A stretch of 64,000 nucleotides of DNA from Candidatus Zixiibacteriota bacterium (lineage in GTDB: Bacteria; Zixibacteria; MSB-5A5; GN15; FEB-12): contig JAGNLV010000001.1 in the NCBI GenBank assembly GCA_017999435.1, positions 1,210,746-1,274,745 of the forward strand. The letters are read 5' to 3'. Below the pieces are notes generated by a model, which saw only the letters and a list, made by a program, of their open reading frames with translations, made no database searches and was not told the DNA's origin. Position 1 is the stretch's first letter. Each line of letters begins with the position of its first letter. The position numbers were made by a program, and so were the translations under genes. This document shows, one piece after another, positions 1 through 64,000 of the stretch.

Positions 1-126
1 TGAGGGGCCGGATGCCTTCGTAAGTCAGGCGGTTGCCGCTGCACCGCCCCACATCTTTCACAGCCAGATCACACGCACCTTTCACGCACTTCGGTTCCGC
101 CGCGCGGGACCGATGGAGGTAGAGCG

Positions 127-1701
127 ATGGCACGAGAGCGCTGGGGAACCAAAATCGGACTCATCCTGGCCATGGCCGGTAACGCGGTCGGCCTGGGCAA
201 TTTCCTGCGTTTCCCCGTCCAGGCGGCGGAGAACGGCGGGGGGGCGTTCATGATCCCCTACTTCGTCGCCCTCGTCCTGCTGGGCATTCCCCTCATGTGG
301 GTGGAGTGGGGCATGGGGCGCTACGGCGGCCGGTTCGGGCACGGCGCGACCCCCGGCCAGTTCCACGCCATGTGGCAGCACCCGATCTCCAAGTACCTCG
401 GCGCCCTCGGCCTGTTCCTCTCGCTGGCCACGATGATCTTCTACGTGTACGTCGAATCGTGGTCGCTCGGGTTCAGTTTCTTCTCGATCACCAAGTCGTA
501 CTTCGGCATGGAGTCGTTCGACTCGATGCGCCACTTCCTGTCGAGCTACCAAGGGGTGACGGAAGGGTTCTTTACGAGCATCTGGCCCGCCTACCTGATC
601 CTTCTGCTCACCCTGGCGATCAACTTCTACGTCGTCTACCACGGGATCGCCAAGGGGATCGAGCGGCTGGCCTTGATCGCAATGCCGGCCCTGATTCTCT
701 TCGCGATCATCCTGGTCGTCCGCGTCGTCACTCTCGGGACACCCGACCCGGTGGCGCACCCGGACTGGAACGTCGAATCCGGCTTCGCCTTTATCTGGAA
801 TCCCGATCTCTCGCAGCTCGGCTCGGCCAAGGTCTGGCTCGCCGCCGCCGGGCAGATTTTCTTCACCCTGAGCCTCGGCTCGGGGCTCATCCAGACGTAC
901 TCGAGCTATGTGCGCGAGAATGACGACATCGCGCTCGGCGGTCTCACGACCGCGTCCATCAACGAAGGGGTGGAGGTGGTGCTCGGCGCGAGCATCGCCA
1001 TCCCCATTGCGGCCGCCTTCTTCGGCATCGCCGTCACCCAGGAGATCGCGGCCCGGGGCGCCTACGATCTCGGTTTCGTCTCGCTGCCGATCATCTTCAC
1101 CAAAATCCCGGCCGGATCGATCTTCGGCTGCCTCTGGTTCCTCCTGCTCTTCTTTGCCGGCATCACCTCGTCGGTGGCGATGGCCCAGCCGCTCATCGCC
1201 TTCCTCAAGGAGGAATTCCGATTCAGTCACCGCAAGGCGGTGGCGGTGCTGGCCGCCCTCGTGCTCATCCCGATTCACTTCGTCGTCTTCTTCCTCGGCA
1301 AGGGCTACCTGGACGAGATGGACTATTGGGTGGGGACGTTCGGACTGGTCGTGTTCGCCCTCATCGAGACGATCGTATTCGCCTGGGTTTTCGGGATGGA
1401 CAAAGGCTGGGCGGAAATCACGCGCGGCGCGGAGGTCCGCGTTCCCCGCATCTTCTACTACGTGATCAAGTACGTCACGCCCGTCTACCTGCTGGTCATC
1501 ATGATATACTGGATCGTCCTCGACGCCGTCCCGACCCTGCTCATGCGCGGCGGCAATCCGGAGAACGTCCCCTACCGGTGGCTGTCCCGCGCGGTCATGC
1601 TGCTGCTGTTTGTCGTGATGATCTATCTCGTGCGCCGGGCCTGGCGGCGGAACGACGTGGTCAAATCCTTTGAACGGCCTGATGAGGAGGCCGCGGTATG
1701 A
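127..1701 (+). CDS. Sodium-dependent neurotransmitter-symporter (NSS/SNF) family transporter
   Basis: A 524-residue integral membrane protein with about 12 hydrophobic segments. Its N-terminus carries the NSS signature in TM1 (GNAVGLGNFLRFP, then NGGGAF), the unwound helix that binds Na+ and substrate in LeuT-like proteins. Family members import amino acids with sodium across the inner membrane; the exact substrate cannot be read. A GGAGG ribosome-binding site lies 7 bases before the ATG. Its stop overlaps the start of a 38-codon membrane peptide gene (ATGA), the arrangement seen for MetP with its small subunit MetS, so methionine or alanine uptake is plausible. The usual Trp of the TM1 motif (NFWRFP) is Leu here. 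Confidence 0.93.
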   Translation: MARERWGTKIGLILAMAGNAVGLGNFLRFPVQAAENGGGAFMIPYFVALVLLGIPLMWVEWGMGRYGGRFGHGATPGQFHAMWQHPISKYLGALGLFLSLATMIFYVYVESWSLGFSFFSITKSYFGMESFDSMRHFLSSYQGVTEGFFTSIWPAYLILLLTLAINFYVVYHGIAKGIERLALIAMPALILFAIILVVRVVTLGTPDPVAHPDWNVESGFAFIWNPDLSQLGSAKVWLAAAGQIFFTLSLGSGLIQTYSSYVRENDDIALGGLTTASINEGVEVVLGASIAIPIAAAFFGIAVTQEIAARGAYDLGFVSLPIIFTKIPAGSIFGCLWFLLLFFAGITSSVAMAQPLIAFLKEEFRFSHRKAVAVLAALVLIPIHFVVFFLGKGYLDEMDYWVGTFGLVVFALIETIVFAWVFGMDKGWAEITRGAEVRVPRIFYYVIKYVTPVYLLVIMIYWIVLDAVPTLLMRGGNPENVPYRWLSRAVMLLLFVVMIYLVRRAWRRNDVVKSFERPDEEAAV

Positions 1702-1814
1702 ACCTCACCGTCGGCGGAATAATCTTCCTCGCGGTCGCCTGGGGCATCATCCTGTCCCTGTCGGCCTTTTGCCTGGCGCGGGTGTTGAGGAAGAAGGCGG
1801 GCTCGCCGGACTAG
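1698..1814 (+). CDS. MetS-like small subunit of the NSS transporter (38 aa)
   Basis: A 38-codon frame beginning MNLTVGGIIFLAVAWGII and ending KKAGSPD, starting inside the transporter stop codon (ATGA, 4-base overlap). It is one hydrophobic helix (about residues 5-28) followed by a short basic tail, the layout of the MetS small subunit that MetP-type NSS transporters need in Corynebacterium. Translational coupling and topology support a real gene. It is easily missed because of its size. The call rests on context and general resemblance, not on an alignment. Confidence 0.75.
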   Translation: MNLTVGGIIFLAVAWGIILSLSAFCLARVLRKKAGSPD

Positions 1815-1895
1815 CGTTTTTTTCGGCCGTCCGCGTCAACGTTTTCGCCGGGTGCGGTGTCGTTACCGGCAGAAACCTGAAAACCGGAGGATCCC

Positions 1896-2930
1896 ATGAC
1901 GACACCAATCCTGAGACGCCTGCTGCCCGCGGCGGCCGCGGCGCTGGCCCTGGGCTGCAGCGCCTGCCTGGAGCGGAAAGAGACGATCACGGTCGGGCCG
2001 GACGGTTCGGCCGTGTGCGAGATAGAATTCACGGGGGACGCCCAGGTCTTGCAGTCCCCCCTCGCCCTGCCGTCGGCGCCCGCCTGGACTATTATCGAAC
2101 AGCGCGTCGATTCCACCCAGGCCCAGCCGGAGTTGCACCTGAAAGCCTCGCGGACGGTTCCCTACGGGGCGCCGCTGCCCGAATCGTACGTCACGGCCGA
2201 GACCCCCTCCCCGGAGCTCGACCTGCACTTTCCCACCGCCGTCACCGTCCGGACCGAGGGAAATCGGACGTACTACGAGTTCCGGCGCACCTACCAGGCG
2301 CGCCGCTTCGGTGAATACGACATCACCGAGTCACCGTGGCTCTGGGACGCTGACCTGGAGACCAAGGCGATCGACAGCGGCCTGGTGAATTTGTCGCCCG
2401 ACGAGCGGCGGAAGTATCTCGAGCAGTTGGCGGCGGCCTTCAGCCTCAAGCACTGGCGGATGAACCGCAACGCGCTGGCCGAACTCGTGCGGAGCGGGTC
2501 GCTCGAGGCGGCGACCATGGACCTCATTGCCGCCCGGGCGGCCGAGCATTTCGAGCGCACGCTCACCACCGAGTTCCTGTTCCGGACGATGCAGCAGAGC
2601 GACGAGACGGTGACCCTCACCCTCGACAGTCTGGAGGCGGCGTTCGCGGAGACGTTCCGCGCCCGGCTGGCCGAGGCCGTCGGGACGCCGGCCGCGGCCG
2701 TCCTGGAGCAGTTTGAGGCCGCGCTCGAACGCGTGCACCGCGACCAGCGGATCACGGAAGTGCTGTCGAGCGACGAATTCTCGATCCGGCTCAACCTGCC
2801 GGGGACAATCATCGAGTCGAACGGCCTGCTCTCGCCGGAGGAACCGGGCACCGTCCGGTGGAGCTTCGAAGGGAAGAAACTGCACGACGCCGACCTTCCG
2901 CTTTATGCGCTGTCGGTGGTGGCGAGGTAA
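1896..2930 (+). CDS. Probable exported lipoprotein of unknown function
   Basis: 344 residues, with GGAGG 6 bases before the ATG. The N-terminus is a signal sequence rich in Ala and Leu ending in LGCSAC, so a lipidated Cys near residue 21 or 24 is likely, although the lipobox is not canonical. The rest is soluble, alternating beta-rich (residues 25-130) and helical, acidic (about 150-290) stretches, with no motif I recognise. The gene ends 21 bases before an ECF sigma factor and its anti-sigma factor, so the three probably form one operon and this protein may sense or respond to envelope stress. That role is inference from position only. Confidence 0.75.
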   Translation: MTTPILRRLLPAAAAALALGCSACLERKETITVGPDGSAVCEIEFTGDAQVLQSPLALPSAPAWTIIEQRVDSTQAQPELHLKASRTVPYGAPLPESYVTAETPSPELDLHFPTAVTVRTEGNRTYYEFRRTYQARRFGEYDITESPWLWDADLETKAIDSGLVNLSPDERRKYLEQLAAAFSLKHWRMNRNALAELVRSGSLEAATMDLIAARAAEHFERTLTTEFLFRTMQQSDETVTLTLDSLEAAFAETFRARLAEAVGTPAAAVLEQFEAALERVHRDQRITEVLSSDEFSIRLNLPGTIIESNGLLSPEEPGTVRWSFEGKKLHDADLPLYALSVVAR

Positions 2931-2951
2931 CCGCGGGGAAAGGAGACAGAT

Positions 2952-3458
2952 GTGAGCGAGGATGTTGCCGCGGCCATGCGCCGGCTCTCCGACGGCGCTT
3001 TCGGCCTGATCCGCCGCATGGTGCGGGACCGCGAGGAGGCTCTGGACCTCACGCAGGATGTCCTCGTGCGGGTGCTGAGCCGCCGGCGGCCGGACAGCCC
3101 GGCCGATCTGAAGGCCTATGCCATGCGGGCCGCCTACCGCGCGGCGCTCAATGCTCTGCGCGACCGGAAACGGCACGCGCGGATCCACGACCGTCTGGCC
3201 GCGGAGCAGCGCAGCCGCCCGGACAACCCTGACGCAATCGAGACGGCGGAGCGGAAACGCATGATCGCGGAGGCGCTCGGCGAATTGCCGCCCAAACAGC
3301 GCGAGGCGATCAGCTACCGCTTTTTCGGCGAGCTCGCCGTGGCCGAAATCGCGGCCGCCATGGGCATCTCCGAGGGAGCGGTCAAGGTCCACCTGTTTCG
3401 GGGTCTGGCAAACCTCAACGCGCAACTGGCCGACAAGATGAAGGAGATGAGCATATGA
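2952..3458 (+). CDS. ECF-type RNA polymerase sigma-70 factor
   Basis: 168 residues, the usual size for an ECF sigma factor with only regions 2 and 4. Region 2 (residues 10-75) includes REEALDLTQDVLVRVL, the region 2.2 core-binding helix. Region 4 (about 105-160) has LPPKQREAISYRFF followed by the helix-turn-helix MGISEGAVKVHLFRGL that reads the -35 element. The start is a GTG with AAAGGAG just upstream; an ATG one base earlier is followed at once by a stop. The next gene, a zinc-finger anti-sigma factor, overlaps it by ATGA, so the two are translated together. Targets are unknown. Confidence 0.92.
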   Translation: MSEDVAAAMRRLSDGAFGLIRRMVRDREEALDLTQDVLVRVLSRRRPDSPADLKAYAMRAAYRAALNALRDRKRHARIHDRLAAEQRSRPDNPDAIETAERKRMIAEALGELPPKQREAISYRFFGELAVAEIAAAMGISEGAVKVHLFRGLANLNAQLADKMKEMSI

Positions 3459-3979
3459 CCTGCCGGGAATGCCGGGACCTGCTCCCGGCGCTGGTGCTGG
3501 GCGAAGTTTCCGAAAGCGACCGCCCGGCCGTGATGAACCATCTGGCCGCCTGCGCCGCCTGCCGCTCCGAGTTCGAATGCCTGCAGAGCATCTGCTCCGC
3601 GCTGACCTCCGATGGGGAGGGCGGCCTGAGCGAACTGGAGCGGCTCCGCCTGGAGAACACCGTGTGGCGCAGGCTGGCCACCCCGGAGTCGGCCGCCTCG
3701 GGAGGGGGGCGGTTTGCCCGCTACGCCCTTCGGGTGGCGGCGGCGCTGGTTTTGTTCGGGCTTGGATACTTCGTGCGCCCGCACCTCGGGGGGGCGCCGG
3801 CCCCCGCGCAACCGGTTGCGAGTGATCGCCTTGAGGCCACGCTGGCGGCCCTGGACCGACGCGAACTGACCCGGGATATGCGCTTCTCGGCGACCGGATT
3901 CAAAGTGATCGCGCACGGCCGTAAGGCGGTAATCGAGAAACTCGAGAGCGCCTCGCTGGACCGCCCGCGCCTTCCCTGA
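3455..3979 (+). CDS. Zinc-finger anti-sigma factor, membrane anchored
   Basis: 174 residues. The N-terminus has the zf-HC2 anti-sigma fold: Cys3 and Cys6 in MTCRECRDLLP and the H-x3-C-x2-C motif in HLAACAACRSE (about residues 29-36). One transmembrane helix follows near residues 88-105, then a periplasmic tail of about 70 residues. This topology fits an inner-membrane protein that holds the ECF sigma factor encoded just upstream and releases it on an envelope signal. The start overlaps the sigma stop. The periplasmic tail matches nothing I know, so the signal is unidentified. Confidence 0.87.
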   Translation: MTCRECRDLLPALVLGEVSESDRPAVMNHLAACAACRSEFECLQSICSALTSDGEGGLSELERLRLENTVWRRLATPESAASGGGRFARYALRVAAALVLFGLGYFVRPHLGGAPAPAQPVASDRLEATLAALDRRELTRDMRFSATGFKVIAHGRKAVIEKLESASLDRPRLP

Positions 3980-4049
3980 GACGTGTGCGGCGTGCGCTCC
4001 GCCCGGGCCGTCCCCCCTGGGCGGCGGTGTGGATCCGGCACTTTCAGGC

Positions 4050-4078
4050 TTGCGCCGGATTCTGCCGACAACTATATA
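4050..4078 (+). promoter_or_regulatory. Probable promoter of the radical SAM-rsmB operon
   Basis: TTGCGC (4050-4055), a 17-base spacer, then TATATA (4073-4078). The -35 matches consensus only in TTG. The -10 lies 4 bases before the GTG at 4083, so either that mRNA is nearly leaderless or translation begins at the ATG at 4143. Confidence 0.45.
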
Positions 4079-4082
4079 GGAA

Positions 4083-6644
4083 GTGTCCGAAGCAAGTGGG
4101 ACCCCCGAAGCACCTGAATGCTTACGTAGCACGTACGACGCGATGAAGAGGCTCCTCGAAGAGAGATTTTTCCCCTACGTGGTCAAACCGGGGCGGTACG
4201 CCGGCGGGGAACCCGGCTCGCTTGTCAAGGCGCACGAGGGCCGCCTGCGGTACCTGCTCGCGTTTCCCGACAAATACGAAATCGGGCACTCCTACCTCGG
4301 GCTTCAGACGCTCTACCACGTGGTCAACCAGGACGACCGGTTTGTGGGGGAGCGCGTCTTCGCCCCCGACCGCGACGCCGAGGAGATCATGCGGAAGCAT
4401 GGAATTCCGCTGTTTTCGCTTGAGTCGCGCACGCCGGCGGCCGCTTTCGACGCCATCGGCTTCACCCTCAGCTACGAGCTGGTCTACACGACCGTCCTGC
4501 AGATGATCGATCTGGCCGGCCTGCCGCTGCGGGCGGCCGAACGCACCGACGAGCAGCCGCTGATTCTGGCGGGCGGTCCGGCCGCCTACAACCCGGAACC
4601 GATGGCCCCGTTTGTCGATCTGTTTTTCATCGGCGACGGCGAGGAGGGTCTCCCCCAGATGCTGGCGATTCTCCACCAGATGCGCGGGGCTACCCGGGCG
4701 GAGAAGCTGGCTCGGCTCGTGAGAGAGGTGGAGTCGGTGTACGTGCCGCGCTTTTATGATGACCGGCGCCGACCCCTCGTCGACTTCGCGCCCGCGGAGA
4801 TCGCCGCACGCGTCGTCCCTGCTCTCAAACCCTCGTACTATCCCCCGCAGCCAGTGGTCCCGCTGATCGAGACGGTGCACCAGCACCTGAGCGTGGAGAT
4901 CATGCGCGGCTGTCCGCGCGGCTGCCGGTTCTGCGAAGCAGGGACGATCTACAAGCCGGTGCGGCTGCGCCCCCCGCACGAGATCCTCGCGCAGGTGGAG
5001 ACGCAGGAGCGCCACGTCGGCGCCGATTCCGTTTCTCTCCTCTCGCTGTCGACCTCCGATTATCCCGACATCGACGACCTGGCGCGGAAGGTCGCCCGCC
5101 TGCTCGAGCCGATGCGGGCCGCGGTGAGCGTCCCCTCGCTCCGTCCCGGCAGCATCACGCCGGAGTTGCTCGACACGCTCAAGCTCGTGCGCAAGGCGGG
5201 GCTGACGATCGCCCCCGAGGCCGGCACCGAGCGCCTGCGCGCGTTCATTCGCAAGGATATCCCGGACGCCGCCGTCTACGACAGCGCCGAGATCGCATTC
5301 AGCAAAGGCGTGACGACGCTCAAGCTGTATTTCATGATCGGCCTGCCGACCGAGACGGAGGAGGATCTGCTGGCTATCGCCCGCATGATCGAGCGGGTGT
5401 TCGACCTCAGCCGCAACTACCCGGGCAAGCGCACGGTCAACGTGACCCTCTCGCCCTTCGTCGCCGAACCGCACACGGCCTTCCAGTGGGACGCTACAGC
5501 GACCCCGGCCGAGATCGACGAGAAATTGAAATTCATCAAGCGCCACGTCCGCAGCCGCCACGTCAATTTCAAGCACGGTTCGGCCGAGGAAGCCGTGCTC
5601 AAGGCGCTGCTCTCCCGGGGCGGGCGCGAGATGGCCGACGTCATCGAGGCCGTCTACCGGGCGGGCGGGCGGTTCGACGGCTGGGCGGAGGATTTCAATC
5701 CGCAGCGCTGGTTCGACCTCTGCCGCAGCCGGGGCATCGAGATCGAGGAACGCCTCCGCTCCGTCCCCTTCTCCGCCGACCTCCCCTGGTCGCACATCCG
5801 CAAGGGGCCGTCGCTCGCCCACCTTCAGGAGGAACGGCACCGCACCTCGACGCAGTTGCGGGAGTACGTCCCCAGATTCCGCGGCGAGACCGCCGCGCCG
5901 CTGCCGGAACCGGAGCTCCAATTCGGGCGGGGGAAGAAGAAAGTGGCGACGCGCGCGACCGCGGCCCCCACCCGCAACCGCCTCCGCATCCGGTGGGGAA
6001 AGACGGAGCGCCTGCGCTTCATGTCGCACCTGGACAACCTCCGCCTCATCGAGCGGACCATCCGCCGCAGCCGCATCCCGATCGCCTACAGCCAGGGATT
6101 CCACCCGACAATGAAGCTGTCGTTCGGCCCGCCGCTCCCGCTCGGGTTCACCTCGGAGGCGGAGTATTTCGACCTCACCCTCGAGACCAATTTCATGCCC
6201 TACCTGCTCGACAAGGTGCGGGCGGCGATGGTGGAGGGGATGGCGATGTACGAGGCGGGCGTGGTGCTCGGCAAGGCGCCCTCGCTGTCGTCCCAGCTCA
6301 ACCGCGTGGAGTACACGCTGGTGCTGGACGACGACGCCGACCTCGCGGCCGTCCGGCCGCGGGCCGAGGAGCTGCTGGGCAAAGCCCGCGTGGAGATAGA
6401 ACGCACCGGCAAGAATGGGCCGACGGCGGTCGACATCCGGCCGGCCGTGTACGCGATCACGGTCGCCGACCGCACGGTCGAGATGGTGCTCGGCGTGGGC
6501 GAGGGCGGATATGTCCGCCCCGACGAAGTGCTGGGAGAGCTCTTCACGGCGGAGCGGGCGAAAGCGCTCGCGCACCGCCTCCACCGGCGGGCCGCGTACC
6601 GGATCGATGAGGCCGGGCAGCGGATCGACCCCATGCAGTTGTAG
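4083..6644 (+). CDS. Radical SAM protein with B12-binding-like N-terminus fused to a DUF2344 domain
   Basis: 853 residues. The N-terminal third resembles the B12-binding domain of TIGR03960-type radical SAM proteins (KPGRYAGGE, then FPDKYEIGHSYLGLQTLY). The radical SAM core carries CPRGCRFCEAG near residue 278, the C-x3-C-x2-C motif that binds the 4Fe-4S cluster. From about residue 640 a DUF2344 (TIGR03936) domain begins with RIRWGKTERLRFMSHLDNL and SQGFHPTMKLSF. Many bacteria encode these two parts as one protein, often near ribosome or RNA-modification genes; the substrate is not settled. It lies 6 bases before rsmB, so the two are co-transcribed. The start is GTG 4083 or ATG 4143; neither has a strong Shine-Dalgarno. 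Confidence 0.88.
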   Translation: MSEASGTPEAPECLRSTYDAMKRLLEERFFPYVVKPGRYAGGEPGSLVKAHEGRLRYLLAFPDKYEIGHSYLGLQTLYHVVNQDDRFVGERVFAPDRDAEEIMRKHGIPLFSLESRTPAAAFDAIGFTLSYELVYTTVLQMIDLAGLPLRAAERTDEQPLILAGGPAAYNPEPMAPFVDLFFIGDGEEGLPQMLAILHQMRGATRAEKLARLVREVESVYVPRFYDDRRRPLVDFAPAEIAARVVPALKPSYYPPQPVVPLIETVHQHLSVEIMRGCPRGCRFCEAGTIYKPVRLRPPHEILAQVETQERHVGADSVSLLSLSTSDYPDIDDLARKVARLLEPMRAAVSVPSLRPGSITPELLDTLKLVRKAGLTIAPEAGTERLRAFIRKDIPDAAVYDSAEIAFSKGVTTLKLYFMIGLPTETEEDLLAIARMIERVFDLSRNYPGKRTVNVTLSPFVAEPHTAFQWDATATPAEIDEKLKFIKRHVRSRHVNFKHGSAEEAVLKALLSRGGREMADVIEAVYRAGGRFDGWAEDFNPQRWFDLCRSRGIEIEERLRSVPFSADLPWSHIRKGPSLAHLQEERHRTSTQLREYVPRFRGETAAPLPEPELQFGRGKKKVATRATAAPTRNRLRIRWGKTERLRFMSHLDNLRLIERTIRRSRIPIAYSQGFHPTMKLSFGPPLPLGFTSEAEYFDLTLETNFMPYLLDKVRAAMVEGMAMYEAGVVLGKAPSLSSQLNRVEYTLVLDDDADLAAVRPRAEELLGKARVEIERTGKNGPTAVDIRPAVYAITVADRTVEMVLGVGEGGYVRPDEVLGELFTAERAKALAHRLHRRAAYRIDEAGQRIDPMQL

Positions 6645-6650
6645 GGCGTT

Positions 6651-8012
6651 ATGGCGGAGCAAATTGAGCGCAAATCGCCGCAGCGTTTCGATGCCGTCCG
6701 CGCCGCCGCCATCGAGGCGCTGGTCCTGATCGAACAGGGAGAGCAAACCGACATCGCGGTGCAGCAGGTCACGAGCGGGCGCGCGCTGCGCCCGATCGAC
6801 AAGCGGTTCCTCCTCCAGCTCGTCAACGGCACGACCAAGATGCGGCGGAGGCTGGACCACGAAATCAAGTTCTATCTCGCCCGGCCCTCGCGCGAACTGC
6901 CGCTGAAACTCGCCAACATCCTCCGCCTCGGCTTCTACCAGCTCCACTTCACCGACCGCATCCCGGCGGCGGCCGCGGTGTCGGAGTCGGTCAACCTCGC
7001 CCACTACATGACCGACCGTTCCCGCGCCAACCTCGTCAACGCCGTCATGCGCTCGGCGATCCGCGAGCCGCAGAAAGTGAGATTCGTCTCCAAGGACGAG
7101 GACCCGGCCAAGTACCTCGGCGACTTCTACAGCTACCCCGAACACTTCGTGCGCTACTGCCTGACCGAGTTCGGATTCGACAAGACGGAGCAACTGCTGC
7201 GAGTGTTCAACGCCCCGCCGCACGTGACCTATCGGGTCAACTTCCTCAAGGCCAAGCCGGACGAGGTGGCCAACATCCTCCAGAGCAACAACATCGAGTT
7301 CTCCTACGGGAAGTACCTGCCGGAATTCATCCACATCGAAGAATCCGGGCTGCCGCTCCAGGGCGAACTGATCGACACGGGAAAGGTGTTCGTGCAGGAC
7401 GAATCGGCCGGCCTGTGCGCCCGTCTGCTCAACCCGCAACCCCGGACCAATGTGATCGATCTGACCGCCGCGCCGGGGGGCAAGGCGACGTACCTGGCCA
7501 TCCGCATGCGCAACAAGGGGCGGGTGACGGCGGTTGACAAGTCCCACGCCCGCCTCCAGGTGCTGGTCGACAACGCCCAGCGCCTCGGCATCAAGATCAT
7601 CGCCCCGGTCGTCTCGGACATGCTCGATTTCCACGGCGGACCCTTCGACCGCGTCCTGCTCGATCCCCCCTGCTCCGGCTGGGGCACGGCCGGCAAGAAC
7701 TCCGATCTCCGCTGGCAGAAATCCGCTGAGGACATCGCCAACCTCGCCAAGATCCAGGCGAAAATGATCGACCACGCCGCCACCCTCGTCAAACCCGGCG
7801 GCGTGATGGTCTATTCGACGTGCACGATCATCCGGGCCGAAAACGACCAGGTAGTCGAGGAGTTCCTCGTCCGCAACCGCCAGTTCGAAATCGATAGCGC
7901 CGCCCGCTTCTTCCCCGCCGAACTGGTGACCGAACGGGGCTTCGTGAAGACCTATCCCGAGGTCGGCCGGCTCGACGGCGCATTCTGCACGCGCCTCCGG
8001 CGCATGACCTGA
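6651..8012 (+). CDS. rsmB: 16S rRNA (cytosine-967-C5)-methyltransferase RsmB
   Basis: 453 residues in the RsmB/Sun layout. The N-terminal NusB-like RNA-binding domain (residues 10-145) has DKRFLLQLVNGTTKMRRRLD and NLVNAVMR. The C-terminal Rossmann methyltransferase has the SAM loop DLTAAPGGKATYLA (near 270), DPPCSGWGT with one conserved Cys (near 340) and STCTI with the second (near 390); in this family one Cys attacks C6 of the cytosine and the other helps release the product. It modifies C967 of 16S rRNA in the cytosol. It follows the radical SAM gene by 6 bases. Confidence 0.93.
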   Translation: MAEQIERKSPQRFDAVRAAAIEALVLIEQGEQTDIAVQQVTSGRALRPIDKRFLLQLVNGTTKMRRRLDHEIKFYLARPSRELPLKLANILRLGFYQLHFTDRIPAAAAVSESVNLAHYMTDRSRANLVNAVMRSAIREPQKVRFVSKDEDPAKYLGDFYSYPEHFVRYCLTEFGFDKTEQLLRVFNAPPHVTYRVNFLKAKPDEVANILQSNNIEFSYGKYLPEFIHIEESGLPLQGELIDTGKVFVQDESAGLCARLLNPQPRTNVIDLTAAPGGKATYLAIRMRNKGRVTAVDKSHARLQVLVDNAQRLGIKIIAPVVSDMLDFHGGPFDRVLLDPPCSGWGTAGKNSDLRWQKSAEDIANLAKIQAKMIDHAATLVKPGGVMVYSTCTIIRAENDQVVEEFLVRNRQFEIDSAARFFPAELVTERGFVKTYPEVGRLDGAFCTRLRRMT

Positions 8013-8061
8013 GAGCGGCGGTCGATGCACCCCGCGACGCTCCCCCTCCGAAACCGGACCT

Positions 8062-8080
8062 ATTGAAAGCTGTTTTCAAT
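8062..8080. promoter_or_regulatory. 7-5-7 inverted repeat upstream of ferritin
   Basis: ATTGAAA and TTTCAAT form a perfect inverted repeat around GCTGT, 133 bases before the ferritin start. Size and position suit an operator for an iron or stress regulator, but it is not a clear Fur box and no T-run follows, so a terminator for rsmB is less likely. Confidence 0.35.
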
Positions 8081-8212
8081 TCCCAGACTTTTCCTCCCCA
8101 GAGACTTGCTTTTTGCGCGAAATCCCGGTATCTGAAGGAACCATCAAAATACAGGACCGTTTACCAAGGTAATTGACGAACATCATACGCTGTAAAAGGA
8201 GGACTTGAAACC

Positions 8213-8713
8213 ATGATGATCACCAAGAAGATGGCCAAGGCTCTGAACGAGCAGATCGGCGCCGAACTCGACTCCGAGTACATCTACCTGGCCATGGCCT
8301 ACAAGTTCGAAGAGATGAACCTGACCGTGTTCGCGAAGTGGTTCTATAAGCAGGCCGAAGAGGAGCACAAGCACGCCCTGAAGTTCGCCAAGTACCTCGT
8401 CGAGCAGGGCGCCCCGGTCACGGTGCCGGGAATCGAGGCTCCCAAGGCGGCGTGGAAATCGGCGCAGGAGATCTGCGACGCCGCGGTCGAACACGAGAAG
8501 TACATCACCAAGCGCATCCACGACCTGGTCAAGCTGGCCCGCGCCGAGGGGGACATCGCCACCGAGCAGTTCCTCCAGTGGTACGTGGCCGAGCAGGTCG
8601 AGGAAGTCGCTTCGACCAGCGAGCTCGCGGGCATGGTGAAGCTTGCCGGCACGGCCGGCCAGCTCCTCCAGCTGGAGAGCCGGATTTACCGGATGGTCGA
8701 AGCGCGCAGCTGA
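8213..8713 (+). CDS. ftnA: Ferritin, non-heme iron storage protein
   Basis: 166 residues, full length for bacterial FtnA. The four-helix bundle and ferroxidase ligands are visible: Glu18 in IGAELDSEYIY, Glu51 and His54 in EEEHKHA, and a later Glu in VEHEKY. The first Met pair is preceded by AAAGGAGG. Family members form 24-subunit cages that oxidise Fe(II) and store it as ferric mineral in the cytosol. It is probably monocistronic: it has its own leader with an inverted repeat at 8062-8080 and a strong terminator at 8744. No heme-binding Met marks it as bacterioferritin. Confidence 0.95.
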   Translation: MMITKKMAKALNEQIGAELDSEYIYLAMAYKFEEMNLTVFAKWFYKQAEEEHKHALKFAKYLVEQGAPVTVPGIEAPKAAWKSAQEICDAAVEHEKYITKRIHDLVKLARAEGDIATEQFLQWYVAEQVEEVASTSELAGMVKLAGTAGQLLQLESRIYRMVEARS

Positions 8714-8743
8714 GTTCGGCGCGGATGGCGTCGGATGAATAAG

Positions 8744-8770
8744 CGGCCGCCCCTGCGGGCGGCCGTTTTC
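8744..8770 (+). terminator. Rho-independent terminator of the ferritin gene
   Basis: A 9-bp stem, CGGCCGCCC with GGGCGGCCG, around a CTGC loop, followed by TTTTC. It starts 30 bases after the ferritin stop. Confidence 0.88.
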
Positions 8771-8774
8771 TTTG

Positions 8775-9129
8775 CCCGCCCGGCGGTCTATCGTAGCGAA
8801 ATTCTACCCACATTATCATGAATTCCCTTGACCGCCCGCGGGTCCGCCGCTTAATTGACTATATGGATTTCTGAAGTCGCCATCCGGACCGCCCGCGGCC
8901 GGCGCCGACAGTCCCGGTTCCGCCCCGTCCGCGCGGGCCCGCCTCCGGCGACACAGCCCATGGGGAATCGCCGATAGTGCCAAACCGTCAGCCACCATCC
9001 GCCGCACCGCCGCCCGCCGCGGCCGCCATCGTTTCTCGGGCGGGACCGATCCCGGCGCGGCCGACGGTCGACGGCTTCTCCCCACGACTCACCAACCGTT
9101 CCACCAACCATCAGCCTGCGGGGTGCGCA
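8775..9129. other. Intergenic region before the modular protease
   Basis: 355 bases without a supported gene. A TTGACC near 8827 followed by AT-rich sequence (TTAATTGACTATATGG) could be a promoter, but no good -10 stands at the right spacing. In-frame codons upstream of 9130 encode a Pro/Ala-rich stretch that looks non-coding, so the protease is placed at the ATG at 9130, which starts a proper signal peptide. Confidence 0.4.
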
Positions 9130-12100
9130 ATGAGGTTCCTGAGGTTCATGCTGGTCGTCACCGCGACCGCGCTGTCGGGCGCGGTAACCGTGGCCGCGCA
9201 GGTCAGCGAAGGGGGCACGCCGCCGAGTTTCGGCAAGGCGGTGGGCGCCGCAATCGACCGCTACGTCACCGCGCCGATCGACGTGGCCGCGCTTCTCGAG
9301 GAGGACGCGCGGACGCCCAAAGATGTGCCTTTCCGATTCGGCTACCCGTTCGATGTCCGGCTCGGTCTGGACAACGCGGGCACGTGGGAGGTGCTGGCCG
9401 ACGGCAGCCGGCTGTGGCGGCTGCAGATCGAATGCCCCGGCGCCGCGTCGATCAACCTGATCTTCGACCGGTTCTGGCTGCCCGACGGCGCCCGGCTGTT
9501 CATCTACAACGCCGACCGCTCCCACGTCATCGGCGCCTTCACGAGCCGTAACAACAAGGACTACGGCTCCTTCGCCACTCAGCCGGTGCGCGGCGACGTG
9601 AGCGTGCTGGAGTACTGGGAGCCGGCCGGGCTGAACGCGCAGCCGGAACTGCGGGTCTCGCGCATCGTCCACGCCTACCGCAATCTGTTCGCGCGGGATT
9701 TTCTCAAGGATTTCGGCGAATCGGGCGCCTGCAACAACAACGTCCGCTGCCCCGAGTGGGCGGCCTTTGATCCCCTCATCCGCTCGGTGGCCCTGATCAC
9801 GACCGGCGGCGGCTTCCGCCTCTGTTCGGGCGCGATGATCAACAACGTGCGGCAGGACCTCACCCCCTATTTCCTCACCGCCAACCACTGCCTCGGCGGC
9901 TCCGACACCTGGGTGTTCATTTTCAACTACGAGAGCCCGGCCTGCAGCAACGTCGACGGCCCCACCTACATGACGGTGTCGGGTTCCACCCTCCGGGCGA
10001 ATCTCGCCTACTCAGACTTCGCGCTCCTGGAGCTGTCCGAGCAGCCGCCGGATTCCTACAACGTCTACTACGCCGGCTGGAACGCCGTCAACGCCGCCGC
10101 CGACAGCGTTATCGCCATCCACCACCCCTCGGGCGACATCAAGAAGATCACTTTCGACTACAACGCGGTGACCTCCACGAGCTACCTGGGGACCGCGGTG
10201 CCCGGCGACGATTCGCACTGGCGGATCGGCCAGTGGGAGGACGGCACGACCGAGCCCGGGTCCTCCGGGTCGCCGATCTTCAACCGCCAGGGACAGATCA
10301 TCGGCCAGCTCCACGGCGGCTACGCTTCCTGCGCGAGCATCACCTCCGACTGGTACGGGAAGTTCGCCAAGTCGTGGAGCTACGGGTCGACCGCCGCCAC
10401 CCGCCTGCGCGACTGGCTGGACCCCGACAACACGGGTGCGCTCAGTCTGGGCGGCCGGGAGAGCGCCGGCATCTCCATCACCCACGATCCGCTCCCCGAC
10501 ACCCGCGACACGGTCAACGACTACGCCGTCCTCGCCGCCATCACCAGCGACGTTCCTCTGGACCCCGACTCGCTCCTGCTCTACTATGAAATCGGGGCGG
10601 CCAACTACGAGGATACGCTCACCCCGACCGGCAACCCCGATGAGTTTGTCGGCTACATTCCCGCGCAGGCTCCCGGCACAGTCGTCAGCTACCGCCTGCT
10701 GGCGGTCGACAGCGACGGCAAGGCGGACACCACCGACAGTTTCAGCTTCCGCGTCATCGACTACGGCCTGACCCTGGCGCCCGCCGCCGATACACTCTCC
10801 GGCCCGGTTGCCGATTCAGTCTGGTACGCCCTGCAGATTGTGAACACCGGCGTGTACACGGACTCCTACGCCCTCGCGGTGTCGGGCAACGCCTGGACTA
10901 CCGAAATCTTCGACGCCGCCGGGACGACGCCGCTTTTGTCCACCGGCCCGCTGGCGGCCGACTCCGTTTTCGCGTTCACGGTCCGCGTCATCGTGCCGCC
11001 CTCGGTGTACGGGGCCGCCGACACGGCCCTTGTCACGGCCACGTCCGTCGGCGATCCGGTCTACACCGCGGCCAGCCGGCTCCGCACCGTCTCCGACGGC
11101 GAGCCGCTGGCGATTCCGTTCGAGGACGAGTTCCCGGCGGCCGCGCTGAGCGCCGCGCACTGGGTCCAGACCACCGGGGCCGAGGCCAACGCCGTCGCGC
11201 TCGCCGAACCCTCCGAACCGTACAGCCTCAACCTCGACGGCGCCCCGGCGGGAGCCGACACGGTCATGTCGCAGGTGATCAATCTCGCGGGCCAGGGGAA
11301 TCTGATCGTGCGCTATTTCTACGAGCGCACCGGCGGCGGCGACTCCCCCGAGGCCAACGACGACCTCTTCGTCGAGTACCGCGACAGCGCCGGCGTGTGG
11401 CAGCTCCTGCAGCAACACCTCGGTTCTGGCCCCGACATGACGACTTTCTCCGAGGTGGAACTCCCGCTTCCGCCGGCCGCTTATCACAGCGCGTTCCGCC
11501 TGCGCCTGAGGAGTATCGGGACGGCGGGCGCCTACGACGACTGGTTCGTCGACGACCTCTACGTCGGCCCCCCCCAGCCCTTCAAGCTCTCTCTGGACCC
11601 GGCCTTCGCCAGCCAGTACGGCCCGGCCGGCGACACCATGCAGTACACGCTGCAGATCGCCAACCGGGGGTCGCAGGCCGACCAGTACAGCTTCGCCGAC
11701 TCGGGCGGCGCGTGGCCCGTGTCGTTCTGGGATGACGCCGGGGTGGCCCCGGTCGGCGGCAGCGGCATGATCGCCGCCGGCGATTCCGCCCGGTTTGTGG
11801 TCAAGGTCGAGGTGCCGGCCGACGCCCCGATGAACGCCGTCGACTCCTGCCGTGTGCGCGCCGTCTCCGCCGGGGACCCGCTCATGTTCGACGACAGTCG
11901 GCTGGTTTCGTTCTCGGCCGGCCCGCCCGGCGGATTTCCGTGGTACGAACCCTTCCCGGTCGATACGGTCATCGTCTCCCGGTGGACAAGCATTGTCGGC
12001 GCGGCGGTTAGCGCGGCGGCGCTTTTCCCGCCCTCGGCCCCCTACGCGGCGGCGCTCGACGGCGGCGTCGACACGCTGACCTCCCAGCCGATTGACCTGT

Positions 12101-13677
12101 CGGGGCGCAGCGACGTCGTCCTGTCCTACTACTACGAGCGCGGCGGTTCGTCCGAGCCGCCCGATGCGGGCGACGATCTCTGGGTGGAGTACAAGAACAA
12201 CTCCGGCTCCTGGGTTCTCGTCGCCCGCCACCTCGGGTCGGGCGCGCCCATGTCGAGCTTCGAGCGCGTGACTTTCGGTCTGCCGGCCGACGCGCTGCAC
12301 GGCGGTTTCCAGGTCCGCTTCCGCTCGTTCGGTTCCGGCGCCGATTCCGACTTCTGGTTCGTCGACAACATCAGCGTCGACTACGCTCCCGCGCTGGCCG
12401 TGGCGCCCTCCGGATTCAGCGCGGGCCTAGTGCAGGGGGATTCCGCCGCGGACCGGCTGCTCATCGCCAACACCGGCCTCGGCGTTCTCACCTATTCGCT
12501 CTCGGTTGTCCCGGTCGCCGCCAAGGGGAACACCCGCCTGGGCGAACTGCTCGCGTCGGGGGAACTCGCACCCGCGCACCGGCGGCTCGCGGAGGGTTTC
12601 GAGGATTACGCCGACCACAAGGGCGCCGACGATCCGCGGAGCGGGCCGGCGGTGGAAAAGAGCGCCGGCGGACCGGACGGCCACGGCTACTTCTGGATCG
12701 ACTCCGACGAATCCGGGGGACCGGCCTTTGAATGGATCGACGTCTCGGCCGCCGGCACCGATGTCATCAGCGCCCTCAACGACGATAACTTCGCAGGCCC
12801 CTATGCCATCGGCTTCCCCTTCCCGTTCTATGACAGCGCCTACACCGAGATCTACATCGGGTCGAACGGGATCATCGGGTTCGCCCCCGGAGCGATGAAC
12901 TCCCGCTTCAAGAAACACATCCCCAACGACACTCTCCCCAACGCCCTCCTCGCCTGGCTGTGGGACGACCTGAACCCGGATGATGTGAACAATGCCGCCG
13001 CGGCCCACGTCTACCTCGATACGAGCGGCGGCCGTTGCGTCATTCAGTTCACCGCCTATCCCGAATATCTGGCGAACCCCGGCGACGTGATCACGGCGGA
13101 GGTTATCCTCGAACCGGACGGTTCCATCCGCTTCCAGTACCTGAGCGTCGCCGCCGGGTTCGATGCGGCCGGCGGCACGATAGGGATCGAGAGCCCGGAC
13201 GGCACGGACGGCCTGGAGGTTGCGTACCTGACGCCCTACCTGAAAGACTCCCTCTGCATCCGGTTCGTCCAGCCCTACCAATGGCTGGGCCTCAGCCGCT
13301 TTTCGGGAACGGTGGCGGCCGGAGGTACCGATACCGTGGGCCTGATGTTCCGCTCGGCGGGTCTGGATTCCGGCCTCTACCAGGCCGCCCTCGTGGTGAG
13401 CTGCAACGATCCGAATCACCCGGCGGAGACGGTTCCGGCGGAGCTGACGGTGACGCTCCAGCCTGCCTGGATCTGCGGCGACATCAACGGCGACGGGGCG
13501 GGGCCGAGCGTGGCCGACCTGACTTTCTTCATCAACTTCCTCTTCCGGGGCGGGCCGGCGCCGCCGGATCCCGCGGCTTGCGATTTCGACGGCTCGGGCG
13601 ACATCGCGCTGCCGGATCTCACGCAGTTGATCAATTTTCTCTTCCGCGGGGGGTCGCCGCCGACCTGCGGCAACTGA
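9130..13677 (+). CDS. Secreted modular trypsin-like (lysyl endopeptidase-type) protease with dockerin-like C-terminus
   Basis: 1515 residues, with a signal peptide beginning MRFLRFMLVVTATALSG. The S1 protease triad is visible: His253 in TANHCLGG, Asp296 in SDFALLEL and Ser379 in PGSSGSPIF. Two tandem units of about 270 residues follow (about 10765-11574 and 11578-12387), each a NEW3-like beta domain plus a MAM/jelly-roll-like domain with a YYERGG-type motif and WFVDD/WFVDN. Next comes a nidogen-like segment (GFPFPFYDSAYTEIYIGSNG). The last 65 residues are two dockerin-like Ca-binding loops (DINGDG and DFDGSG), each ending LFRGG. It is an extracellular protease whose C-terminus could dock to a cohesin partner, such as the protein at the right edge. 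A terminator follows. Confidence 0.85.
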   Translation: MRFLRFMLVVTATALSGAVTVAAQVSEGGTPPSFGKAVGAAIDRYVTAPIDVAALLEEDARTPKDVPFRFGYPFDVRLGLDNAGTWEVLADGSRLWRLQIECPGAASINLIFDRFWLPDGARLFIYNADRSHVIGAFTSRNNKDYGSFATQPVRGDVSVLEYWEPAGLNAQPELRVSRIVHAYRNLFARDFLKDFGESGACNNNVRCPEWAAFDPLIRSVALITTGGGFRLCSGAMINNVRQDLTPYFLTANHCLGGSDTWVFIFNYESPACSNVDGPTYMTVSGSTLRANLAYSDFALLELSEQPPDSYNVYYAGWNAVNAAADSVIAIHHPSGDIKKITFDYNAVTSTSYLGTAVPGDDSHWRIGQWEDGTTEPGSSGSPIFNRQGQIIGQLHGGYASCASITSDWYGKFAKSWSYGSTAATRLRDWLDPDNTGALSLGGRESAGISITHDPLPDTRDTVNDYAVLAAITSDVPLDPDSLLLYYEIGAANYEDTLTPTGNPDEFVGYIPAQAPGTVVSYRLLAVDSDGKADTTDSFSFRVIDYGLTLAPAADTLSGPVADSVWYALQIVNTGVYTDSYALAVSGNAWTTEIFDAAGTTPLLSTGPLAADSVFAFTVRVIVPPSVYGAADTALVTATSVGDPVYTAASRLRTVSDGEPLAIPFEDEFPAAALSAAHWVQTTGAEANAVALAEPSEPYSLNLDGAPAGADTVMSQVINLAGQGNLIVRYFYERTGGGDSPEANDDLFVEYRDSAGVWQLLQQHLGSGPDMTTFSEVELPLPPAAYHSAFRLRLRSIGTAGAYDDWFVDDLYVGPPQPFKLSLDPAFASQYGPAGDTMQYTLQIANRGSQADQYSFADSGGAWPVSFWDDAGVAPVGGSGMIAAGDSARFVVKVEVPADAPMNAVDSCRVRAVSAGDPLMFDDSRLVSFSAGPPGGFPWYEPFPVDTVIVSRWTSIVGAAVSAAALFPPSAPYAAALDGGVDTLTSQPIDLSGRSDVVLSYYYERGGSSEPPDAGDDLWVEYKNNSGSWVLVARHLGSGAPMSSFERVTFGLPADALHGGFQVRFRSFGSGADSDFWFVDNISVDYAPALAVAPSGFSAGLVQGDSAADRLLIANTGLGVLTYSLSVVPVAAKGNTRLGELLASGELAPAHRRLAEGFEDYADHKGADDPRSGPAVEKSAGGPDGHGYFWIDSDESGGPAFEWIDVSAAGTDVISALNDDNFAGPYAIGFPFPFYDSAYTEIYIGSNGIIGFAPGAMNSRFKKHIPNDTLPNALLAWLWDDLNPDDVNNAAAAHVYLDTSGGRCVIQFTAYPEYLANPGDVITAEVILEPDGSIRFQYLSVAAGFDAAGGTIGIESPDGTDGLEVAYLTPYLKDSLCIRFVQPYQWLGLSRFSGTVAAGGTDTVGLMFRSAGLDSGLYQAALVVSCNDPNHPAETVPAELTVTLQPAWICGDINGDGAGPSVADLTFFINFLFRGGPAPPDPAACDFDGSGDIALPDLTQLINFLFRGGSPPTCGN
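10765..12387 (+). repeat. Tandem duplication of an about 810-bp module inside the protease gene
   Basis: Two units (about 10765-11574 and 11578-12387) encode the same order: a beta domain with YALQIVNTG or YTLQIANRG, then a lectin-like domain with EANDDLFVEYRDSAG or DAGDDLWVEYKNNSG, HLGSG, and a closing WFVDD or WFVDN. The protein copies are clearly diverged. Confidence 0.7.
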
Positions 13678-13694
13678 TTGCACCGACTGACCTT

Positions 13695-13732
13695 ACCGGG
13701 CGGCAAAAACCCCTTTGTCGCCCGGTTTTTTG
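13695..13732 (+). terminator. Rho-independent terminator of the protease gene
   Basis: ACCGGGCG pairs with CGCCCGGT across a 16-base loop, followed by a run of six T. A TATATT (13736-13741) just downstream may be the -10 of the next gene, with TTGTCG 15 bases upstream inside the terminator stem. Confidence 0.75.
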
Positions 13733-13799
13733 GTTTATATTGTGGAGGTACTGTTCGAAAATACTTACATAGGCTCCGCCGAACCAAAGGAAAGCAGTT

Positions 13800-16748
13800 A
13801 TGATGCGTTCTCTTCGCTGTGCAACCGTCCTGCTTTTGCTTGTCCTCTGCGCGTCGACCGTCGTCGCCGTCAACGAGCACTACCTGCGGCTCAAGGCCGA
13901 TTCCCCGAAGGCACTGGCCGAGCTCTCCGAGGTCGTCTCGATCGACAACGTGCAGGACGGCGTCGTGCTGGCGTACGCCACCGACGAGCAGCTGGCTGCG
14001 CTGGAGCGCCTCGGGTATGCCTTCGAGGAACTCCCGCGCCCGAGCACGCTGATCGTCCCCGAAATGACGTCCGATCTCCGCGATGCAAGGGCCTGGGATG
14101 TGTACCCCACGTATGATGCCTACGTGGCCATGATGAACCAGTTTGCCGCAACCTACCCGGGCCTCTGCCAAATCGTGACCATCGGCACGACGACCGAGGG
14201 CCGCGCCCTGTTGGCCGCCAAGATCTCCGACAACGTCGCGGTCGACGAGGACGAGCCGGAAGTGCTGTATCTGTCGTCGATGCACGGCGACGAGACCACC
14301 GGGTACGTCCTGATGCTGCGCATGATCGACTCCCTCCTGAGCGCCTACGGCGTCAATCCTCAGATCACCAGCATGGTCGACAATCTCGAGATCTGGATCA
14401 ACCCGCTGCACAACCCCGACGGGACCTACGCCGGCGGCAATTCGACAGTGTACGGGGCGACCCGCTACAACGCCAACGGCGTCGACCTCAACCGGAACTT
14501 CCCCGACGCCGACGACGGGCCGCACCCGGACGGCAACGCCTATCAGCCGGAAACCAACGCCATGATCGCGTTCGCCCAGGCCCGCCACTTTATCATCTCC
14601 GCCAACTTCCACGGCGGGGCCGAAGTGGTCAACTACCCCTGGGACACCTGGTCGCGCCGGCATCCCGACGACGCCTGGTGGCAGACCGTCTCACACGTGT
14701 TCGCCGACTCCGCCCAGTACTACAGCTCGGGGGGCTACATGGACGGGTTCAACGACGGCATCACCAACGGGTATGACTGGTACACGATCACCGGCGGCCG
14801 CCAGGATTTCATGAACTACTGGCACGGCTGCCGCGAAGTCACCATCGAGATCTCCGAGACCAAGCTGCTCCCCGCCGGCCAGCTCCCGACCTGGTGGGGC
14901 TACCTGCGGGTCTCGCTGTTCAACTACCTGCGCAATGCCCTCCGGGGCGTGCGCGGGATCGTCACCGACGCCAACACCGGCCTGCCGCTGGCGGCCACGA
15001 TCTTTGTGCTCAGCCACGACACCCAGGCCGACAGCTCCCAGGTCTACACCGATCCCGTGCTGGGCAACTACCACCGCATGATCGCTCCCGGTACCTGGAA
15101 CTTCGTCTACAGCTCGCCCGGCTACTACCCGGACACTGTTTTCGGCATCACCGTCGCTTCCTACGCCGGCACGGTCACGCAGAACGTACAGCTCCAGCCG
15201 CTGCCGAACGCGCCGGTTCTGACGTTCGTGAGCCAGACGGCGGGTGCGCTGGATCCGGGGGAATCGGCGGCCATGAGCATCACACTGAAAAACGAGGGCG
15301 CCGGCAACGCCGTTAATCTGGCCGGGACGCTGGCGACCGCCGACAGCTACATCACGATCACGCAGAACAGCGCCATGTTCCCGACCATCACCGCCCTGGG
15401 CGGCACCGGCACGTCGCTCACCGCCTACCAGTTCAGCGTCTCCCCCTCCTGCCCGCTCGAGCACCCGGTCGATTTCGTTGTACACCTCACCGCCGACGGC
15501 GGCTACAGCGACAGCGTGCTGTTTTCGTTGACCGTGGGGCAGACGATCGAAGACTTCGAGACCGGCAATTTCGCCGCCTTCCCGTGGACGCAGAGCGGCA
15601 ACGCTGCGTGGGTAACGACGACTTCGGCGCCCTACGAGGGCACCTACTCGGCCAAGTCGGGGACCATTTCGCACAGCCAGACCTCCACCATGCAGGTCAC
15701 GCTGAGCAACCTCGAGGCCGGCACGGTGACTTTCCGCTACAAGGTCTCGTCGGAGTCGGGCTGGGACTACCTGGAATTCTGGCTCGACGGCGTCCGCAAG
15801 GACCGGTGGTCCGGCACCGTCGCCTGGACCGAGGCGTCCTACGCCACCACGGCCGGTAGCCATACGTTCCGCTGGACCTACACGAAGGACGGATCACAGT
15901 CGGTCGGCAGCGACTGCGGCTGGGTGGACTACATTGTCTTCCCGACTGCCGATCCCGATCCCGATAACGACGGGATCCCCACCGGGTCGGACAACTGCCC
16001 CACGGTCGCCAACCCCGGCCAGACCGATGCCGACGGCGACGGTAAGGGGGACGCCTGCGACAACTGCCCGTCGGTCCAGAACCCCACCCAGGCCAACTCC
16101 GACAGCGATACTTTCGGCGACGCCTGCGACAACTGTCCGACCGTCGCCAACCAGATCCAGACCGACGCCGACAGCGACGGCAAGGGGGACGCCTGCGACA
16201 ACTGCGTGACCACCCCCAATCCGGACCAGGCCAACAGCGACACCGACGCTTTCGGCAACGCCTGCGACAATTGCCCTGCCATCGCCAACGCCACTCAGAA
16301 CGACGCTGACAGCGACGGTGTCGGGGATGCCTGCGACAACTGCGCGGCGGTGCCCAACACCAGTCAGACGAATTCTGACGGCGACGTCCGCGGCGACGCC
16401 TGCGACAACTGCCCGACTGTCACAAATCCGACGCAGGTCGACGGCGATCAGGATGCCGTCGGCGACGCCTGTGACAACTGTCCCGAGATCGCTAACCCGG
16501 ACCAGGCCGACGGCGACCTCGACGGCGTCGGCGACGCCTGCGATTACCTGTGCGGCGACGTTACCGGGGACGGCAGTTTCACTGTCGGCGATTTGACCTT
16601 CTTTATCGCCTTCATGTTCCGCGGCGGTCCCTCCCCCGCCAACATGGCGGCGGCGGATGTTGACGGCCAGGTCGGCATCACCGTCGGCGACGTCACCTAC
16701 ATGATCGCCTTCCTCTTCCGAGGGGGCCCGGCGCTGGTGTGCCAGTGA
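13800..16748 (+). CDS. Secreted M14 zinc carboxypeptidase with thrombospondin type-3 repeats and dockerin-like C-terminus
   Basis: 982 residues, with AAAGGAAAG before the ATG and a signal peptide in the first 24 residues. The M14 catalytic domain (about 100-380) shows zinc ligands His162 and Glu165 in MHGDETTG and His271 in NFHGG, the substrate-binding NRNFPD at 231 and the catalytic Glu350 in VTIEIS. A carboxypeptidase regulatory-like beta domain follows (about 385-460), then a CARDB-like and a lectin-like domain, then eight thrombospondin type-3 repeats rich in Asp and Cys. The end is a dockerin-like pair (DVTGDG and DVDGQV loops, each ending FRGG). It should cleave peptides outside the cell. 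It shares its C-terminus type with the upstream protease. Confidence 0.88.
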   Translation: MMRSLRCATVLLLLVLCASTVVAVNEHYLRLKADSPKALAELSEVVSIDNVQDGVVLAYATDEQLAALERLGYAFEELPRPSTLIVPEMTSDLRDARAWDVYPTYDAYVAMMNQFAATYPGLCQIVTIGTTTEGRALLAAKISDNVAVDEDEPEVLYLSSMHGDETTGYVLMLRMIDSLLSAYGVNPQITSMVDNLEIWINPLHNPDGTYAGGNSTVYGATRYNANGVDLNRNFPDADDGPHPDGNAYQPETNAMIAFAQARHFIISANFHGGAEVVNYPWDTWSRRHPDDAWWQTVSHVFADSAQYYSSGGYMDGFNDGITNGYDWYTITGGRQDFMNYWHGCREVTIEISETKLLPAGQLPTWWGYLRVSLFNYLRNALRGVRGIVTDANTGLPLAATIFVLSHDTQADSSQVYTDPVLGNYHRMIAPGTWNFVYSSPGYYPDTVFGITVASYAGTVTQNVQLQPLPNAPVLTFVSQTAGALDPGESAAMSITLKNEGAGNAVNLAGTLATADSYITITQNSAMFPTITALGGTGTSLTAYQFSVSPSCPLEHPVDFVVHLTADGGYSDSVLFSLTVGQTIEDFETGNFAAFPWTQSGNAAWVTTTSAPYEGTYSAKSGTISHSQTSTMQVTLSNLEAGTVTFRYKVSSESGWDYLEFWLDGVRKDRWSGTVAWTEASYATTAGSHTFRWTYTKDGSQSVGSDCGWVDYIVFPTADPDPDNDGIPTGSDNCPTVANPGQTDADGDGKGDACDNCPSVQNPTQANSDSDTFGDACDNCPTVANQIQTDADSDGKGDACDNCVTTPNPDQANSDTDAFGNACDNCPAIANATQNDADSDGVGDACDNCAAVPNTSQTNSDGDVRGDACDNCPTVTNPTQVDGDQDAVGDACDNCPEIANPDQADGDLDGVGDACDYLCGDVTGDGSFTVGDLTFFIAFMFRGGPSPANMAAADVDGQVGITVGDVTYMIAFLFRGGPALVCQ
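15951..16547 (+). repeat. Thrombospondin type-3 repeat array
   Basis: Eight in-frame units of about 69 bases, each encoding a variant of GDACDNCP followed by an NP-x-Q and a D-x-D run. Units differ by several bases. The Asp-rich loops and paired Cys are typical of Ca-binding, disulfide-locked spacers. Confidence 0.88.
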
Positions 16749-16764
16749 CGGCTCAGTGAGAGTG

Positions 16765-16797
16765 CAAGGGCAGGCCTGCGGCCTGCCCTTTTTTTTG
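16765..16797 (+). terminator. Rho-independent terminator of the carboxypeptidase gene
   Basis: AAGGGCAGGC pairs with GCCTGCCCTT around a short loop and runs into eight T. It begins 17 bases after the stop codon. Confidence 0.92.
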
Positions 16798-16814
16798 TCT
16801 TCCGCCGGATGAGT

Positions 16815-16844
16815 CTGGCAAGGGGAGAGAACCTGTCCTATATT
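16815..16844 (+). promoter_or_regulatory. Promoter of the PflX-like gene, leaderless type
   Basis: CTGGCA (-35, 16815-16820), an 18-base spacer and TATATT (-10, 16839-16844). Only six bases separate the -10 from the ATG at 16851, so transcription should begin at or next to the start codon. Confidence 0.6.
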
Positions 16845-16850
16845 GGCCCC

Positions 16851-17792
16851 ATGAGTTCATCGGATCGCCGACCGTTCGAACCGAACCTGGAGCGCTGCGC
16901 CTGCTGCCCCCGGGGCTGCGGCGCCGACCGCACCGCCAGCCCGCTCGGCTGGTGCCGCAGCGGCGCCGACCTGTCTATCGGTTCGATCTGCGCCCACCGG
17001 GGCGAGGAGCCGGTCATCTCCGGCCCCCACGGCATCTGCAACATCTTCTTCACCCGCTGCAACCTCCAGTGTGTCTACTGCCAGAACTACGACATCAGCC
17101 GCACGCACGAACCGATCATCGAAACCGCCATGAGCTACGACCGGCTGGCCGACCGGGTCGAGGAGCATCTCGACCGGGGCTGCCCTTCGGTCGGCTTCGT
17201 CTCCCCCTCGCACTACTACCCGCAGATGCTCCGCATCATCGACGTGCTCGCCGCCCGCGGCCGCCGGCCGGTGTACGTGTGCAACACCAACGGCTACGAC
17301 CGGGTCGAGGCGATCCGGCGGCTGGAGGGGATCATCGATGTCTACCTGCCCGATTTCAAGTACATGGATGAGCGGCTCGCGCGCGAGTTTTCGCAGGCCC
17401 CCCGCTACCCCGAGATCGCGGCGGCCGCGATCGGGGAGATGTTCCGGCAGATGGGCGCCGAGATCGAGCTCGGCGCCGACGGCTTGATCCGGCGCGGGTT
17501 GGTCATTCGCCACCTCGTGCTCCCCGGTCAGGTGCAAAACTCGATCGAGGTTCTCCGCTGCATCGCCGAGTGTTTTTCGCCCGACTGCCACCTCTCGCTC
17601 ATGTCGCAGTACTGGCCGACGCCGGCCGTGGCCCGCCATCCCACCCTCGGCCGCCGCGTCCTCCGGGACGAGTACGATGAGGTGCTCGAAGCGATGGAAC
17701 GCCTGGGGTTCACCCGCGGCTGGGTCCAGGAACTCGGCTCCAGCGAGCACTACCGCCCCGACTTCATGCGCGATCACCCCTTCGAACCATGA
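16851..17792 (+). CDS. Radical SAM protein of the PflX (COG1313) family
   Basis: 313 residues from the ATG at 16851. The radical SAM motif is TRCNLQCVYCQNYDIS (C-x3-C-x2-C, near residue 70). An extra Cys cluster, CACCPRGCG, lies near residue 15, as is usual in this family of PFL-activase-like proteins. Further family marks are GFVSPSHYYPQ, YLPDFKYMD and LVLPGQ. The in vivo substrate is not known. I chose this start because a TATATT -10 element stands six bases upstream; an in-frame ATG 42 bases earlier would precede the promoter. Confidence 0.87.
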   Translation: MSSSDRRPFEPNLERCACCPRGCGADRTASPLGWCRSGADLSIGSICAHRGEEPVISGPHGICNIFFTRCNLQCVYCQNYDISRTHEPIIETAMSYDRLADRVEEHLDRGCPSVGFVSPSHYYPQMLRIIDVLAARGRRPVYVCNTNGYDRVEAIRRLEGIIDVYLPDFKYMDERLAREFSQAPRYPEIAAAAIGEMFRQMGAEIELGADGLIRRGLVIRHLVLPGQVQNSIEVLRCIAECFSPDCHLSLMSQYWPTPAVARHPTLGRRVLRDEYDEVLEAMERLGFTRGWVQELGSSEHYRPDFMRDHPFEP

Positions 17793-17893
17793 GGCTGGCC
17801 GGCCGGTTACAGGGAAAGTAATTGACGGCCCGCGCCGGAAACGGTATGCTGGCCGATCGAAAGCAACACGCCACCTGCGAAAGGGTAATCGCC

Positions 17894-18370
17894 ATGGCCG
17901 ACGACATCAAAAAAGTCCTCCGGAAGTTCGAATACGGCGTCTACGTGGTCACAATGGGGAAGGGGGAAAACGGAAACGCCTTCACCGCCTCCTGGGTGAC
18001 CCAGGTCAGTTCCGATCCGCCGCTGGTCGCGATCGCGGTGCATAAGAAACGGCAGTCGATCCCGTTGCTGCGGGAGCACCAGGCGTTCGTCGTCAATCTC
18101 ATCGGCGAGGGACAGGAAGCGGTCGCCAAGTCGTTCTACGGCCCGGCCGAGGCCGGCTACGACAAGCTCAAAGCCCGCACCCTCGGCAATTCCCCCGCCA
18201 CCGGCACGCCGGTGCTCCACGGGATCCTCGGCTATGTCGACTGCGCCATCGTCAACTCGGTCGAGACCGGCAACCACATCCTGTTCATCGGAGAGGTGAA
18301 GGCGGCCGGACTGGAAAGCGACCGTCAGATTCTCACCGGTACGAACTCCGGCCTCCGCTACGTAGGGTAA
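17894..18370 (+). CDS. Flavin reductase-like FMN-binding protein
   Basis: 158 residues from the ATG at 17894, which has AAAGGG about 8 bases upstream. The sequence fits the flavin reductase/FMN-binding split barrel: FEYGVYVVTMG, NAFTASWVTQVSSDPPLVAIAV, FVVNLIGEGQ, and a closing HILFIGEV-x-A. Related proteins bind FMN and reduce flavin with NAD(P)H or pass electrons to partners such as rubredoxin. No rubredoxin domain is attached and the partner is unknown. It sits just upstream of the VanY-like gene, separated by one base. Confidence 0.85.
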   Translation: MADDIKKVLRKFEYGVYVVTMGKGENGNAFTASWVTQVSSDPPLVAIAVHKKRQSIPLLREHQAFVVNLIGEGQEAVAKSFYGPAEAGYDKLKARTLGNSPATGTPVLHGILGYVDCAIVNSVETGNHILFIGEVKAAGLESDRQILTGTNSGLRYVG

Positions 18371-18371
18371 T

Positions 18372-18992
18372 GTGAGGAACGTCCGGGTCAGACGAGGCGT
18401 GTTGACGGCCGCGGCGGCGCTCTGCTTCGCGTCCGGCGCCCCGCAGGCCGACCGGTCGGCCAAGGCCGAGCGCCCTTGCAACCATTCCGTCACCATCGAC
18501 GCCGTCACCTACGACGTGCCGGAGCGGTGGTGCGAGCGCTATGTTCCGCCCCATGAGCGGGCGGCGGCCGACACGCTCGTGGCCCTACCGAAAGATCTCT
18601 GCGACAACGGCAGCCGGATCTACGTCACCCGCGCCACCCGCGAGGCGTTTGTCCGCATGGCCGAGGCGGCCCGCAAAGCCGGCATCCGCTTCCGCGTCGA
18701 CTCCGGGTACCGTTCCCCGGCCTATCAGAAGCGGGTGATCCGGCGCCGCATGGCCGAGGGGCAGACCTTCCACCAGGTCGTGCGTTTCGTCGCTCCGCCC
18801 GGCTTCTCCCAGCACCACACGGCGCGCGCGCTCGATCTCGTGCCGAGCGAGGCCCGTTTCGTCCATACCGACGCCTACAAGTGGCTCACCCGGCACGCCG
18901 CCGATTTCGGCTTTGTCGAATCCTACCCGAAACCGGTGGAGAAGTCCGACTACGACTACTGGGAATCGTGGCACTGGTACTATCGGGAGTAG
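18372..18992 (+). CDS. VanY-like D,D-carboxypeptidase (peptidase M15B)
   Basis: 206 residues starting at a GTG, with a short signal-like N-terminus (VLTAAAALCFASGAPQA). The M15B zinc site is visible: VDSGYRS, then SQHHTARALDL, which carries the S-x-H-x-x-x-x-A-x-D ligands (about residues 140-150), and the closing WHW near residue 203. Such enzymes trim the terminal D-Ala of peptidoglycan stem peptides in the periplasm. The protein probably works in cell-wall turnover; neighbours give no sign of a vancomycin-resistance cluster. Confidence 0.88.
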   Translation: MRNVRVRRGVLTAAAALCFASGAPQADRSAKAERPCNHSVTIDAVTYDVPERWCERYVPPHERAAADTLVALPKDLCDNGSRIYVTRATREAFVRMAEAARKAGIRFRVDSGYRSPAYQKRVIRRRMAEGQTFHQVVRFVAPPGFSQHHTARALDLVPSEARFVHTDAYKWLTRHAADFGFVESYPKPVEKSDYDYWESWHWYYRE

Positions 18993-19113
18993 AACCGCCG
19001 CCGGATGCGGGCGGCGATTGCACCGGTCGGGGTGATGGGCGCGCCGCAATTCTCGGGCCCGGCAACTGTCGAAAATCTCCGCGGGGCGTGCGGACCCCCC
19101 TTCGGCCCGGCGA

Positions 19114-19629
19114 CTACTCCATCTCGACCTGCACGTGATCGAGCAGCCGCCATCCCTGGCGCTCCGGGACGAGGCAGGTGAAATACACTTCCTCCGCCCT
19201 GGCCGTCTCCCACGAGGTCTCCTCGATCGTCAGCCCCTCGTTCACTCTCACGGTCTCCACCAGATCGAACCGCCCGGTCTGTTCGTTGCCGGGCAGAAAG
19301 CGGAAGAACACGGCCGTTCCGGCGATTTGCCGCGGCGGCGCCGCTTTCCCCGGCGGCGTCACCTGGATGAGACTGAAATCCTCCAGCGATTCGTACTGGG
19401 TTTCATACGAGGGGAGGTCAAAGACGGCCTGTGCGGGTTTGGGCAGGGAGGCGCGGATCGGTTCGATCACCAGGAGGCGGTAGAGCGTATCGCACAGCCG
19501 CTCCCAGTCGTCGAATCCGGTCAAGTCGTCGTCCAGAATGCGGGCCGCCCGCATCGACGGCACCGAGGCGTTGAGGGCGGACAGGAAATTGCGCACCAGC
19601 GCATCAACAGTCGTCGCCCAGGCCGCCAT
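19114..19629 (-). CDS. Conserved-looking hypothetical protein
   Basis: 171 residues with no signal peptide and no membrane segment. The N-terminal half is helical (VDALVRNFLSALN); the C-terminal half reads as a beta sheet (AVFFRFLPGNEQTGRFDLVE, VYFTCLVPERQGWRLLDHVQV), resembling in rhythm small NTF2-like or stress proteins, but no diagnostic motif is present. Its ATG lies 3 bases after the stop of the upstream exported protein, so the two are co-transcribed and may act together. Confidence 0.65.
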   Translation of the reverse strand: MAAWATTVDALVRNFLSALNASVPSMRAARILDDDLTGFDDWERLCDTLYRLLVIEPIRASLPKPAQAVFDLPSYETQYESLEDFSLIQVTPPGKAAPPRQIAGTAVFFRFLPGNEQTGRFDLVETVRVNEGLTIEETSWETARAEEVYFTCLVPERQGWRLLDHVQVEME

Positions 19630-19632
19630 CGC

Positions 19633-20142
19633 TCACTTTACCCGCCAGAGACTGAACCGCGCCCGGGTCGTTTTCAACTGCGTCTGCGGATCGGTGGCGG
19701 TCAGGTGAAAATTGAGCGTGTCCCGGTGGGGGAAAGTCACGGTCACCTGGTAGTTGCGGCTCTTCCACAGCCGGTCGGCCGCGATCACGCCGTCGCGCCA
19801 TTGGCCGTAGTACATCGAATGCTGCCCCCAGTTGTCCCACACCTCCCACGACACCGAGTCGGTTGCGAGGTCGTACCGGAGCAGCCCGGAATCGGAGTAC
19901 GGGACAAGGAACTTCGACCCCGACATCGTGGTCTTGACCAGGTCCCGCTTCGCATCGTAGACGAACTCCCCTTCCCCTTCCACCTCGACCTCAAGATCGG
20001 TGACCGGCATGAGGAACATCCCCTCGCCTTCCCACGAACCGGCGAGTCCTTTCAGATCGAACTTAGCGGCCGGCCGCGCTGCGGCGGCGAGCACGGCTCC
20101 CAGAAGCGCAGACAACAGGATGCGGCGAACCATCGTACCCAT
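19633..20142 (-). CDS. Exported hypothetical protein, lipocalin-like
   Basis: 169 residues from the ATG at 20142, with GGAAAGG about 5 bases upstream. The signal peptide is MGTMVRRILLSALLGAVLAA. The mature part opens with LAGSWEGEGMF and continues as alternating beta strands (EVEGEGEFVYDAKRDLVKTT), which resembles DUF1579 or lipocalin-like barrels; this is shape-level resemblance only. It is followed at once by the hypothetical gene at 19114-19629. A longer frame upstream is arginine- and proline-rich and overlaps the terminator at 20262, so I reject it. Confidence 0.68.
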   Translation of the reverse strand: MGTMVRRILLSALLGAVLAAAARPAAKFDLKGLAGSWEGEGMFLMPVTDLEVEVEGEGEFVYDAKRDLVKTTMSGSKFLVPYSDSGLLRYDLATDSVSWEVWDNWGQHSMYYGQWRDGVIAADRLWKSRNYQVTVTFPHRDTLNFHLTATDPQTQLKTTRARFSLWRVK

Positions 20143-20261
20143 ACCACCTTTCCGTCCTTCTTGTGCGGGGAATATATCATGCCCTTTGTAACCGGCAAGG
20201 TTGAATTGGTTCGGGGGCCGGGTTTTCGGCGCCGGGGCGCGCCCGTTTGCCCCTCTCCGAC

Positions 20262-20283
20262 AAAGGGCCGCCGAAGGCGGCCC
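20262..20283 (-). terminator. Terminator hairpin after the CBM9-like dockerin gene
   Basis: On the minus strand GGGCCGCC and GGCGGCCC flank TTC (a C-TTCG-G type tetraloop), followed by TTTG. It lies 25 bases past the stop at 20308. Confidence 0.7.
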
Positions 20284-20307
20284 CTGTGATTCGAACGGCA
20301 TGATCCG

Positions 20308-21945
20308 CTAGCGAGCGCACGGGGGCGGACCGCCCCGCAGGAGATATGCAACCAGGCTGCTGAGATCGGTGACCGTAATTCCCCCGTCGCAGTCCACATC
20401 CCCCAACTCGACCGGCTGCGGCGCCCGGCCGCCGCGAAAAACGTACCCGACCAGGAACGTCACATCCGCCACGCTTGCCGTCCCATCCCCGTTCACGTCC
20501 CCCGACCGGTGGCCGATTATCGTAACCTCGCCTTCGATATTCACCGGCGCACCGTCCCGGAATTCCCCCGTCACCGTGTATGGCGCCCGGGCCGTGTCCC
20601 AGACCAGTCCGTACCCCTGGAGAAACGTCCGGGCGGGAAAAAGCGCTGTCACCACGCTGCCCGCGAACCCCGGGCATTTCAAGTGCCCCGCGCAGACCGT
20701 CGGCTGGACAGCTCCGTTGACCCGCAGAGAGCTCAGCCGAATGTCGCCGGCGGCGCGGTCCGGCAGGTTGCCGATAACGAGCGTATCCATGACGGGTGTC
20801 ACGGCGTTTGACAGGAAAGCATACTGCGGCTGCGGGGTCAGCCGCGCGGGATCGGCCCCGCACGCTTGCCGGGCCGCATTGAATTGAATCTCATCGTACG
20901 ACAGCCACCCGAAATCCCAGTCGTAGTACGCCGACCTGACGGACACTTCCGCTTCTTCCGCAAGGCGACCGAGCAGCTCAAGCGGTATCCTTCCCTCGAT
21001 GACGCGACCCGACACCGCCGGCGGTTCGAGCATCGTTTCCTGCTGCGTCATGTTGTTCCAGAAGTACATTTCCCAGGTGGACTCGATTCTGATGCTGCAC
21101 GTACTGTCGGTACCGCTAATATACCAGACAATCGAATAGCGGTCCCAGAGCGTCCCGCTGTGCGGAAAGGCGGCGTCGCCGACACATTCTATCCGGAAGT
21201 AGTAGTAGTCCGAATCATGGCAGAGATAGACCCGATCCAGTTCGGCCGCCGGGGTGCTGGTCCCGTCATCGCGCCTGTCCTGAGCCATGAGATACATGTA
21301 TGGCCAGTCTTCGAAATCTCCCCCAATGGCAACTGTTCCGCACCGAATCGGCATCCACTTTCCGTAGGGCGAGCGCGCCAGAATGATGGAATCCGCGTCC
21401 GGTCCCCCCATGCCGCCAAGCGTGTCCGCCCGGTAGATCAGGGTCAGCGCGCCACCCAGCTCCGGCGGCAGGTCAAGCAGAACCGTATCATTCGCAAACG
21501 TGCCGTCGGCGACAAACCAGGTCGAGGTATCGGTATCCATCCAGAGCTGCACCGCCGAGCCCTCGTGGACAAACCTCGGAATTTCCCTCCCTCCGTCGAC
21601 ATTCGCCCACCACCCGTTGAGATCCACCGGGTACCTGACGATCGTCATGGGATTCCCTTCCTCGTTCAGACCGCTCAGCGTGTCCCCATGGTACACGAGA
21701 ATCACCGTGTCGGCAGGCGTCGGGTAGGCCCACAGCGTATCGTTGGCAAAGACGCCCGGGGCGATGAGTGTCCCGTCCCCGTCGAGTATAGTGACATCGA
21801 CCCCCTGCTGCACCAACCGGATGAAATGCCCGTTGTCCTCGATCACCCTCCACCAGCCCGTGAGATCCGTGAGCCGGCTCGCCCCGGCCGTGCTCGCAAG
21901 CGCCGCGACCCCCGCCAGGAGGGCGGCCCGCACGCATGCTTTCAT
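20308..21945 (-). CDS. Secreted protein with duplicated N-terminal domain, CBM9-like domain and dockerin-like C-terminus
   Basis: 545 residues. The signal peptide MKACVRAALLAGVAALAST is followed by two copies of an about 85-residue unit (LTGWWRVIEDNG and LNGWWANVDGGR starts; GVFANDTLWAYP and GTFANDTVLLDLP; YHGDTLSG and YRADTLGG). The middle (about 195-330) looks like a CBM9/DOMON sandwich (IGGDFEDWP, YYYFRIECVG). The last 65 residues are a dockerin-like pair whose loops fit the 12-residue pattern exactly (DVNGDGTASVAD and DVDCDGGITVTD), ending in FRGG or LRGG. No catalytic motif is seen, so it may be a binding or accessory protein held outside the cell. Confidence 0.8.
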   Translation of the reverse strand: MKACVRAALLAGVAALASTAGASRLTDLTGWWRVIEDNGHFIRLVQQGVDVTILDGDGTLIAPGVFANDTLWAYPTPADTVILVYHGDTLSGLNEEGNPMTIVRYPVDLNGWWANVDGGREIPRFVHEGSAVQLWMDTDTSTWFVADGTFANDTVLLDLPPELGGALTLIYRADTLGGMGGPDADSIILARSPYGKWMPIRCGTVAIGGDFEDWPYMYLMAQDRRDDGTSTPAAELDRVYLCHDSDYYYFRIECVGDAAFPHSGTLWDRYSIVWYISGTDSTCSIRIESTWEMYFWNNMTQQETMLEPPAVSGRVIEGRIPLELLGRLAEEAEVSVRSAYYDWDFGWLSYDEIQFNAARQACGADPARLTPQPQYAFLSNAVTPVMDTLVIGNLPDRAAGDIRLSSLRVNGAVQPTVCAGHLKCPGFAGSVVTALFPARTFLQGYGLVWDTARAPYTVTGEFRDGAPVNIEGEVTIIGHRSGDVNGDGTASVADVTFLVGYVFRGGRAPQPVELGDVDCDGGITVTDLSSLVAYLLRGGPPPCAR

Positions 21946-22111
21946 ATTACTCCTCCTGCGTCAAACTAGCCCTGCCGGAATCGTCGGTGTCAATCGAGGG
22001 AAAAGGACTTATGGGACCTGCCGTAACTATAACCGGCGCGGTCCATTTTGTCAAGACCGAGGGCGCTGTTCGAGCGAGGGGCCAAAGCCGCGCGTGCCGA
22101 CGGGCCTCGGG

Positions 22112-23587
22112 TCAGGCGCCGGGCACGGGAGCGGTCCTTTCGGTCCAGCCGTCCAGCGCCGCCGCGACTTCGGCCATCATCTGCGGGCGATCCTCGCGCC
22201 GCTTCGCCAACATGAGCCGCACCAGTCGATCGAGCGGTTCCGGTACGCCCGGCGCCCACTGCGCCAGCGGCGCCGGGTCGCCCACCAGGTGCTGCGCGAG
22301 TATGCCGCTCGTCTCTCCGGCGAACGGCGGCCGCCCCGCCAGCAGCTCGTACAGGGTGATGCCGAGGGAGTAGATGTCGGACCGCTCGTCGAGCCCCTCG
22401 CCGCTGCACTGCTCGGGGCTCATGTAGGCGGGTGAGCCGAGGGTCGATCCCGCTTGTGTCAGCGTCGCCTCGCGAGCCAGCTTGGCGATGCCGAAATCCG
22501 AGAGCTTGGCCCGCCGGTCGGCGGTCAGCAGGATGTTGGCCGGCTTGATATCGCGGTGGATGATTCCCTCTCGGTGCGCTACCGCCAATCCGTCGGCGAT
22601 CCCGCAGATCATCCGCGCCGCCTCGGCCGGCTCGAGGCGCCCGTGCGTTTTCAGATAATCCGCGAGCGAACCCCCGTCGAGGTACTCAAGCACCATCCAG
22701 ATCTCTTCGCCGACCGCAATGAGGTCGAACACCTGCACGATGTGCGGGTGCGACAGCCGGGCCAGCGCCCGCGCCTCCTGGCGGAAGCGCTCGCTGTAGA
22801 CCGACTCGCCGACGAGCCGCGCGGCGAGCCGCTTGAGCGCCACCGGGCGGTCGAGCACCTGGTCATGGCCGCGATAGACTATGCCCATCGCCCCTTGGCC
22901 GAGTTTCTCCTCCAACCGGTAGCGGCGGTCGAGACCCGGCGGCGCCGGCCCTTCCGCGCCCGCCCGGGTGGGCGGGGCCAAGGTGTCCGCCGGGGTCGCG
23001 GCGCATGTCGCGGCGGCATCGGCCGCTCCGCCCGGAGCGCACAGCCGGGCCTGCACCCGCCGCCGGGCCTCCCGATCGAGCGTCAGCACCAGCGCGGCCC
23101 GATACAGCCGCCGGCTGCGATCGGGCGCCGTTTCGGCCAGACGCTCGGCCTCGTGCTCCCACCGGCGGGCACATGCCTCCGCCGCGGCGAGCCGGTCCGG
23201 CAATTCGCGGCGCCACCGGAGAAACACGACCCCGCCGACGCCCGCCCAGGCCGCCAGCATGAGCAGGCGCGTGACCGCGAGAGCCGCCGGACGAGGCTTC
23301 TCCCGCTTCACCAGCCCGAGCATCTTGCTCTGTCTGACCGGGGGGAGAACCTGCCGGACGCCGACTTCCACCGCCGGCTTCACCGCCGCCACTATCACGG
23401 CCGCCAGCAGCAGCGCGACCAGCCAGGTTCGATATGCGGTGACCACAGCATAAACGAGCACCGGCGGTCTCCTTAGCAGCGGCCCCAGCGGCGCGCGGGA
23501 CACGGGAGCGGTGATTCTTATGGACGCTTGGTCAAACTGCGGACGTGTCGCCATAGTCCATTGATCGACATTCCCAGGCGGCGTCAT
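22112..23587 (-). CDS. Membrane-anchored Ser/Thr protein kinase (Hanks type)
   Basis: About 491 residues. Two hydrophobic segments near the N-terminus (TWLVALLLAAVIVAAV and LMLAAWAGVGGVVFL) precede an acidic linker and a complete eukaryotic-like kinase domain. Motifs in order: P-loop LGQGAMGIVYRG, VALKRL (Lys), HREGIIHRDIKPANIL (catalytic loop), SDFGIAK (DFG) and SPEQ. The kinase is in the C-terminal half and has no PASTA repeats, so the signal probably comes from the short extracellular or linker part. The start is uncertain: ATG at 23587, 23554 or 23695; I reject the longest because its first 36 residues are arginine-rich and look non-coding. Confidence 0.87.
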   Translation of the reverse strand: MTPPGNVDQWTMATRPQFDQASIRITAPVSRAPLGPLLRRPPVLVYAVVTAYRTWLVALLLAAVIVAAVKPAVEVGVRQVLPPVRQSKMLGLVKREKPRPAALAVTRLLMLAAWAGVGGVVFLRWRRELPDRLAAAEACARRWEHEAERLAETAPDRSRRLYRAALVLTLDREARRRVQARLCAPGGAADAAATCAATPADTLAPPTRAGAEGPAPPGLDRRYRLEEKLGQGAMGIVYRGHDQVLDRPVALKRLAARLVGESVYSERFRQEARALARLSHPHIVQVFDLIAVGEEIWMVLEYLDGGSLADYLKTHGRLEPAEAARMICGIADGLAVAHREGIIHRDIKPANILLTADRRAKLSDFGIAKLAREATLTQAGSTLGSPAYMSPEQCSGEGLDERSDIYSLGITLYELLAGRPPFAGETSGILAQHLVGDPAPLAQWAPGVPEPLDRLVRLMLAKRREDRPQMMAEVAAALDGWTERTAPVPGA

Positions 23588-23741
23588 AAGCGATCGGCCT
23601 CGGCTAGCCGCACGTCGGGCAGCGCGGCCGGCGGAAGCCCGATGCCGCCACCCGTCCGCCGTTCGGGAAGCGGCCGCTAATACATTGTCGCACAATCGGA
23701 TAATGCCAGGCTTTCGGCGGTTTTTTATTGCTATTCGCGCA

Positions 23742-23747
23742 TATAAT
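23742..23747 (+). promoter_or_regulatory. Possible -10 element of gyrA
   Basis: A perfect TATAAT stands 65 bases before the gyrA ATG in the divergent region with the kinase gene. No convincing -35 lies 16-18 bases upstream; the sequence there is a T-run. Confidence 0.4.
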
Positions 23748-23812
23748 GGTTAGCTTATCGTCAGCGTATCGTGGACTTTACGACTGCAAGATAGAAGGGA
23801 CCTTCGGCGGCC

Positions 23813-26245
23813 ATGACAATGGAGCGGCAAAAGATAGAGACGATCTTCCTCGAAGAGGAGATGAAGCACTCCTACCTGGATTACTCGATGTCGGTGATCA
23901 CCAATCGGGCGCTGCCCGACATCCGCGACGGGCTTAAGCCGTCGAACCGACGCATCCTGGTGGCGATGAACGATCTGAATTTGGCGCCCGGACGGCCGCA
24001 CCGTAAGTGCGCCAAGATCTGCGGCGACACCTCGGGAAATTACCATCCCCACGGCGAGCAGGTGGTGTACCCGACGCTCGTGCGCATGGCGCAGGATTTC
24101 AACATGCGCTATCCGCTGGTGGACGGCCAGGGAAACTTTGGCTCGATCGACGGCGACGGCGCGGCGGCCATGCGGTACACGGAAGCCCGCCTGACACCGA
24201 TGGCGATGGAGATGCTCGACGATCTGAAAAAAGAGACCGTCGACTTCATGCCCAACTACGACAGCACGCGGGAGGAGCCGGTGGTCCTGCCGGCCAAGTT
24301 CCCCAATCTCCTGTGCAACGGCACCTCCGGCATCGCCGTAGGCATGGCGACCAACATTCCGCCGCACAACCTCAACGAGATCGCCGAGGCCATCATCCGC
24401 GTGATCGACGATCCCGAGTGTACGAACGACGACCTCATGGAGATTGTCCCCGGCCCCGATTTCCCCACCGGCGGGATCATCAACGGCCGCGACGGCATCC
24501 GCGAGGCCTACCGCACCGGCAAGGGGCACGTGTACGTGCGCGCCCGCGCCGCCATCGAGCGCATGAAGAACGGCAAGGACGCCATCATCGTCTCCGAAAT
24601 CCCCTTCCAGGTCAACAAGACCAACCTGCTGGAGAAGATCGCCGAGCTTGTGCGCGACAAGAAGATCGACGGCATCGCCGACCTCCGCGACGAGTCCGAC
24701 CGCGACGGCATGCGCATTTTCATCGAGCTCAAGCGCGACATTCCGCCCGACGTCGTCCTCAACCAGCTCTTCACCCACACGACCATGCAGACCACCTTCT
24801 CGGTCAACATGCTCGGGCTCGACCACGGCGTGCCGAAACAGATGAGCCTCAAACAGCTCATCCGGGCGTTTGTCGACCACCGCCACGAAGTGGTCGTGCG
24901 GCGCACCCAGTACGACCTGCGCAAGGCCGAGGAGCGGGCCCACATCCTCGAGGGCTACCGCATCGCGCTGGACCACATCGACGAAGTCATCGCCCTCATC
25001 CGGAAGTCGAAAGACACGCCGACCGCGCACGCCGGGCTGATGAAGAAGTTCGGCCTGTCGGACGTCCAGGCGACCGCGATCCTCGAGATGCGCCTCCAGC
25101 GCCTCACCGGCCTCGAGCGGCAGAAGATCGAGGACGAGTACCGCGAGCTGATCCAGAAGATCTCCGAGTACCGCGCCATTCTGGAGTCCCAGGCGCTCCG
25201 CATGCAGATCGTCAAGGATGAAACGCGCGGCCTGGCGGAGAAGTACGGCGACGCCCGGCGCACCGAGATCCAGGACGCGGCCGAGGAGCTCAGCGTCGAG
25301 GACCTCATCGCCGAAGAGGAAATGGTCATCACCATCTCCCACCAGGGCTACGTCAAGCGCCTCTCGGTGAGCGGCTACCGGCGCCAGCAGCGCGGCGGCA
25401 TGGGCGTCCGCGGCATCGAAACCAAAGAGGACGACTGGGCCGAACACCTCTTCGTCGCCTCCACCCACGACTACGTCCTGTTCTTCTCCAACAAGGGCCG
25501 CTGCTACTGGGTGAAAGTGCACGAGATCCCGGTGGGCGGGCGGCTGGCCAAGGGCAAGCCGATCGTCAACCTCGTCCAGATGGAGAAAGACGAGAACATC
25601 ACCGCCTTCACCCGCGTCCGCGACTTCTCCCCCGACCGCTTCGTCGTCTTCGCCACGCGCCAGGGGGTGGTCAAGAAGGTCGCTCTCGACTCATTCTCCC
25701 ACCCGCGCGTCACCGGCGTCAATGCCATCACCCTCCCGGTCGAGGATGAACTCATCGAGGCCTGTCTCAGCGACGGCACCTACGACATCATCCTGGCCAC
25801 CCGCAAGGGGATGGCGATCCGCTTCAAAGAGGAGAAAGTCCGCGCCATGGGCCGCACCGCCTACGGCGTCAAGGGGATCACCCTCGGCAAGAAAGACTAC
25901 ACCATCGGGATGGTGGTCGTCAAACGCGACAGCACCATCCTCACGGTCTGCGAGAACGGCTACGGCAAACGGACCTCGGTCGACGAGTACCGCATCACCA
26001 ACCGCGGCGGCAAGGGCATCATCAACATCAAGAGCAGCGAGCGCAACGGGGAGGTGGTCGCGATCAAGGAGGTCCTCGACCAGGACGAACTGATCCTCAT
26101 CACCCGCAAGGGCGTGACGTGCCGCACCGCGGTCAAGGGGATCAGCGTCATCGGCCGCAACACCCAGGGCGTGCGGCTCATGCAGCTGCGCGATGACGAC
26201 ACCGTGATCGACGTCGCCCACGTGGTCACCGACGAATCGCAGTGA
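23813..26245 (+). CDS. gyrA: DNA gyrase subunit A
   Basis: 810 residues covering the breakage-reunion domain and the C-terminal DNA-wrapping propeller. The catalytic pair Arg121-Tyr122 ([11 protein letters not shown]) has the same numbering as in E. coli. A GyrA-box-like [10 protein letters not shown] (near 524) supports gyrase rather than topoisomerase IV. The quinolone-determining loop reads [11 protein letters not shown]: positions equivalent to E. coli Ser83 and Asp87 are Gln and Pro. It acts with GyrB, not in this window, to introduce negative supercoils using ATP. A TATAAT stands 65 bases upstream. It is transcribed away from the kinase and is probably monocistronic or followed by the small PGPGW gene. 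Confidence 0.92.
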
Positions 26246-26315
26246 GCGGGCGCCGGCCGCCCCGCCTCTCACCGACCCGGGACTGCTCCCGGCGTACCGG
26301 TGACCGGGGGAAGCG

Positions 26316-26564
26316 ATGATTGCCGGAACGATAAGACAAGTGCGAAGGCTGGTCGTCGCCGTGATCGGTTTCACGGTGCTCGCGCTCGGCGTAGCTCTCC
26401 TGGTGCTGCCCGGCCCGGCGTTTCTCGTCATTCCGGCCGGCCTCGGCATCCTCTCCCTTGAGTTCGTGTGGGCGCGCAACCTGCTGCGCCGGCTGCGCCG
26501 CAAGCTCACCGGGCAGCCCCCGGCCGACCCTGCGCCCCCGCGCTCCACGGGCCTCGGGGGCTGA
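26316..26564 (+). CDS. Small PGPGW-type transmembrane protein
   Basis: 82 residues with two closely spaced hydrophobic segments (VVAVIGFTVLALGVALLVL and FLVIPAGLGILSL) around LPGPAFLVIPAG, close to the motif that names the PGPGW family. A basic stretch (ARNLLRRLRRKL) and a Pro-rich tail follow, probably cytoplasmic. The family's function is unknown. It starts 70 bases after gyrA and faces the TerC gene tail to tail. Confidence 0.8.
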   Translation: MIAGTIRQVRRLVVAVIGFTVLALGVALLVLPGPAFLVIPAGLGILSLEFVWARNLLRRLRRKLTGQPPADPAPPRSTGLGG

Positions 26565-26592
26565 CCTCCCGGACCGGCCGGAACTTTCCGAC

Positions 26593-27588
26593 TTACGCGG
26601 GAATCTCGGGCAGGGCCGGCGGATCGCCGGGCGCGACCGCGCGTTTCGGCCAAACCAGCGAAGCGGCGATCGACACCGCGATGATCAGTCCCACCGCCCC
26701 CAGAGAGATGCCGATCGGAACCTTGTAGATATCCGAGAGGATCATTTTGATCCCGACAAAGACGAGGATGACCGACAGGCCGTAGTGGAGGTGGTGGAAC
26801 AGCCGCATCACGCCCGCCAGCGCGAAGTAGAGCGAGCGCAATCCGAGAATCGCGAACACGTTGGCCGTGAACACCAAGAACGGATCCTTCGTCACCGCGA
26901 AAATCGCCGGTATCGAATCGACCGCGAATATGATGTCGCTGGACTCCACGAGGAGGAGCACAACGAACAAAGGCGTCGCCAGCCGGCGGCCCGCCGCTCT
27001 GACGAAAAAGCGCTTCCCCCGGTAATCCTTTGTGACCCCGACGAACCTCCGAAAGAGTCGCAGCACCGGGTTCCGCTCCGGGTGGAACTGCTTGTCTTTC
27101 GCCCAGGCCATCTTGATCCCCGTGAACACCAGGAAAGCGCCGAAGAGGTAGATGATGGCGTGGAATTTCGCGATCAGGAGGGCGCCCAGGGCGATGAAAA
27201 ACGCCCGGAACACGAGCGCCCCGAGAATCCCCCAGAACAACACCCGGTGCTGGTATATCGGAGCCACGTTGAAGTACGAGAAGATGAGGAGGAAGACGAA
27301 GACGTTGTCGATGCTCAGCGACTTCTCGATGAGGTAGCCGGTGAGAAACTCCAGCGCCGCCGGAGTGCCCCGCCCGGGCGAGACCGTCTCGTACCGGTAG
27401 TACACGAACGCCATGAACGCGAGCGCCAGCACGATCCACACCGCCGTCCAGGCAAACGACTCCCGCATGCTGACCACGTGGTCGCGCCGGTGAAAGACGC
27501 CGAGATCCAGAGCCAGCATCCCGAGCACAAAAGCGGTGAATGCTCCGTAGAGCAAATAGTGATTCTGTAAAAAAGTCTCCATCTCCAC
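26593..27588 (-). CDS. TerC/Alx-family integral membrane protein
   Basis: 331 residues with about nine hydrophobic segments. TerC family marks are SIDNVFVFLLIFSYF in the first half and LLLVESSDIIFAVDSIPAI in the second, whose Asp residues are thought to bind metal in the membrane; GLRSLYFAL follows. Members such as E. coli Alx export Mn2+ and others take part in tellurium resistance or metal loading of exported enzymes. AAGGGTGGAG lies just before the start; the second Met (27582) could also be used. I see no clear yybP-ykoY riboswitch upstream. Confidence 0.9.
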   Translation of the reverse strand: MEMETFLQNHYLLYGAFTAFVLGMLALDLGVFHRRDHVVSMRESFAWTAVWIVLALAFMAFVYYRYETVSPGRGTPAALEFLTGYLIEKSLSIDNVFVFLLIFSYFNVAPIYQHRVLFWGILGALVFRAFFIALGALLIAKFHAIIYLFGAFLVFTGIKMAWAKDKQFHPERNPVLRLFRRFVGVTKDYRGKRFFVRAAGRRLATPLFVVLLLVESSDIIFAVDSIPAIFAVTKDPFLVFTANVFAILGLRSLYFALAGVMRLFHHLHYGLSVILVFVGIKMILSDIYKVPIGISLGAVGLIIAVSIAASLVWPKRAVAPGDPPALPEIPA

Positions 27589-27796
27589 CCTTCGCGGGAC
27601 AGACCTAACAACCCCTCCCCCGGTGCCCGGTTCCGTCCTCGCGCATCGACCGCGCGAACGATCAGCCGCGAGCCTTCGCGGCGCCGGCCGTCGGAGGCAG
27701 CCCTAAGATATTGTGGGTTAGTATCTTAAGAGGGGGCATAGTCTCCAAACAAAAAAAATCCGGAAATCTCCGAATCTTTTCGTTTTACTTAACGTA

Positions 27797-27825
27797 TTTT
27801 ATGTGTAACATAAAACACTTTATGT
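27797..27825. promoter_or_regulatory. Likely operator of the Xre regulator
   Basis: TTTTATGT and ACATAAAA form a perfect 8-3-8 inverted repeat (27797-27815), and a further half site TTTATGT lies at 27819-27825. It sits 31 bases before the GTG of the small Xre-type regulator, in an AT-rich patch, as expected for autoregulation. Confidence 0.55.
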
Positions 27826-27855
27826 AATTCGCACTGTCAACCGCAGAGACCAACC

Positions 27856-28068
27856 GTGGCTATACAGATTAAACTGGACCTGATTCTGGTGAAGAAGAAG
27901 ATGTCGCTCACCGAACTGGCGGCCCGAATCGGGATATCGGTCACCAACCTCTCGCTTCTGAAAACGGGCAAGGTGAAGGGTATCCGTTTCAGCACGCTCG
28001 AGGCGATCTGCCGCGAGCTCGAATGCCAGCCCGGCGACATTCTGGAATACGAACCGGATTTTGTTTAG
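27856..28068 (+). CDS. Small Xre/Cro-type transcriptional regulator
   Basis: 70 residues starting at a GTG, consisting only of a helix-turn-helix domain: MSLTELAARIGISVTNLSLL is the HTH, then FSTLEAICRELECQPGDILEYE. This matches the YozG-like class of one-domain regulators that often precede a small membrane protein gene. Here a 200-residue membrane protein gene follows after 44 bases. A perfect inverted repeat with an extra half site lies just upstream, so the protein probably represses its own operon. Confidence 0.88.
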   Translation: MAIQIKLDLILVKKKMSLTELAARIGISVTNLSLLKTGKVKGIRFSTLEAICRELECQPGDILEYEPDFV

Positions 28069-28112
28069 GAGACAGAGAACCTCACGCATCCTGAAGGCGG
28101 GGTCTTGGAAGT

Positions 28113-28715
28113 ATGGAAGAGAACAGGTATAAGCTGGCCGGTTGGCTTGCGATCGTGCAGGCCGTGCTCTTTCCCGTCGCCATCGTGATCGGTCTTATCG
28201 AAGCGGGCGTAGCCGCCGAGTTTTTTAACATTCGCCGGCCGTTTGTCGGCCCCTCCGATTTTCTCATGATTCCGTTCACGGCGATCGCGGTCTACACGCT
28301 GCTGAAATTCCGCTCGCTCCTGCACGAGCGTTACGCCTACCGCGATCTCGACCTCCTGATCATCGTCTCGGTCTGGTGGACGATCGCGTTTCAGGTCTGC
28401 GGGCTGGCGTTCGGCATCCTGACCTCCGCCTTCTGGCCGGTCGATCGGGTGGTGCTCCTGGTCGGGTTTGTGGCCTTTTTCACCGGGGCCATGGTCTCGA
28501 TCGGCGTCGTGGATATTCTGATCGCGGTCAAACTGCTCGGGGCCAAGGAACGCTTCGGCGAATACATCCGCGGCTTCGCCTATGTCACGATGGCTGCCGG
28601 GATCTGCGAGGTCACAGTGCTGATGTCCGTGTTGGCCCTTCTCCTCGTGCCTGTCTCGGCCATCGTCCTCGCCCTCATTTTCTTCCGCGACCAGCAGGAA
28701 GTGGAGTTTGTGTGA
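28113..28715 (+). CDS. Polytopic membrane protein, function unknown
   Basis: 200 residues with five or six hydrophobic segments (for example LAGWLAIVQAVLFPVAIVIG and LLVGFVAFFTGAMVSIGVV). It looks like the membrane partner commonly found next to YozG-type regulators, but I see no family motif such as that of DUF2975 strongly enough to name it. It follows the Xre gene by 44 bases and was probably built as a regulator-membrane protein unit. Confidence 0.78.
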   Translation: MEENRYKLAGWLAIVQAVLFPVAIVIGLIEAGVAAEFFNIRRPFVGPSDFLMIPFTAIAVYTLLKFRSLLHERYAYRDLDLLIIVSVWWTIAFQVCGLAFGILTSAFWPVDRVVLLVGFVAFFTGAMVSIGVVDILIAVKLLGAKERFGEYIRGFAYVTMAAGICEVTVLMSVLALLLVPVSAIVLALIFFRDQQEVEFV

Positions 28716-28860
28716 AAAACCGGAACGCGCTCACTCCCGTTCGAGAGGCCGGGTTCGGTCCTGCGGGCGCCGTATTCATGGCCCCGGTCCTCGCGGCCGG
28801 CGTATCGCCGTTCTTTGGGCGCGGCGGGTTGATGGCCCGCCCCGGCAGAAAGGAGCACGT

Positions 28861-29136
28861 ATGAGCGCCCTGACCTATGTCCTCACCCTGGGGGCCTTGA
28901 TCGGTGTGGTCTGGCATGTGATCGCGACCATGGCCATCTATAACTACCTCCGGCGCCGCGGCGACAAGGTGAGTTTTGTGTGGCTGCGCCTCATGAGCCC
29001 CATCTACGCCTCGCGGTACCGCGCGGCGACCCGGCAGGAGACCGGCAGGGTCGGCCACCTGTTCTACCACTGGGTGATCCCGATCAATCTGGCGTTTCTG
29101 CTGGTCGTGCTCGCCGTCGCCTCCCGGTACGTGTAG
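28861..29136 (+). CDS. Small two-helix membrane protein
   Basis: 91 residues from the ATG at 28861, which has a clear AAAGGAG upstream. A hydrophobic segment near residues 5-25 and another at 72-88 frame a basic loop (RYRAATRQETGR). No family is recognised. A longer in-frame reading upstream is rich in Arg and Gly and overlaps the previous gene, so I reject it. It may be the last gene of the Xre operon and ends 29 bases from the convergent TonB receptor gene. Confidence 0.72.
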   Translation: MSALTYVLTLGALIGVVWHVIATMAIYNYLRRRGDKVSFVWLRLMSPIYASRYRAATRQETGRVGHLFYHWVIPINLAFLLVVLAVASRYV

Positions 29137-29165
29137 CTCTTTGTAGGAAAAGCGGGCTTCAGGCT

Positions 29166-31457
29166 TCAGAACCGCACGGTCACGCCGGCGCTGGGCAGGA
29201 TCCCGGCGTCGTAGATGAAACCGTCGGCGGACCGGATGATCGGGTTGGCCCGATTGGTGATGTTGGCAATGGCGCAGTAGGCCTCGGCCGCGCCGAAGTC
29301 GAACACCGCATTCAGATTCAGAGTCGCGTGCGTGGGGAAGCGCGCGCCGTTCTCCCGCGCCAGGGCGGCCCGGTAGTAGTCGACGGTCAAGCGGTCCCCG
29401 TCCGGGGCCGCCGGGCTTTTTGGCGGCAGGGTGTAGGCGTATCCCGACCGGACCGCGGCTTCCGCCCCGACCGCCACCACGCGGCTCACCCGGTAGCGCG
29501 CCATCGCGTACCACCGGTGCGGCGCATTGAATTCGGAGGGCGCCGTCACGCTCGCAGTCGTCTTCGTCCCAGCGGTGTATCCGTAGGAGGCGGTCAGGGC
29601 GAGCCGCCCCCCGGCGAGGCTGTCGAACGCGAGCGTAATGTCGCCGCCGGCAAAATCCGCCTCCCCGATCGACGGCGTCCGCAGGAATCCCTCCCCCGCC
29701 GCTCCGTCCTCAGCGACCCGGCGGAAGTCGGGCGTGAGCACCGGCAGCCCGGCGATTTGTTTCCGGTACAGGGCCGCGCTCGCCGGTCCGCAGGTGTACT
29801 GCAGCGACACGAGCGCAGTGCGCACCGGCTGCAGCCCGTTGTAGTCGGTGTGGACCAGCGCCTGGTAGGCCTCGAGGACGCGCTGCGCCGGATCCTCCGC
29901 GAACGTCCCCGCAAAGAAAGTCAGCGCCCCCTTGTCGTCCAGGTCGAGCGTGGCGGCCTGGCGGAATACCGCCCACTCTTTCCGGGCCAGCCCCCCGAAG
30001 TGCCCGATGCGCGCGCCCGATTCCATGTGGACCGGCCCCGCCCGCCAGCGCAGCGAGGCGTAGGCGGCATGGTCGGTGCGCCGCCGCGTCCCGTGGTAGG
30101 ATCCATAGAGCCGGTTCAATTCCGGCTGATAGGGATTGGGCAGGTCGCTCGCCGCATCCGGGGGGAGGAAATTCCAGTTCTGCTGCGTCAGGTCGATCCG
30201 CTGCTTCATCACGTGCCGGACCCGGTCTCCGATCGTCAGTTCGCACGCCCCGAGCGACAGCACAACCTCGCCCGCGATCGTCGTCGTCACTCCGGAGGCG
30301 TGCAGATCGAGGATCGGCGGTTCGGCCTCGTCCCCGTCCGGCACCGACGCCGCCGCATACGACTCCTCCGTGCTCTGGACGGCCGCCTGCAGGCGGAGGA
30401 GCGTCCCCGACCGGAGCATCTCCAGGCGCGCCCCGATATAGTGCTCCGCGGTCGCCAGCGCGGTCTGCGCCCCCCGCGTGTTGCGCGCGGTTCCGCCGGT
30501 GCGGTACTCGAGCGCATCGTGCACGTGGTACTGGTCGATCGCCAGCGAGGCGGCGCTTCCGAGCCGGAGCCCCGACGAAGCGACCAGGTCCTGAAAATTG
30601 GTCGGCGGCACCGTGCGCCGCCCGGCGTCGGTGTCGAGCCGGTTGACGATTTCGTCGAGCACCGACTTGCGCGCCGCCCCGAGGGTAAACCAGTGCGGTC
30701 CGCCGAGCGACCAGGCCGCGGTGGCGTCGATCGCCGACAGGCTCAGCGACGCGTCGCGGTGGCGCCCGTACGGCCGGGGGAGGGCCAGGTCGATCGCCGC
30801 CGGCGCATCGTGCGCCGCGCCTGTCCCCAGCGTGCGCACCGTCATCCGCTCCACCACGGCGGCCGGAACGACCGCGAACATGCCGTAGTGGGTCGGGTTT
30901 CGGCCGATGGCGATGCCGTTGATCGTGTAGACCGGCGAGGAGCCGCTGACCCGCAGCCGCGCCGAGTGCGACGAACCTTCCCGCAACACCCGCGGCTCCT
31001 TCACGGCGTCGATCGGGTTGCCCGGCACGAACGATGTTTGGGCCGCCGCCGCGACCTCGGCCCGCGTCAGCGCCCGGCACGGCGCTCCGGCTGCCTCCGG
31101 CGGCTGCACCGTCACCCCCTCCACCGCCACCGGCGCCGGCCGCAGTTCAATGCGGAGCCGGCCCGGCAGTCCGCCGCCTGCGACCGTGCTCTCGTGCCGG
31201 AGGTATCCGACCGATGAGACGACCAGGCGCAGCGGGGCCGCGGTCGAATCCTTCAGCCGCAGAGCAAACCGCCCGTGCTCATCGGCCGCTCCGGCCGCCA
31301 CCGGCGTGGAGCCGATCCAGACCGCGACGTTTGCCCCGATCACCGGCGCGCCGTCGAGATCGACCACCTCTCCGGCCAGCGACCACTGCGCGCCGCGGGC
31401 CGGCAAAGCGGCCCCCAGCAAAAGCGCGGCGATGGCGATTTTCCACAGGGCTGACAT
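29166..31457 (-). CDS. TonB-dependent outer-membrane receptor with carboxypeptidase-like N-terminal domain
   Basis: 763 residues with a signal peptide (IAIAALLLGAALPARGA). A CarboxypepD-regulatory-like domain (residues 25-105; LAGEVVDLDGAPVIGANVAV) precedes a plug-like region (about 125-220; SGSSPVYTINGIAIGRNPTHYG) and a long beta-barrel that ends in the aromatic GVTVRF. This N-domain plus plug plus barrel order is typical of receptors in Bacteroidetes-like diderms. No classical TonB box is obvious. The ligand is unknown: no SusD-like or siderophore gene is adjacent. The gene is alone on the minus strand between convergent and divergent neighbours. Confidence 0.85.
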   Translation of the reverse strand: MSALWKIAIAALLLGAALPARGAQWSLAGEVVDLDGAPVIGANVAVWIGSTPVAAGAADEHGRFALRLKDSTAAPLRLVVSSVGYLRHESTVAGGGLPGRLRIELRPAPVAVEGVTVQPPEAAGAPCRALTRAEVAAAAQTSFVPGNPIDAVKEPRVLREGSSHSARLRVSGSSPVYTINGIAIGRNPTHYGMFAVVPAAVVERMTVRTLGTGAAHDAPAAIDLALPRPYGRHRDASLSLSAIDATAAWSLGGPHWFTLGAARKSVLDEIVNRLDTDAGRRTVPPTNFQDLVASSGLRLGSAASLAIDQYHVHDALEYRTGGTARNTRGAQTALATAEHYIGARLEMLRSGTLLRLQAAVQSTEESYAAASVPDGDEAEPPILDLHASGVTTTIAGEVVLSLGACELTIGDRVRHVMKQRIDLTQQNWNFLPPDAASDLPNPYQPELNRLYGSYHGTRRRTDHAAYASLRWRAGPVHMESGARIGHFGGLARKEWAVFRQAATLDLDDKGALTFFAGTFAEDPAQRVLEAYQALVHTDYNGLQPVRTALVSLQYTCGPASAALYRKQIAGLPVLTPDFRRVAEDGAAGEGFLRTPSIGEADFAGGDITLAFDSLAGGRLALTASYGYTAGTKTTASVTAPSEFNAPHRWYAMARYRVSRVVAVGAEAAVRSGYAYTLPPKSPAAPDGDRLTVDYYRAALARENGARFPTHATLNLNAVFDFGAAEAYCAIANITNRANPIIRSADGFIYDAGILPSAGVTVRF

Positions 31458-31628
31458 AGGGGGTTCTCTCCGGGGGACTCAGGACAAACGCCGTGCCCGG
31501 ATCCGGAAAATGCTTGCCGGTTGTATCCCGTTATCTTGCAGATACTTGACGAAGTGCGCGGGCCGCCCTCGGTATGAACCCAGGTGCTTGTTATGCACCG
31601 GCGGACACACTGCCGCCGACAACAGTGT

Positions 31629-31657
31629 TTGCCGGAGAAACCGCCCTCCCCTATATT
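31629..31657 (+). promoter_or_regulatory. Promoter of the DMT transporter gene, leaderless type
   Basis: TTGCCG (31629-31634), a 17-base spacer and TATATT (31652-31657). The ATG at 31664 begins six bases after the -10, where transcription should start. Confidence 0.65.
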
Positions 31658-31663
31658 CGCCCG

Positions 31664-32593
31664 ATGCCGTACGTGGGTGAAATTGCCGGTCTGGCCACCT
31701 CCGCCCTCTGGGCGATCACCTCGATCTTGTTCGCCGAGGGGGGCAAGCTCATCGGCTCGTTCAAGGTCAACAACATCCGGCTCGTTTTCGCCGCCGTCAT
31801 CTACGCATCGCTGCTGACCATTCTCACCGGCTTGCCCTTTCCCCAGGATATCAACTCACGGCAGTTGTTCTGGCTCGGTCTTTCGGGATTGGTCGGCCTG
31901 GTGTTCGGCGACAGCTGCGGCTTCAAGGCGCTCGTGATGATCGGGCCGCGTCTGACCACGCTCATGTACGCCACCACTCCGATATGGACCACCGTCGTCG
32001 CGTGGATCTTCCTCGACGAGCGGCTCAACTGGCTCGATATCCTCGGCATCGTGGTCACGATCGCGGGGATTGTCTGGGTGATCTCGGAACGCCGGTTCAA
32101 GAAGATTGTCCCGAACGACATCGGCGAGAGCCACCCCGACGCCGGTTCGCTCTTCACTGGTCTGTTGCTGGGCGTCGGCGCCGCTCTGGGGCAGGCGGTC
32201 GGGCTAGTGATGGCCAAGCAGGGGATGGTGCACGCCGGCGGCGCGGTCGAGCCGATCGAGGCCTCGGCCGTCCGCATGGGCGTCTCGCTCGTCGCCATCT
32301 GGCTCATCTCCGGCCTGCGCGGGCAGATCCCCGCCACCGTGAAGGCGGCGCGCCACCTGCGCGCCATGAAATTCACCCTCGGCGGCGCGGTCTTCGGACC
32401 CTTCCTCGGCGTGTGGATGTCGCTGCTGGCGGTGCGCTACATCGAGGCGGGCGTCGCTTCGACGCTCAATTCCATGTCGCCGGTCATGATCCTGCCGCTC
32501 CTGATCATCATCTACCGGGAGCGGCCCTCGCTGCGCGCCTGGCTCGGCGCCATCGTCGCCGTGATCGGCGTCGCCATTCTCTTCCTGAACTGA
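31664..32593 (+). CDS. EamA/DMT-superfamily transporter
   Basis: 309 residues from the ATG at 31664, with ten hydrophobic segments arranged as two EamA repeats. The first repeat ends ATTPIWTTVVAWIFLDERLNWLDILGI and the second NSMSPVMILPLLIIIYRERPSLRAWLGAI, the recurring motif of drug/metabolite transporters. The substrate cannot be told. I chose this start because a TTGCCG-17-TATATT promoter ends six bases before it; the frame upstream would precede the transcription start. The Nudix-like gene follows after 10 bases, so both are likely in one operon. Confidence 0.9.
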   Translation: MPYVGEIAGLATSALWAITSILFAEGGKLIGSFKVNNIRLVFAAVIYASLLTILTGLPFPQDINSRQLFWLGLSGLVGLVFGDSCGFKALVMIGPRLTTLMYATTPIWTTVVAWIFLDERLNWLDILGIVVTIAGIVWVISERRFKKIVPNDIGESHPDAGSLFTGLLLGVGAALGQAVGLVMAKQGMVHAGGAVEPIEASAVRMGVSLVAIWLISGLRGQIPATVKAARHLRAMKFTLGGAVFGPFLGVWMSLLAVRYIEAGVASTLNSMSPVMILPLLIIIYRERPSLRAWLGAIVAVIGVAILFLN

Positions 32594-32603
32594 GAGGAAC
32601 CGG

Positions 32604-33581
32604 ATGATGCGGTATCTGGACTACGATGCGTTCCGCGCTTTTCTCAGCCGCCGCTGCGGTTCCGAGGCCGAACGACGCGCCCGCTCGGTGGGGGTCGACC
32701 GCGCGCACGACTCCGGTTACCGCGATATCCGGCGCTTCTTCGGCCCCGAAGCCGTCGATCCCGGCCGGGTCGCCCTCGCGTACCGGGAAACACCGTTCCG
32801 GCTGGATGATCCGCTCGCGGCCTCGTTCGCCCGCCGCATCGAGACCCAGTTGCGCGCCGAGGGGCGTCTGCACCGGGGCCCGATGATTGCCGCGGTCGCC
32901 GAGGAGCATTTCGACTCCCCCTCCCCCCGTCTTGTGCTTCAGCCCTGCGACTACGGCCTCTTCGCCGGCGCCTGCTTCGCGCTCGACTTGCCCAACAGCG
33001 TTTTCTCCCCAGCCGGCGGCACGCTGCGCGAGTACCATCACGCCCGCGGCCTCCGCCTCCCCGCCGGGCTGGGCGTCTGCGGGCTGCTCGTCACCGAAGA
33101 GCCGGACCGCACCCGCCGCGTCCTGGTGGTGCGCCGGGCCGCCCACCTCGCCTCGTTGACCGGGTCGGTAGGCCCGTCGGCCGCGGGTTCGGTCGACTAC
33201 GGGGTGAAATGGAAAACGCTGGAGGAGATGGCTCGCGCTGCCATGGCCGCAGAGATCGCCGAAGAACTCGGATTGACGCCGGCCGAGTACGCGATCACGC
33301 TGCTGGCCTACGCCGGTGAGTTGTTCCGCGGCGGGAAACCGCAGCTCTTCTGCCGCATCGACACCTCCCTGTCTGCGGCGACTGTCGCCGACCGCCTCGA
33401 CGCTGTCGTCGCCCGCCTCGCGCGCGACGGCCGCCTGGCCGAGCACACCGATTTTGAATTTCTCCCGCTCGACGGCGCCGCCCGCCTCTCGGACACCGAC
33501 GTCGCCCGACTCAATCACGAAGCGGCGATGAACTGGCGCCTGGCGGAAGAGAGCGCCGCAAGCACATCGCCGGGGCGCTAG
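32604..33581 (+). CDS. Nudix-like hydrolase of unknown substrate
   Basis: 325 residues. The central part (about residues 150-235) has a Nudix-like segment: VLVVRRAAHLASLTGSVG and then LEEMARAAMAAEIAEELGL, which matches the C-terminal half of the Nudix box (REUxEExGU) with Ala in place of Arg. The N-terminal 130 residues are not assigned. It follows the DMT transporter by 10 bases. The Arg substitution could weaken catalysis, so hydrolase activity is not assured. Confidence 0.68.
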   Translation: MMRYLDYDAFRAFLSRRCGSEAERRARSVGVDRAHDSGYRDIRRFFGPEAVDPGRVALAYRETPFRLDDPLAASFARRIETQLRAEGRLHRGPMIAAVAEEHFDSPSPRLVLQPCDYGLFAGACFALDLPNSVFSPAGGTLREYHHARGLRLPAGLGVCGLLVTEEPDRTRRVLVVRRAAHLASLTGSVGPSAAGSVDYGVKWKTLEEMARAAMAAEIAEELGLTPAEYAITLLAYAGELFRGGKPQLFCRIDTSLSAATVADRLDAVVARLARDGRLAEHTDFEFLPLDGAARLSDTDVARLNHEAAMNWRLAEESAASTSPGR

Positions 33582-33708
33582 CCTTCGGACCTGGGTCCGT
33601 CACGCGGCCTGCTGTTGATCCGGAGAAATCGCGCCTGTGCGAACGGGAGACTCGGCCTTGGCCGCCCCGTTTCGGCTCGACCGGCCCGCCGTCACCGGGC
33701 AGCCCCGG

Positions 33709-33741
33709 CAAAAAAGACCCGCCCCTGGCGGGGCGGGTCTT
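33709..33741 (-). terminator. Rho-independent terminator of the hpf gene
   Basis: A 12-bp stem, AAGACCCGCCCC with GGGGCGGGTCTT, around a four-base loop, and a run of five T on the minus strand. It lies 27 bases past the hpf stop. Confidence 0.92.
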
Positions 33742-33767
33742 CAGAATCTTCCGGCTGTGATCGCAGC

Positions 33768-34127
33768 CTACATTTCCACGTCGTCGACATCGGTGGTCGG
33801 CCGCGTGAGCGACTCTTTCACCTCGGCGACTTCCTCCGGTTTGCGGTGTTTGAGTTTCCCCTTGTACTTCTTCAGCTGCCCCTTGACCTTGTCGACGGCC
33901 AGGTCGATGGAGTTGTACATGTCGTCGGTCTCCCCCCGCCCCTGAATGAGGTTGTTGAAGACGTTGACTTTGAGTTCGGCGACGCGCCGGTGGCGCTCGG
34001 CGTCGAGCACCATCTCGGCCGAGACGATGTTGTCAAAAAAGCGGGTGAGGCCGTCCATTTCGGCCTCGGCCTTCGCTCTGATTTCCGGGGTGAGGTCAAA
34101 GTGACGGGCGGTTACCTTTTTCAACAT
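33768..34127 (-). CDS. hpf: Ribosome hibernation-promoting factor (HPF/YfiA family, short form)
   Basis: 119 residues from the ATG at 34127, preceded by AAAGGAGCG. The family pattern is present: VTARHFDLTPEIRAKAEAEM, then VFNNLIQGRGETDDMYNSIDLAVDKVKGQLKK split over the S30AE fold. Members bind the 30S subunit in stationary phase and block translation or promote 100S dimers. The short length lacks the long C-terminal dimerisation domain. It lies downstream of rpoN and lptB, a gene order kept in many Gram-negative bacteria. Upstream, 258 bases hold three perfect palindromes. Confidence 0.92.
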   Translation of the reverse strand: MLKKVTARHFDLTPEIRAKAEAEMDGLTRFFDNIVSAEMVLDAERHRRVAELKVNVFNNLIQGRGETDDMYNSIDLAVDKVKGQLKKYKGKLKHRKPEEVAEVKESLTRPTTDVDDVEM

Positions 34128-34385
34128 ACGCTCGCTCCTTTCCCAACAGACGCGACAGGAAATGTTCTCGCGGCTCCATGTATGACGGCCTGCCCGGGGC
34201 AGGCGCAGCCAGCCGGACCGGGGTCCGGACACGCACTCCTCACTAGTTGATACGGTTGTGGCGACAGAGAGGTTCGGCAGCGGCCGCTGCCGACGGTGGC
34301 GACTGCACTTGACTGATCCATCCGATGGACTCTCTCTCGGCGGGCGTCGCTGCGGGCGCCCGCGGAAACAGGCCGGGTCGTTCGC
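34128..34385. other. Palindrome-rich spacer between rpoN and hpf
   Basis: 258 bases without a gene and with three perfect inverted repeats: GCCTGCCC-G-GGGCAGGC (34188-34204), CCGGACC-GG-GGTCCGG (34213-34228) and a 20-bp unbroken palindrome centred at 34283/34284 (34274-34293). None has a good T-run on either strand. They could shape termination after rpoN or the leader of hpf. Confidence 0.5.
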
Positions 34386-35810
34386 TCAGCCCACCCGTTT
34401 GCGCAGGCGGGCCGGCTGGATCTTCAACTCTTCACGATACTTGGTCACCGTACGCCGGGCAAGCTTTATCCCCTCGGTGTTCAGAATGCGGTAGATTTCC
34501 TGGTCCGACAGGGGCTTGTCGGGCGGCTCGGCGGCGATGATCTCCTCGATCCGCTGCTTGACCGAGCGTTTCGACATCTCATCGCCGTTCTCGCGCTGGA
34601 TGCCCGAGTTGAAGAAGTATTTGATCTCGTACACGCCGAGGGGCGTCTGCACGTACTTGCCGTTGGATACCCGGCTGATGGTGGCGACATTCATGCTCAC
34701 CATCTGGGCGACGTCTTCCATGATGAGGGGCCGGAGGAAAGCCTGGCCGCGCTCGAAAAACTCCCGCTGGCGCTCCACGATCGCCTCCATCACCCGGATC
34801 ATGGTGGACCGCCGCTGGTTGATCGCATTGAGCAGCCAGCGCGCCTGCTCGAGTTTCTGCTTGATGTACTCGCGTGTTTCCGGGGAGGCGCCCCGCCCCC
34901 GCCGCATGAGGCTCTTGTAGCCGGAGTTGATCTGCAGCCGGGGGATGTGGCTGTCGTTGTGGTAGACCACGAACTCGTCGCCGATCCGCTCGACAATGAG
35001 GTCCGGCACCACCGGCATGGCCGCCGGATCGAACCGTCCCTGGGCCGGTTTCGGCGAGAGCGACCGGATCGTCTCCATGGCCGCCTGCGCCCGCTCCACC
35101 GGCACGTTCATCATCTTGGCCACCTGGAGGATCGACTTCCGGTCCAGCTCATTGATGTGCTCGTCGACAATCCGCCACGCGAGCGTCCCCTCCAGCGCCT
35201 TCTCCCGAAGCTGGATGAGCAGGCACTCCCGAAGATCCCGGGCGGCCACCCCGGTCGGGTCAAAGCGCTGGATCATCTCCAGCACCGCCTGGATCTTCTG
35301 CGCCTCCGTCTTCAGCTCTTTGGCCATCTCCGGGACGCTGATGCTCAGGTAACCGTCGGGCGCGACGTTCCCGATAATGTACTCCCCGATCAACTGCTCT
35401 TCCTCGGAGAGTTTCAGGAGCATGAGCTGTTCGTTGAGGTGGTCGTAGAGGTTGGCCGAAGCCGCGGCCGTTCCCTCGAAGCGGTCCTCATCCGACTCCC
35501 GGGTTTCCCGGACCTTGTACCCCTCCTCGTCGTCAAAGAGGTACTGGTCCCAGTCCACTTCGGCCTTCTCCTCGGCGCGCTCCGGCTCGGCGACGTCGAA
35601 CTCGGCTTCCTGTTCGACCTCGACGTCCTGTTCGGCCTCGAGCTCCTCGACCTCCTCAAGCATCGGGTTGATCGCCAGTTCCTGGCGGATCTTCTGCTCG
35701 AGTTTGAGCGCCGGCATCTGCAGCATTTTCAGCGACTGGATCAGCTGCGGCGCCATCACCAGCGACTGCCTGAGCGTCTGCCTCTGGGACAATCCGACAT
35801 TGAGCTTCAT
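34386..35810 (-). CDS. rpoN: RNA polymerase sigma-54 factor
   Basis: 474 residues from the ATG at 35810. Region I is Gln/Leu-rich (MKLNVGLSQRQTLRQSLVM), followed by a strongly acidic region II (about 45-115), the core-binding region, the helix-turn-helix near 375-395 (MEDVAQMVSMNVATISRVSNGKY) split here, and the RpoN box ARRTVTKYRE near 458. Sigma-54 reads GG-N10-GC promoters and needs an AAA+ activator; a matching NtrC-type regulator and a target promoter are at 54-55.7 kb. A TTG start 24 bases earlier is less likely. It is flanked by lptB upstream and hpf downstream. Confidence 0.95.
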   Translation of the reverse strand: MKLNVGLSQRQTLRQSLVMAPQLIQSLKMLQMPALKLEQKIRQELAINPMLEEVEELEAEQDVEVEQEAEFDVAEPERAEEKAEVDWDQYLFDDEEGYKVRETRESDEDRFEGTAAASANLYDHLNEQLMLLKLSEEEQLIGEYIIGNVAPDGYLSISVPEMAKELKTEAQKIQAVLEMIQRFDPTGVAARDLRECLLIQLREKALEGTLAWRIVDEHINELDRKSILQVAKMMNVPVERAQAAMETIRSLSPKPAQGRFDPAAMPVVPDLIVERIGDEFVVYHNDSHIPRLQINSGYKSLMRRGRGASPETREYIKQKLEQARWLLNAINQRRSTMIRVMEAIVERQREFFERGQAFLRPLIMEDVAQMVSMNVATISRVSNGKYVQTPLGVYEIKYFFNSGIQRENGDEMSKRSVKQRIEEIIAAEPPDKPLSDQEIYRILNTEGIKLARRTVTKYREELKIQPARLRKRVG

Positions 35811-35968
35811 TGCCAGTAACCCGTTATCATGCAAACCATCCGACGGTGCGGTCTGTGCCTCTCTGCTAGGTGTATCGGAATCGATCGGGCGGGTGTTTAC
35901 GACCGGGCGGCCGTTCGTTCATTTATTAGACAGACGGTCGGTTGGCGGTCCGACCCGGCAGGATGCTC

Positions 35969-36694
35969 TCAGTTCAATCGGAACTTCTCTCCCAGGTAGA
36001 TCTTCCGCGCTTCCGGATCATTCGCCAGAAAGTCAGCTGTCCCCGCTTTCAGGATCGTTCCGTCGCACATTATGTAGGCCCGGTCGCAGATCGAGAGCGT
36101 CTCCCGGACGTTGTGGTCCGTGATGAGCACTCCGAGCCCGCGTTCGACCAGCCGGGCGATAATACTCTGAATGTCCTCCACGGCAATCGGGTCGATGCCG
36201 GCGAACGGTTCGTCCAGGAGCATGAATTTCGGCCGGTTCACGAGCGCCCGCGTGATCTCCACCCGCCGCCGCTCCCCGCCCGACAGCGTGTACGCCTTGT
36301 GCTTGCGCAGGTGCGTGATATCCAGCTCGGCGAGCAGCTCTTCCAGCCGCCGCCGCCGGTCTTTGCGCCCCAGCCCCTGGAACTGGAGAATCGCCAGGAT
36401 ATTCTCCTCGACCGTGAGCTTGCGGAAAACGGACGCTTCCTGCGCAAGATACCCGATCCCCCGCCGCGCCCGCTTGTACATCGGCAGCCGCCCGATATTC
36501 TTGCCGCCCAATACGACTTTGCCTCCGTCCGGACGGATAAACCCGATAATCATGTAGAAAGTCGTGGTTTTGCCCGCCCCGTTCGGTCCCAGAAGCCCAA
36601 CCACCTCCCCCTGCTTGACTTCGATTGAGACTCCCCGAACAACCGCTCGCTTGCGGTAGAACTTGGTGAGATCGTCCGATTCGAGCGTGACCAT
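35969..36694 (-). CDS. lptB: LPS export ABC transporter ATPase LptB
   Basis: 241 residues from the ATG at 36694. Walker [15 protein letters not shown]-loop LAQEASVF, signature LSGGERRR, Walker [14 protein letters not shown] and H-loop ITDHNV are all intact, with the FAGIDPIAV motif typical of LptB. It powers LptF/LptG extraction of lipopolysaccharide from the inner membrane; LptE-like protein is encoded near 43.2 kb. TATATT (minus strand) ends five bases before the ATG, suggesting a leaderless or very short-leader transcript. A TTG seven codons earlier precedes that element and is rejected. rpoN follows after 158 bases. Confidence 0.95.
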
Positions 36695-36699
36695 AATCA

Positions 36700-36705
36700 A
36701 ATATA
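36700..36705 (-). promoter_or_regulatory. TATATT -10 element of lptB
   Basis: On the minus strand TATATT lies five bases before the lptB ATG. The -35 is weak. An imperfect inverted repeat (TAATCCAGCA and TGCTGATTA) stands upstream at about 36721-36747 and could be a regulatory site. Confidence 0.5.
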
Positions 36706-36934
36706 CCAAACTCAAACGTTTAATCCAGCATAATTTTTGCTGATTAGGATATGAGCGCTTAAGTAGCTATAATAATTGTACTTAATATTTTCCGTTTCCG
36801 ACGCCTCGGTTTTTCCTAATCCACCGTCACCACTTTTTCTACATTTTTATGACTGATTGGACGCGCCATAAGAGACCTGGCCGAGTGTTTTTTTCCACCG
36901 GCCCTCGCTGGATACTTCCCAAGGCCCCGTCCCC

Positions 36935-37843
36935 CTACCGCTTTCTTGCCCGTATCCTCAGGAATCGCAAATGGATAACTACCTCGTGTCGTTTGCAGAA
37001 GTCCGCCAGCCCCCCCTCGCCCGGCACCAGCGGCCGCTTGCCCATCGGGCGAATCCGCACCGGGGCAAACCCGATCCCGGCCAGCACCTCCCGAAACCCG
37101 CGCTCCATCGCCGGGAACAGCTCCTTCAACTTCGCCACCATCTCGGGCGGGCACTTATCGGTGAGCTTATGGTCGGGGAGCACCTCCACCGCATAGAACC
37201 ATCCCCCTGGCCGCAACACCCGGAAGGCCTCGCGGATCGCCTCGAACTGGCGGCCGATATTCGAGATTCCCGCCATGCTCACCACCGCCGCGACCGTTCG
37301 CGAGGCGAACGGCATCTCGGCGGCGTCAAACTGCGCAAACCGCAGGTTGGGCCAGCGCGCCGCGGTGCGCGCGAACTGCTGCCACTGCCGCAGGGGCCAC
37401 AGGCCGATATCGTTCATCAGGTAATGCGCGTGCGGATTCAGGTCGAGCACCACCATCGCCGCCCCCCCTCCGGGTCCCACCGCCAGCTCCACAATCGGCC
37501 CCCGGCTGGCCGCGATCGACCTCAGCCAGGGGAGGTAGACCTCGTGGTCCGGCCACTGGTTCACCATGTAGTCGTAGTTGCGCTCGATCAACCGGTCGGG
37601 TTTGACGCCGCGCCGCCGGAACTCGGCCTCCCGGAGCGCCTCGTCATCCCACCCGTTTCCATCGCCAAGATGAAACCGCGGGATTCCATCCTCGACCGGG
37701 AACGAGACCCTCCCGTCCTCGGTGACCAGCAGGCCGTCGGTCCAGCGACCGATTTTGTCAAGGCCTCCCCGGTAGTGCAACCGGCGATGGTCCCCCGGGT
37801 TTGAGAAGAGCGACTCGATCTCCGGGCCGTTTCGACTTGTCAT
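36935..37843 (-). CDS. Class I SAM-dependent methyltransferase
   Basis: 302 residues from the ATG at 37843 (GGGG 8 bases upstream). The N-terminal part has a Trm112-like opening (GRVSFPVEDGIPRFHLGDG). The Rossmann fold shows VELAVGPGGGAAMV (motif I, SAM), VLDLNPHAHYLMND (motif II) and FAQFDAAEMPFASRTVAAVVSMAGI (motif IV), then VLRPGGWFYAVEVL. This matches UbiE/Trm-like small-molecule methyltransferases. The substrate is unknown and neighbours do not help: the divergent gene is hutU. Confidence 0.83.
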   Translation of the reverse strand: MTSRNGPEIESLFSNPGDHRRLHYRGGLDKIGRWTDGLLVTEDGRVSFPVEDGIPRFHLGDGNGWDDEALREAEFRRRGVKPDRLIERNYDYMVNQWPDHEVYLPWLRSIAASRGPIVELAVGPGGGAAMVVLDLNPHAHYLMNDIGLWPLRQWQQFARTAARWPNLRFAQFDAAEMPFASRTVAAVVSMAGISNIGRQFEAIREAFRVLRPGGWFYAVEVLPDHKLTDKCPPEMVAKLKELFPAMERGFREVLAGIGFAPVRIRPMGKRPLVPGEGGLADFCKRHEVVIHLRFLRIRARKR

Positions 37844-37940
37844 GTGCATTACCCCGGTTGCCGGCGGCGCCGCCGCCGGCGCTGTTCTCAATGTACTATG
37901 CGATCACCGCGCGCACAATCCATATCCGTGGCCGCCCCCC

Positions 37941-37969
37941 TTGCCCCCTGCTTCGCCGTGTCCTATATT
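37941..37969 (+). promoter_or_regulatory. Promoter of hutU
   Basis: TTGCCC (37941-37946), a 17-base spacer and TATATT (37964-37969), followed 36 bases later by the hutU ATG with AAGGAG upstream. Confidence 0.65.
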
Positions 37970-38005
37970 GGTGTATCATGACGGCCTGACCCAAGGAGAT
38001 CGACC

Positions 38006-39667
38006 ATGCCCGATAAAACCATCCGCGCCCCCCGAGGCAACCGGCTGCACTGCAAAGGCTGGCACCAGGAAGCCGCCTTCCGCATGATCCAGAACAACCT
38101 CGACCCCGAGGTCGCCGAGAAACCGGGGGAACTGATCGTGTACGGCGGGATGGGCAAAGCCGCCCGCAACTGGGACTCATTCCGCGCCATTCTGAAGTCG
38201 CTGCGGACGCTCGAGAACGACGAGACCCTGCTCGTGCAGTCCGGCAAACCGGTGGGTATCTTCCGCACTCACGACTACGCTCCCCGCGTGCTGCTGGCCA
38301 ACTCGAACCTCGTCCCCGCCTGGGCCACCTGGGACTATTTTCGCAAACTCGACGCCCTCGGTCTCATCATGTACGGCCAGATGACCGCCGGCAGCTGGAT
38401 CTACATCGGCAGCCAGGGGATCATTCAGGGAACCTACGAGACGTTCATGGCCGCCGCCCGGAAGCACTTCGGCGGCGACCTCGCCGGGCGGTGGATTCTC
38501 ACCGGCGGGATGGGGGGGATGGGCGGGGCCCAGCCGCTGGCCGCGACCATGGCCGGCGCCACAATCCTCGTGGTCGAGGTCGACGAGACCCGCATCGACC
38601 GCCGGGTCAAGCAGGGTTTCTGCGACGTCAAAGTGCGCACGCTCGACGAGGCGCTCAAGCTGATCGAGACGCACACTCAGGCGGGGGCGCAGCCCATTTC
38701 GATCGGCCTGGTCGCCAACGCCGCCACCGTCTTCTCGCAGCTCCACCGCCTGGGCGTCTACCCCGATATGATTACCGATCAGACCTCGGCCCACGACGAG
38801 CTCAACGGCTACATCCCCGAGGGTCTGACCCCGGCCGAGGCGGCCGCGCTGCGCCGGAAGAACCCGGCCGACTACATCAAGCGGTCCTACCGGTCGATGG
38901 TCAAGCACTGCGAGGCCATGGTCCGCTACCACGAGGATGGCGCGATTGTCTTTGACTACGGCAACAACCTCCGCGGCCAGGCGGAGAAGGGGGGGCTGAA
39001 AAACGCTTTCTCCTACCCCGGATTTGTCCCGGCCTATATCCGCCCGCTGTTTTGCGAGGGCAAGGGTCCGTTCCGCTGGGCGGCGCTCTCCGGCAAGCCC
39101 GCGGATATCGACGTCACCGACCGGATTGTGAAGTCGAATTTCAGCTCCAACGCGCCGCTCATGCGCTGGATCGACCTGGCCCGAAAGCGTATCCCGTTCC
39201 AGGGTCTCCCGGCGCGCATCTGCTGGCTCGGCTACGGCGAGCGCGCCCGCTTCGGCGAGGTGCTCAACGATTACATCAGGAAGGGGAAGATTTCGGCTCC
39301 GGTCGTGATCGGCCGCGACCATCTCGACACCGGCTCGGTCGCTTCGCCCTACCGCGAGACCGAGGGGATGAAGGACGGTTCCGACGCGATCGCCGACTGG
39401 CCGCTGCTGAACGCCCTGCTCAACACCGCCTCCGGCGCCTCGTGGGTGTCAATCCACCACGGCGGCGGCGTGGGGATGGGCAACGCCATCCACGCCGGTC
39501 AGGTCATTGTCGCCGACGGGACCAAAATGATGGCCGCACGCCTCCAGCGTGTCCTCACCAACGACCCCGGCAGCGGCATCATCCGCCACGCCGACGCCGG
39601 CTACGCGGAGGCGATCAAAGCGGCGCGGGCGCACAAGATCAAGATCCCCATGCGGACGCGGAAATAG
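38006..39667 (+). CDS. hutU: Urocanate hydratase
   Basis: 553 residues, full length for the family (about 555). Near-universal motifs are present: [27 protein letters not shown]-binding [14 protein letters not shown], the active-site Cys406 in [11 protein letters not shown] (Cys410 in Pseudomonas) and [13 protein letters not shown]. It turns urocanate into 4-imidazolone-5-propionate with tightly bound NAD+ in the cytosol, step two of histidine breakdown. Step three, hutI, is 2.2 kb downstream, separated by an opposite-strand gene. No hutH is in the window. AAGGAG precedes the ATG. Confidence 0.97.
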
Positions 39668-39708
39668 CCGCGGGGACGGGGCGCCGGTCCGCCCGGACGG
39701 CGCCGCGC

Positions 39709-41673
39709 TCACGATTCGGGGCAGCGGTGCCGCCCCGTCGTGAACAGCAGGTACAGACTCTGCAGGTAGGCCTCCAGGTCGCGGTTCAGCGCCTGTTGCA
39801 GACTGTCGTCGCGGTATGGCCGTTCCTGCATCATCCGCCCTTCAGAATCCAGAGGATAGAGGACGGAGGCCGTGTCGCGGATGTCCCGGACCAGAACGCG
39901 GCCGCCTTTGCGGTAATACAGCACGCTGTTGTTCCGCATGACGGCGAATCCCCGGTCTTCGGGAAGCGCCAGGAGATCGCGGCCGAGGAAGTGGAAGGGC
40001 CGGGGGTAGCCGATCAGGTGCATGAGCGTCGTGGCGATGTCCGCCTGGCTGCCCACGGTCGACACGGTCCGGCCTCCCGGAATCAACCCCGGCGCGTAGA
40101 GCAGGCAGGGAATCTGAAAGCGCTTGAAATAGCGGTCGGCTCGGTCCCGAATCTCCCCGTGATCGGCGACGATCACGAAGATCGTGCGGCGAAAATAGGG
40201 CTTGTCACGTTCTCCGTCCAAAAACCGCGCGAGGGCGTAGTCGGAGTAGGCGAAGGCGGCCCGGGCCCGGTCTCCGGCATACTGCGGCCGCGCGGCCGCG
40301 AACTCCGGGGGAATATCGTGCGGCGTGTGGTTGGACGACGTCATAACCACGCTCAGCACCGGCTCCCCCTCGGCCTGGCCGGACAGGTACGCACTAACTT
40401 TGGCGAACAGGTCCTCATCGGAGACGCCCCACTTGCCGACGAAGCGGGGCGCGGCGAAGTCCCTTTGATCGACGATCAGATCGAACCCTCCCTGCCGCAT
40501 GAAGAAACCCATGTGGTCGAACCCGGCATCGTAGCCGTAGAAGAAACTCGTCCGGTATCCGTAGGCGCGCAGCAGCGTCCCCAGCGTCGAGAACGACTCC
40601 GTCCCCCGCCGCCGCGTGAGGAACAACTCCAAGAGCGAGGGGAACGAGGCCACCGTGCTGACCAGACCGTGGTGCGTCCTGGTGCCGGCGCCATAGAAGT
40701 TCGTAAAGAGAATTCCCTCGTGCGCCAGGCGGTCGAACCCGGGCGAGTCGCCGATCCCGCCGGGACAGAGCGCTCCCACCCCGCTGGCGGTGAACCCTTC
40801 CATGAGAATGATCACGATGTTGGGTTTGGCCACGGCGAGGGGCGCGGGCCGGCGAAGTTCCCGGGCGAACGGAAATCTTCCCTCGCTCGCCGCCTCATCG
40901 TCGCCGATAATCTCCCGACGCACCCTCTGCAGCGCCTCCTCCGGAGGCCCGAAGGCATAGTCGATGTCCCCGAAGTCGCGCTCCCAGATCCGCTTCTGAT
41001 GGTAGGCTTTGAGGAGCGTGTACACGCCGTTCAGCGAGAGCTGGGTGAGCGCCTGGTTGCCGGAGGAGAATAAGCCGAGCCGCCAGAAGGGTTCGCCCAC
41101 CCACAGGAAGGTGAGGGCGGCGAGAAGCAGTCCGACGGTGATCCCCGAGATGACCCGGCGCGCCCCTCGGCGGGAATACCCGCCGACCCGAGAGCGGGCG
41201 CGCAGCGCCAGGATGAAAGCGGTCAGGACCGCCAGCCACACGATCGTGACAATCACGACCGACCACCCGGAGGCGATCGTCTGCAGAATCGGCGCCATCT
41301 GGTCCAGGTTTTCGAAAACGAGGACGTTCAGGCGGGAGTCGAACATGTCAAAGTAGGCGATATCGGCCAGATTGATGAAGAAGTAGAGGCCGAACAGAAT
41401 CGCGCACAGGCCGAGGAAGACGCGCCGCGCGGCGGTGCGGCCCGCGGCGAGCGCCGCCAGCGCGATCAGCCACGCCGCCAGGAGGGTGCACGCGGTCACC
41501 GAGGAATCGATCACCGCCCCGCCGAGAAAGGCCCGCGCCAGTTCCGTCCCCGCCGCGCCGCGGAAAAGCGCCGCGTGCCAGGCGAGAAACCCGAGGCGCA
41601 GCAGGAAGAACACCACAAGCGCGCTCAGGTAAGTGCGGATGACCGGAAGACCGGTGCTGTCGGACGCCGGCAT
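39709..41673 (-). CDS. LtaS-like membrane sulfatase/phosphoglycerol transferase
   Basis: 654 residues from the ATG at 41673. Five N-terminal transmembrane segments (about 10-230) precede an extracellular sulfatase-fold domain. Its motifs are IVIILMEGF (metal-binding Glu), the THHGL segment with the probable nucleophilic Thr near TNFYGAGTRTHH, FFYGYDAGFDHMG and VADHGEI (metal-binding Asp/His). This is the layout of lipoteichoic-acid synthase and of MdoB/OpgB phosphoglycerol transferases; in a diderm the second role, decorating periplasmic glycans or lipids, is more likely. It is on the minus strand between hutU and hutI and breaks up the hut genes. Confidence 0.85.
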   Translation of the reverse strand: MPASDSTGLPVIRTYLSALVVFFLLRLGFLAWHAALFRGAAGTELARAFLGGAVIDSSVTACTLLAAWLIALAALAAGRTAARRVFLGLCAILFGLYFFINLADIAYFDMFDSRLNVLVFENLDQMAPILQTIASGWSVVIVTIVWLAVLTAFILALRARSRVGGYSRRGARRVISGITVGLLLAALTFLWVGEPFWRLGLFSSGNQALTQLSLNGVYTLLKAYHQKRIWERDFGDIDYAFGPPEEALQRVRREIIGDDEAASEGRFPFARELRRPAPLAVAKPNIVIILMEGFTASGVGALCPGGIGDSPGFDRLAHEGILFTNFYGAGTRTHHGLVSTVASFPSLLELFLTRRRGTESFSTLGTLLRAYGYRTSFFYGYDAGFDHMGFFMRQGGFDLIVDQRDFAAPRFVGKWGVSDEDLFAKVSAYLSGQAEGEPVLSVVMTSSNHTPHDIPPEFAAARPQYAGDRARAAFAYSDYALARFLDGERDKPYFRRTIFVIVADHGEIRDRADRYFKRFQIPCLLYAPGLIPGGRTVSTVGSQADIATTLMHLIGYPRPFHFLGRDLLALPEDRGFAVMRNNSVLYYRKGGRVLVRDIRDTASVLYPLDSEGRMMQERPYRDDSLQQALNRDLEAYLQSLYLLFTTGRHRCPES

Positions 41674-41883
41674 GGTACCCTGCCTGTGAATGGTCGGCGA
41701 CGCGGTGCGGCCGCGCGGCGGGTCGCGCCCCGCCCGGTTTCTCCGGACGCCGAGCCCCGACCCGGGCGCAGTATGCCGCGCGCCGACCCCGCTTGTCAAA
41801 TTGTATTAGCGCGGGCGCGGCGGTTGTGTATATTCGGGCCGTAGACCGAACCGGACGACGAGAAACCGAAGGACAGACGCACG

Positions 41884-43149
41884 TTGCCGCCGAACAAGAA
41901 AGCCACCCTTTTGGTCAAAAACGCCGGCCAGGTGATCACGATGGCCGGCCCGGTCCCCCGCCTCGGCCCCGCTCTCCGCGACATCGGGCTGATCGCGCAC
42001 GGCGCGATCGCCGCCGCCGGCGATGAGATCGTCGCCGTCGGCCCATCCGACGACATCGAACGCCACACCCGGCTCGCCGAAAACTGCACCGTCATCGACG
42101 CCAAAGGGGCGGTCGTCACCCCCGGCCTCATCGATCCCCACACCCACCCGGTCTTCTCCATGACGCGCGAGAAGGAGTTCGAAATGCGCATCGAGGGGAA
42201 GACCTACATGGAGATCGCCGCGGCCGGCGGCGGCATCCGCGCCTCCGTCCGCGACCTCCGCTCCGCCGACCGCGCGGTCCTGCTCGAACAGACGCGGAGG
42301 CGTGTCGCCCGGATGCTCCGCTACGGCATGACAACGATTGAGGCCAAGTCCGGGTACGGCCTTTCGACCGAGTCCGAGCTCCGCCAGCTCGAGATTATCC
42401 GCGAGGTCGACCAGCAGTGCCCGATCGATCTGATACCGACGTTCCTCGGCGCGCACGAAGTCCCCGATGAATACCGCGAGCGTCGGAGCGAGTATGTGGA
42501 CCTGCTCGTCGGCGAAATGATCCCGGCGGTGGCCGCGGCCAAACTGGCCGAATTCTCCGACATCTTCACCGAGGTCGGCGTGTTCGAGATCGAGGATTCG
42601 CGCCGCATTCAGCAGGCCGCCAAGGAGGCCGGGCTGAAGCTGAAATTCCACGCCGATGAGATCAAGCCGCTGGGCGGCGCCGAGCTGGCCGCCGCCATGG
42701 GCGCGGTCTCGGCCGACCACCTCGTCCATGTATCCGAACGGGGGATCAAGGCCCTGGCCGCCGCCGGCACGGTGGCGGTCCTGCTGCCCGGAACTTCCTT
42801 CTCCCTCGCCTCGTCCTATGCCCCGGCGCGGAAGATGATCGAGGGCGGCGTGACGGTCGCACTCTCGACCGACTGCAACCCGGGTTCAAGCTGCACCGAG
42901 TCGCTCCCCTTCATCGTGTCGCTGGCGGCGCTCCAGTTGAAGATGACGGCCGCCGAGGCGCTGGCCGCGGTGACGGTCAACGCCGCCTGCGCCGTCGACC
43001 GGGCCGCGACTCTCGGCCGCCTCGTCCCTGGCCTGCGCGCCGATCTGGTGATCTGGGACATGAACGACTACCGGGAGCTTCCTTACCACTATGCGGTCAA
43101 TCTCGTCTCCCGGGTGATCAAGAACGGAAAAGTGGTCGTGAGCCAATGA
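41884..43149 (+). CDS. hutI: Imidazolonepropionase
   Basis: 421 residues from a TTG start (GAAGGAC about 10 bases upstream). The amidohydrolase fold begins LLVKNAGQVITM, which rules out the later in-frame ATG. Metal and substrate motifs: DPHTHPVFSMTREKEFEMR, AAGGGIRASV, SGYGLSTESELR, KFHADEI, and TDCNPGSSCTESLP. It hydrolyses 4-imidazolone-5-propionate to N-formimino-L-glutamate, step three of histidine breakdown. A TATATT at 41829-41834 may be the -10, without a clear -35. The LptE-like gene follows within 26 bases. Confidence 0.95.
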   Translation: MPPNKKATLLVKNAGQVITMAGPVPRLGPALRDIGLIAHGAIAAAGDEIVAVGPSDDIERHTRLAENCTVIDAKGAVVTPGLIDPHTHPVFSMTREKEFEMRIEGKTYMEIAAAGGGIRASVRDLRSADRAVLLEQTRRRVARMLRYGMTTIEAKSGYGLSTESELRQLEIIREVDQQCPIDLIPTFLGAHEVPDEYRERRSEYVDLLVGEMIPAVAAAKLAEFSDIFTEVGVFEIEDSRRIQQAAKEAGLKLKFHADEIKPLGGAELAAAMGAVSADHLVHVSERGIKALAAAGTVAVLLPGTSFSLASSYAPARKMIEGGVTVALSTDCNPGSSCTESLPFIVSLAALQLKMTAAEALAAVTVNAACAVDRAATLGRLVPGLRADLVIWDMNDYRELPYHYAVNLVSRVIKNGKVVVSQ

Positions 43150-43175
43150 GCGGCCCGCGCGAGGAGAGAACGATC

Positions 43176-43673
43176 ATGCATCGCCAGGCGTATCGGTCGG
43201 TTGCCGCGGCCCTGTTTCTCACAGGCTTGGGGCTTTCCTGCGGCGTGTACACATTTAACCCGGCGGGGAAATCTTCGATCAAAACCATCGCCGTCTCCCG
43301 GTTTGAAAACCAGACGGTCGAGCTCGCGCTGACCGATCAGATCACCGATGGCGTCATCGACGCCTTCATTGCCGACGGCACGCTGGCGGTGGCGCCCGAG
43401 GATGCCGCCGACGCCGTGCTCGCCGGCACGCTGGTGAGCTACACGCGCGCCCCCTATCAGTACACCTCCGGCGACGCCGTGCAGTCGTACCGCGTGACCA
43501 TGGATTTCGACATCGCCCTCGTCAATCCGAAGGACAATTCCGAGATCTGGAAAGAGCGCATGAGCCAGATCGGCATCTACGATCCCGCCACCGAGACGGA
43601 GGAGGATGCACAGCGGAAGGCGATTCAGAACCTCGTCCAGGCAATCCTCAACCGCACCACGAAGAGCTGGTGA
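43176..43673 (+). CDS. lptE: LptE-like lipoprotein for LPS assembly
   Basis: 165 residues from the ATG at 43176, with GAGGAGA upstream; an earlier in-frame ATG overlapping the hutI stop is rejected for lack of a Shine-Dalgarno. The lipobox LGLSC gives a lipid-modified Cys near residue 22, followed by GVYTFNPAGKSSIKTIAVSRFENQT, a match to the opening of LptE proteins in many FCB bacteria. LptE plugs the LptD barrel and helps place LPS in the outer membrane. lptB is present at 36 kb; lptD is not in the window. Confidence 0.82.
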   Translation: MHRQAYRSVAAALFLTGLGLSCGVYTFNPAGKSSIKTIAVSRFENQTVELALTDQITDGVIDAFIADGTLAVAPEDAADAVLAGTLVSYTRAPYQYTSGDAVQSYRVTMDFDIALVNPKDNSEIWKERMSQIGIYDPATETEEDAQRKAIQNLVQAILNRTTKSW

Positions 43674-43855
43674 GGGCGTGATCGGCGGCGGAGCGCCGGA
43701 TTCTTTCCGCGGCTGGGGAGTATAAGAACCGGACCGGGCGTAGGCCCGCTCCTCCCGTTTGCGCCGGGCTGCTCCCGGGGGACCCTCCCGGGGCCCGCCG
43801 GCGCCGCATCGCCCCGGGCGTCCGCCGGCCTTTGGCCGGGCGCGCCCTATTGCTG

Positions 43856-43884
43856 TTGACAGCCGCGGCGCGGAACCGTATCAT
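43856..43884 (+). promoter_or_regulatory. Sigma-70 type promoter of the PorV/PorQ gene
   Basis: TTGACA (43856-43861), a 17-base spacer and TATCAT (43879-43884). The ATG at 43906 follows 21 bases later behind GGAAGG. Confidence 0.8.
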
Positions 43885-43905
43885 CGCTCTGGAAGGATGG
43901 CACCA

Positions 43906-44856
43906 ATGACGCGAACCCTGTACCTCGCGGCCGCAGGTTGTGCGGTCGCGCTGCTTCTGTCGGCCGCCGGCGCGGCTGCCGGTGAGGCCAATTCGCGAGC
44001 CGGCACGAGCGCCTTCTCGTTTCTGAAAATCGACGTGGGCGCCCGGGCGGTCGCCATGGGCGGCGCCGGCACCGGGCTGGCCGATGATGAATCGGCCCTC
44101 TACTACAATCCGGCCGGCATCGTCGGCTTCGAACAGCGCCGTTTTGTCGGGGGCTACCACAGCTACTTCGCCGACATGCAGTCCGGGTTCGTCGGCTACA
44201 TCGCCCCGATCGGCCTGACCAAGGCGGTCGGCGCCTACCTGTCGTACCTCAACTACGGCGACTTCGTCGAAACCGACCCGACCGGCGCCGTCCTCGGCAC
44301 CTTCAGCGGCGGCGACCTTCTGTTCGCCGTGAGCGGCGCGGTGCAGCCGCGGTACGGTCTCGCGCTCGGCGCCACCGTTAAGTTCATCTACGAGAGTCTG
44401 CACAATTACACGGCCACCGGCGCGGCCGTCGACCTGGGCGGCCGCTACAGCACCAACCGGGACCGGCTGATTGTCGGCCTGGCCGTCCAGCACCTCGGGG
44501 TCCAGTTCTCCGGCCTGGGGACCGAGAAGGACCGGCTGCCGCTGACGGTCCGCGGCGGTGCGGCCCTCCGCCCCCGCGGCCTTCCCCTTACGCTCGCGGG
44601 CGACCTCATTGTCCCCGTCGACAACGATCCCTCGATCGCCCTCGGTCTGGAATACGTGGAGCTTAAGCCGCTCTACCTGCGGATCGGCTGGAACAGTTTC
44701 GGTTCGAACTACCGGACGGGCGACTCTGATGATTCCTGGGCCGGACTCGGCCTCGGCGTCGGTTTCGACATCAAAACCTATCACATATCCTACGCCTTCG
44801 CTCCCGGGGCGGAGCTGGGCGACAGTCACCGCTTCACCTTTTCCGGGGGGATTTGA
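43906..44856 (+). CDS. PorV/PorQ-family outer-membrane protein
   Basis: 316 residues with a signal peptide (AAAGCAVALLLSAAGAAAGE-like). The mature N-terminus has the family mark FLKIDVGARAVAMGGAGTGLADDESALYYNPAGI, seen in parts, and the protein is an all-beta barrel ending HRFTFSGGI. PorV and PorQ serve type IX secretion in Bacteroidetes and similar proteins occur across the FCB group. The large secreted protein at 58.5 kb has a YPNP-type C-terminal domain that could be a cargo signal, but other T9SS genes are not in this window. A TTGACA-17-TATCAT promoter lies just upstream. Confidence 0.82.
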   Translation: MTRTLYLAAAGCAVALLLSAAGAAAGEANSRAGTSAFSFLKIDVGARAVAMGGAGTGLADDESALYYNPAGIVGFEQRRFVGGYHSYFADMQSGFVGYIAPIGLTKAVGAYLSYLNYGDFVETDPTGAVLGTFSGGDLLFAVSGAVQPRYGLALGATVKFIYESLHNYTATGAAVDLGGRYSTNRDRLIVGLAVQHLGVQFSGLGTEKDRLPLTVRGGAALRPRGLPLTLAGDLIVPVDNDPSIALGLEYVELKPLYLRIGWNSFGSNYRTGDSDDSWAGLGLGVGFDIKTYHISYAFAPGAELGDSHRFTFSGGI

Positions 44857-44858
44857 CC

Positions 44859-45320
44859 ATGAGAGTGCACCTGCTTCTCTCGGCCGCCCTGCTGAGCCTC
44901 GCCGCCGCCCTGGTCGGCTGCGGCTCGGGCAAACCGTCCGACCCCAAAACCGCCGTCATCGCCATGTTCGGAGCCATGGAGAAAAACGACAAGGCGACCC
45001 TCGCCCACCTGCTCGACCTGGGCGAGCTGATGAAGAATCTCAACGAAGATTACGCCCTGCAGACCGATGAGCCGCGTCACTTCACCAGCCCGGAGCAAAT
45101 CCTCGAGGACCTCACCGACGGCGGCAAGACCAAGGAACGCTGGTTCGCATACCAGCGGATTGTCAACGAGGTGGAGATGACCGCGGACGATCTCGCTACC
45201 GTCGAGGTCACGTTTGTCGACAAGGAGGCTTCGAAGGGATACCGAACCAAGTTCGGCCTTCACGTGGTCAACGATCGCTGGAAGATATATACGTTCAACG
45301 CCTTCCCGACCGGATCTTAG
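44859..45320 (+). CDS. Small lipoprotein, DUF4878-like
   Basis: 153 residues from the ATG at 44859, two bases after the upstream stop. The lipobox LVGC gives the lipid-modified Cys near residue 21. The mature part (KTAVIAMFGAMEKNDKATLAHLLDLG, in pieces; closing GLHVVNDRWKIYTF) looks like an NTF2-like or DUF4878 fold, built from one helix and a curved sheet. Its role is unknown. It is probably co-transcribed with the PorV/PorQ gene and ends at a terminator. Confidence 0.78.
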   Translation: MRVHLLLSAALLSLAAALVGCGSGKPSDPKTAVIAMFGAMEKNDKATLAHLLDLGELMKNLNEDYALQTDEPRHFTSPEQILEDLTDGGKTKERWFAYQRIVNEVEMTADDLATVEVTFVDKEASKGYRTKFGLHVVNDRWKIYTFNAFPTGS

Positions 45321-45361
45321 TTCGCCGGGAAAGGGCGCGCCACGTGCGTGAAAGACACGGC

Positions 45362-45391
45362 GGCACGAGTCCTCGGACTCGTGCCTTCTTT
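45362..45391 (+). terminator. Rho-independent terminator of the PorV/lipoprotein operon
   Basis: GGCACGAGTC and GACTCGTGCC form a perfect 10-bp stem around CTCG, followed by TTCTTTAT. Confidence 0.85.
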
Positions 45392-45982
45392 ATGGCCCCG
45401 GGGGATCGAAGTCAGGTCGTGCGATGGCGAGGCGGGGCTGCACCGTTCCCTTCGCCTCCGGCGACCGGGCCGACTCCGGCCAAAAAAAGAAGCCCACCAT
45501 GCGCCATGCTCAGGGACAGAGGGGGAAATCCCCGGACAACGGTCATCATGGCAAGCTTCTAAATCTTCCACGTACCCCGCTCGTCAAAATTATAGGCTAC
45601 CCCTCCTTGTTTGTCAAACACTTATCCACACGAATTCAAAGGGAGAGCGTGTGAAAATTGAGGGTTTTTCCGCTTCTCCTCCATGGAGCCGTCTGTAATA
45701 AACTGTAATAAAATAACTTAATATTTACTGCGTGAGACCTCGACCGGATTTGGCCGGTCCATCATTCACGACCGGGTTTTGGGGGCACGGCCACCCACCG
45801 CGCCAATTTCTGCGCCTCCGCGGACTCCGGCCGGCGGTTGACGACACGTGCGATTGCGCTGAACGCAGCGAATGTGGCGGCCGTCTAAAAAATGGAGAGA
45901 TTGCACGATTGGGGTTGTGCCGTTTCGGCCGGCCGCGTATATTGACCAACCGTTACGGTGTTACGGAGGAGAAAAGGACGCA
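45392..45982. other. Long intergenic region with one DnaA box and an AT-rich tandem repeat
   Basis: About 590 bases without a supported gene. It holds a perfect DnaA box TTATCCACA (45622-45630), a 10-bp tandem repeat CTGTAATAAA (45693-45712) and the most AT-rich stretch nearby. It also holds the promoter of the next gene at 45915. One box is too few to claim an origin. Confidence 0.5.
45915..45943 (+). promoter_or_regulatory. Promoter of the lipoprotein gene at 45983
   Basis: TTGTGC (45915-45920), a 17-base spacer and TATATT (45938-45943). GGAGGAG and an ATG at 45983 follow. Confidence 0.65.
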
Positions 45983-46501
45983 ATGAAGAAGAACATTGGA
46001 TTACTGGTCATCTTGCTGGTTGCCGTGGTCGGTGTCATGATGGGTACGGCCTGCCGCGACGATTACTACCTACCAGCTCCGCCAAGTATCGAAGGGTGCT
46101 ATACCGGCACGTACACGTACGTTTCCCAAAGCGGCAGCGAGGTGGTCGTATCCAAGGAGCAGGTGATCACGGCTTCCTTCACTGAAACCAAGTTCTTTTT
46201 GGATGCCGACACATTGGCGGAAGGCTACAACAAGATCGCCTGTTTCTGCGTGGGTCGCTTTTTCTATTCCATCTCGGACCGCGTGCAAATTGAGCCGATC
46301 GATGATCGGCCGCTCATCGGACCGGGCTGCGACTCGTGTGATCCGGATGAATCGCCGACAGGCACGTTTCAGCTCTATCGGCCGGGCAATGACGTGAAAT
46401 TGGAGTGCATTGAGACGGTGACGAGTGACGGCGGCTCGCAGTTGAAGGTCACGAAGACTCTGATGTTGACGCGGGTGGCATGTCCGAGTACCGGAGCGTA
46501 G
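45983..46501 (+). CDS. Exported lipoprotein of unknown function
   Basis: 172 residues from the ATG at 45983, behind GGAGGAGAAAAGG. A signal sequence (IGLLVILLVAVVGVMMGTAC) ends at a probable lipid-modified Cys24. The mature protein is small, beta-rich and contains several Cys (SIEGCYTGTYTYVSQSG; FCVGRFFYSISD; GPGCDSCDPDE). It resembles no family I know. It has its own TTGTGC-17-TATATT promoter and a strong terminator, so it is a single-gene unit. Confidence 0.78.
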   Translation: MKKNIGLLVILLVAVVGVMMGTACRDDYYLPAPPSIEGCYTGTYTYVSQSGSEVVVSKEQVITASFTETKFFLDADTLAEGYNKIACFCVGRFFYSISDRVQIEPIDDRPLIGPGCDSCDPDESPTGTFQLYRPGNDVKLECIETVTSDGGSQLKVTKTLMLTRVACPSTGA

Positions 46502-46537
46502 CAGCATTCGTACAGATGGCGGTCCTTTTCGAGTTTG

Positions 46538-46567
46538 ACGGCAGGCGGTGAGCCTGCCGTTTTTTTT
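46538..46567 (+). terminator. Rho-independent terminator
   Basis: ACGGCAGGC pairs with GCCTGCCGT around GGTGA, followed by seven T. It closes the lipoprotein gene at 45983. Confidence 0.92.
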
Positions 46568-46568
46568 G

Positions 46569-47006
46569 ACGGCGTCACGTCTCACGTCAAGCGGCGGGCC
46601 GCCACAAGCGCGGCCGGGGGGCCGGACTGGGTGACGCCCCGCCTGGATGTTGTTGCTGTACTTGCGGTAAACATCACATCAGGCACGCGCCCCGGCAGAC
46701 TTTTACGAGTGGCTGGGCCGCACCCGCCTTCCCGGCCGCGGGTGAGCGGGCGCTACCCGGTTCGCACATGGCTTCAATGACAGCCGGGGCCCACTCCGGT
46801 CCACCCGACCAGAGCCGAAAAAAGTGATTTCTCTTCGACTGCTCCTGCTGCATAATGTCACTATAATGATGTAACTTGTCCCAGGTTAAACCAGCGTTGT
46901 CCTGGTCCGGCGCGCCCGGTACGCACACTCGATCCTGTTGGGCGCGCCCTTGAGAGCCCAGGGACGCCACGAAGCGGCGCCCCGGCGCCGGGGGAGGGAT
47001 TCAGAA
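46569..47006. other. Structured intergenic region before comM
   Basis: 438 bases without a supported gene. It contains a perfect TATAAT (46862-46867), a repeated GGCGCGCCC-type palindrome pair near 46910-46946, and GC-rich inverted repeats. I find no tRNA, SRP or RNase P signature. It could be a long leader for comM. Confidence 0.4.
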
Positions 47007-48545
47007 GTGCTTGCCAAGATCTTCTCGGCATCAACCTTCGGGGTCGACGCCTATACGGTCGAGGTCGAGGCGGACATTCAGCAGCAATTGCCCGCTTTTG
47101 TCACCGTCGGTCTGCCCGATGGCGCGGTGCGCGAGTCCAAAGAACGCGTCACCTCAGCCATCAAGAACTCCGATTTCGTGTTTCCCGCCAAGCGCGTCAC
47201 GATCAATCTCGCCCCGGCCGACATCAAGAAAGAAGGCTCTGCTTTCGACCTGCCGATCGCGGTCGGCATTTTCGCGGCCACCGGCCAGATACTCCGCGAC
47301 CGGTTCGACGAATACGTCATGCTCGGCGAGCTCTCGCTCGATGGTGCGCTGCGCGCTGTTCCCGGCGTGCTCCCCATGGCCATGAACTTCCACACCGGCA
47401 ACGGGATCAAAGGGATCATTGTCCCCAAGGACAACGCCCGCGAGGCGGCCATGGCCGACAGCGTCCCCGTCTACCCGGTCGATTCGCTCAAAGACGTCAT
47501 CGCCTTCCTCGAGGACGAGTCCTCGATCGCCCCGTTCAAGGTCGACATCGAGTCGGTCTTCAACGAAGCCTACCGGTATGCGATCGACTTTGCCGATGTC
47601 AAGGGCCAGGAGGCGGCCAAGCGGGCCCTGGAGGTGGCCGCGGCCGGCGGCCACAACATTATCATGATCGGCCCTCCCGGGTCGGGCAAGACCATGCTGG
47701 CGCGCCGCGTACCGACCATCCTGCCCGACCTCACCATCGAAGAAGCCTTGGAGACCACCAAGATTCATTCGGTCGCCGGCCGCCTGCCCACCGGCGCCGC
47801 CCTCATCGCCACCCGCCCGTTTCGCTCGCCGCACCATTCGATTTCCTACGCCGGTCTCGTGGGCGGGGGAGCCGTCCCCAAACCGGGCGAAGTCTCTCTC
47901 GCTCACCACGGCGTGCTGTTTCTCGATGAACTCCCCGAATTCAAGAAAGACATCCTCGAAATGCTGCGCCAGCCGATGGAGGACAACGAGGTGACTATCT
48001 CGCGTGCGAGCACCACGATCACCTACCCGGCCGGGTTCATGCTCGTGGCCGCCATGAACCCCTGCCCCTGCGGCTATTTCGGCGACCCGAGCCACGAGTG
48101 CAACTGCTCCTCGAGCGAGATTCAGCGCTACATGGCGCGCATCTCGGGACCGCTCATGGACCGCATCGACATCCACATCACCGTCCCGTCGGTGAATTTC
48201 AAAGACCTCTCCTCGGAGACCTGCGGCGAGAAATCGACTGTCATCCGGGCCCGGGTCAACCGCGCCCGCCAGCGCCAGATTGCCCGGTTCGAGGAGGAGA
48301 AACGGATCTTCTGCAACGCCCACATGGAGTCGAAGGATATCCGGAAGTACTGCCTGATCGACGACAAGTCGCAGGCGCTCTTGGCGACCGCGATCACGCG
48401 CCAGGGGCTGTCGGCCCGGGCCTATGACCGCATTCTGAAAGTCGCGCGGACGATCGCCGATCTTGGCGACAGCGACCACATCGACCTTGGCCACATCGCG
48501 GAGGCGATTCACTACCGGACCCTCGACCGGCAGTTGTGGATGTGA
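47007..48545 (+). CDS. comM: ComM/YifB-family Mg-chelatase-like AAA+ ATPase
   Basis: 512 residues from the GTG at 47007, which gives the usual MLAKIFSAS start. The N-terminal part has the ribosomal-S5-like fold (GVDAYTVEVEADI, FVTVGLPDGAVRESKERV). The AAA+ core has Walker [30 protein letters not shown], Walker B GVLFLDELPEF and MDRIDIHI. In Haemophilus and Vibrio ComM drives branch migration during natural transformation; in others its role is unknown. GGGAGGGAT lies upstream. No other competence gene is adjacent. Confidence 0.92.
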   Translation: MLAKIFSASTFGVDAYTVEVEADIQQQLPAFVTVGLPDGAVRESKERVTSAIKNSDFVFPAKRVTINLAPADIKKEGSAFDLPIAVGIFAATGQILRDRFDEYVMLGELSLDGALRAVPGVLPMAMNFHTGNGIKGIIVPKDNAREAAMADSVPVYPVDSLKDVIAFLEDESSIAPFKVDIESVFNEAYRYAIDFADVKGQEAAKRALEVAAAGGHNIIMIGPPGSGKTMLARRVPTILPDLTIEEALETTKIHSVAGRLPTGAALIATRPFRSPHHSISYAGLVGGGAVPKPGEVSLAHHGVLFLDELPEFKKDILEMLRQPMEDNEVTISRASTTITYPAGFMLVAAMNPCPCGYFGDPSHECNCSSSEIQRYMARISGPLMDRIDIHITVPSVNFKDLSSETCGEKSTVIRARVNRARQRQIARFEEEKRIFCNAHMESKDIRKYCLIDDKSQALLATAITRQGLSARAYDRILKVARTIADLGDSDHIDLGHIAEAIHYRTLDRQLWM

Positions 48546-48717
48546 GGGGCAAGTGAAGGCGCACGAGCGGGGCGCGGCGTCCGCCGGCCGCACCCTGTCA
48601 GGGGGCAGTCGCGGCGCTGTCGCATCAGATGCGGCGCCCGGCCCCCCTCCCCCAAAAATTCCCCCACGCCGCTCCGAAATGTCCTACATTATCCCCGTTG
48701 CCGTGCAGGAGATGACA

Positions 48718-51405
48718 ATGGACAGACATAAACTCGACCGCCTCTTTGACCCCCGCCGCATCGCCCTCATCGGCGTCACGATCAACCCCAATTCCGTGGG
48801 CGGCAAAGTCCTCGCCAACCTCGTCGCCGGCGGTTACCGCGGCGTGGTCTATCCCGTGAACCCGGACTCCGAGGCGGTCATGGGCATCCCGTGCTACCCC
48901 TCGGTCGCGGCGCTCCCGCGCACACCCGACCTCGCGGTCATTTGCGCGCCGGCGGAGAAAGTCCCCGCGGCCGTGCTCGAATGCGGCCGGGCCGGCATCC
49001 TCGGCATCATCATCCTCTCCGCCGGTTTCAAGGAGACCGGCCCCGAGGGGGCGGCGCTGGAGCAGGAGATCCGGGCCGCCCGGCGGCAGTTTCCCGGCAT
49101 GCGCATCATCGGTCCCAACTGCCTCGGCCTCATTGTCCCCTCGCGCAACCTGAACATCAGTTTCGCCGGCGGGATGCCCCGGGCCGGCAACGTGGCTTTC
49201 CTCTCGCAGTCGGGCGCGCTGTGCACCTCGGTGCTCGACTGGGCCATGGAGGGGCGGATCGGTTTCTCCCACTTCGTGTCGATCGGCAACACGATCGACG
49301 TTGATTTCGGCGACCTCATTGATTATTTCGGCGCCGACGATTCGACCCGCTCGATCATTTTGTACATTGAGTCGATTGCGCGGGCCCCGCGCTTCATGAC
49401 CGCCGCGCGCGCGTTCGCGCGCACGAAACCGATCATTGCCTTCAAAGCCGGCCGTTTTCCGGAATCGGCGCAGGTCGCGGCCTCGCACACCGGGGCGCTC
49501 GCCTCGGAGGACGCCGTGTACGACGCCGCCTTTCAGCGCATCGGTCTCGCCCGCGTCTACCACCTGGCCAACATTTTCGACTGCGTGCAGCTCATCGGGC
49601 GCAACCGCATTCCGACCGGCCCCAACCTGGGCATCGTCACCAACGCCGGCGGCCCGGGCGTGATCGCCGCCGACGCCCTCATCGCGGCCAAGGGGTCGCT
49701 CGCCCGGCTCTCCGACGACACCCTGGCGCAGCTCAACGCCGCGCTCCCCTCCTCGTGGTCGCACGGCAACCCGGTCGACATCCTCGGCGACGCGACCTCG
49801 AAACGGCTCGAGAAGGCCGCCCAGATTGTGCTCGCCGATCCGGCGGTGGAGGCGCTGCTGGTCATTCTCACGCCGCAGGCGATGACCAACGTCACGGCCG
49901 CCGCCCGGGTGGTCGGCAAACTCGCGGAGAGCACGGCCAAGCCGGTTCTCGCCGCCTGGCTCGGCGGCGCCTCCATGCGCGAGGGGATGCAGATTCTCAC
50001 CGAGAGCGGCGTCGCCACCTACCGCACGCCCGAGCAGGCGGTGGGGGCCTTCATGACCCTCGTCGACTACGGCCGCAACCTGCAGACGCTGTACGAGACC
50101 CCGAAAGATCTCCCGGTCGAATTCGAGCTCGACCGGGCGCGGCTGCGCGCCGATTTCGTCGCCCGCCACTGCGGCCCTCATCCGATCCTGTCCGAGGCCG
50201 TCTCGAAAGACCTCCTCGAGGGTTACGGCATTCCCACGGCGCGTCCGCGGCCGGCCGCCGACGCCGACGAGGCGGTGCGGATCGCCGGCGAACTCGGCTA
50301 CCCCGTCGTCATCAAGATACTCTCCCCCGACATCACGCACAAAACCGACGTCGGCGGGGTGGCGCTCGGGCTCGAGGACGACGCCATGGTGCGCAGCGCG
50401 TTCGCCCACATGATGCTCGCGGTGGGGGAGAAGGCGCCGCGGGCGCGCATCGAGGGGGTCACAGTCCAGCCGATGATCGACCCGCGCGACAGTCTCGAGA
50501 TGATTCTCGGGATCAAGAAGGATGCGACGTTCGGGACGGTGATGATGGCGGGGATGGGCGGGGTGGCGGCCGAGCTGCTGGGTGACCGGAGTCTTGGCTT
50601 TCCGCCGCTCAACGAGCGGCTCGCCCGCCGCATGCTCGAATCCCTCAAGATCTGGCCGCTCCTCCAGGGCTACCGCGGCCGCCCCAGGGCCAATGTTGAC
50701 CGCCTTCTCGAAGTCCTCATCCGCCTGTCGTACCTCGCGGCCGATTTCCCCGAGATCGCCGAACTCGACATCAACCCGCTGCTGGTCAGCCCGCGCGACG
50801 TGGTCGCGCTCGACGCCCGCATCGTCATCGACCCCGCGCTCGTCGGCCGGTCCTCCGAGCCCTATTCCCACCTCGCCCTGCGCCCCTACCCGGAGAAGTA
50901 CGTCGCGCGCCCCACGCTCCGCGACGGCACGACGGTTACTCTCCGCCCGATCAAGCCCGAGGACGAACCGCTCTGGCTGGCTTTCCTCGCGAGCTGTTCG
51001 AAAGAGTCGATCTACTCCCGCTTCCGCTACTTCTTCCACTGGAATTCGCACGACGTCGCCACCCGCTTCTGCTACATCGACTACAACCGCGAGATCGCCA
51101 TTGTCGCCGAAATCGTCGAGGGCGGGGAGCGCCGGATCATCGGCATCGGCCGTCTCATCGCCGACCCCGATCACGAGGAGGTGGAGTACGCCGTGCTTAT
51201 CGCCGACGCCTGGCAGAAGAAGGAGCTCGGCAGCCTCCTGACGGACTACTGCATGGAGGTTGCCTCGCGCTGGAAGCTGAAGCGGATTGTCGCCCAGACC
51301 ACGACCGACAACCGGCCGATGATTTCGGTGTTCGAGAAGCGCGGTTTCGCCATCGCTTTCGACGAAACCGGCACCGGCGTGCGAGTGGTGAAGGAGCTGG
51401 CCTAG
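48718..51405 (+). CDS. NDP-forming acyl-CoA synthetase fused to a GNAT acetyltransferase
   Basis: 895 residues from the ATG at 48718 (AGGAG 6 bases upstream). Domain order: CoA-binding (1-130; FDPRRIALIGVTINPNSVGG), succinyl-CoA-ligase-like (about 140-460; PNCLGLI, SQSGAL, the SHTGALAS segment with the probable phospho-His), ATP-grasp (about 480-700; PVVIKILSPDITHKTDVGGV) and a GNAT domain (about 725-895; TTVTLRPIKPEDEPLW, KKELGSLLTDYCMEVA). This is the layout of Pat/PatZ-type lysine acetyltransferases, whose ligase-like part usually senses acyl-CoA or cAMP. Here the phospho-His motif is kept, so the ligase part may be active. Confidence 0.88.
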   Translation: MDRHKLDRLFDPRRIALIGVTINPNSVGGKVLANLVAGGYRGVVYPVNPDSEAVMGIPCYPSVAALPRTPDLAVICAPAEKVPAAVLECGRAGILGIIILSAGFKETGPEGAALEQEIRAARRQFPGMRIIGPNCLGLIVPSRNLNISFAGGMPRAGNVAFLSQSGALCTSVLDWAMEGRIGFSHFVSIGNTIDVDFGDLIDYFGADDSTRSIILYIESIARAPRFMTAARAFARTKPIIAFKAGRFPESAQVAASHTGALASEDAVYDAAFQRIGLARVYHLANIFDCVQLIGRNRIPTGPNLGIVTNAGGPGVIAADALIAAKGSLARLSDDTLAQLNAALPSSWSHGNPVDILGDATSKRLEKAAQIVLADPAVEALLVILTPQAMTNVTAAARVVGKLAESTAKPVLAAWLGGASMREGMQILTESGVATYRTPEQAVGAFMTLVDYGRNLQTLYETPKDLPVEFELDRARLRADFVARHCGPHPILSEAVSKDLLEGYGIPTARPRPAADADEAVRIAGELGYPVVIKILSPDITHKTDVGGVALGLEDDAMVRSAFAHMMLAVGEKAPRARIEGVTVQPMIDPRDSLEMILGIKKDATFGTVMMAGMGGVAAELLGDRSLGFPPLNERLARRMLESLKIWPLLQGYRGRPRANVDRLLEVLIRLSYLAADFPEIAELDINPLLVSPRDVVALDARIVIDPALVGRSSEPYSHLALRPYPEKYVARPTLRDGTTVTLRPIKPEDEPLWLAFLASCSKESIYSRFRYFFHWNSHDVATRFCYIDYNREIAIVAEIVEGGERRIIGIGRLIADPDHEEVEYAVLIADAWQKKELGSLLTDYCMEVASRWKLKRIVAQTTTDNRPMISVFEKRGFAIAFDETGTGVRVVKELA

Positions 51406-51505
51406 CGAGCGGGAGCAGGATGCCCGGCCCGCCGCAATCGCCGGGCGCGGCGAAGCGCGCGGTGCGGCCGGCGCGGGCATCCCGCCTTGTCTCTCTCGCC
51501 CCTCC

Positions 51506-53161
51506 TCACATTTTGAGCTCCACCACCCTCAGCTCTTTGTCGGTCGCCAGCGCGATGTGCGTCAGCGACTCCGAGGCCGCAAACAGCCCCGACTTCTCTG
51601 CCTCAATGCTCCACTTGAGCGTCCCGGAGTTCGGGTCAATCGCCTGAATCCCCGCCTTCTTGGTGGGCATCACGAGCGTCGAGGCCGTGTAGAAAGCGTC
51701 CCCCACCCCTTCGTCGGACAGCTTCACCTTGTATCGCCACGCCTCCTTCTTGCCGTCGGGCGTGAAGCACCTGAGGCCGTCGTTGCCAAGCAGGGTCGGC
51801 GCCGGGACGTCGGCCAGGACGACGGCATCGCCGAGTTTGCACTCGCACAGGATCTTGCCGGTCGCGGGGTCGAGCCGCCACAGCCGCTCCTTGTCGATCA
51901 CCTGGATGCAGCCGCCCGGACCGAGGTCGCAGCTCTGGAACTCCTTCCCCTTCTCGAACTGCCAGCGGAGCGATCCATCGGCGAGCGACAGGCAGCAGAG
52001 ACGGTAGTTCTCGGTGTACCCGTCCTTGCTCAGGTCGTACTTGCCCGGAAACACGCAGAGCGGAGTCGACTCGTCGAGCAAAAGCGAGAAGATGGTGTAG
52101 TCGCCGATGTCTTTCTGGCTCTTGAGCGTCTCCGCGCCCGTGGCCGGATCGAGCACCCGCAGCTTGCCGCCGGAATTCACGACGATTTTCCCCTCGAGAA
52201 CCAGGAAGGGATCGGGCGATGGCCAGGCGCTCTTCACTTTGTCCTTGCTCCGCCACAACTCCGACCCGTCGGCCGGGTTCAGCGCCACCAGACGGTCCTC
52301 CTTGATCACGAGGATGCGGTCCTCGGCGAAGACCGGCGCGCCGTTGAAGTCCTCCTTGATCTTCCACCGCTCCTGCCCGGTGGCCAAGTCGAGGCTGGCG
52401 ACGTGTTTGGCCTGGACGATGACGTTCCCCTCCGCCATGGTCAATTCGCCCGCGCTTCCGTCCGCCGCGATGACATAGAGCTGGGTGGGCTCCCGCACTT
52501 CGTAGGTGATCTTGGTGGCCGACCAGAAATCGGTCTTCTTCTTTTTGTGCATCTTCCCCGGCTCGAAGGGATACTGCCAGGCGATCTCGCCCGACTGCCG
52601 GTTCACGGCGAAGAGAATCGGGTCATCGAGGTGTTCGCCGCCGGTGCCGGCGCGCTGGGCCGCGCGCTCGGCGTTCTCGGGCGAGGTGGGCAATCCGATG
52701 CGGAAGCCGGACTTGGTTTTCGACCCCAGCACGAGCAGGCGTTCGGTCCCCATCTCGACGCGGTGGACAAACCCGATATCGTCGTAGGGGATCGACCAGA
52801 GAACCCGTCCATCGCGCAGGTCGAGCGCCGAGAAGGGTCCGTGGCCGAGATACATCACACCTGCCGCGGGATTCACCCACAGCGCCCCTTCGAACCGCAG
52901 GCGGTTGCCGACAGGCACCTCCGTGTACCACAGCTCGGCCATATCGGTCACGCGAAAGGCCTGCATCTTCGCGGTCTTGTTGACGAATCCGCCGTAGTCG
53001 ACGGCGATGAGGATACTGTCGCCAATCCACAGCAGGCCGTCCACTTTGTTGCGCATCTCCGCCGTCCGGCCGGCGGGTTCCTGGGCGGCGGCGCCGGCGC
53101 ACACCAGAAGGAGCGCCAGACTCAGCGCCGTCACCGCGGTTCGATATCTTCTCGTGTTCAT
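51506..53161 (-). CDS. Exported PQQ-type beta-propeller protein
   Basis: 551 residues from the ATG at 53161, behind GAGGAG. The signal peptide (TAVTALSLALLLVCAGAAAQ) is followed by repeated outer strands of a WD/PQQ-type propeller: LDLRDGRVLWSIPYDD, VNRQSGEIAWQYPFE, LDLATGQERWKIKED, LNPADGSELWRSKDK, LDPATGKILCEC and DPNSGTLKWSIEAE. No quinone-binding or dehydrogenase active site is seen, so it is likely a structural or binding propeller. It is 88 bases downstream of the barrel gene on the same strand and probably shares its sigma-54 promoter. Confidence 0.82.
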   Translation of the reverse strand: MNTRRYRTAVTALSLALLLVCAGAAAQEPAGRTAEMRNKVDGLLWIGDSILIAVDYGGFVNKTAKMQAFRVTDMAELWYTEVPVGNRLRFEGALWVNPAAGVMYLGHGPFSALDLRDGRVLWSIPYDDIGFVHRVEMGTERLLVLGSKTKSGFRIGLPTSPENAERAAQRAGTGGEHLDDPILFAVNRQSGEIAWQYPFEPGKMHKKKKTDFWSATKITYEVREPTQLYVIAADGSAGELTMAEGNVIVQAKHVASLDLATGQERWKIKEDFNGAPVFAEDRILVIKEDRLVALNPADGSELWRSKDKVKSAWPSPDPFLVLEGKIVVNSGGKLRVLDPATGAETLKSQKDIGDYTIFSLLLDESTPLCVFPGKYDLSKDGYTENYRLCCLSLADGSLRWQFEKGKEFQSCDLGPGGCIQVIDKERLWRLDPATGKILCECKLGDAVVLADVPAPTLLGNDGLRCFTPDGKKEAWRYKVKLSDEGVGDAFYTASTLVMPTKKAGIQAIDPNSGTLKWSIEAEKSGLFAASESLTHIALATDKELRVVELKM

Positions 53162-53249
53162 GATTGACTCCTCACCTGTGCGACGTGACTCTATGCGGCG
53201 GCCGCGGCAGGGCCGCGACGCGACCCTGCCGCCGGACCACTCCTCTGTC

Positions 53250-53918
53250 TCAGAAATGGAAACCAATGCCGCCGCCCATTGAGAATCCCGAGTCGAGCAC
53301 CGTGATCTTCTTGTCGTAGCCGAGATTCGCCGCCTCGACCTCTTTCGACGGCCGGATGCGGTACGCCCCCAGCACCTCGAGCGTCACCACGCTCGACAGA
53401 CGGACCTCCAGACCCGGCTCCAGCAGGACTTCCAACCCGCTTTCCGATATTTTTCCGATATGAAAGTCCACGCCCAGCATGTTGTCCGGGTCGACATTCA
53501 TTTTGGCGATGTCTTTGGAGATGCTGACCCGGCCGACTCCCGCCGTCCCCTTCAACCCCAGCCAGCTGTTGAGCGTGCACCGGCCCTCGAGAATCCCCAG
53601 CACTTCGGTCCCGGTGCCTCCCGACGCGCCTTCGTATCCCCCGTCCCCTTCGGCGAAAAACCCGCCCCGGATGCCGATCGCGAAAGTCGGCGAAATGGCT
53701 TTCGCGAGCGAGCCGGTCAGATTGACGCCCACGGCGGCGGAGACCTCGGCCGCCTCGGCGGGCGTCTCGGCCGGCGTCAACTGGTCGAGGTTGGTGAGTT
53801 TCTCGCTCCCCGACATCGAGAAACACATATGCCAGTTGCGATCCTGCACCGTGCGGGCAGCCGCGGTCGACGCGATGAGCGCCGCAGCCGCCAGAGCGAT
53901 AACCAACGTCTTCTTCAT
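53250..53918 (-). CDS. Outer-membrane beta-barrel-like protein
   Basis: 222 residues with a clear signal peptide (MKKTLVIALAAAALIAST). The mature protein alternates polar and hydrophobic residues in beta fashion (GIRGGFFAEGDGGYEG, LSSVVTLEVLGAYRIRP) and ends in Phe (GGGIGFHF), the usual mark of an outer-membrane barrel. It is probably the first gene of an operon with the propeller protein. Its 105-base leader carries a near-consensus sigma-54 promoter, and two identical-format palindromes lie further upstream, next to the gene for the NtrC-type regulator, so it is the best candidate target of that regulator. Confidence 0.82.
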   Translation of the reverse strand: MKKTLVIALAAAALIASTAAARTVQDRNWHMCFSMSGSEKLTNLDQLTPAETPAEAAEVSAAVGVNLTGSLAKAISPTFAIGIRGGFFAEGDGGYEGASGGTGTEVLGILEGRCTLNSWLGLKGTAGVGRVSISKDIAKMNVDPDNMLGVDFHIGKISESGLEVLLEPGLEVRLSSVVTLEVLGAYRIRPSKEVEAANLGYDKKITVLDSGFSMGGGIGFHF

Positions 53919-54034
53919 GGGACACCTCCAGACGATTCCTTTGTGTTATGCGATCAGTTTTTGAGTCTCGGAGTTTGGGTTTCGCATCGTTGCCGTCTCT
54001 TTAGTGGATTCGCTCATCTTTGTTCGAGCCTTCA

Positions 54035-54050
54035 TGCAATCTCCGTGCCG
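54035..54050 (-). promoter_or_regulatory. Sigma-54 promoter of the barrel/propeller operon
   Basis: On the minus strand CGGCAC-GGAGA-TTGCA matches the sigma-54 consensus TGGCAC-N5-TTGC with one mismatch at the first base; GG and GC are ten bases apart. Transcription would start near 54024, about 105 bases before the barrel gene. Confidence 0.75.
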
Positions 54051-54124
54051 GAGCTGCGGCGGTTCCGTATTTCGCCCCGCGGCAACGGTTTGCCTCGGAT
54101 ACAGGCAGCCGCGGCCGGCCTGCT

Positions 54125-54173
54125 GTCGCACGCGTGCGACGGCGGGCGCCGGCGGGTGTCGCAGATCTGCGAC
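54125..54173. promoter_or_regulatory. Twin palindromic enhancer sites (putative UAS)
   Basis: Two perfect 16-bp palindromes of form GTCGCA-N4-TGCGAC, at 54125-54140 and 54158-54173, both preceded by T. Their centres are 33 bases apart and stand about 110 and 142 bases upstream of the predicted sigma-54 start, the usual place for NtrC-type activators. Confidence 0.75.
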
Positions 54174-54274
54174 GCCGGGCCGCGCGGTCGCGCCGGTTGC
54201 GGGAACTCGGTATATAATGAGAAAGGCGGCAGCCGATCGGCCGCCGCCGGAGCGCCCCGCCGTGGGGCGGTCAC

Positions 54275-55681
54275 CTAGACATTGAGCTGGCGGGCATACT
54301 GGCCGAGATCGAATTCGGCGATCAGCCGGTACAGGTGCGAGCGGTCGATCCCGAGCGTTTCCGCGGCCCGGGTGACATTCCCGCCGGCCGCCACCAGCGC
54401 CCGCACCACGCACTGACGCCGGAAACTGCTCTCCATGTCGCGCAGGGTCATGAGCGGCGCGCCTCCCCCGCCGGCTTCTTCGGCGAGCACCCGCTGGACA
54501 TCGGCCGGCTCCACGACCTCCTTGTTGGCCGCGCGGCACAGAATCGCGATTACGGCGTTGCGCAGTTCGCGGACGTTGCCCGGCCACTCCCGGCCCAGGA
54601 ACAGGTCGTGGCAGTCCGGGTGGAACGATACGTCGCGCCCGTACAGCCGCGTCGACTGCTGGGCTGCGAAGTGGTTCACCAGCAGAGGGATATCCTCGCG
54701 CCGCTCCCGCAGCGGCGGAATGGCGATGGTCGCCACTTTCAGCCGGTAGTAGAGATCAGCCCGAAACTTCCCCTGCTCCACCAGGCCGGCCAGATTCTGG
54801 TTGGTGGCCGCGATCACCCGGACATCGGCCGACTGACGGTCGTCGGTTCCGAGTTTCATGTAGTCGCCGGTCTCCAGAAAGCGGAGGAAGAGCGGCTGCA
54901 TGGCGGGTGGGAGGTCGCTGATGTCGTCGAGAAACAGGGTCGAGCGATCGGCCGCCTGGACGAACCCGCCGCGGTCGCGGCTGGAACCGGTGAAGGCTTC
55001 GGGCGTGTGGCCGTAGAGCACATCCTGCCCGAGGTCCCGGCTCAGTTCCCCTCCGCCGACCGTCACCATCGGCTCGCTGCGCCGCGGGCTCTGGAGGTGG
55101 AGCTGGCGCGCCACCAATTCCTTGCCGCACCCGGTTTCCCCTTCGATCAGCACCGTGACGTCGCGCGGGCCGAACTGCGCGATCGCCTCGCGCACCTCCT
55201 GGATCCCCCGGCTGAGGCCGACAATCTCGCAGTTTTTGCTGCGCTCGTCGATGGCCTGCTGGACCGCCCGTTTGAGCCGGCCGGCCTCCACCGCGTTGCG
55301 AACCACGAGGAGGGTTTTCTCCCGGTCGGTCATTTTCTCCAGGTAATCGTACGCCCCGAGGCGCGTGGCCTGCTTGGCCGTCTCGAGCGTCGCGTGCCCG
55401 GTGATGATGATGACCGGCAGGTGGGGATCGATTTTGCGGATCCGTCCGAGAATGTCGATACCCGTCTGATCGCTGAATTGCCACTCCAGGTCGAGGGTGA
55501 CCAGGTCGAACCGCCGTCGCCGGACTGTCGCGATCGCCTCCTCCGGGTCGGTCGCCATCGCCACACGGTAGCCGCGGTTTTTGAGCATCTGGCCGAATGC
55601 GCTCCGGAACGCCGATTCGTCGTCGGCCACCAGCACATCGGCCGTTACGGCCCCGGCTGCTCCATTGAGCGGCTCGCCCAT
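54275..55681 (-). CDS. NtrC-family sigma-54-dependent response regulator
   Basis: 468 residues from the ATG at 55681 (AAGGTGAG upstream); a GTG overlapping the kinase stop is also possible. Domains: receiver (about 15-130; VLVADDE, phospho-Asp in VTLDLEW, ITGHA, LEKM), AAA+ core (about 150-385; Walker A EGETGCGKE, Walker B TLFLDDI, FRADLYYRL, WPGNVREL) and Fis-type helix-turn-helix at the end (LGIDRSHLYRLI). The sigma-54-contact loop reads EAFTGS in place of GAFTGA; the FTG core is intact. It is downstream of the histidine kinase in one operon, and twin palindromes plus a sigma-54 promoter follow its gene. Confidence 0.92.
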   Translation of the reverse strand: MGEPLNGAAGAVTADVLVADDESAFRSAFGQMLKNRGYRVAMATDPEEAIATVRRRRFDLVTLDLEWQFSDQTGIDILGRIRKIDPHLPVIIITGHATLETAKQATRLGAYDYLEKMTDREKTLLVVRNAVEAGRLKRAVQQAIDERSKNCEIVGLSRGIQEVREAIAQFGPRDVTVLIEGETGCGKELVARQLHLQSPRRSEPMVTVGGGELSRDLGQDVLYGHTPEAFTGSSRDRGGFVQAADRSTLFLDDISDLPPAMQPLFLRFLETGDYMKLGTDDRQSADVRVIAATNQNLAGLVEQGKFRADLYYRLKVATIAIPPLRERREDIPLLVNHFAAQQSTRLYGRDVSFHPDCHDLFLGREWPGNVRELRNAVIAILCRAANKEVVEPADVQRVLAEEAGGGGAPLMTLRDMESSFRRQCVVRALVAAGGNVTRAAETLGIDRSHLYRLIAEFDLGQYARQLNV

Positions 55682-55689
55682 GTCGGGTC

Positions 55690-58287
55690 TCACCTTCTTT
55701 TGAGCGGCAGACGGACCGTAAGTCGCGTCCCGCGGTGGAGTTCGCTTTCGGCGGCGATCGTCCCGCCGTGGTTTTCCACAATATCTTTCACCAGCGTCAG
55801 TCCGATGCCGGTGCCGCCGGGCGATTTGCTGAACCCCGGCTCGAAAATCCGCGGCAGATCATCCGCTGCTATTCCAGCACCCGTGTCGGCCACCGACACC
55901 TCGACGACGCCATCCTCCAGACTGCTCTGCAAACCGGTTGCCGGCCGCGTCGTGATCGTGATCATCCCCTCCCCGCGGACGGCCATGATCGCATTGGACA
56001 AAAGGTTATCGATTACCTCGCGAACCTGGTCGGTGTCCGCCTCGAGCGGCGGAAGCCCCTCGTGTAGCATTAATGAGACGCCCACTGTGTCCGGAAGGCC
56101 GCCCGCGCGAGCGCTCGCCACCGTGCGGACCAGGTCGTTCAGATCGCACTCGGTCAGGGTCGGCTTGCTGTTGCGCAGAAACTTCAGAATCCGGGTCGCC
56201 GCTTCCCCGCCATCGAGAATTTCCTTGTCCGCGGTTTCCCACTGGCGGCGGAATTCCGGATCGGCCTGCAGCCGCCGGGCGATTTGCGGGTCCTCGACCA
56301 GATTGCCCAGCACAATCCGGGCGGTCCCCATGTGGTGTTTGAGCCGGTGCACCCACCGCTGCGCAGCATCCCCCAGCACCAGCCGCCAGTTCCACATCGG
56401 CCGGTCCGCCAGATCTTCCACCACGACGATTTTCCCGCTGTACTCATTGTGCCGGCCGACGTGCGGGTAGACGGTCACCTCGAGCTGGCGGGTGTCGGCG
56501 CCGCGGGTCTGTTCGATGCGGCGCTGGTGCACCTGCATGGGGTCACTCAGCGAGTCGGCGAGCACCGCCCTCAGTTCACCCTGCGCACCCAGCCGGGTTT
56601 GCAGGAAGTGCGGTCGCCGCCCGCTCAATTCCCCGACCAGTTCCCGGCTCAGCGGATCGCGGTTCATGAAGACGATCCGCCCCTTGGCGTCCAGCAACAG
56701 CACGAGGGCCTTGATGTGGTCAAGCGTCGGCAGCCCCATCGCCGCCCGACGCCAGTTGAGAGCGGATGTCGCGGCCTTCAGGACCACCGCCAGCAGGAAC
56801 ATGGCGAGGACAATTTCCAGGTGTGTGCGGTATTTGGCGCTCAAGCGGACTATCATCGACTGACGTTGAAACTCCACCAACTCGAAATCCGAGGGCCCCC
56901 GCGACAGTAGCAAACGACTGCTTTCGTCGACCCGGCCCGATGAAAGCGTGCCTCCCTGCGATGTCAGCGCGAGCGGCTCCAGATTCCGATCGAGAATCGC
57001 GATCTTATCCTTCGGGGTACCTGCGGCCAGCAGCAACGGTTCTCCCGGCAACAACCCGCCAAGAGACATGAAGGCCAGGGCCGGTCCGCGCACGCACCGG
57101 TGCAACTCCAGTCGGCGGTTCAGCAGTACTGTCACTCTGCCGTTGTCGGCCTGGTAGGAAACGGCGATCGGGGCCTCCTCCCAGCCGGTCGGCAGAACAT
57201 TCGGATTCTGGCGAGGGAGCGGCAAGTCTCCCAGCGCAAAGCCGGCCACCACGGCGCCGGTCGCGGGATCGAGCGCTCGCAGGATGGTATCGGTCTGCAC
57301 GCTGTCAAAGGCCGGTTCGCAGAAAGCAACCGCCTCTTGAGATCCGTCGCCGTTGACATCGAGGGGGATCACGACCGAGTAGAAGCCGCTTCCCCCGATC
57401 ACGCGCCGCCACCTCTCGCGGCCCCTGGCATCGAAAGCCAGCGCGTAGGCGTGGTGGCTGTCCATCCCGCGGCACTCATACCTGTTGGCGGTCGCATTGG
57501 TGGACACAACGAAGAGTGTCTCCCCCGCCGCCGTCGGATAAGCCGCCCGGTATCGCCCGGCCACCATGTCGGCCAGCGGCAGAAACCACAATTCCTTTCC
57601 GGCCGCAAAATCCCACGCTACGATACCGCGCGCGATCGCCGAGTCCGGTTTCGCGCTTCGGGTAAACAGCAGCTCGCGAACACCGTCTCCATTGAGATCT
57701 GTCGCCAGGAGCGGCTCGACGATGATGTCATGCCAGAACTCGCCGGGAGGAAAACCTCTCGCCACGGCGGCGGTGATGATCGCTGAGGTATCGTTCGCCA
57801 GCACGCCGTCGTCCAATCGAAAACCGACAATCTCCAGAAACAGGGTGTCGCCGCGGTGCTTGGCGAGCACGATTTCGCTGGAGGAATCTCCCCAGATGTC
57901 AAACACAACGTTCCGCCAGAACCGGCACGAGAGCAGCGGACCGTTGTACTGAACCAGCTTGCCCTCCGCTCCCGAGTGCGGCATCACTGAGATCGTGCTC
58001 AAGAACCGGGAAGAGTCCACCACCTCCCACCAGACCCGGCCGACCTCCGCGCTCCCGTCGCCGTCGACATCAACCAGGAAAACCTCTCCGCTGGTGAGCG
58101 AGGGGTTGTTCTGAGACTCGATTGGCTCCAGCCGGTACGGCAGCACCCGCGGGTCATCCGGAATGGCAAGCTTCCGGCAAACCGCTTCCTTCCCCTTGTC
58201 CTCCGCCGCAAGCGCCGACGGCGCCATGGCGGTGGTCACGAGCGCACACAGGACTAACCCGAGGCGATAGCGATGGGAAATCGACAT
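55690..58287 (-). CDS. Histidine kinase with predicted periplasmic FG-GAP-type propeller sensor
   Basis: 865 residues. After a signal-anchor (LGLVLCALVTTAMAPSALA) comes a large periplasmic part (about 30-485) with three FG-GAP/VCBS-like Ca-binding loops: LVDVDGDGSAE, ATDLNGDGVRE and PLDVNGDGSQE. A transmembrane helix (EIVLAMFLLAVVLKAA) leads to a PAS-like domain and a kinase core with H box VHRLKHHMG (His647 is the likely phospho-acceptor, with unusual His-His where NP is common), N box IDNLLSNA, DTGAGI and GTGIGLTL. The next gene is its response regulator. A TCGACA-17-TATATT promoter lies upstream. Confidence 0.9.
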   Translation of the reverse strand: MSISHRYRLGLVLCALVTTAMAPSALAAEDKGKEAVCRKLAIPDDPRVLPYRLEPIESQNNPSLTSGEVFLVDVDGDGSAEVGRVWWEVVDSSRFLSTISVMPHSGAEGKLVQYNGPLLSCRFWRNVVFDIWGDSSSEIVLAKHRGDTLFLEIVGFRLDDGVLANDTSAIITAAVARGFPPGEFWHDIIVEPLLATDLNGDGVRELLFTRSAKPDSAIARGIVAWDFAAGKELWFLPLADMVAGRYRAAYPTAAGETLFVVSTNATANRYECRGMDSHHAYALAFDARGRERWRRVIGGSGFYSVVIPLDVNGDGSQEAVAFCEPAFDSVQTDTILRALDPATGAVVAGFALGDLPLPRQNPNVLPTGWEEAPIAVSYQADNGRVTVLLNRRLELHRCVRGPALAFMSLGGLLPGEPLLLAAGTPKDKIAILDRNLEPLALTSQGGTLSSGRVDESSRLLLSRGPSDFELVEFQRQSMIVRLSAKYRTHLEIVLAMFLLAVVLKAATSALNWRRAAMGLPTLDHIKALVLLLDAKGRIVFMNRDPLSRELVGELSGRRPHFLQTRLGAQGELRAVLADSLSDPMQVHQRRIEQTRGADTRQLEVTVYPHVGRHNEYSGKIVVVEDLADRPMWNWRLVLGDAAQRWVHRLKHHMGTARIVLGNLVEDPQIARRLQADPEFRRQWETADKEILDGGEAATRILKFLRNSKPTLTECDLNDLVRTVASARAGGLPDTVGVSLMLHEGLPPLEADTDQVREVIDNLLSNAIMAVRGEGMITITTRPATGLQSSLEDGVVEVSVADTGAGIAADDLPRIFEPGFSKSPGGTGIGLTLVKDIVENHGGTIAAESELHRGTRLTVRLPLKRR

Positions 58288-58321
58288 CTCATCTCATTCA
58301 GATAAACACCCTTGCCTCGGC

Positions 58322-58350
58322 AATATAGCCACTGCCATCCCTCTTGTCGA
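58322..58350 (-). promoter_or_regulatory. Promoter of the two-component operon
   Basis: On the minus strand TCGACA (58350-58345), a 17-base spacer and TATATT (58327-58322) precede the kinase gene, 5 of 6 matches to each consensus. Confidence 0.65.
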
Positions 58351-58443
58351 GATCTTCTTCCGTAGCCTGGCGGGCGGGCGGCCAGGTCGCGGGCGGTCGC
58401 CTGCTAATTCCTGCGCTCGTCCGACTCGGTGAATCCGCTTGTC

Positions 58444-58459
58444 TGGCCGGAACTTTGCC
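58444..58459 (+). promoter_or_regulatory. Possible sigma-54 promoter of the secreted protein at 58531
   Basis: TGGCCG-GAACT-TTGC keeps GG and GC ten bases apart, with two mismatches in the -24 half. Predicted start is about 60 bases before the ATG. No GTCGCA-N4-TGCGAC palindrome is found upstream. Confidence 0.4.
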
Positions 58460-58530
58460 CATATCTTCGCGTAAGTGCTTTCGATATTTGCGTCTCTGCG
58501 TGACTACTTTGTGAGGACGGAATCGTCTCT

Positions 58531-61131
58531 ATGCACTTAGCCTTTCGTTCCGCCGGCGCCGCCGTGCTCTCCGCGCTGTTGGTCGTTTTGGTGGCCGCCT
58601 CGGCCGCCGCCCAGCGGGAGCCTGCCGACAAGGATGATTTCGCGGACTTGGCAGCCGCCGCGCCCGGCCCCAAGCCCAGCATCGCCGCCCACAACGTCGG
58701 CCAACTCACCGTGGGCGTCACCAATTTCGGCATGATCGGCATCGGGCGGGGCAAGAACCAGCGCATCGACTGTTTCACCGGACGGCCAGTCCCGAAGGGG
58801 GAGTACCCCAAGGGCTCGCGCTCGGTGTACCTCTATGAGGGAGGGCTCTGGGTGGGCGGCGTGGTGGGCGGCGACAGCCTGGTCTCCACCGGTGCCGAGT
58901 TCAACAACTACAATTTCGAGTTCTGGCCCACTCAGCCCATCACCACCTACTCCAACGTCGACCCTGATGATCCCAACTCCGCCCTGGCCAAATCCGAGCA
59001 GGACTACTACGCGACCTATGTCGATACCATGCCGGTGAGTTCGTACGATCCGATCGCCAACCGCGGGCACAAGCCGCTCGGGCTTCGGGTCGAACAGGCC
59101 TCCTACGCCTGGTCCTACCCGCACACCGACGATTTCATCATCATCACCTGGCAGATCAAGAACATTTCGCGGAAGGCCATTTCAGACGTGTGGGTGGGCA
59201 TCTACTGGGATGCCGATGTGCACCTGCAGGGGATCGGCGACATGCTCAACCGCCCCGACTACGGGAAGCCGCTCACGGACGGGCGCGACGACCTCGCGGG
59301 GTTCATGTACACCGTGCCGTCGGCCGATGAGACCTGCCCCGGCTCCGATACCATCGGCCTCGCCTGGACCGCCGACAACGAAGGCGACTACTCCAGCACG
59401 ACCGGGCTGTTCGCGGTTCCCAACGTGGGGGCCATCCGCTTTCTCGGCCCCGAGCTGACCGATCGCCGCTACCGTGTGAACTACAACTGGTGGGTCTACA
59501 ACTACAGTTCCGGCTACGACTACGGTCCGCAGAAGCGGGACCGCTACCGCGACCTCGGCAACGGACCGGGGACCCCGTACGGCGACGTCAACCGCTACTT
59601 CATGATGAGCAATGGCGAGCGGGATTTCGACATGGTCTACACGTACGGCATCGGCCAGAACGACCCGGTGTGGGTTCCCCCGAGCCGCTACACGTCCTGG
59701 GCGATGTCCCGGGGCGGCGACGTGCAGCAGGTGCTCTCGGTCGGCCCGCGCTACCTCGCCCCCGGCTCCGAAATCACGGTCGCCATGGCCTTCGTCTGCG
59801 GCTCCGGCCTGCACTACAACCCGGTCAACTTCCGCCGCAAGATGCTCCAGGCGTTCGAGCCGGACGAGTACTACGCCGGGCTTGACTTCTCCAATCTCCT
59901 GGCCAATGCCCAGACCGCCGGCCGCGTCTATGACATCCCCGGTTTCGACAGCAACGGCGACGGTTACCTGGGGAAGATGCGCGAGTGCGTGGTCGATTCG
60001 GCGTTTGTCGACGGCCGCTGGGTGGCCACGGCGCTCGACACGAGCTGGTACGAAGGGGACGGGATCCCCGACTTGAAAGCGGCCGGCCCGCCCCCCGCCC
60101 CCGAATTCTCGCTCCACCCCATCCGCAACGGCGTGAAAGTTCTCTTCTACGGACTCCAGTCAGAGACCACCCGGGACATCTTCTCCAACCAATTCGACTT
60201 CGAGGGCTACCGCGTCTACCTCGCCCGCGACAATCGGGAGAGCAGCTTCTCGCTCGTCGGCCAGTACGACCGCGAGGATTACGACAAGTGGGTGCTCGTG
60301 CAGAAACCCGGGCGCGACGCGCAGTACTACCGCCAGGGGGATCCGTTCACCCGCGGATTTCTCCGCTGCGCCTACGGCCAGGGGCCCAACCCGTGCGCCG
60401 ATTCCGCTTTTGACCCCCTCCTCTACACCATCTCCCGCCCGTACGTGCACCCGCTCTATCCCGACTCGGTGTTCTACTTCACGGCTCACGACTACAACCA
60501 GTATGCCTTCGGGGCCGGGACCTCGATCCGCAAGGTCTATCCGGCGCAGGAGCCGCCCGTGTCGCTGCAGGCGCCGGCGCCCGAGGACACGACCGAGGAA
60601 GGTCTGTTCAAGTACTATCTGTACGAGATGGATATCCCCGACCTGCTCCCGAGCGTGCAGTACTACGTGGTGGTGACCGCATTCGACTTCGGGTCGCCCG
60701 AGACCGGCCTGGCCCCGCAGGAGTCCGCGCGCACGGTCTACGCGAAGCCGGCTTATCCCAACAACGCCTGGGACGAGAAGCCCGACTCGCTGACCAACGT
60801 GTACGTCTACCCCAACCCGTACCGGCACGACGCCTACTATCGCGTCTCCGGTTTCGAGGGACGGGGCGAGGAGGACCGCTCGCGTGATCGTGTTCGCAAG
60901 ATTACGTTTGCCAATCTGCCTCACCAGTGCACGATCCGCATTTTCACGCTCGACGGCGACCTGGTGAAAGAACTCAACCACGACATTCCGTCCAGCGATC
61001 CGAACTCCTCCTACCACGAGTGGGACATGGTGAGCCGGAACTTCCAGATGATCGTCTCCGGGTTGTACTACTGGGTGGTGGAGACGCCGGACGGGCGGCA
61101 TCAGGTGGGCAAGCTCGTGATTCTGCTGTGA
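58531..61131 (+). CDS. Large secreted protein with a YPNP-type C-terminal sorting domain
   Basis: 866 residues with a signal peptide (AAVLSALLVVLVAASAAAQ). The N-terminal and middle regions carry no enzyme motif I recognise and are Tyr- and Asp-rich with beta-type spacing (FIIITWQIKNISRK; FDFEGYRVYLARD). The C-terminal 110 residues begin VYVYPNPYRHDAYY, continue CTIRIFTLDGDLVKEL and end GLYYWVVETPDGR and GKLVILL. That is the pattern of T9SS type A or FlgD-like C-terminal domains, which guide export or surface attachment in FCB bacteria. It lies divergent from the kinase and may be controlled by the same circuit through the sigma-54-like site at 58444. Confidence 0.82.
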   Translation: MHLAFRSAGAAVLSALLVVLVAASAAAQREPADKDDFADLAAAAPGPKPSIAAHNVGQLTVGVTNFGMIGIGRGKNQRIDCFTGRPVPKGEYPKGSRSVYLYEGGLWVGGVVGGDSLVSTGAEFNNYNFEFWPTQPITTYSNVDPDDPNSALAKSEQDYYATYVDTMPVSSYDPIANRGHKPLGLRVEQASYAWSYPHTDDFIIITWQIKNISRKAISDVWVGIYWDADVHLQGIGDMLNRPDYGKPLTDGRDDLAGFMYTVPSADETCPGSDTIGLAWTADNEGDYSSTTGLFAVPNVGAIRFLGPELTDRRYRVNYNWWVYNYSSGYDYGPQKRDRYRDLGNGPGTPYGDVNRYFMMSNGERDFDMVYTYGIGQNDPVWVPPSRYTSWAMSRGGDVQQVLSVGPRYLAPGSEITVAMAFVCGSGLHYNPVNFRRKMLQAFEPDEYYAGLDFSNLLANAQTAGRVYDIPGFDSNGDGYLGKMRECVVDSAFVDGRWVATALDTSWYEGDGIPDLKAAGPPPAPEFSLHPIRNGVKVLFYGLQSETTRDIFSNQFDFEGYRVYLARDNRESSFSLVGQYDREDYDKWVLVQKPGRDAQYYRQGDPFTRGFLRCAYGQGPNPCADSAFDPLLYTISRPYVHPLYPDSVFYFTAHDYNQYAFGAGTSIRKVYPAQEPPVSLQAPAPEDTTEEGLFKYYLYEMDIPDLLPSVQYYVVVTAFDFGSPETGLAPQESARTVYAKPAYPNNAWDEKPDSLTNVYVYPNPYRHDAYYRVSGFEGRGEEDRSRDRVRKITFANLPHQCTIRIFTLDGDLVKELNHDIPSSDPNSSYHEWDMVSRNFQMIVSGLYYWVVETPDGRHQVGKLVILL

Positions 61132-61204
61132 GGGGATGGCGGCCGCGGCGGCCCGAGGCGGCGGCCCGGCCGGACGGTCCGCGCCCGGCGCGCCTCCGGA
61201 GGGG

Positions 61205-62563
61205 CTAGGACTTCGAGGGTTTGTCGCCGCGGGCCCGAAACGCCCGGTACTTGTCCAGGTACTCTCGCATCTTGGCCTCCCGTCCCGCGCCTTTCGGCTC
61301 GTAGTAGCGTGTCCCCGCCAGTTCGTCGGGGAAATGCTCCTGGTCGGTCAGCCCGTCGGTGAAGTCATGGGCGTACTGGTAGCCCTTGCCGTAGCCGAGG
61401 TCTTTCATCAGGCGGGTCGGGGCGTTGCGGATGTGCAGGGGGACGGGCAGCGATCCCTTTTCGGCCGCATCGGCCTTGGCCCGGTCAAACGCCACATAGG
61501 CGGCGTTGGATTTGGGCGCGCAGGCCATGTAGATCACAGCCATGGCAATTCCCAGTTCCCCCTCCGGCGAACCGAGAAAATGGAAAGTGTCGCGCGCATT
61601 GAGCGCCAGCGTCAGGGCATAGGGGTCGGCCAGTCCGATATCCTCGGTCGCGAACCGAATCAGCCGCCGCACGATGTAGAGCGGATCCTCGCCCGACTCG
61701 AGCATGCGCGCCAGCCAGTACAGGGAGGCATCCGGGTCGCCCCCCCGGATCGACTTGTGGAGCGCGGAAATGAGGTTGTAGTGCTCCTCCCCCGCCTTGT
61801 CGTACACCAGCGCTCCCTTCTGGTGGATGTCGCGGAGCACAGCGGCGGTGATGGCGCCGCCCTGGCCGACATAGGTCGCCGCCGCCTCGAGCAGCGACAG
61901 CCCCCGCCGCGCGTCGCCGTCGGCGGCCGCCGCGAGGAAATCGAGCGCCTCCTCATCGACCGTCAGGCGCATCTCCCCCAGCCCCCGCCCGGCGTCCTCC
62001 AGCGCCCGGCGCGCCACTCCGCGGATCCCTTCCGGCGACAGCCGGTCGAGCGCGTAGACCCGCATCCGCGACAACAGAGCCGAGTTGACCTCGAACGAGG
62101 GATTCTCGGTGGTCGCCCCGATCAGCACGATATCCCCCTTCTCGACATACGGCAGGAAGGCATCCTGCTGGGCTTTATTGAATCGGTGGATTTCGTCGAT
62201 GAAGACGTAGGTGCGGTGCCCCGACATCCGGTAGTAATTGCCCGCCTTGGTGAGCACCTCCTTGACATCCTTGATCGACGAGGTCACGGCCGAGAACGGC
62301 ACGAACTGTCCCCTGGTGGCGCGGGCGATCAGCGCCGCCAGCGTCGTCTTGCCGCTTCCCGGCGGTCCCCAGAAGATGATCGAACTGACCCGGTCTTCCT
62401 CAATCGCCTTGCGCAGCGGTTTCCCCGGCCCGACTACGCTCTCCTGTCCGACGAACTCGTCGAATGTCCGGGGCCGCATGCGATCGGCCAGCGGGATGTT
62501 TCGGTCGGTCTCCCGCGGGACCTCCGGGTCGTCCGATTGACCGGTATGGTCGAAGAAATCCAT
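61205..62563 (-). CDS. rarA: Replication-associated recombination protein RarA (MgsA)
   Basis: 452 residues from the ATG at 62563. The AAA+ core has Walker [17 protein letters not shown], Walker [22 protein letters not shown], sensor 1 [19 protein letters not shown] and the C-terminal MgsA tetramer domain ([32 protein letters not shown]), all strongly kept. It acts at stalled replication forks with RecA and SSB. TTGCCG-17-TATACT lies nine bases before the ATG, so an ATG 42 bases upstream that falls within the promoter is rejected. Confidence 0.95.
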
Positions 62564-62572
62564 CGTCACAGC

Positions 62573-62601
62573 AGTATACGCCACGCACGCAACCTCGGCA
62601 A
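62573..62601 (-). promoter_or_regulatory. Promoter of rarA
   Basis: On the minus strand TTGCCG (62601-62596), a 17-base spacer and TATACT (62578-62573). The rarA ATG follows nine bases later, implying almost no leader. Confidence 0.7.
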
Positions 62602-62636
62602 TCACAACCGCCCGCCCGAAGCCGGCAAAAAAGACC

Positions 62637-62665
62637 TTGACAGAGACTGTCGGAATACGTATACT
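62637..62665 (+). promoter_or_regulatory. Near-consensus promoter of the cohesin-like gene
   Basis: TTGACA (62637-62642), a 17-base spacer and TATACT (62660-62665). It is divergent from the rarA promoter and leaves a leader of about 205 bases before the ATG at 62877. Confidence 0.85.
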
Positions 62666-62876
62666 CAGGCGAGATATGCAAAGATACGTTCATCGCATCT
62701 GGTACAGACTGGATAGCCTATAGCCCGCTTCGCTACCGACCGAATAATCGACCGAACAATTCTCGCGGCGCCGAACGGCGACCGGCCCGAGCCGGCGCCC
62801 GACGCGGACGTTACGCTATCGACCGAGACCTAACGGACCGAATCAGCGCACCACAAAACTTGTTGCGGAGGTTTGT

Positions 62877-64000
62877 ATGTACCTGCCAACCGTCTCCTTG
62901 TTTGTCCGCAGGTTGCTGCCGGTCGCGTTGCTGGTCGGCGCCCTGGGAACGGCCGTCTGGGCCGGGCCGGCGGTGATCCGCGTCGAGAGCATCGAAAATG
63001 CCGCCCTCGCCGATACCGTCGAGCTCGCGGTGATCATGGATGCCCCCCATGATTCGTCCGCTCTGACCGGGTTCAACCTCTTGCTCACGTACGACCAGAC
63101 CGGGATGGCCTTTCTCGCCGCCGACGCGGGCCAGTTGCTCGTCGACTGCCAGTGGGAGTACTTCACCTACCGCTCGGGGATCGACTCGACGCTCGGCGGT
63201 TCGCCCCTCGCCCTGGTCCGGCTCGTCGCGATCGCGGAGATCAACAACGGATCGGTCCACCCGGACTGCCCCCTTGATACACCCGGCGAGCTGGCGCGGC
63301 TTCGTTTCCGCACAACCGCTTCGCCCGGAGCCGCCGACCATCAGTTCCCGGTCCGATTCTACTGGCACGACTGCGACGACAACGTATTCGCCGACTCCAC
63401 CGGCGATACCCTCCTGATCTCAAACCGCGTCTTCGAATTCGGCCAGGAGATAACCGAGGAGCATCCGTTCCCAACTTATTTCGGCGCGCCGTCCGCCTGC
63501 CTGATTCAGAGCACGATCATCCGCGGGGCAGACTTCTACAACGGCAGCGTCCGGATCGATGCGCAGGCGGCGCCCCCCGACGCTCCGGTGAGGGTAGTGA
63601 TAAGCCCGCTCGAGGCCCCCGTGCTGGGCGGTCCGGTCGAATTTGCAGCCCAACTGCACCAGGTGCAGTCGGGTCTCGCGCTCGGCGGCTTTGACTTCCT
63701 CGTCCGGTATGACCCGGCGCAACTCACCTGGATGTCGGCCCAGCCCGGCAACCTGCTGGAGTCCTGCGGGTGGGAGTACTTCACCTTCGCAGCCGGCGCC
63801 CAGGCCGAGTGCGGGCAATTCCCCTGCCCGGCGGGCGTGGCGCGCGTGATCGCCGTCGCCGACCTGGCCTCCCCGACCGGAACCCCGACCTGCGGAGCCG
63901 ATACCGAAGGCACCCTCGCCAATTTCCTCTTCACCGTGGCGAACGACACCTCGCTCATCGGCCGCCCCCTTGCGGTGGAGTGGTACTGGTACACCTGCGA
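62877..64000 (+). CDS. Secreted protein with two cohesin-like modules, cut by the window edge
   Basis: An open frame of 374 codons running off the right end without a stop, with GGAGG 5 bases before the ATG. A signal peptide (LLPVALLVGALGTAVWA) is followed by two related modules. Module 1 (about residues 30-215) has ADTVELAVIMDA, GFNLLLTYDQTGMAFLAADA, GQLL and WEYFTYRSG; module 2 (about 240 to the end) has GPVEFAAQL, GFDFLVRYDPAQLTWMSAQ, PGNLL and WEYFTFAAG. The order of a hydrophobic strand, Y-D-x-x-x-L or M, and PG or AG-x-LL is that of the cohesin fold. It could be a scaffold for the dockerin-like proteins encoded at 9-22 kb. Other folds with the same rhythm cannot be excluded. Confidence 0.75.
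   Translation, partial: MYLPTVSLFVRRLLPVALLVGALGTAVWAGPAVIRVESIENAALADTVELAVIMDAPHDSSALTGFNLLLTYDQTGMAFLAADAGQLLVDCQWEYFTYRSGIDSTLGGSPLALVRLVAIAEINNGSVHPDCPLDTPGELARLRFRTTASPGAADHQFPVRFYWHDCDDNVFADSTGDTLLISNRVFEFGQEITEEHPFPTYFGAPSACLIQSTIIRGADFYNGSVRIDAQAAPPDAPVRVVISPLEAPVLGGPVEFAAQLHQVQSGLALGGFDFLVRYDPAQLTWMSAQPGNLLESCGWEYFTFAAGAQAECGQFPCPAGVARVIAVADLASPTGTPTCGADTEGTLANFLFTVANDTSLIGRPLAVEWYWYTC

Follow-up and report, generated by a model that had tools for sequence, protein, structure and literature searches.

A probable NtrC-type two-component sigma-54 enhancer circuit for an outer-membrane barrel and an exported propeller in Candidatus Zixiibacteriota

Bacterial envelope responses include the sigma-E, Cpx and Rcs systems, and among the envelope-stress systems of NtrC type, ZraSR joins a membrane kinase to a sigma-54 regulator that controls an adjacent envelope gene, that of ZraP. 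For promoter architecture the closest described case is NtrB-NtrC at Escherichia coli glnA, whose enhancer spans -100 to -151 according to an excerpt of a reporter paper (PMC5696343). A passage of a review (PMC7408454) reports helical-face dependence for an NtrC promoter with two sites (nifLA, by its reference), and an extract of PMC11407668 puts two sites for LuxO-like proteins about 100 bp ahead of the sigma-54 site. In Desulfovibrio, sigma-54 regulators with a non-coding RNA directly behind their own gene are known, as given in part of PMC4641369. A literature search returned no description of the system analysed here, its results being mostly off-topic and weak evidence of absence. This system, found in a stretch of 64,000 nucleotides (the window) from a Candidatus Zixiibacteriota genome, is very probably a self-contained NtrC-type two-component sigma-54 enhancer circuit driving a barrel and a propeller gene. 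What is new in it is a propeller as sensor, envelope proteins as outputs and, possibly, small RNAs.

The features are collected in Table 1. By the list of open reading frames (ORFs) of the window, the kinase, regulator, barrel and propeller genes all lie on the minus strand; the kinase and regulator genes overlap by 4 bp, and the 356-bp gap between the regulator and barrel genes holds both palindromes and the -24/-12 element. The initial annotation had read here a histidine kinase and NtrC-type regulator pair, which the ORFs and Pfam domains bear out, and two perfect 16-bp palindromes, which were located exactly with the claimed spacing of 33 bp from start to start. The near-consensus promoter that it placed 75 bp below the nearer palindrome proved to match the consensus used at every scored position, with the predicted start on the claimed nucleotide. 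CGGCACGGAGATTGCA is the only GG-N10-GC element scoring at least 11/12 on either strand of the window. The window was also said to contain rpoN, and a gene was found there with an RpoN box, which we take to mark it as such.

Table 1. Positions of the genes and putative regulatory elements in the window
Feature	Position	Strand	Basis
Sensor histidine kinase, 865 aa	55690..58287	-	ORF, Pfam, alignment, structure model
NtrC-type response regulator, 472 aa	54275..55693	-	ORF, Pfam, alignment
Distal enhancer site (putative), GTCGCAGATCTGCGAC, perfect 16-bp palindrome, centre -141.5	54158..54173	.	Sequence
Proximal enhancer site (putative), GTCGCACGCGTGCGAC, perfect 16-bp palindrome, centre -108.5	54125..54140	.	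Sequence
Sigma-54 -24/-12 element, CGGCACGGAGATTGCA, 12/12 of the consensus used	54050-54035	-	Motif score
Predicted transcription start, 12 nt downstream of the -12 C	54024	-	Inferred
First output gene, predicted 222-aa outer-membrane beta-barrel	53250..53918	-	ORF, weak structure model
Second output gene, for an exported beta-propeller (PQQ/BamB-like; 551 aa from the ATG used)	about 51506..53161	-	ORF, Pfam
Presumed rpoN (sigma-54)	34386-35834	-	RpoN-box motif only

The arrangement resembles NtrB-NtrC/glnA in its kinase, its receiver-AAA+-Fis regulator, its two sites three helical turns apart and its sigma-54 promoter, and the sites span about -100 to -150 here as against -100 to -151 in the excerpt of PMC5696343. 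The distances equal those of glnA, as expected from the earlier reading of an enhancer and promoter pair. It differs from that system in that its kinase is membrane-bound and carries a large propeller, predicted to be exported, the output consists of envelope proteins and the operator is TGTCGCA-N4-TGCGACA-like. With ZraSR and similar envelope-stress NtrC-type systems it shares a membrane kinase and a sigma-54 regulator controlling an adjacent envelope gene, whereas the propeller sensor and the barrel and propeller as output set it apart.

The conservation of this arrangement in relatives carries most of the argument. Among 132 genomes from the phylum, counting that of the window, eight encode an orthologous regulator at E ≤ 1e-95, a threshold set after the first search (orthologs at 1e-119 or better, next match at 3e-93). 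At each of the eight loci, two TGTYGY-N6-RCRACA sites, 32-34 bp apart from start to start, stand behind the regulator gene, and a GG-N10-GC sigma-54 element follows, 91-115 bp on from where the nearer site starts. The observation is secure, because all eight orthologous loci carry the same module. Module calls require at least 10 of 12 scored site positions and at least 10 of 12 promoter positions; as the scoring was settled once the first four loci had already been inspected visually, the fairer test comes from the remaining four regulator loci and an unlinked module. The unlinked module, on contig C86 of genome G045, scores 12/12, 12/12 and 12/12. It is one of three extra modules that bring the total to 11, the others being a second one in tandem in G095 and one in G062 that lies upstream of the kinase gene and points towards a divergently oriented gene for a 163-aa membrane protein. 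Site-to-promoter distances share one helical face (R 0.82 at 10.5 bp), with a simulated p of 0.0005 for the 11 modules and of 0.004 for one module per genome, modules of one genome not being independent.

Controls set this conservation against background. Dinucleotide shuffles of seven regions gave a module in 0/2000 each and a site pair in 3/14000, and 26 loci of other NtrC-type regulators in related genomes contained no module and one bare pair. A scan of all retrieved loci (3.6 Mb, both strands counted, overlapping loci included) recovered the eight modules then known and two others, in L080 (a Myxococcales record) and L200. A search by the barrel or propeller protein, blind to the regulator, led again to the sites and sigma-54 element in G095, and in G112 to one good and one half site with a 12/12 promoter. 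G112, reached only through its propeller gene (69% identity over 146 aligned residues), has an 11/12 site preceded at 33 bp by a 9/12 site, and encodes no regulator at E ≤ 1e-95; it was left out of the 11 modules. The two-component sigma-54 circuit originally proposed is thus upheld by the protein domains, by conservation at all eight loci, by the glnA-like geometry, by the presence of rpoN in the window and by the regulator-blind search.

The regulator exceeds the Pfam cut-offs for Response_reg, Sigma54_activat and HTH_8 (a Fis-type helix-turn-helix), and its D24, D68, T98, K120 and GExGxGK are invariant in all eight aligned sequences. It reaches none of the equivalog cut-offs shown: NtrC proper (329.4 bits versus 558.6), NtrX proper (337.4 versus 600) and ZraR proper (291.2 versus 760) were all rejected. 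By all sequence tests except its contact loop, it belongs to the NtrC-type two-component class. That sigma-54 contact loop, a feature missed by the initial annotation, is EAFTGS instead of the canonical GAFTGA, which the orthologs of G045 and G090 have. The Walker B motif has Asp-Asp versus Asp-Glu in six other aligned regulators, and the protein sits on a long branch; the regulator and kinase trees are mostly unresolved, and no conclusion on inheritance is drawn from them. The regulator of G130 has a GALTGA loop, a type listed as inactive in the part of PMC3162934 at hand, and its sites and promoter are nonetheless kept.

These deviations are what would favour a different reading of the locus, namely that the window regulator has lost sigma-54 activation and uses the palindromes to repress or to activate through sigma-70, as reported for TyrR, DhaR and HupR, which the same excerpt of PMC3162934 gives as relatives that lost sigma-54. 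We consider this improbable: the palindromes are perfect and the -24/-12 element is a 12/12 match, where decay would be expected. Moreover, the EAFTGS regulator is expected to be functional, because the Figure 3 legend in the excerpt of PMC3162934 classes a Glu in position 1 as 'putative' functional and gives PrpR as a case with Ser in position 6; GAYTGS is given, in the available part of PMC4641369, for a Desulfovibrio regulator that has a target.

The palindromes could also belong to another DNA-binding protein, the nearby sigma-54 promoter being driven by a different activator. Other activators do exist, given the 26 NtrC-type matches scored in this genome, but the sites stand behind the orthologous regulator gene in every one of the eight cases and the module is absent from the 26 loci of other regulators in related genomes, so this is very unlikely. 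Chance has to be weighed too, since the window has a GC content of 65% and is not poor in perfect 16-mer palindromes, with five in all where shuffles average 2.4; of 60 shuffled windows, 2 held a same-arm 6-N4-6 pair within 100 bp. The palindromes taken alone are for these reasons no more than suggestive. Yet palindromes and a GG-N10-GC match that had arisen by chance in a GC-rich intergenic region would hardly be conserved in sequence, spacing and helical phase across 11 modules, and such an explanation is scarcely credible. The preferred reading is still that of an NtrC-type enhancer circuit acting through sigma-54.

In this circuit the kinase has, in order, a signal/anchor region, a propeller-like sensor, a membrane helix, a PAS-like domain, a DHp domain and the HATPase. 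Pfam gives HATPase_c with weak FG-GAP and PAS matches, and H647, N761, N765, D801, G827 and G829 are invariant in all seven aligned kinases, His647 lying in the DHp domain. The structure model (seven sequences, mean pLDDT 67) has an all-beta domain at 38-474 followed by the membrane helix, the PAS-like domain and a kinase core whose best structural alignment is ZraS (9jfj, Z 23.7). When models were compared, the beta domain aligned with BamB (7nri) at Z 22.9 over 322 residues (rmsd 3.5), and other propellers came nearly level (WDR41 and IFT-A, Z 21.9-22.2), so it is the propeller fold that is supported. The sensor is accordingly predicted, at about residues 38-474, as an exported BamB-type eight-bladed propeller. 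It would share the eight-bladed PQQ-type fold of BamB, as would the second output protein by its sequence, and is unlike BamB in being fused to a kinase. The earlier suggestion that the system senses something at the cell surface is an inference, with the sensor predicted as a periplasmic propeller. The sensor is present at E ≤ 1e-40 in seven of the eight genomes with the orthologous regulator; in the eighth, G095, the contig stops at the start of the regulator gene. No relatives of the sensor were found by tblastn in 79 loci of other organisms, chosen by regulator match.

The 222-aa first output protein ends in Phe and has no Pfam family; a weak model (mean pLDDT 59.8) gives it a signal peptide and eight strands, with OmpA as top match (E 5e-6). 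It has a relative in G095 that is 40% identical; the G000 barrel could not be aligned with that of G090. The 551-aa second output protein meets Pfam PQQ_2, and its identification as BamB proper was rejected (TIGR03300, 47.8 bits versus a cut-off of 285.2). The barrel family is found in two of the 132 genomes, both times behind the circuit, and the propeller family in four, three times right behind the circuit and once downstream of the G112 promoter. Genome by genome, the outputs are a barrel and propeller (G000), a barrel then a propeller (G090), a polyketide-cyclase-like exported protein then a propeller (G059), a barrel (second module of G095), a secreted protein (G045), a 1265-aa exported protein (G130) and, in G062, a DUF2569/zinc-ribbon protein and, divergently, the 163-aa protein. 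By visual judgement of signal peptides and membrane segments, exported or membrane proteins stand behind eight of the 11 promoters. The view of the regulated products as envelope proteins is supported here and in most relatives; some modules of relatives drive no ORF.

Such ORF-less modules, which the initial annotation had also missed, account for three of the 11 (G025, G045 on C86 and the first of G095). The stretches of G045 and G095 have CGAAAAAGGGGG in common, followed by a hairpin and, in G045, also by seven T. The pattern TTGC-N20-50-CGAAAAAGGGGG occurs at four places in the 132 genomes, these two stretches and two inside ORFs; the shared sequence counts as a lead, because it was noticed after the fact. 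Both hairpin-ended stretches are candidate small RNAs on these sequence grounds. Of 200 shuffles, 199 fold less well than the terminator half of the G025 stretch (z -2.97), the G095 stretch folds no better than its shuffles (z 0.47), and a search of six relative loci against Rfam gave no match at gathering score. DVU0653 and DVU0679 of Desulfovibrio vulgaris, in the portion of PMC4641369 consulted, likewise have a regulator gene followed by its own sigma-54 target, there a non-coding RNA; these targets compare with the ORF-less modules of G025 and G095. The two Desulfovibrio systems are unlike the present one in their sites and phylum, and the window module drives protein genes.

Searches for further targets delimit the circuit. 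The genome search proposed earlier, for GTCGCA-N4-TGCGAC, yielded two places in 3.5 Mb, both at this locus. Additional targets in this genome are unsupported, near-matches being no commoner than in the reversed control: copies with at most one mismatch were rarer (10 versus 21 per strand), and pairs at spacing 33 with at most two mismatches numbered 8 versus 10, with no clear second target; spacing 32 gave one two-mismatch place and spacing 34 none. As to autoregulation, a site pair and promoter reading into the kinase gene were found in none of seven loci, and the pair upstream of the G062 kinase was discounted, as it serves the divergent gene. In a sister kinase family with weaker sensor matches, 17 regions were retrieved and the nine with a regulator in the expected place examined; the site pair was present in none of the nine, and a strong -24/-12 element lay within 500 bp in two (G096 and G131). 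A general dyad-pair scan of the same nine regions found none in eight, the ninth (G057) being spoiled by a run of N.

In the proposed mechanism, a signal at or in the envelope would cause the kinase to phosphorylate the regulator, whose dimers would jointly occupy both palindromes, three helical turns apart, and so allow assembly of the AAA+ ring. The regulator would then loop roughly 100 bp of DNA, hydrolyse ATP and open the sigma-54 polymerase waiting at the -24/-12 element, and transcription from about 54024 would produce the outer-membrane barrel together with the exported BamB-like propeller. The site pair would mark one target in this genome and two in some relatives, possible small RNAs included. 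A bolder proposal, which we regard as unlikely though worth stating, is that the BamB-like-propeller kinase watches outer-membrane protein assembly or envelope state, and that the sigma-54 response supplies a new barrel and a periplasmic BamB-like propeller, in relatives also CGAAAAAGGGGG small RNAs with a terminator-like hairpin, as a sigma-54 analogue of the sigma-E, Cpx and Rcs responses.

For an uncultured phylum, a circuit that can be followed in the DNA from sensor through regulator, operator pair and promoter to output, with conservation as a check, offers a binding motif and a regulon that can be tested, for a regulator class abundant in that phylum. By comparison of very diverged genomes, the glnA-like geometry and helical phasing demonstrate the enhancer rule cleanly. 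If the propeller kinase does read envelope assembly, the circuit would open outer-membrane stress sensing in these bacteria.

Two of the sigma-54 modules in the regulon, at L229 (genome G045) and L216 (genome G095), are followed by short ORF-less stretches, both of which carry CGAAAAAGGGGG ahead of a terminator-like hairpin, and these stretches are candidate sigma-54-dependent small RNAs. CGAAAAGGGGGG is present in the G112 leader (L217, near 497). The G025 promoter that lies behind the regulator gene faces ~200 nt without an ORF (L042:7382-7585), which when folded contain two strong hairpins, the last followed by TTTTCTT, with a convergent gene coming next. A 916-aa ORF downstream in the same locus (L042:12453-15203) resembles, as judged by eye, the exported protein encoded divergently from the window kinase.

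In the window, a 23-codon ORF, MSESTKETATMRNPNSETQKLIA (54017-53946), opens the predicted transcript 7 nt past its predicted start and may be a leader peptide or a chance occurrence. The window regulator (54275-55693) has a long branch, an unusual EAFTGS loop and an Asp-Asp Walker B motif, yet both its sites are perfect palindromes; a recent functional shift is possible.

Features of the sigma-54 circuits and of other loci
Feature	Location	Strand	Remark
866-aa exported protein	window 58531-61131		divergent from kinase gene; without Pfam family
ORF-less stretch behind module	L229, G045:C86:11324-11535	minus	
ORF-less stretch behind module	L216, about 1617-1735	minus	
TTGCA-N4-TGCAA pair, 33 bp apart	L205, G023:C300:8500-8548		
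TTGCA-N4-TGCAA pair, 33 bp apart	L230, G090:C12:19201-19249		precedes 171-aa exported barrel-like ORF
TGTTGG-N6-CCAACA pair, 34 bp apart	L080, about 5193-5310	minus	Myxococcales record; near NtrC-type regulator

A second, larger family of kinases (L159-L175), mostly of 750-800 aa and with a weakly similar sensor, often adjoins an NtrC-type regulator gene. A strong -24/-12 element lies behind the regulator in two of nine checked loci (G096 and G131), where, despite this element, the site pair of the window circuit is absent behind the regulator. Other palindrome pairs were also found. Those of the TTGCA-N4-TGCAA type are possibly operators of a different sigma-54 regulator. The Myxococcales locus, in which a -24/-12-like element lies 68 bp on from the pair, may represent a similar circuit with another specificity.

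Follow-up and report, generated by a model that had tools for sequence, protein, structure and literature searches.

Divergent cohesins and dockerin-tailed secreted proteins in Zixibacteriota: a candidate non-cellulosomal surface system

Introduction

Does a gene that runs off the edge of a 64,000-nucleotide stretch of a Candidatus Zixiibacteriota genome (hereafter the window) encode a cohesin scaffold for secreted proteins and, if so, is the assembly of the kind known from cellulosomes? For modular enzyme assembly, the cohesin–dockerin interaction is the textbook case, nearly always discussed in terms of sugar degradation. The initial annotation of the window saw a different combination, in which a scaffold made of modules with a shared WEYFT motif would receive dockerin-tailed proteins that include peptidases. 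Our full-text search of the literature found no paper naming Zixibacteria together with dockerin. Here, we follow the gene into its contig, its modules into predicted structures and profile comparisons, and the tails through the genome and the phylum.

Results

The open reading frame that starts at position 62877 on the forward strand extends beyond the window, which holds the N-terminal 374 of its 701 codons (62877–64000); read on the genome contig, the gene continues to window-equivalent position 64982 (L002:1623–3728). Its product, P0001, begins with a probable Sec signal peptide, recognized by eye (residues 1–29, 62877–62963; MYLPTVSLFVRRLLPVALLVGALGTAVWA), followed by module 1 (residues 29–231, 62961–63569) and module 2 (residues 237–440, 63585–64000, where the window edge cuts it). 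Both modules contain WEYFT, at 63153 and 63771, as had been noted from the letters; in module 1 the signature reads WEYFTY (63153–63170) and lies on the strand after the LLVDC helix, as placed from an AlphaFold2 model. The peptide of module 2 quoted in the initial annotation, GFDFLVRYDPAQLTWMSAQPGN (63687–63752), holds the D equivalent to Asp39 of CipA. Past module 2, a dockerin-like pair inside the chain starts at residue 444 (RGDVNLNGIANEVSDYVLFGNYFFYG...TTDVNADGLPLTLDDHVFLARIVVGDA) and is followed by a beta-type segment; the protein ends in a dockerin of the type that we call FRGG (residues 637–690), which matches PF00404 (Dockerin_1) with 34 bits against a cut-off of 22.9. Another gene follows on this strand after 142 bases (L002:3871–5118, window-equivalent 65125–66372); its product, P0002 (415 aa), combines a single WEYFT module with an Ig-like segment and also carries an FRGG tail, again over the PF00404 cut-off. 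As both P0001 and P0002 carry FRGG tails, the supposed scaffold is itself dockerin-bearing, and the locus is a co-directional pair.

Both the predicted fold and homology identify the WEYFT modules as cohesins, of a divergent subfamily in which a module spans about 200 aa and has additional loops. A model of module 1, obtained with AlphaFold2 from the window sequence and 16 natural relatives (mean pLDDT 91.2, pTM 0.88), has the nine-strand jelly-roll of cohesins over the whole domain. A Foldseek search of the PDB with this model gave 34 chains at E≤0.001, every one a cohesin. In VIA-align, the model superposes on a type I cohesin with Z 17.6 and an rmsd of 1.9 Å over 143/143 residues at 15% identity (15–21% over the leading rows), and on the non-cellulosomal cohesin of Archaeoglobus, 2xdh, with Z 15.3. 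We considered another Ig-like family, the outcome that would have spoken against the cohesin assignment of the initial annotation, and rejected it: the non-cohesin rows of the Foldseek search start at E 2e-3, with TM-scores far under those of the cohesins. Profile comparisons agree with the fold. A profile of 17 modules, searched against all PDB sequences, gave 18 matches, all of them to cohesins (best E 0.0018), and 11 of its 17 members match PF00963 (best 2.9e-6), module 2 alone reaching 17.8 bits, below the curated cut-off of 24.1 that serves as detection threshold. Moreover, a bridging subfamily of Zixibacteriota, in which FEYF or a near variant replaces WEYF, matches PF00963 above the cut-off in four out of four members (best 1.7e-11) and aligns with the WEYFT modules with a probability of 99.4 (E 1.5e-21). 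Aligned directly with three CipA cohesins by hhalign, the modules reach a probability of only 57% (E 1e-4), and the homology thus rests on the bridging set and on the fold.

In an alignment of 30 WEYFT modules, the most conserved columns include the WEYF strand (W 29/30, E 29/30, F 28/30), the D39 column (D in 24, N in two), the D/E93 column (D or E in 26/30) and a DCGDN motif (C and N both 30/30), so that WEYFT, described as common to the two window modules, is a genuine subfamily signature. Profile alignment places D39 on Asp39 of CipA and D/E93 on CipA Glu86, which we take to belong with the positions of the binding face. The dockerin Ser/Thr motif is touched by Asn37, Asp39, Gly123 and Ala125 of CipA (PMC5772552). 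These correspondences are signs that a putative binding face is kept in the modules. The alignment also suggests two Cys pairs, the first nearly invariant (C138–C180, both present in 29/30 modules) and the second variable (C63–C103, both in 18, neither in 10, C63 alone in two); WEYFT cohesins would probably have up to two disulfides.

The three secreted proteins of the window reported to end in dockerin-type tails do so. The tails belong to a trypsin-like protease (8977–13677, tail 13474–13674, forward strand), an M14 carboxypeptidase (13800–16748, tail 16545–16745, forward strand) and a secreted protein of 545 aa with no assigned function (20308–21945, tail 20314–20520, reverse strand), for which the earlier label of CBM9-like finds no Pfam support. 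Taken singly, the first two fall below the Dockerin_1 cut-off and the third lies above it (27.9 bits); a profile of the genome's own tails recovers all three with E values from 2e-35 to 7e-34. Genome-wide, PF00404 gives 60 matches at E≤0.001 and the profile built from local tails 101, and in 88 of 99 unique tails the tail ends five residues or fewer from the C-terminus. One match (G000:C3:292316–292507) runs through an in-frame TAG, and this tail may thus be truncated. An FRGG tail is built from a Ca-loop/helix repeat of about 22 residues, present twice with the two-fold symmetry of type I dockerins. Both halves read V(S/A)DLTxL(I/V)xYLFRGGP and, since they carry one code, the symmetry is kept, in about 73 of the 85 tails examined; such symmetry underlies the dual-mode docking of type I dockerins. 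A Cys is found within the last eight residues of 74/83 tails, and 49/83 also have one just before the first loop, from which we infer a disulfide clasp.

The set of tailed proteins is peptidase-rich. Among the families listed in a Pfam scan of 89 tailed proteins there are about 20 matches to peptidase domains, with S8 (8), M28 (3) and M14 (2) represented more than once and C25, M4, C1, C10, M1, M6 and trypsin-like peptidases once each; peptidylarginine deiminase (PAD) is the non-peptidase enzyme among them, and glycoside hydrolases do not occur among the families listed. The idea that an assembly, if there is one, would be proteolytic, first drawn from three proteins, therefore holds across the genome. 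Sorting domains of the type IX kind (T9SS, PF18962) are a second C-terminal tag, with 36 matches in the genome, and a comparison of the coordinates of the 101 tails with those of the 36 domains places both tags in one frame only (C1:1166 kb). Both types are present in the window, as an 866-aa secreted protein (58531–61131) ends in what is by eye a T9SS-type domain, VYPNPYRHDAYYR...GLYYWVVETPDGRHQVGKLVILL. Elsewhere in the genome, a gingipain-type C25 peptidase with a propeptide (L095:6997–12330) has an FRGG dockerin tail in place of a T9SS sorting domain.

WEYFT modules are not confined to this locus. There are 13 matches in 12 open reading frames of this genome, two in P0001 and one in each of the others, and the three modules of the P0001–P0002 pair are paralogous (34–35% mutual identity). 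Because the modules are paralogous and conserved in 119/132 genomes of the phylum, their occurrence is far beyond chance. Almost all relatives come from Zixiibacteriota MAGs; WEYFT modules are also found under the labels of other phyla, in a Desulfosarcina MAG (L030) and a Calditrichaeota MAG (L023), for which horizontal transfer and misbinned contigs are candidate readings. At one locus of this genome (L102, G000:C6:139874–146879) three WEYFT-cohesin genes are adjacent; an internal dockerin is present in two of their products, and the third has a T9SS tail. There are also frames that combine a cohesin-like domain with an FRGG tail (L124, C4:117041; L126, C4:419108; C2:411440; C1:1131092; C5:55391). 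In L124 and L126 the domain stands immediately N-terminal of the tail, in one of them behind a subtilase, and it is possibly an X-module-like partner of the dockerin.

FRGG tails occur in 126 and PF00963 domains in 123 of the 132 genomes. Seven genomes (G025, G027, G028, G085, G104, G105 and G113) have tails and no WEYFT modules, among them G025, which is 95% complete in one contig and has 51 tails. Thus, the WEYFT modules are not an obligatory receptor of the tails. From PF00963 and the WEYFT profile these genomes could be taken for cohesin-free, a reading that we discarded, as a cohesin profile tuned to Zixibacteriota finds cohesin-like domains in all seven; by one profile or another, a cohesin-like domain is present in every genome that has tails. 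One protein recurs in the seven: about 270 aa long, it joins one cohesin-like domain, which also shows a strand of the EYF type, to a T9SS sorting domain. Small proteins of this composition are found in our genome at C1:86762–87226 (L122) and C3:342449–342856 (L121). Of the 126 genomes with tails, 125 have the L122-type family, and the six without tails all lack it, so that it is present in 125/132 of the phylum; 11 of 12 sampled members have the sorting domain. Its own assignment to the cohesins is sub-threshold, with 14.3 bits against PF00963 and a probability of 89.7 against the bridging set. By its distribution, the family tracks the tails far better than the WEYFT modules do. This association is suggestive, because the six tail-less genomes come from just two families (f6 and f17) and perhaps reflect two independent events. 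This T9SS cohesin-like protein is the most widely conserved candidate anchor for the tails.

Discussion

On balance, we lean towards a divergent, non-cellulosomal cohesin–dockerin surface system, in which P0001 would be a two-cohesin scaffoldin of the adaptor type and the tails would dock secreted proteins at the cell surface. The secreted chain of P0001 combines two cohesins with a dockerin, as adaptor scaffoldins combine at least two with one. The scaffold of the initial annotation survives in its two cohesins; with no more than these, an internal dockerin-like pair and an FRGG tail of its own, P0001 is closer to an adaptor than to a primary scaffold. The system is not a cellulosome, since it lacks a multi-cohesin scaffoldin and cellulases and has a dockerin in cis on most of its cohesin chains. 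No chain among the 13 genome matches has more than two WEYFT modules, no frame among those listed with a wider cohesin profile has more than two cohesins, and neither cellulases nor hemicellulases are among the families listed for the 89 tailed proteins. What is shared with the clostridial system (CipA, PDB 1OHZ) is the cohesin fold, the D at the position of Asp39, the symmetric two-loop dockerin and its use as a C-terminal tag on enzymes. In contrast, CBMs are missing here, cohesins and dockerins occur in the same chains, and the dockerin specificity positions 11–12 are V-S/A in FRGG tails and S-T in the clostridial cellulosome.

The nearest precedents are the chains of ANME archaea, which have up to five cohesins plus a dockerin per protein (PMC9012536), and the system of Ca. 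Stygibacter of the Cloacimonadota (PMC8542988). With the former, and with the Archaeoglobus fulgidus cohesin (2xdh), our system shares chains of several cohesins and one dockerin and the lack of cellulases; it differs in being bacterial, in the additional loops and Cys pairs of its modules, which are about 200 aa long, in the signature of the FRGG tail, in its T9SS-linked candidate anchor and in its peptidase-rich set of tailed proteins. Ca. Stygibacter likewise has S8 and C25 peptidases with C-terminal dockerins, and a cohesin protein with a surface-attachment CTD. Unlike ours, its system includes a scaffoldin of 3,755 aa with tandem cohesins and CBMs, and GH18 and GH57 enzymes, whereas we find at most two of these cohesins per chain and no glycoside hydrolase among the families listed. 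The FRGG tail is unrelated in sequence and fold to the T9SS C-terminal domain (PF18962), and both serve as alternative C-terminal tags on secreted proteins of one genome. The novel elements are the WEYFT subfamily, the code of the FRGG tail, the T9SS-linked candidate anchor and an extent that spans the phylum.

How might such a surface system work? T9SS would display a cohesin-like receptor on the cell surface, and FRGG-tailed secreted proteins, many of them peptidases, would dock into surface cohesins and stay at the cell; proteins held in this manner would not need a T9SS domain of their own. P0001 would be held by such an anchor through its tail and could take up dockerins with its two cohesins, as an adaptor or branch with two sockets and one plug. 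The partners of these cohesins would be either FRGG tails or the internal type of dockerin found beside most WEYFT cohesins. A more far-reaching version, which we put forward tentatively, is a surface "peptidosome" that would hold about 100 secreted proteins, through a disulfide-braced FRGG tag, on the T9SS-anchored cohesin-like protein, with WEYFT chains extending or branching the array; cells would then use two C-terminal tags for the surface, the T9SS sorting domain and the FRGG tail.

The main competing explanation arises from the dockerins that accompany the WEYFT modules, which may be their real partners. By inspection, a dockerin is found in the same chain as the module in 9/12 open reading frames of our genome and in 16/16 of the relatives; it usually stands right after the module, in many cases with a T9SS domain behind it, or else is an FRGG-type tail. 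The adjacent cis-dockerin reads RGDxNLNGxxxEIADAVLFSNYFVYG...ASDVNADGxxLxVADLVYLIRV. In this reading, WEYFT cohesins would pair with dockerins of their own type of chain, either inside a single molecule, which would give a stabilized unit, or head-to-tail between copies, which would build surface fibres; the FRGG-tailed enzymes would form a separate system. We regard this as somewhat unlikely: adjacency alone does not imply binding, three of our own open reading frames lack the dockerin, none adjoins module 1 or the module of P0002, and AlphaFold2 modelled a WEYFT module with its cis-dockerin at low confidence (pLDDT 71). Alternatively, the FRGG tail could be a sorting or stability tag for a receptor that is not a cohesin, the cohesins being bystanders. 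The C-terminal position of the tails on proteins of many kinds, their near exclusion of T9SS tails, the paired Cys residues of many of them and their persistence in genomes without WEYFT modules would all fit such a tag; we think it improbable, as every tail-bearing genome has a cohesin-like domain and the two-fold dockerin symmetry is retained in most tails. Finally, that the modules keep the fold and have lost dockerin binding, to serve as spacer or adhesion Ig-like domains, would accord with their very divergent sequences and with the cohesin-like domains directly N-terminal of FRGG tails, where X-like modules might stand, and is highly improbable given that the positions aligned with Asp39 and Glu86, DCGDN and WEYF are among the most conserved of the module.

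In any event, genomes of an uncultured phylum each encode five to 10 divergent cohesins, together with many dockerin tails on a peptidase-rich secretome. If the binding proposed for the preferred surface system is true, it would provide a new set of orthogonal binding pairs and, for the Zixibacteriota of sediments, a concrete route to keep proteases at the cell surface.
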